Shown here piece by piece: positions 1-11,539 of a DNA stretch of 11,539 nt. Under the pieces are notes generated by a model, which did no database searches, was not told the DNA's origin, and was given only the letters and a program-made list of their open reading frames with translations. Source of the stretch: Gemmatimonadota bacterium (lineage in GTDB: Bacteria > Gemmatimonadota > Gemmatimonadetes > Gemmatimonadales > Gemmatimonadaceae); NCBI GenBank assembly GCA_003222065.1, contig QHUV01000249.1, forward strand, positions 1 to 11,539. Direction: 5' to 3'. The number at the start of each line of letters is the position of its first letter. The stretch's first letter is position 1. The translations under genes were made by a program, and so were the position numbers.

Positions 1-816
1 GACGGGCGTCCCGTTCAGCCAGCGAAACGCGTCGTCCGCGTACTCCATGGCGCCCTCAAAGGCAAACGGCCGCGCGTGCGCCTGCCACCCGGTGAGTGCT
101 GGCGTTAGGCCGTCGGCGACGTCCGGGCTCGTGTAGAGAAAGCACCCGCCAGGCCCCCCGCACAGCCACTTCAAGACGCCGCCGGTCAAGAAGTCGACGC
201 CCAGCTGGCGCACGTCCACGGGCATGACGCCGACCGAATGAAACGCGTCGAGTGAGACCAGGGCGCCGGCATCGTGCGCCCGCCGGCAAATGGCGTCGGC
301 ATCCATGATGAACGCCGACCGAAAGAGCACGTGTGAGATCGCGACGAGTCGTGTACGCTCATCGATCGCGCCGAGCAATCGGCCCGTGTCGATGGTTACG
401 CCGTCCTCGGTCGGCACGACGACGACGCGCGCGCCTAACCGCGTCGCCAACCGATCATACACGTACCGGACGGACGGAAAGTCGAGCTCCGTCATGACGA
501 TCGTGTCGCGCGGTGGCGTGTAGTCGAGCGCCGACAGCACAGTCGCTTGGCCGATTGTGACGTTAGGCACCATCACCACTTCGCCCGACGCCGCGCCAAT
601 GAGCGGCGCGATCTCGTTGCCGACCTCCACCGGTTTCCTCCACCACCCCTCGGCCCCGGCCCAGGCCCGAACTCCGAGCTCCGCCCATTCGTCGACATAC
701 TCGGCGAGACGATCCGGGACGCCGCGCGGCATCGCGCCTAACGAGTTCGAGACGAGATACGTCGTCCGATCGAGAATCGGAAACTCGGCGCGAAAGGCCA
801 GCAGTGGATCGGCCAT
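1..816 (-). CDS. Kynureninase-like class V (fold type I) PLP-dependent enzyme, C-terminus outside window
   Basis: Partial gene: 272 codons from ATG at 816 to the window edge, with no stop. Seen: near the N-terminus a YLVSNSLG segment (about residues 20-27) matches the NSLG motif of kynureninases. FPSVRY (113-118) lies where that family has FPSD-Y. LDAFHSVG (189-196) supplies the PLP-contacting Asp190 and His193. GGVLKWLCGGPGG (212-224) holds the likely Schiff-base Lys216. TGWQAH (242-247) also matches kynureninase. Known: kynureninase hydrolyses kynurenine or 3-hydroxykynurenine to anthranilates plus alanine in tryptophan breakdown. Odd: the residue before the lysine is Leu215, where kynureninases normally have a phosphate-binding Tyr, and the FPSD Asp is Val, so the substrate may differ. 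A good Shine-Dalgarno (AGGGG, 821-825) precedes the start, and the ATG shares one base with the permease stop (TGATG), suggesting translational coupling. It could also be a cysteine desulfurase- or epimerase-like member; the fold is secure, the reaction is not. Confidence 0.85.
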   Translation of the reverse strand, partial: MADPLLAFRAEFPILDRTTYLVSNSLGAMPRGVPDRLAEYVDEWAELGVRAWAGAEGWWRKPVEVGNEIAPLIGAASGEVVMVPNVTIGQATVLSALDYTPPRDTIVMTELDFPSVRYVYDRLATRLGARVVVVPTEDGVTIDTGRLLGAIDERTRLVAISHVLFRSAFIMDADAICRRAHDAGALVSLDAFHSVGVMPVDVRQLGVDFLTGGVLKWLCGGPGGCFLYTSPDVADGLTPALTGWQAHARPFAFEGAMEYADDAFRWLNGTPV

Positions 817-2171
817 CAGTCCCCTGCCGGATCCGCGACCGCCGCTGTCCGCCGCGAACGCGCCGCGAAGTAGAATACCGCCGCGAGCGCCGCCACCGAT
901 AACACAGCGATCCACTCATCGAGCTGCAGTTTCGTCAGAAAGGCAACGATCACCACCAACGCAAGCCATGGAACCACTCCCGCGCCCGGTACGCGAAATG
1001 GAATACCACCCGTGCGTACGTCGCGACGGCGCAGCTCGACCGTCGCGAGACAACAGGCAACGTACACGAGCAGCACCGAGCCGTTGGCGATGATAGCGAG
1101 GCGTTCGAAGCTTCCTGTCGCTGCCAGGATGGCCACGAGCACCGTTTGAATCGCGATCGCGCGATGCGGCGTACGAAACCGCGGGTGGACGGACGCAACG
1201 CCGCGCGGAAGAAATCCGTCGCGAGCGAAGGCAAACAACATCCGAGGTAAAGCGAGCGTGACCCCGCTGACATATCCAAACATGCTCACCGTCGAGCCGA
1301 CGAGAATCAGCGTCCGGCCCCAGCCGCCGAACGCCACGCCTGCTGCATCAGCGACCGGTGTCTTCGCCGCGGCGAGGTCGGCACCGAGCAAACCCTGTGA
1401 AACGACTTGCACGGCGACATACAGCAGCGCCACGAACCCAATAGCTATCAGTACGGCATGCGGCACCGTACGCGCCGGATCCTTCACCTCACCGCTCGGC
1501 ACCAGCGCCGCTTCGACGCCGAGGAACGCGAAGATGAGGACCATCGAGGCTCGGCCAACGGCGCCCGCCGACGGCGCGTATTCCCAAGATAGATTCGCTC
1601 GTCGCATCGCGAAGGCGCCGACAGTGATGAGCAATGCCAGGGGTAAGAGCTTCGCGACTGTTGCGATCGCGTTGAATCGACTGGCGTCCCGGACGCCCCG
1701 CACGTTCAACACCGCAAGCGCCGCCAGAATGACAAGCATCACCGTCCCCTTCGCGAAGGGCGAAGAGAGCCAAGGCAGCAGCGCGGCAAGCGAATCGGCC
1801 AGGAAGCTCGTGACGGCCGCAAACGCCGCGGTGATGCCGGCCCAAAGCAGGACGCCGCTGATGAATCCGACGAAGGGACCGAACGCAACTTCCACATATG
1901 CGTACGGTCCCCCCGTCGACGCCACGCGGCTTCCCGCCTCGGCGAAGCAAAGCACGATGAGCCCCATCGCGATTGCACAGAGCAAGTACGCCAGCGGCGC
2001 GGCGGCGCCAAGCGTCGCGGCCACGCTCGACGGGAGACGAAAAATCCCCGCGCCGACCGTGATGTTCACGATCCCCGCTGCCAAGCCCCATGTTCCGAGC
2101 GCGCGAATCAGGGACGCGTCGCGCGCAAGCTCGTGCTCGTCTCGTCTTTTCTTGTCGCGCATTGCCTTCAA
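816..2171 (-). CDS. APC-superfamily amino acid permease
   Basis: An inner-membrane amino acid or amine transporter of 451 residues, the usual size for the family. Seen: the first helix carries the unwound substrate-binding motif GAGIFRLP (40-47). STGGPYAYVEVAFGPFVGF (86-103) and a conserved loop, FLGVEAALVPSGEVKDPART (216-235), are typical of the amino acid/polyamine/organocation family. The rest alternates hydrophobic stretches consistent with about 12 membrane helices, ending in a basic cytoplasmic tail. Start: the frame opens with TTG at 2171, with ATG three codons later at 2162. Neither has a convincing ribosome binding site, and an upstream mini-ORF with a strong site ends three bases before the TTG. 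The gene is followed directly by the kynureninase-like gene with a one-base overlap, so I infer the substrate is an amino acid or derivative used by that enzyme. The family is secure; the substrate is unknown. Confidence 0.9.
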   Translation of the reverse strand: MKAMRDKKRRDEHELARDASLIRALGTWGLAAGIVNITVGAGIFRLPSSVAATLGAAAPLAYLLCAIAMGLIVLCFAEAGSRVASTGGPYAYVEVAFGPFVGFISGVLLWAGITAAFAAVTSFLADSLAALLPWLSSPFAKGTVMLVILAALAVLNVRGVRDASRFNAIATVAKLLPLALLITVGAFAMRRANLSWEYAPSAGAVGRASMVLIFAFLGVEAALVPSGEVKDPARTVPHAVLIAIGFVALLYVAVQVVSQGLLGADLAAAKTPVADAAGVAFGGWGRTLILVGSTVSMFGYVSGVTLALPRMLFAFARDGFLPRGVASVHPRFRTPHRAIAIQTVLVAILAATGSFERLAIIANGSVLLVYVACCLATVELRRRDVRTGGIPFRVPGAGVVPWLALVVIVAFLTKLQLDEWIAVLSVAALAAVFYFAARSRRTAAVADPAGD

Positions 2172-2173
2172 CT

Positions 2174-2203
2174 CTAGGACGCGCCGCGAGCGTGCGCCAC
2201 CAT
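2174..2203 (-). CDS. Possible leader mini-ORF upstream of the permease
   Basis: A nine-codon frame (MVAHARGAS, stop TAG) begins at ATG 2203. It is preceded at 7-base spacing by AGGAG (2211-2215), a stronger ribosome binding site than anything in front of the permease. It stops two bases before the permease's TTG and in a different frame, so it cannot simply be the permease N-terminus. Inference: the permease may be translated by re-initiation or coupling from this leader. No amino acid run that would suggest classical attenuation is present. It could be chance. Confidence 0.3.
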   Translation of the reverse strand: MVAHARGAS

Positions 2204-2334
2204 CGCTAATCTCCTGGTGATCGCGAGCTGCCCCGTTGACGCGAACCGCCGGTTACGCGTCATCTTTCTGGGCAGATTCGCGAGATGGCGCGGATCTTTC
2301 GCCGTTTCACGAGACCTCGAAAGGAGCAATTGGA
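2204..2334. promoter_or_regulatory. Divergent intergenic region between permease operon and small exported protein
   Basis: About 130 bases separate the two divergent transcription units, so both promoters must lie here or overlap the leader. A TTGACG hexamer at 2236-2241 on the plus strand resembles a -35 box, but I see no good -10 hexamer at standard spacing (CATCTT at 2261-2266 is poor). The plus-strand ribosome binding site AAGGAG is at 2321-2326. I see no clear operator or riboswitch fold. Confidence 0.3.
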
Positions 2335-2691
2335 ATGAACGCCTACTCTCGTGCTGCCCTGCTCTCGGTGTCCTTACTCACGCTGGTCTTGCGCGCGCCG
2401 GTGAGTCGCGCACAAGCCGTATCGTCTTCCCCGCCGCCCGTCACAACGAACGTGACCCAACAGGTCGGACCGACTCCTGCCGCACTTTCCGTCGCCGTGC
2501 ATGCGCCGCTGCCGGCAGCGACGTCAGTACAGTCACGCGGGAACGCCGGCCTCGGTCAGTCGGAAGCGATGATGATCGTCGGCGGCGCCGCCATCCTCGT
2601 CGGAGCAATCGTCGGCGGCAACGCCGGCGACGTTTTCATGATTGGCGGCGCGGTCGTTGGGCTGTACGGGTTGTACAAGTTCCTGCAATAG
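2335..2691 (+). CDS. Small exported Gly-zipper-like hypothetical protein
   Basis: A 118-residue protein of unknown function. Seen: the start at 2335 has an excellent Shine-Dalgarno, AAGGAG, eight bases upstream. Residues 1-28 form a signal peptide (Arg near the start, Leu/Val-rich core, cleavage likely after SRAQA). Residues 29-75 are a low-complexity Pro/Ala/Thr/Val linker. Residues 80-117 form a hydrophobic segment full of glycine doublets (IVGGAAILVGAIVGG, then FMIGGAVVGLYGLYKFL), which could be two glycine-zipper helices inserting in a membrane. The mature protein is therefore probably anchored in the envelope by its C-terminus. It lies eight bases upstream of the patatin-ferredoxin gene on the same strand and is probably cotranscribed with it. 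An alternative reading, an open frame beginning upstream at 2236, has no ribosome binding site and would bury the signal peptide. Confidence 0.8.
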   Translation: MNAYSRAALLSVSLLTLVLRAPVSRAQAVSSSPPPVTTNVTQQVGPTPAALSVAVHAPLPAATSVQSRGNAGLGQSEAMMIVGGAAILVGAIVGGNAGDVFMIGGAVVGLYGLYKFLQ

Positions 2692-2699
2692 TTCTGACG

Positions 2700-3824
2700 A
2701 TGGGCAAAACGACTGGTGGTGGCAGCGGCAAGCGCGTCGCACTCGTACTCGGTGGCGGCGGCATGAAAGGCTTCGCGCATATCGGCGTTCTGCGCGCGCT
2801 CGACGAGCGCGGAATAAAACCGAGTGTGTACGCCGGTACGAGCATAGGCGCGCTCATCGCCGCTGCCGCCGTCGGTCGCATGCCGGTCGAGGAAATGGCG
2901 CGCCGGGCGGAAAGCCTTCGACGCCGTGACCTCTTTCGGATCAATCACTTCGGGATGCTGCTCGAGCGAATGCGGTCTCCGGCGATCTACATGGAGGAGC
3001 CGCTTCGCGATTTGTGTCGCAGCATCGTGCCGCCGCAACGCTTCAGCGATCTCGGCGCGCCGCTGCTCGTGAACACCGTCGACATCACCCGCGGCACGCA
3101 ACTCGTCTGGGGAATGCCGGGGCTGCGTGACGTCTGGGTGCAGGACGCGGTCTATGCGTCCTGCGCACTGCCGGGTTTCTTCCCCCCTGGCGAGGTGGGC
3201 ACGCGGCTTTGCGTCGACGGCGGCGTGATTGACAACCTCCCAGTCGGTCCCGCGTCGCTCAACGCGGACGTCGTGATCGCCGTGGATGTCGGCAGCTCGG
3301 ATCTCTTACCGACGAATGACATCGTCACGCAAGGGTTCGCGTCCATCTACATGCGCGCCGCGACGACGATGATGCACGCGCTGCAACAGTATCCGCTGAT
3401 ACGCTGGGACGGTCCGCCGATGTTGTTGATCCGGCCGAAGCTCGGCCAGGACTGGCTCAGCTTCAGCAACGCCGCGGCAAGCATCGACGAGGGCTATCGC
3501 AAGGCCTCACTGGCGCTTCAGGATTTTGACGCTGTGCTCGAGCAGCCGGGCGGGGTTTTTCCGCGACGGCGTGTGTCGATCGATGTCGATCGCGACAAGT
3601 GCATCGGCTGCGGTCTCTGTGTTGCCTTGGCGCCCGCGGTCATGGGAATGGACCAAAGCGGGAAGGCCTTCGCGCGCTCGCCCACCGCTGACTGGTCGAC
3701 TGCGGACGGCGAGTTCGTGCACCATTGCCCGACCTGCGCGATCGACATCCAGAAGATCGAACGCCTAACGCCGTCCTCGTCGAACCCCGCCCAGCGCGGA
3801 CCCAGCGAAGCCGACGCCGCGTAG
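2700..3824 (+). CDS. Patatin-like phospholipase fused to a C-terminal [4Fe-4S] ferredoxin domain
   Basis: A 374-residue protein. Seen: residues 12-195 form a patatin domain with the oxyanion-hole glycine loop GGGGMKG (18-24), nucleophile elbow GTSIG (46-50, Ser48) and catalytic DGG (173-175, Asp173), so the Ser-Asp dyad is complete. Residues about 290-350 form a single-cluster ferredoxin domain: CIGCGLC supplies Cys301, Cys304 and Cys307, and HCP supplies Cys343; Cys346 is extra. Known: patatins are lipid acyl hydrolases; such ferredoxins carry one [4Fe-4S] cluster. There is no signal peptide, so it is probably cytoplasmic or membrane-peripheral. Inference: the cluster could sense redox state or iron, or tether a partner to the hydrolase. 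Start: ATG 2700 lies eight bases after the preceding stop, without a clear Shine-Dalgarno, suggesting coupling. The frame is open upstream to 2217, but that part is antisense or out-of-frame noise. The 3' end overlaps the convergent M20 gene by 60 bases. Confidence 0.9.
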   Translation: MGKTTGGGSGKRVALVLGGGGMKGFAHIGVLRALDERGIKPSVYAGTSIGALIAAAAVGRMPVEEMARRAESLRRRDLFRINHFGMLLERMRSPAIYMEEPLRDLCRSIVPPQRFSDLGAPLLVNTVDITRGTQLVWGMPGLRDVWVQDAVYASCALPGFFPPGEVGTRLCVDGGVIDNLPVGPASLNADVVIAVDVGSSDLLPTNDIVTQGFASIYMRAATTMMHALQQYPLIRWDGPPMLLIRPKLGQDWLSFSNAAASIDEGYRKASLALQDFDAVLEQPGGVFPRRRVSIDVDRDKCIGCGLCVALAPAVMGMDQSGKAFARSPTADWSTADGEFVHHCPTCAIDIQKIERLTPSSSNPAQRGPSEADAA

Positions 3825-4859
3825 TCCAGCGATAGCGAGCCTCTCGTAGGCGGACACCGCGTCCCGCAGCTCCGCGATCTTCACATGCTCATCGTCCCGG
3901 TGCGCTGTATGAATCGATCCCGGACCAAACAGGTGTGGCCGCCCCCAATTCGACAGCTCGGGGATGTCCGTCGCGTAGGCAGCAACTGACGTCGGAAAGC
4001 CCGGAAGGACGCCAAGTCGAACCGCCTGTACGGTTGGCCCCTGTTCGACCGAGGCGCGGTCTCCTATGCATTGCTCGATCAAACGCCACACCTCACGCGC
4101 CGGGCCAACGAGGCGAATCATCAACCGCGCCTCCGCGGACGGCGCGAGGACGTTGTCGGCGACGCCGCCGGCGAGACTGCCGATGTTGACCGTCGTTTCA
4201 CCGAGCAGCGGATCGCTCGGCAGCGCGAGCGCATCGAGCTCGGTGAGGAGCTTCACGAGCTCGCGGGTAGCGGAGCGGCCCAGATGCGGATATGCCGAAT
4301 GCGCGGCTTGGCCCGTAACGCGAACAACCGCGCGCATCGCGCCCTTCGTGCCGACCGCCAGCGTGCTCTCCGTCGGCTCGCCGTTGATGAGTATTCGTGA
4401 ATCAGACGGCGCGTCGCCGAACAGCGTTCGCGCGAATTCGTTGGCGGCGTGCGCCCCGTCGTGCGCCGTCTCTTCGCCGACGACGAAGAGCAGGCCGACA
4501 GGGACGTCGCGCTCGCGCAGTCGCTCGGCGGCGCAGATCATCGCCGCGGCGATTCCTTTCGCGTCGCAGGCGCCGCGCCCCCGCAGCGAATCCCCGTCGA
4601 TGCGCGGCGGAATGAACGGCGGTACGGTGTCCAGGTGAGTCGAGAGGGTGACCCGCGGAATGCGCGCCACCTCGCCAGCCGGCGTCGCGAACACGTCGTC
4701 TCGAGCGGGCGAGACCGGGATGCGCTGCACGGACCACTCCCGACCAGCCAGGAAGCCATGCATCCAATCGACCACGGCTTCCTCACGTCCGCTCGTCGAT
4801 TCGATTTCCATCAACCGCGCGGCGAGATCGAGCGGATCGATGACGTCGAGGTCTGACAT
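3765..4859 (-). CDS. M20 family zinc metallopeptidase / deacylase (ArgE-DapE-LysK type)
   Basis: A cytoplasmic dinuclear-zinc amidohydrolase of 364 residues. Seen: the ligand pattern is complete, with STHLDTVP (73-80; His75, and Asp77 as the base partner), GACDAKG (96-102; bridging Asp99), GEE (128-130; catalytic Glu129 and metal Glu130), NGEPT (159-163; Glu161) and AHRDDE (319-324; His320). The lid/dimerisation domain spans about 171-275 and includes QAAHSAYPHLG (184-194), with a conserved His187. Known: relatives remove acyl or succinyl groups in arginine, lysine and diaminopimelate synthesis, or cleave dipeptides. The sequence alone does not choose between these. Start: I prefer ATG 4859; a TTG at 4868 would add three residues. 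No ribosome binding site precedes either, and a TAGATT sits seven bases before the ATG, so a leaderless transcript is conceivable. The stop TAG lies inside the convergent patatin gene, so the last 20 residues are encoded antisense to that gene's tail. Confidence 0.88.
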   Translation of the reverse strand: MSDLDVIDPLDLAARLMEIESTSGREEAVVDWMHGFLAGREWSVQRIPVSPARDDVFATPAGEVARIPRVTLSTHLDTVPPFIPPRIDGDSLRGRGACDAKGIAAAMICAAERLRERDVPVGLLFVVGEETAHDGAHAANEFARTLFGDAPSDSRILINGEPTESTLAVGTKGAMRAVVRVTGQAAHSAYPHLGRSATRELVKLLTELDALALPSDPLLGETTVNIGSLAGGVADNVLAPSAEARLMIRLVGPAREVWRLIEQCIGDRASVEQGPTVQAVRLGVLPGFPTSVAAYATDIPELSNWGRPHLFGPGSIHTAHRDDEHVKIAELRDAVSAYERLAIAGLRGVGFAGSALGGVRRGRR

Positions 4860-4863
4860 CGCG

Positions 4864-4905
4864 CGCAATCTAGCACCGTCGCTCGCAGCGTCGCGCTAGA
4901 TTGCG
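4864..4905. promoter_or_regulatory. Perfect 11-bp inverted repeat between M20 and aconitase genes
   Basis: The arms CGCAATCTAGC (4864-4874) and GCTAGATTGCG (4895-4905) are exact inverse complements separated by 20 bases. The site lies five bases upstream of the M20 ATG and about 90 bases upstream of aconitase, in the only intergenic space between the divergent genes. No T-run follows, so it does not look like a terminator. Each arm contains TAGATT reading outward, a weak -10-like hexamer. It may be an operator or a pair of facing promoter elements; the regulator is unknown. Confidence 0.45.
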
Positions 4906-4993
4906 TCTCAGCCTGTCGTCTAGTCGCGTACCGACGGCAGTGGCTCCGTCCGAAACCTCGAAGCGGCCAGCATGGCCGTAGCGAGAGAGAACA

Positions 4994-7540
4994 ATGTCCT
5001 CCACCAACTCCTTCGGCAGCCGCGCGACGCTAAACGTCGGCGGCCAGCGGTTCACCATTTACCGTCTCGACGCGATCGTGAAGCTCGGCGGCAACGCACA
5101 GCGGATCAACCCGCTGCAGCCCGTAGATCTCGTCATCGATCACTCGGTGCAAGTCGATGAATACGGTACCGATGCCGCGTATCTCATCAACACCGGACTG
5201 GAGGTCGACCGCAACAAGGAACGGTACGTCTTCCTGCGCTGGGGCCAGGACGCCTTTCGAAATTTTCGGGTTGTCCCGCCCGGCACTGGCATCTGTCACC
5301 AGGTGAATCTCGAGTACCTCGCGAAAACCGTCTTCACGTCAGAGGAAAACGGAGAGACGGTCGCGTATCCGGATTCGCTCGTCGGTACGGATTCGCATAC
5401 GACGATGGTGAATGGCCTTGGTGTGCTGGGCTGGGGTGTCGGCGGCATCGAGGCAGAGGCCGCGATGCTCGGCCAACCGGTCTCGATGCTCATTCCCGAA
5501 GTGGTCGGCTTCCAGCTGCATGGACGTCTTCCCGCCGGCGCAACGGCGACCGATCTCGTCCTCACCGTCACGCAGATGCTTCGCCAGAAGAAGGTCGTCG
5601 GGAAATTCGTCGAGTTCTACGGCACCGGCCTAACGGGGCTGCCGCTCGCCGATCGCGCGACGATCGCTAATATGGCGCCCGAGTATGGCGCGACGATGGG
5701 GTTCTTCCCGGTTGATGAGGAAACGCTCAAGTATCTCCGCATGACCGGCCGGCCCGAGCCGCACGTCAAGCTTGTCGAGGCCTACACCAAGGAGCAGGGA
5801 CTCTTTCGCATCGACTCGACGCCCGATCCCGTATTCAGCGATATGCTCGAGCTGGATCTTGGTACTGTCGAGCCCAGTTTGGCAGGGCCCAAACGCCCGC
5901 AGGATCGCGTTCCGCTGCGGAACGCGAAGCAGATGTATCGGGACGCCTTGCAAGCGGATCTCGCCAAGATCGGTTCGCCGGCAGCGGCTGCCGACGCCAA
6001 GCGCGCGTCACGGCAAGGTGGATCATCGGCGTCGTCAGGCACCGCGGTGCTCGTTGCGAACGACGAGGTGGCCGCGGAGCAGGCCGGCGTGAAGGTAGCG
6101 TACAAAGGCGAGACCTTTACGCTCCGTCATGGCGCGGTCGTCATCGCCGCGATCACGAGCTGTACCAACACATCCAATCCAGCCGTGATGCTGGCCGCGG
6201 GTATGCTTGCGAGAAACGCGGTCAAGCGTGGCCTTACGGTGAAGCCGTGGGTAAAAACATCGACCGCGCCCGGCTCGCGCGTCGTCACCGAGTATTACAA
6301 AGCGGCCGGTCTCCTCGAGTACTTGGACAAGCTTGGCTTTCAGATCGTCGGCTATGGCTGCACGACCTGTATCGGGAACTCCGGCCCCCTGCCCGATCCG
6401 ATTGCCAAAGCGATCGAAGACCAAAAGCTTGTCACCGCCGCCGTGCTGTCGGGCAACCGAAACTTCGAGGGCCGCGTCAATCCGCTTACCCGGTTCAATT
6501 ACCTCGCCTCGCCGCCGCTCGTCGTCGCGTACGCCCTTGCCGGCCGCATGGACATCGACCTCACCAAGGAGCCGTTAGGCATCGGCAGCGATGGGCCGGT
6601 CTTCCTTCGCGACATCTGGCCGTCGCCGCAGGAGGTGCAGGACGAGATCAATCGCAGCGTAAAAAGCGAGTTCTTCAAGACGCAATACGCCGACGTTTTC
6701 CGCGGCGACGAGTTCTGGCAAAAGCTCCAGGTGCCGCGCGGAGAGACCTTCGCATGGGATGAGCGCTCCACCTATGTCAAGAATCCGCCGTATTTCGACG
6801 ACATGGATGTGGAACCGCCTGGCATTCGAACGATTACTGGCGCGCGCGCGCTCGCTCTGCTCGGCGACTCGATCACGACCGACCACATCTCGCCCGCCGG
6901 CAACATTCCCGTCGCGGGTCCCGCCGGCAAATGGCTGATCGCTCACGGCGTCGAGCGAAAGGATTTCAATTCCTATGGCGCTCGCCGCGGCAATCATGAG
7001 GTCATGATGCGCGGCACGTTCGCGAACATTCGGCTGCGCAACGAAATGGTGCCCGGTACCGAGGGCGGCTACACGACGACGCAACCGGGCGGTGCGCCGA
7101 CGTTCATCTACGACGCGGCGATGGAGTATCAGAAGGCTGGCACCCCGCTCGTCGTCATCGCCGGCAAGGAATACGGCACCGGCTCGTCGCGCGATTGGGC
7201 GGCGAAAGGCACGATCCTTCTCGGCGTCCGCGCCGTGATTGCCGAATCGTTCGAGCGAATCCACCGATCGAATCTTGTCGGCATGGGCGTGCTCCCGCTC
7301 GAGTTTACCGATGGCGAGACGCGGCAATCGCTTGGCCTCACCGGGTTCGAGACCTACGACATCGTCGGGCTGGACGCTTCGTTGCGACCACGCGCGACGC
7401 TCGTCGTCCGCGCGAGAGATCAGAGCGACAGGAAGGAGTTCAAGGTGCTCGCCCGAATCGATACCCCTGAGGAAATGCAGTACTACCGGCATGCCGGCAT
7501 TCTACCATACGTCTTGCGTCAGCTCGTCGGACGGCGATGA
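4994..7540 (+). CDS. acnA: Aconitate hydratase A with an in-frame N-terminal deletion
   Basis: Aconitase interconverts citrate and isocitrate in the TCA and glyoxylate cycles using a [4Fe-4S] cluster. Seen: residues 1-26 match the usual AcnA opening ([12 protein letters not shown], then IYRLD). The sequence then jumps straight to IVKLGGN and [15 protein letters not shown] (38-52), which normally follow about 80 residues later. Everything after is intact: IDH (48-50), CHQVNLEYL (101-109), GTDSHTT (131-137), cluster cysteines Cys390, Cys456 and Cys459, SGNRNFEGR (486-494), the swivel domain from about 610 with [13 protein letters not shown] (625-637), and GTGSSRD (728-734). Length is 848 against the usual 890-920. 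The missing block normally contains LLEN-LR and QDFTGVPAVVD, including the active-site Gln (Gln72 in mitochondrial aconitase). The start lies after GAGAGA (4982-4987), a weak Shine-Dalgarno. The stop overlaps the next gene by ATGA. The family is certain; activity of this allele is doubtful. Confidence 0.93.
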
Positions 7541-8538
7541 TGGGTGTGGCCCCGCACAATTCCCGCTGCGTCTCGCGACCCGCTGCCACGCGCCGCCTGC
7601 TCGCGCGTGCGCGCGGGCGCGCGCTGCTCTTCGCCGTCGCCGGCTCGTGCCTAACGGCTGCCGCCGACGGCTGTTTCCTACGTAAGTACGTGTATCATCC
7701 CGTGCTCGTCGCGAACGCCATCGGCGATTCGACGACGACCATCTCCGGAACGCCTCTGCACGTCTACCGGAGCGACGAGTACGAGCTCTACGGACCGACA
7801 CCCTTGTCGGTGAGCACGGCGGAACAACAGGTCAATCGCGCATACCGCGAGTTCGTGAAGCATTTTGGCGTTCAGCCGCCGCCGATGGCCATTGTCATAG
7901 CCGATAGCAGCTTTACGATAACACCGAGCGACGCGGCCGTGTTCGCGAAGCGGCGCATCCACACCTTCGTCTACGTTCGACCCCACAACCTCCGCGACGT
8001 CGAAGGCATCTCGCCCGATACGCCGGAAGATGAAATCTGGCCCGTGTCCCCGCGCGTAGCGCGGGAGCTCGTCACGGCGTATGTCGAGGCTCGACGAGGT
8101 GTCGCGCCCGTCGTCGAAACGACGACGCACGCCGGTGACTTTCACGCCGATCCATTGCCGTTTTGGTATCTCGACGCCGTCGTCGCGCTCCTCGGTGATC
8201 CGGGCGCTCCCGATCGCGTCATGGCGTACCTTCGCGATCACCTCGCCGATGCGCCATCGGTCGCGACGCTGCTCGATATGCGGCCGCCTAACGTGGGCGC
8301 GGTGGATACGGTCGCCGCGTCACGCGACCGGCGCATCATTGTCGGCGCCGCCGGCGTTGCGCTCACGCTCTTCCTCGTCGAGCGCGAAGGCCCGCGAGTC
8401 GTTGGAAAGCTGGGTGAGGTTTTTCTGGCCGGCGGCACGGCGCGCGACGTCGTGAATCAGGCGCGTCGGGTGCCCCAGAACGATCGTGAGCTCGAGCGGG
8501 TTTGGCGCACGTGGGTCCGCGAAGAGTATGGCCGCTGA
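7537..8538 (+). CDS. Exported hypothetical protein, degenerate gluzincin (peptidase-MA-like) fold
   Basis: A 333-residue protein. Seen: residues 18-45 look like a signal sequence (several Arg, then a hydrophobic core). It ends near ADGC (43-46), which could be a poor lipobox. Residues 100-125 ([21 protein letters not shown]) resemble the opening of peptidase-MA-like domains. [15 protein letters not shown] (173-187) lies where such enzymes have HELTHAYV: the first His is Arg176, the Glu is kept (Glu177) and the second His is Thr180. [12 protein letters not shown] (208-219) lies where P-W-xx-EGLA is expected, with the metal Glu changed to Asp213. The C-terminal part (about 270-330: [12 protein letters not shown], then [11 protein letters not shown] and the W-rich end) matches the family's helical tail. 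Inference: a catalytically dead member in the envelope, perhaps binding peptides. Its ATG overlaps the aconitase stop by four bases, so expression is probably coupled. The fold call is from pattern memory only. Confidence 0.6.
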
Positions 8539-8552
8539 TCGAGCGGACGCCT

Positions 8553-8570
8553 ACCGGCGCTTCAGCCGGT
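8553..8570. terminator. Short hairpin between convergent gene ends
   Basis: ACCGGC (8553-8558) and GCCGGT (8565-8570) form a perfect 6-bp stem with a six-base loop, in the gap between the plus-strand gene ending at 8538 and the minus-strand gene whose stop lies in the loop. No T-run follows on either strand, so any termination activity would be weak. Confidence 0.25.
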
Positions 8571-8981
8571 GGCGCGTTTCAGCGCCGTTCTCGCTTTCTC
8601 GCGCTCGCCCCAGCTCGGGGCAAGCTCTTTCGCCGCCGGCACACACCGCGATTGGGTGCTCGCTGCATTCGGAGCGCCCATCGGCAACCAGCCCATGATA
8701 CATCGCGTGATCGCCGCGATCTCGTCGGCTTCCAGAAGCCCCGCGTTCCCACTCGACCCGCCGCCGAGCGCCCCGAGCGTCGTGCCCGGGCGCGGCGTCA
8801 TCGATCCACCGAGTAGAGAAAGCAGCGAGTCGCGCGCAACCTTCCGGAACTGATCGCTCCGGACCTGACCGGTGTTTTGTTTGTGGTCGCCGCGATAGAA
8901 CGCGTGCACGGATCCCTCGACGCTCTTCACGAGCTGGTCGAGGACGTCATCCAATTGCTGCGCAACCTGCGATGGAATCAT
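8562..8981 (-). CDS. Hypothetical protein (139 aa)
   Basis: I do not recognise this protein. Seen: a strong ribosome binding site, GAGGAG, ends seven bases before the ATG at 8981, which supports a real gene. Residues 1-28 are an amphipathic, acidic helix-like stretch (SQVAQQLDDVLDQLVKSVEG). Residues 29-60 are mixed and polar, ending in SLLSLLGG. Residues 61-82 are a Gly/Ser/Pro-rich linker, and 83-100 (LLEADEIAAITRCIMGWLP) could be a second helix. There are two cysteines and no signal peptide. Codon third positions are GC-rich as in the neighbours. It converges on the degenerate-peptidase gene (23-base gap) and lies downstream of a strong terminator, so it must have its own promoter at about 8990-9055. 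Confidence 0.65.
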   Translation of the reverse strand: MIPSQVAQQLDDVLDQLVKSVEGSVHAFYRGDHKQNTGQVRSDQFRKVARDSLLSLLGGSMTPRPGTTLGALGGGSSGNAGLLEADEIAAITRCIMGWLPMGAPNAASTQSRCVPAAKELAPSWGEREKARTALKRATG

Positions 8982-9058
8982 GCCGGTTCTCCTCTATCGA
9001 CGGCGCCTCCAAGAACGCCATTCCACTGAGGACTGTGCAGCAGTCGAAGTCGTCACCC
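8982..9058. promoter_or_regulatory. Promoter-containing gap upstream of the 139-residue gene
   Basis: This stretch lies between the terminator at 9059-9094 and the minus-strand ATG at 8981, so the promoter of that gene is expected here. Apart from the GAGGAG ribosome binding site (8989-8994 region, minus strand), I cannot point to convincing -35 and -10 hexamers. Confidence 0.3.
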
Positions 9059-9094
9059 AAAGAAAACGCCCCGCCGCAGTCTGGCGGCGGGGCG
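9059..9094 (-). terminator. Strong Rho-independent terminator of the Gly-zipper gene
   Basis: CGCCCCGCCGC (9067-9077) and GCGGCGGGGCG (9084-9094) form a perfect 11-bp, all-G/C stem with a six-base loop. Read on the minus strand, the stem is followed by TTTTCTTT (9059-9066), the required U-tract. It lies about 26 bases past the stop of the minus-strand Gly-zipper gene. Confidence 0.9.
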
Positions 9095-9119
9095 ATTCTC
9101 CTACTCCCAGCTCGTAAGC

Positions 9120-9473
9120 CTATGGATTTTTCACGTCCACAGTGTGCCCGATGATGCCACCCAGGATCCCGCCCGCCGCGGCGCCAATGATCGCGCCCTT
9201 GAGCTTGTCTCGACTCGTTGTCGCGCCAAGCACCGCGCCCGCTGCGGCGCCGATGACCGCATCACGCTTGGTATTTCGAACCGGCTCCGCCGGCTGCCGC
9301 GAATACGTACCGGACGAGCCCGAGGACCGCGATACACCGCTCGAGCTGCGCCGAGCGGTTGTCGTCGCCGGATACGGCGATCGCGCTACCGTCTGGATCT
9401 GCTGCGGATAGCCATACGGGACGTTGGCGTTCGGATAGGCGTAAGGGTTGTACCCTTGCTCCGTCGGCGACAT
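9120..9473 (-). CDS. Gly-zipper envelope protein, apparently 5'-truncated
   Basis: From ATG 9473 the protein has 117 residues. Seen: residues 1-65 are Tyr/Pro/Gln/Ser-rich (GYNPYAYPNANVPYGYPQQ), then a Ser/Arg linker. Residues 66-113 form a glycine-zipper 2TM-type domain (RDAVIGAAAGAVLGATTSRD, then KGAIIGAAAGGILGGIIGH), as in outer-membrane or periplasmic Gly-zipper proteins of the YMGG type. Odd: the frame continues upstream of ATG 9473 with plausible coding sequence (DDALKNDLALASQAQAYQPQ) to about 9542, where an in-frame TAG stops it. This extension has no ATG, GTG or TTG start, no ribosome binding site and no signal peptide, although such proteins need export. I infer the true N-terminus (signal or lipoprotein leader) has been lost by rearrangement or frameshift, so the gene may be a pseudogene. 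The strong terminator downstream fits a once-active gene. Confidence 0.6.
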   Translation of the reverse strand: MSPTEQGYNPYAYPNANVPYGYPQQIQTVARSPYPATTTARRSSSGVSRSSGSSGTYSRQPAEPVRNTKRDAVIGAAAGAVLGATTSRDKLKGAIIGAAAGGILGGIIGHTVDVKNP

Positions 9474-9542
9474 GACTTGCTGCGGCTGATACGCCTGTGC
9501 CTGCGAGGCAAGCGCCAGGTCGTTCTTCAGCGCATCATCTGA

Positions 9543-9699
9543 CTACCCACTATGTCCAGCTGGGCGACGTCCGATGTCCCCAAGATTGGACTGCATGCCC
9601 GAGTGAACCAAAAGGAGGAGTCTCGACTTTCTTGTCATTCCAAGTGCTGACAACTGACCACAGATCGAGCATTTTGAATAGTCTTCATCAGGAGCAGCG
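9543..9699. other. Lower-GC intergenic stretch upstream of the peroxiredoxin
   Basis: About 157 bases with G+C near 51%, well below the surrounding genes. It starts exactly where the Gly-zipper reading frame breaks off. It contains AAAGGAGGAG (9610-9619), a near-perfect Shine-Dalgarno with no good start codon at proper spacing. It must also hold the peroxiredoxin promoter, though I find no convincing hexamer pair. The peroxiredoxin's own ribosome binding site AGGAG is at 9690-9694. I recognise no RNA fold. Confidence 0.4.
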
Positions 9700-10305
9700 A
9701 TGACCAACCGTGCCGTTCCTCGTTTGATGCAGTTCCTGCTCGCGCTTGCGATCGCTCGGCCAATCGCACTCGCGAGCGCACAGCAACCGGCAGCGCCGCA
9801 GGCTGCTCCCACGCCCGATGTTGGCTCAATCGCGCCAGACTTCGCTGTCACCGGTGCAACACGATTCGGTCTTCTCCGCGACTCAGTTCGCCTATCTGAC
9901 TTCCGCGGCCAGACGGTGGTGCTCGCTTTCTTCTTTCAGGCGCGGACCAAGGGCTGAACGATCCAAATGGAGGCGTACCGTGATCAGTACGCCACACTGT
10001 TCAACGGCGGGAAGAAGGTCGTCCTCCTCGGCGTCAGCGTCGATCCCGACACGATGCTCGCAAATTGGGCCCGGGAGTCCAGCTTCCCCGTCCTCTTCGG
10101 CAGCGACCCCGACCAAAAGGTTGGAAAGCTCTACGGCTCGACGCGCGGCAAACTCGACACGCGCAATCTCTTCGTGATCGGTCCGGACGGCCGCATCACC
10201 TTTAAGCAGGTGCCCGTCAACGTGCTCTCACAGGAAGCGTACGCGGAGCTCGGCAAAGCGATCGCGCGCACCGTCGGCGGTGGCACCGCCGAAAAGGAGA
10301 AATAG
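9700..10305 (+). CDS. Exported peroxiredoxin (AhpC/TSA, BCP-like), candidate selenoprotein with Sec86 encoded by TGA
   Basis: Peroxiredoxins reduce hydroperoxides through a peroxidatic Cys or Sec. Seen: ATG 9700 has AGGAG five bases upstream. Residues 1-27 are a signal peptide (cleavage likely after ALASA), followed by a Pro/Ala/Gln linker to about 40. The fold follows: APDF (45-48), RLSDFRGQTVVLAFF (64-78), then ARTKG, TGA, TIQMEAYRDQY. The TGA (9955-9957, codon 86) sits exactly where BCP-type enzymes have the catalytic Cys of T-x-x-C. The same frame continues without any other stop through SVDPDT (113-118), SDPDQKVGKLYG (135-146) and TRNLFVIGPDGRI (154-166, conserved Arg155) to a TAG at 10303-10305. 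The reading with Sec is 201 residues. No cysteine occurs anywhere. A hairpin with SECIS-like placement follows the TGA. Alternatives are a Cys (TGC) to stop mutation, or a sequencing error. A monocistronic unit is likely, since a terminator follows. Confidence 0.8.
9955..9993 (+). promoter_or_regulatory. Putative bacterial SECIS element (UGA plus downstream hairpin)
   Basis: After the in-frame TGA (9955-9957), GGCGTAC (9972-9978) and GTACGCC (9987-9993) form a perfect 7-bp stem with an eight-base loop, CGTGATCA (9979-9986). The loop begins 21 bases after the TGA and has G as its second base. This agrees with the known bacterial pattern (loop about 16-37 bases from the UGA, a G in the first two loop positions, stem of at least four pairs), which recruits SelB. 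The hairpin lies within coding sequence, as bacterial SECIS elements do. Confidence 0.6.
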
Positions 10306-10349
10306 CGATTCGCGTCTCGCCGCACGAGGCGGGCATCAGGTTACGCGAC

Positions 10350-10380
10350 AACCGCCGGTGCGTCTCCCACCGGCGGTTTT
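10350..10380 (+). terminator. Rho-independent terminator after the peroxiredoxin
   Basis: AACCGCCGGTG (10350-10360) and CACCGGCGGTT (10368-10378) form a perfect 11-bp stem with a seven-base loop, followed by a short T-run that begins within the right arm (10377-10380) and a further TTT at 10384-10386. It ends transcription about 45 bases past the peroxiredoxin stop and isolates that gene from the kinase downstream. Confidence 0.85.
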
Positions 10381-10393
10381 GCCTTTCTCGCAC

Positions 10394-11539
10394 GTGCCTA
10401 TCGCGTTTTCCTCGAGCTCCGTGTCGAATTCCCGCGACCTGCTGAAACAGCTCTACGAAGCGGCGGTGGCTGGGGCCGCGACTGGGCCCGTCACCAAGCG
10501 AGCCGTCGAGGCACTGGGAATTCCGCGCGATCGGCGCGTCTGGTTGCTCTCCTTCGGGAAAGCGGCGCACGACATGGCCGCCGCCGCGGCCGCGTCGCTG
10601 CAGCGATCGCTCAATCAGGTCGTCGGCGGTCTGATCGTCGCACCTAACGACGCCCCGCCGCCATATGGAACGATCGCCGTCATGGCCGGGGATCATCCGG
10701 TGCCCGGGCCGCGGTCGTTCGCCGCGGCTCAACGCATCAGCGAGATCGCGGCCCGCATGAAGAGTGGAGATGTCGCGCTCGTGCTCGTGAGCGGCGGCGC
10801 GACGAGTCTCATCGCCGGCCCGCTTCGGGGCATGAGTGAGTCCGAGCTCACGCGCGTGTTCGAACTTCTCCTCGCCTCCGGACTGGACATTGGCGCCGTG
10901 AACGCGGTCCGCCGGCGCTTCGCGCGCTGGGGGGGTGGCCGACTGGCCCTCGCCATCTCGCCCGCGGCGGCACACTGCCTCGCCGTGTCGGACGTGCCCG
11001 GCGATGATCTCGCCACGATCGGATCCGGCCCCAGCGTGCCCGATCCTTCTACTGCCGACGAGGTCATCGACATTCTCGAGGAGGCGAAGCTGTTCGACCG
11101 ATTGCCGACGTCCTTTCGCACGTACGCGACCGACGTCTCTCGCGGCGCTGAGCCGGAGACACCCAAAGGAGGTCATCCGGCGTTCGCGCACGGCACCGCG
11201 CGTGTGATCGCCAACAATCGTGGGGCGCTCGATGCCGCTGCGGAAAAAGCGCGCTCGTTAGGCGCTGCGGCGGTATACGTCGTCGACGCGCCACTCATCG
11301 GCGAAGCGGCGTCTGCTGGTGAGGCGATCGCGCGCTGGTTGCTCGACCTGCGCGCGAAAAGCTCACTTCCATCCGGGGCGCACGCGCCGCGTATCGCCAT
11401 CTGGGGCGGCGAAACAACCGTGACGTTGCGCTCATCATCGGTGCGCCGGGGCACCACGCCGACGCCTCCACCTCCCGGCGGCCGTTGTCAGGAGCTGGCA
11501 CTCGCCGCCGCTCGCGTGCTGCACGACGCCGGTGAGCGA
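10394..11539 (+). CDS. Glycerate 2-kinase, MOFRL family (GckA/TtuD type), C-terminus outside window
   Basis: Partial: 382 codons to the right edge, open at the end. Known: this family phosphorylates D-glycerate to 2-phosphoglycerate with ATP in serine/glyoxylate or sugar-acid breakdown in the cytoplasm. Seen, in order: FGKAAHDM near residue 54, holding the conserved catalytic Lys; AGDHPVPG near 99; SGGATSLIAGP near 133-143, the glycine-rich phosphate loop; LASGLDIGAVNAVRR near 160-174; VSDVPGDDLATIGSGPSVPDPST near 198-220, the family signature; then WGGETTVT near 338 and GGRCQELAL near 361, the start of the MOFRL domain with its conserved Arg. Odd: the usual RKHLS after N-xVR is RRRFA. Start: GTG 10394 is the first plausible start after the terminator; GTG 10421 is an alternative. 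Neither has a good Shine-Dalgarno. The nearby terminator makes its promoter location unclear. Confidence 0.88.
   Translation, partial: MPIAFSSSSVSNSRDLLKQLYEAAVAGAATGPVTKRAVEALGIPRDRRVWLLSFGKAAHDMAAAAAASLQRSLNQVVGGLIVAPNDAPPPYGTIAVMAGDHPVPGPRSFAAAQRISEIAARMKSGDVALVLVSGGATSLIAGPLRGMSESELTRVFELLLASGLDIGAVNAVRRRFARWGGGRLALAISPAAAHCLAVSDVPGDDLATIGSGPSVPDPSTADEVIDILEEAKLFDRLPTSFRTYATDVSRGAEPETPKGGHPAFAHGTARVIANNRGALDAAAEKARSLGAAAVYVVDAPLIGEAASAGEAIARWLLDLRAKSSLPSGAHAPRIAIWGGETTVTLRSSSVRRGTTPTPPPPGGRCQELALAAARVLHDAGER

Follow-up and report, generated by a model that had tools for sequence, protein, structure and literature searches.

A peroxiredoxin gene of a Gemmatimonadota bacterium with an in-frame UGA that is very probably read as selenocysteine

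The window analyzed here comprises the 11,539 nucleotides of contig QHUV01000249.1 from the genome of a Gemmatimonadota soil bacterium of the family Gemmatimonadaceae (assembly GCA_003222065.1), a draft of 3.73 Mb in 736 contigs that is 82% complete. The gene under study (Table 1) starts with an ATG at 9700-9702, contains a single in-frame TGA at 9955-9957 and ends with a TAG at 10303-10305. When the TGA is counted as a residue, one frame yields a protein of 201 amino acids with no second stop inside. A first-pass annotation, made from the letters alone, had described two open segments in the same frame, parted by a single TGA and free of any further lesion, and the ATG-to-TAG frame was confirmed to have this one interruption and no other stop. 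The segment limits quoted there are right as to the frame, but 9700-9957 includes the TGA itself, and 9967 is merely the first in-frame ATG afterwards. As also claimed, TGA acts as a normal stop elsewhere in the window, where it ends the open reading frames 816-2171 (-), 4994-7540 (+), 7537-8538 (+) and 8562-8981 (-). That both segments together form one complete peroxiredoxin was borne out by the PF00578 (AhpC-TSA) model, which matched residues 41-168 of the joined protein with 79.8 bits (cut-off 26), as against 20.1 bits for the piece before the TGA and 39.2 bits for the piece after it.

Table 1. Features of the peroxiredoxin locus, with positions in the window
Feature	Position	Strand	Basis or remark
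Peroxiredoxin CDS	9700..10305	+	201 residues, ending with TAG; UGA codon 86 probably read as selenocysteine
AGGAG 5 nt upstream of the ATG, likely ribosome-binding site	9690..9694	+	Read from the sequence; function inferred
Likely signal peptide, residues 1-27, hydrophobic, ending ...ASA/QQ (slash: end of peptide)	9700..9780	+	Translation judged by eye
Codon 79, Phe, at the Pro place of PxxxTxxC	9934..9936	+	Translation and alignment
Thr83 of the TxxU active-site motif	9946..9948	+	Invariant in 55-protein alignment
In-frame UGA, codon 86, peroxidatic position, probably read as selenocysteine	9955..9957	+	74 orthologous genes have TGA here, 25 have TGC or TGT
SECIS hairpin	9972..9993	+	Conservation, covariation, folding, fit to published model
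Arg155, likely active-site Arg	10162..10164	+	Invariant in 55-protein alignment

The gene very probably encodes a peroxiredoxin with one selenocysteine; the protein is probably exported, given the signal-peptide-like start of the translation, judged by eye. The active-site motif reads T83-K-G-U86. Thr83 and Arg155 are present in the window protein and invariant in 55 aligned proteins, and Arg155 is the residue that we take to be the active-site Arg of the peroxiredoxin family. The Pro of the PxxxTxxC motif is replaced by Phe79. The window protein contains no Cys at all and thus has no resolving Cys, and in the 99 genes considered below no other Cys was found in the aligned part, which begins 44 residues ahead of the active site. 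A structure model built with 55 sequences had a mean pLDDT of 87.1, with a low-confidence N-terminus. Foldseek matched this model best to a BCP chain (9a4d_B) and further to human Prx1, a Burkholderia AhpC-type protein and Sulfolobus Bcp4 and Bcp1; these matches to BCP and Prx1-3 chains indicate a thioredoxin-like fold.

Of the 41 related genomes, among which the window's own is counted, 28 have the UGA orthologue. Among the fetched peroxiredoxin loci, TGA stands at exactly codon 86 in 74 distinct genes from 73 genomes, which belong to several families of the phylum, and Cys (TGC or TGT) stands at the same codon in 25 genes from 24 genomes, in agreement with the earlier placement of the TGA at the catalytic Cys position. 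These 74 and 25 genes are all distinct sequences with an alignment score above 290 in a non-random sample, consisting of the best matches plus picks that cover Cys forms and other families; lower-scoring matches (of BCP type, UN type or otherwise distant) were not included, nor were identical copies. One UGA gene (L102) and one Cys gene (L041) each have one additional TGA inside the aligned stretch; that of L102 should lie upstream of the gene, the stretch between stops having only the catalytic TGA. A weaker match with one TGA in genome G027 has TGC at the catalytic codon and was not counted, and the catalytic codon is likewise TGC in distant matches of this kind in G005 and G023. A Cys copy and a UGA copy occur in tandem in seven genomes (L040/L098, L107, L109, L110, L111, L121, L122), and G272 has two UGA copies (L142). 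A scan of named genomes yielded two loci, one in a draft of Gemmatimonas sp. (L144) and one in a distant planctomycete.

Among the 120 homologues listed out of 1251 found, 64 measure 110-142 amino acids and all of these start with MEAYRD, i.e., at the first Met after the UGA, which indicates that in many assemblies gene calls were cut short by this UGA. The other 56 of the 120 are longer, 52 of them with Cys at the site and four with Trp, presumably a TGA translated by another code. The two listed homologues with an organism name belong to Gemmatimonadaceae. The short homologues could also be taken as a sign of two polypeptides, an 85-residue piece ending at the UGA and a 112-residue piece started separately at the ATG at 9967. 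All 64 start at that Met, as gene callers do at stops, and the ATG is preceded by AAGGG at a distance of 13 nt; however, His replaces this Met in two of the 74 UGA genes (L042, L143), the second piece would have an incomplete domain and no peroxidatic residue, the Cys orthologues are single chains, and the association with tRNA-Sec described below would be left unexplained. We consider two separate products very improbable.

Directly behind the UGA, the RNA can form a hairpin of GGCGUAC (9972-9978), the 8-nt loop CGUGAUCA (9979-9986) and GUACGCC (9987-9993), which starts 14 nt past the UGA and has a UGA-to-loop spacing of 21 nt. The 51 nt from the UGA fold with -16.9 kcal/mol (z -3.3; one of 200 shuffles was as good), and the 22-nt hairpin alone with -10.3 kcal/mol. 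In the available text of PMC13188914, the bacterial SECIS model comprises a loop of 3-9 nt, an upper stem of 4-16 bp, a G in the first two loop positions, a spacing of 16-37 nt and a minimum free energy (MFE) of at most -7.5 kcal/mol; the hairpin agrees with every point given there (8-nt loop, 7 bp, 21 nt, -10.3 kcal/mol), the loop having G at position 2, followed by U. A local hairpin with an MFE of at most -7.5 kcal/mol was obtained for 73 of the 74 UGA genes as against three of the 25 Cys genes. Rfam yielded five matches within 9900-10100, each below the gathering score of its family.

The core of the hairpin, GCGUAC-CGUGAUCA-GUACGC (20 bases, up to two mismatches allowed), and the UGA gene were found in precisely the same 28 of the 41 genomes; the core lies within that gene and shows no mismatch in 26 of these. 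A control pattern, the core read backwards, was not found in the 41 genomes. One extra copy of the core with two mismatches lies outside the peroxiredoxin gene (G019:C42:79099-79118).

The hairpin is nearly frozen in the 74 UGA genes, including its synonymous sites, but not in the 25 Cys genes. In the UGA genes, the Arg codon of the hairpin is CGT in 70 cases, CGG in four and CGC in none, the Asp codon is GAT in 72, and both Tyr codons are TAC in 74 of 74, whereas the Cys genes have CGC in 20 of 25, GAC in 18 of 25 and TAT as the first Tyr codon in 10 of 25. Elsewhere in the same UGA genes, CGT makes up 9% of the Arg codons, GAT 29% of the Asp codons and TAC 78% of the Tyr codons; TAC is less informative for the hairpin because it is common anyway. 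CGT and CGG alike satisfy the published G[G/U] loop rule. Codon skew was also observed outside the hairpin: for Arg82 (9943-9945), CGC is used by 22 of 25 Cys genes vs 3 of 74 UGA genes, and at codon 89 (9964-9966), where every one of the 74 UGA genes encodes Gln, CAA stands in 62 of them vs 3 of the 25 Cys genes.

The five inner pairs are invariant and are by themselves silent on pairing. The outer pair joins two wobble bases, each at the third position of its codon. In the UGA genes it is GC in 38, CG in 12, UA in nine and AU in one (paired in 60 of 74, unpaired in 14); it is formed in five of the 25 Cys genes. In L121, two amino acids have changed (A to T and A to V), and the next pair is kept as AU. 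Over all seven pairs and 67 distinct rows, 22 cells had changed on both sides, as against 6.3 +/- 1.8 in shuffles that ignore relatedness; the covariation score was reached by none of 500 shuffles, and the covariation vanished when the partner was slid by one to three columns. One of the five measures, 'further pair types', gave no excess over shuffles (4 vs 4.4), and the Cys genes showed no covariation excess in the hairpin. On the tree, the outer pair requires 12 type changes; the tree-independent comparisons for this pair (2, 1 and 2 pairs) never pointed in the opposite direction and are too few for significance.

Selection was purifying before and after the UGA, with dN/dS of 0.04-0.06 on both sides against both congeners (dS > 1), so that close relatives show no decay, contrary to what had been named as grounds for rejecting the selenoprotein. 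A decayed gene, with the TGA as a genuine nonsense mutation, or a sequencing error, with TGC called as TGA, has practically no probability in our assessment: although TGA is one base from TGC and the draft genome is fragmented, an error of this kind is untenable when 73 genomes of several families share the TGA, the low dN/dS continues after the TGA in a frame without other stops, and the hairpin is kept alongside UGA and not alongside Cys.

The alternation of Cys and selenocysteine codons at position 86, which the first-pass annotation had proposed to look for, was found. UGA forms are interspersed with Cys forms on the tree, with six or seven changes in two trees, of which well-supported branches force five or four, and a single Cys clade was rejected (AU p 4e-7). 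The Pro position of PxxxTxxC is occupied by Pro in 25 of 25 Cys forms; in the 74 UGA forms it holds Phe (39), Pro (18), Tyr (13), Ile (3) or Val (1). A test on four independent pairs gave one direction or no difference and is too small for significance. We suggest tentatively, and with rather less than even confidence, that selenocysteine loosened the active site of this peroxiredoxin, the Pro having given way in 56 of the 74 UGA forms while the Cys forms nested among selenocysteine forms carry it. If this is true, the phylum would offer a natural series of active-site residues made dispensable by selenocysteine.

A search of the window's genome for the selenocysteine machinery, as had been recommended, recovered tRNA-Sec, selD and, cut off by a contig end, half of selB, but not selA; a genome devoid of this machinery, which had been named as grounds for rejection, was thus not observed. 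The tRNA-Sec (77 bits; anticodon TCA according to ARAGORN) lies on contig C8 directly after selD (385 bits). This selD (G000:C8:414-1524, L009) has an in-frame TGA of its own, with the tRNA-Sec gene directly next to it, and is likely a second selenoprotein of this genome. The selB family model yielded nothing above its cut-off in this genome; residues 332-611 of a congener's SelB, however, found a match with 72% identity that includes both SelB winged-helix domains and ends 2 bases from the contig end. The family model missed selB because only its C-terminal half is assembled. Neither the family nor the congener's protein detected selA in this 82%-complete draft; selA is present in both congeners (G001, G002).

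Among the 28 UGA genomes of the set of 41, tRNA-Sec, SelA, SelB and SelD were found above cut-off in 26, 25, 24 and 27, respectively. In eight of the 41 genomes all four are absent, and so is the UGA orthologue; four genomes (G018, G027, G037, G038) have tRNA-Sec yet no UGA orthologue. The two UGA genomes without tRNA-Sec keep other genes of the system (G014: SelA and SelB; G032: SelA, SelB and SelD), which points to assembly gaps. Across the phylum sample, tRNA-Sec was found in 214 of 298 genomes. It is present in 107 of 117 genomes with TGA forms (no match in the other 10) vs 2 of the 22 in which all forms are stop-free or have a TAA (Fisher 8e-15, a value that ignores relatedness). This table covers the 139 of 240 genomes with a match, and the place of the TGA was checked in the fetched ones only; the matched stretch has an added TAA in G238 and a second TGA in G182, and G195, one of the 22, has a TAA. 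Regarding published data, PMC5649159 reports SelA/SelB from most of its sponge-symbiont bins, which span various phyla and include Gemmatimonadetes, and according to PMC6070768, mine soils rich in selenium showed an enrichment of Gemmatimonadetes, among them a Gemmatimonadaceae OTU.

The UGA might instead be read through as Cys or another residue, at least under selenium scarcity, given that 25 relatives have Cys at the site and that the inserted residue is not readable from the sequence. This is set against a genome that has tRNA-Sec with anticodon TCA next to selD, along with the SelB winged-helix domains, and against a hairpin retained with UGA and not with Cys, and we regard such read-through as having only a slight chance of being correct. 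The selenocysteine reading is supported about as well as sequence alone permits. By the established course of bacterial selenocysteine insertion, SelB would bind the hairpin and bring Sec-tRNA to the UGA, and translation would run on to the TAG at 10303. By analogy with the peroxiredoxin family, the selenolate of exported Sec86, activated by Thr83 and Arg155, would then reduce H2O2 or organic peroxides and be converted to the selenenic acid. Because the protein has no Cys, the oxidised selenocysteine would have to be reduced by an outside thiol, which may be a periplasmic thioredoxin-like protein or a small thiol.

Several known systems are similar in part. Rv2238c, which we take to be AhpE, belongs to the same family and has solved structures, to which the window protein is only distantly similar (1xvw, 4x1u; sequence match E 1.5e-6). 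It is a cytoplasmic peroxiredoxin of the one-Cys type with Cys at the active site, whereas the window protein is probably exported and very probably has selenocysteine. Likeness to BCP/PrxQ is seen in the top structural matches, which include 9a4d_B and Sulfolobus Bcp4 and Bcp1, and in the best NCBIfam match, the BCP model PRK09437 (NF006960), with 48.2 bits, under its cut-off of 140; unlike BCP/PrxQ, the window protein is probably exported, has no resolving Cys and very probably carries selenocysteine for Cys. Prx/PrxU of Eubacterium acidaminophilum shares the PF00578 domain, selenocysteine at T-x-x-U and a SECIS directly behind the UGA, as far as the available parts of PMC13188914, PMC2398784 and PMC1088965 describe it. 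The NCBI PrxU model NF040737 gave 42.8 bits with the window protein, under its cut-off of 270. Unlike Prx/PrxU, the window protein has Phe for the motif Pro and what looks by eye like a signal peptide, and its lineage is without further Cys across the aligned region of 99 genes and has a near-invariant hairpin in relatives phylum-wide.

The TxxU selenoperoxiredoxin is already known as a kind of enzyme; probable export, the absence of any other Cys, the mostly lost Pro, the phylum-wide spread and the nearly fixed SECIS set this lineage apart. No description of a peroxiredoxin selenoprotein from Gemmatimonadota was found in a literature search mostly restricted to sources other than subscription papers and bioRxiv, which covered the available text of, among others, PMC1794560, PMC5029168, PMC9312934, PMC8318568, PMC3281104, PMC4807772, PMC5579227 and PMC12013277. 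These observations suggest that a large soil phylum harbours a widespread selenoprotein whose gene is split in two by gene calls. With selenocysteine as the sole redox residue of a probably exported peroxidase, and with Cys forms and tandem pairs of both forms in close relatives, the enzyme would permit direct tests of the advantage of selenocysteine over Cys outside the cytoplasm, and the lineage also tests of a SECIS whose sequence hardly varies.

Two further types of peroxiredoxin with TGA at the catalytic codon were encountered. One is of the BCP/PrxQ type, with the motif TPGU or TSGU (L086-L090 and L097, from G002, G007, G011, G015, G013 and G016), and has a stable predicted fold behind the UGA, computed without a shuffled control; it was not among the two matches in the window's draft genome, for which no dedicated search was made. 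The other, which makes a third AhpC/TSA type, has the motif NNTPGUN and its TGA in the same position (L091, L092 and L101, from G022, G040 and G039).

No obvious reductase partner was found among those neighbours of the gene, a minority, that were identified. The downstream neighbour (10280-11539) is a DUF4147 gene, presumably glycerate-kinase-like, and similar long open reading frames, judged by eye, follow the peroxiredoxin in L016, L018, L021 and L144. Further upstream in the window, 2217-3824 encodes in one frame a patatin-like phospholipase followed by a 4Fe-4S ferredoxin-like tail (PF01734, PF13459).
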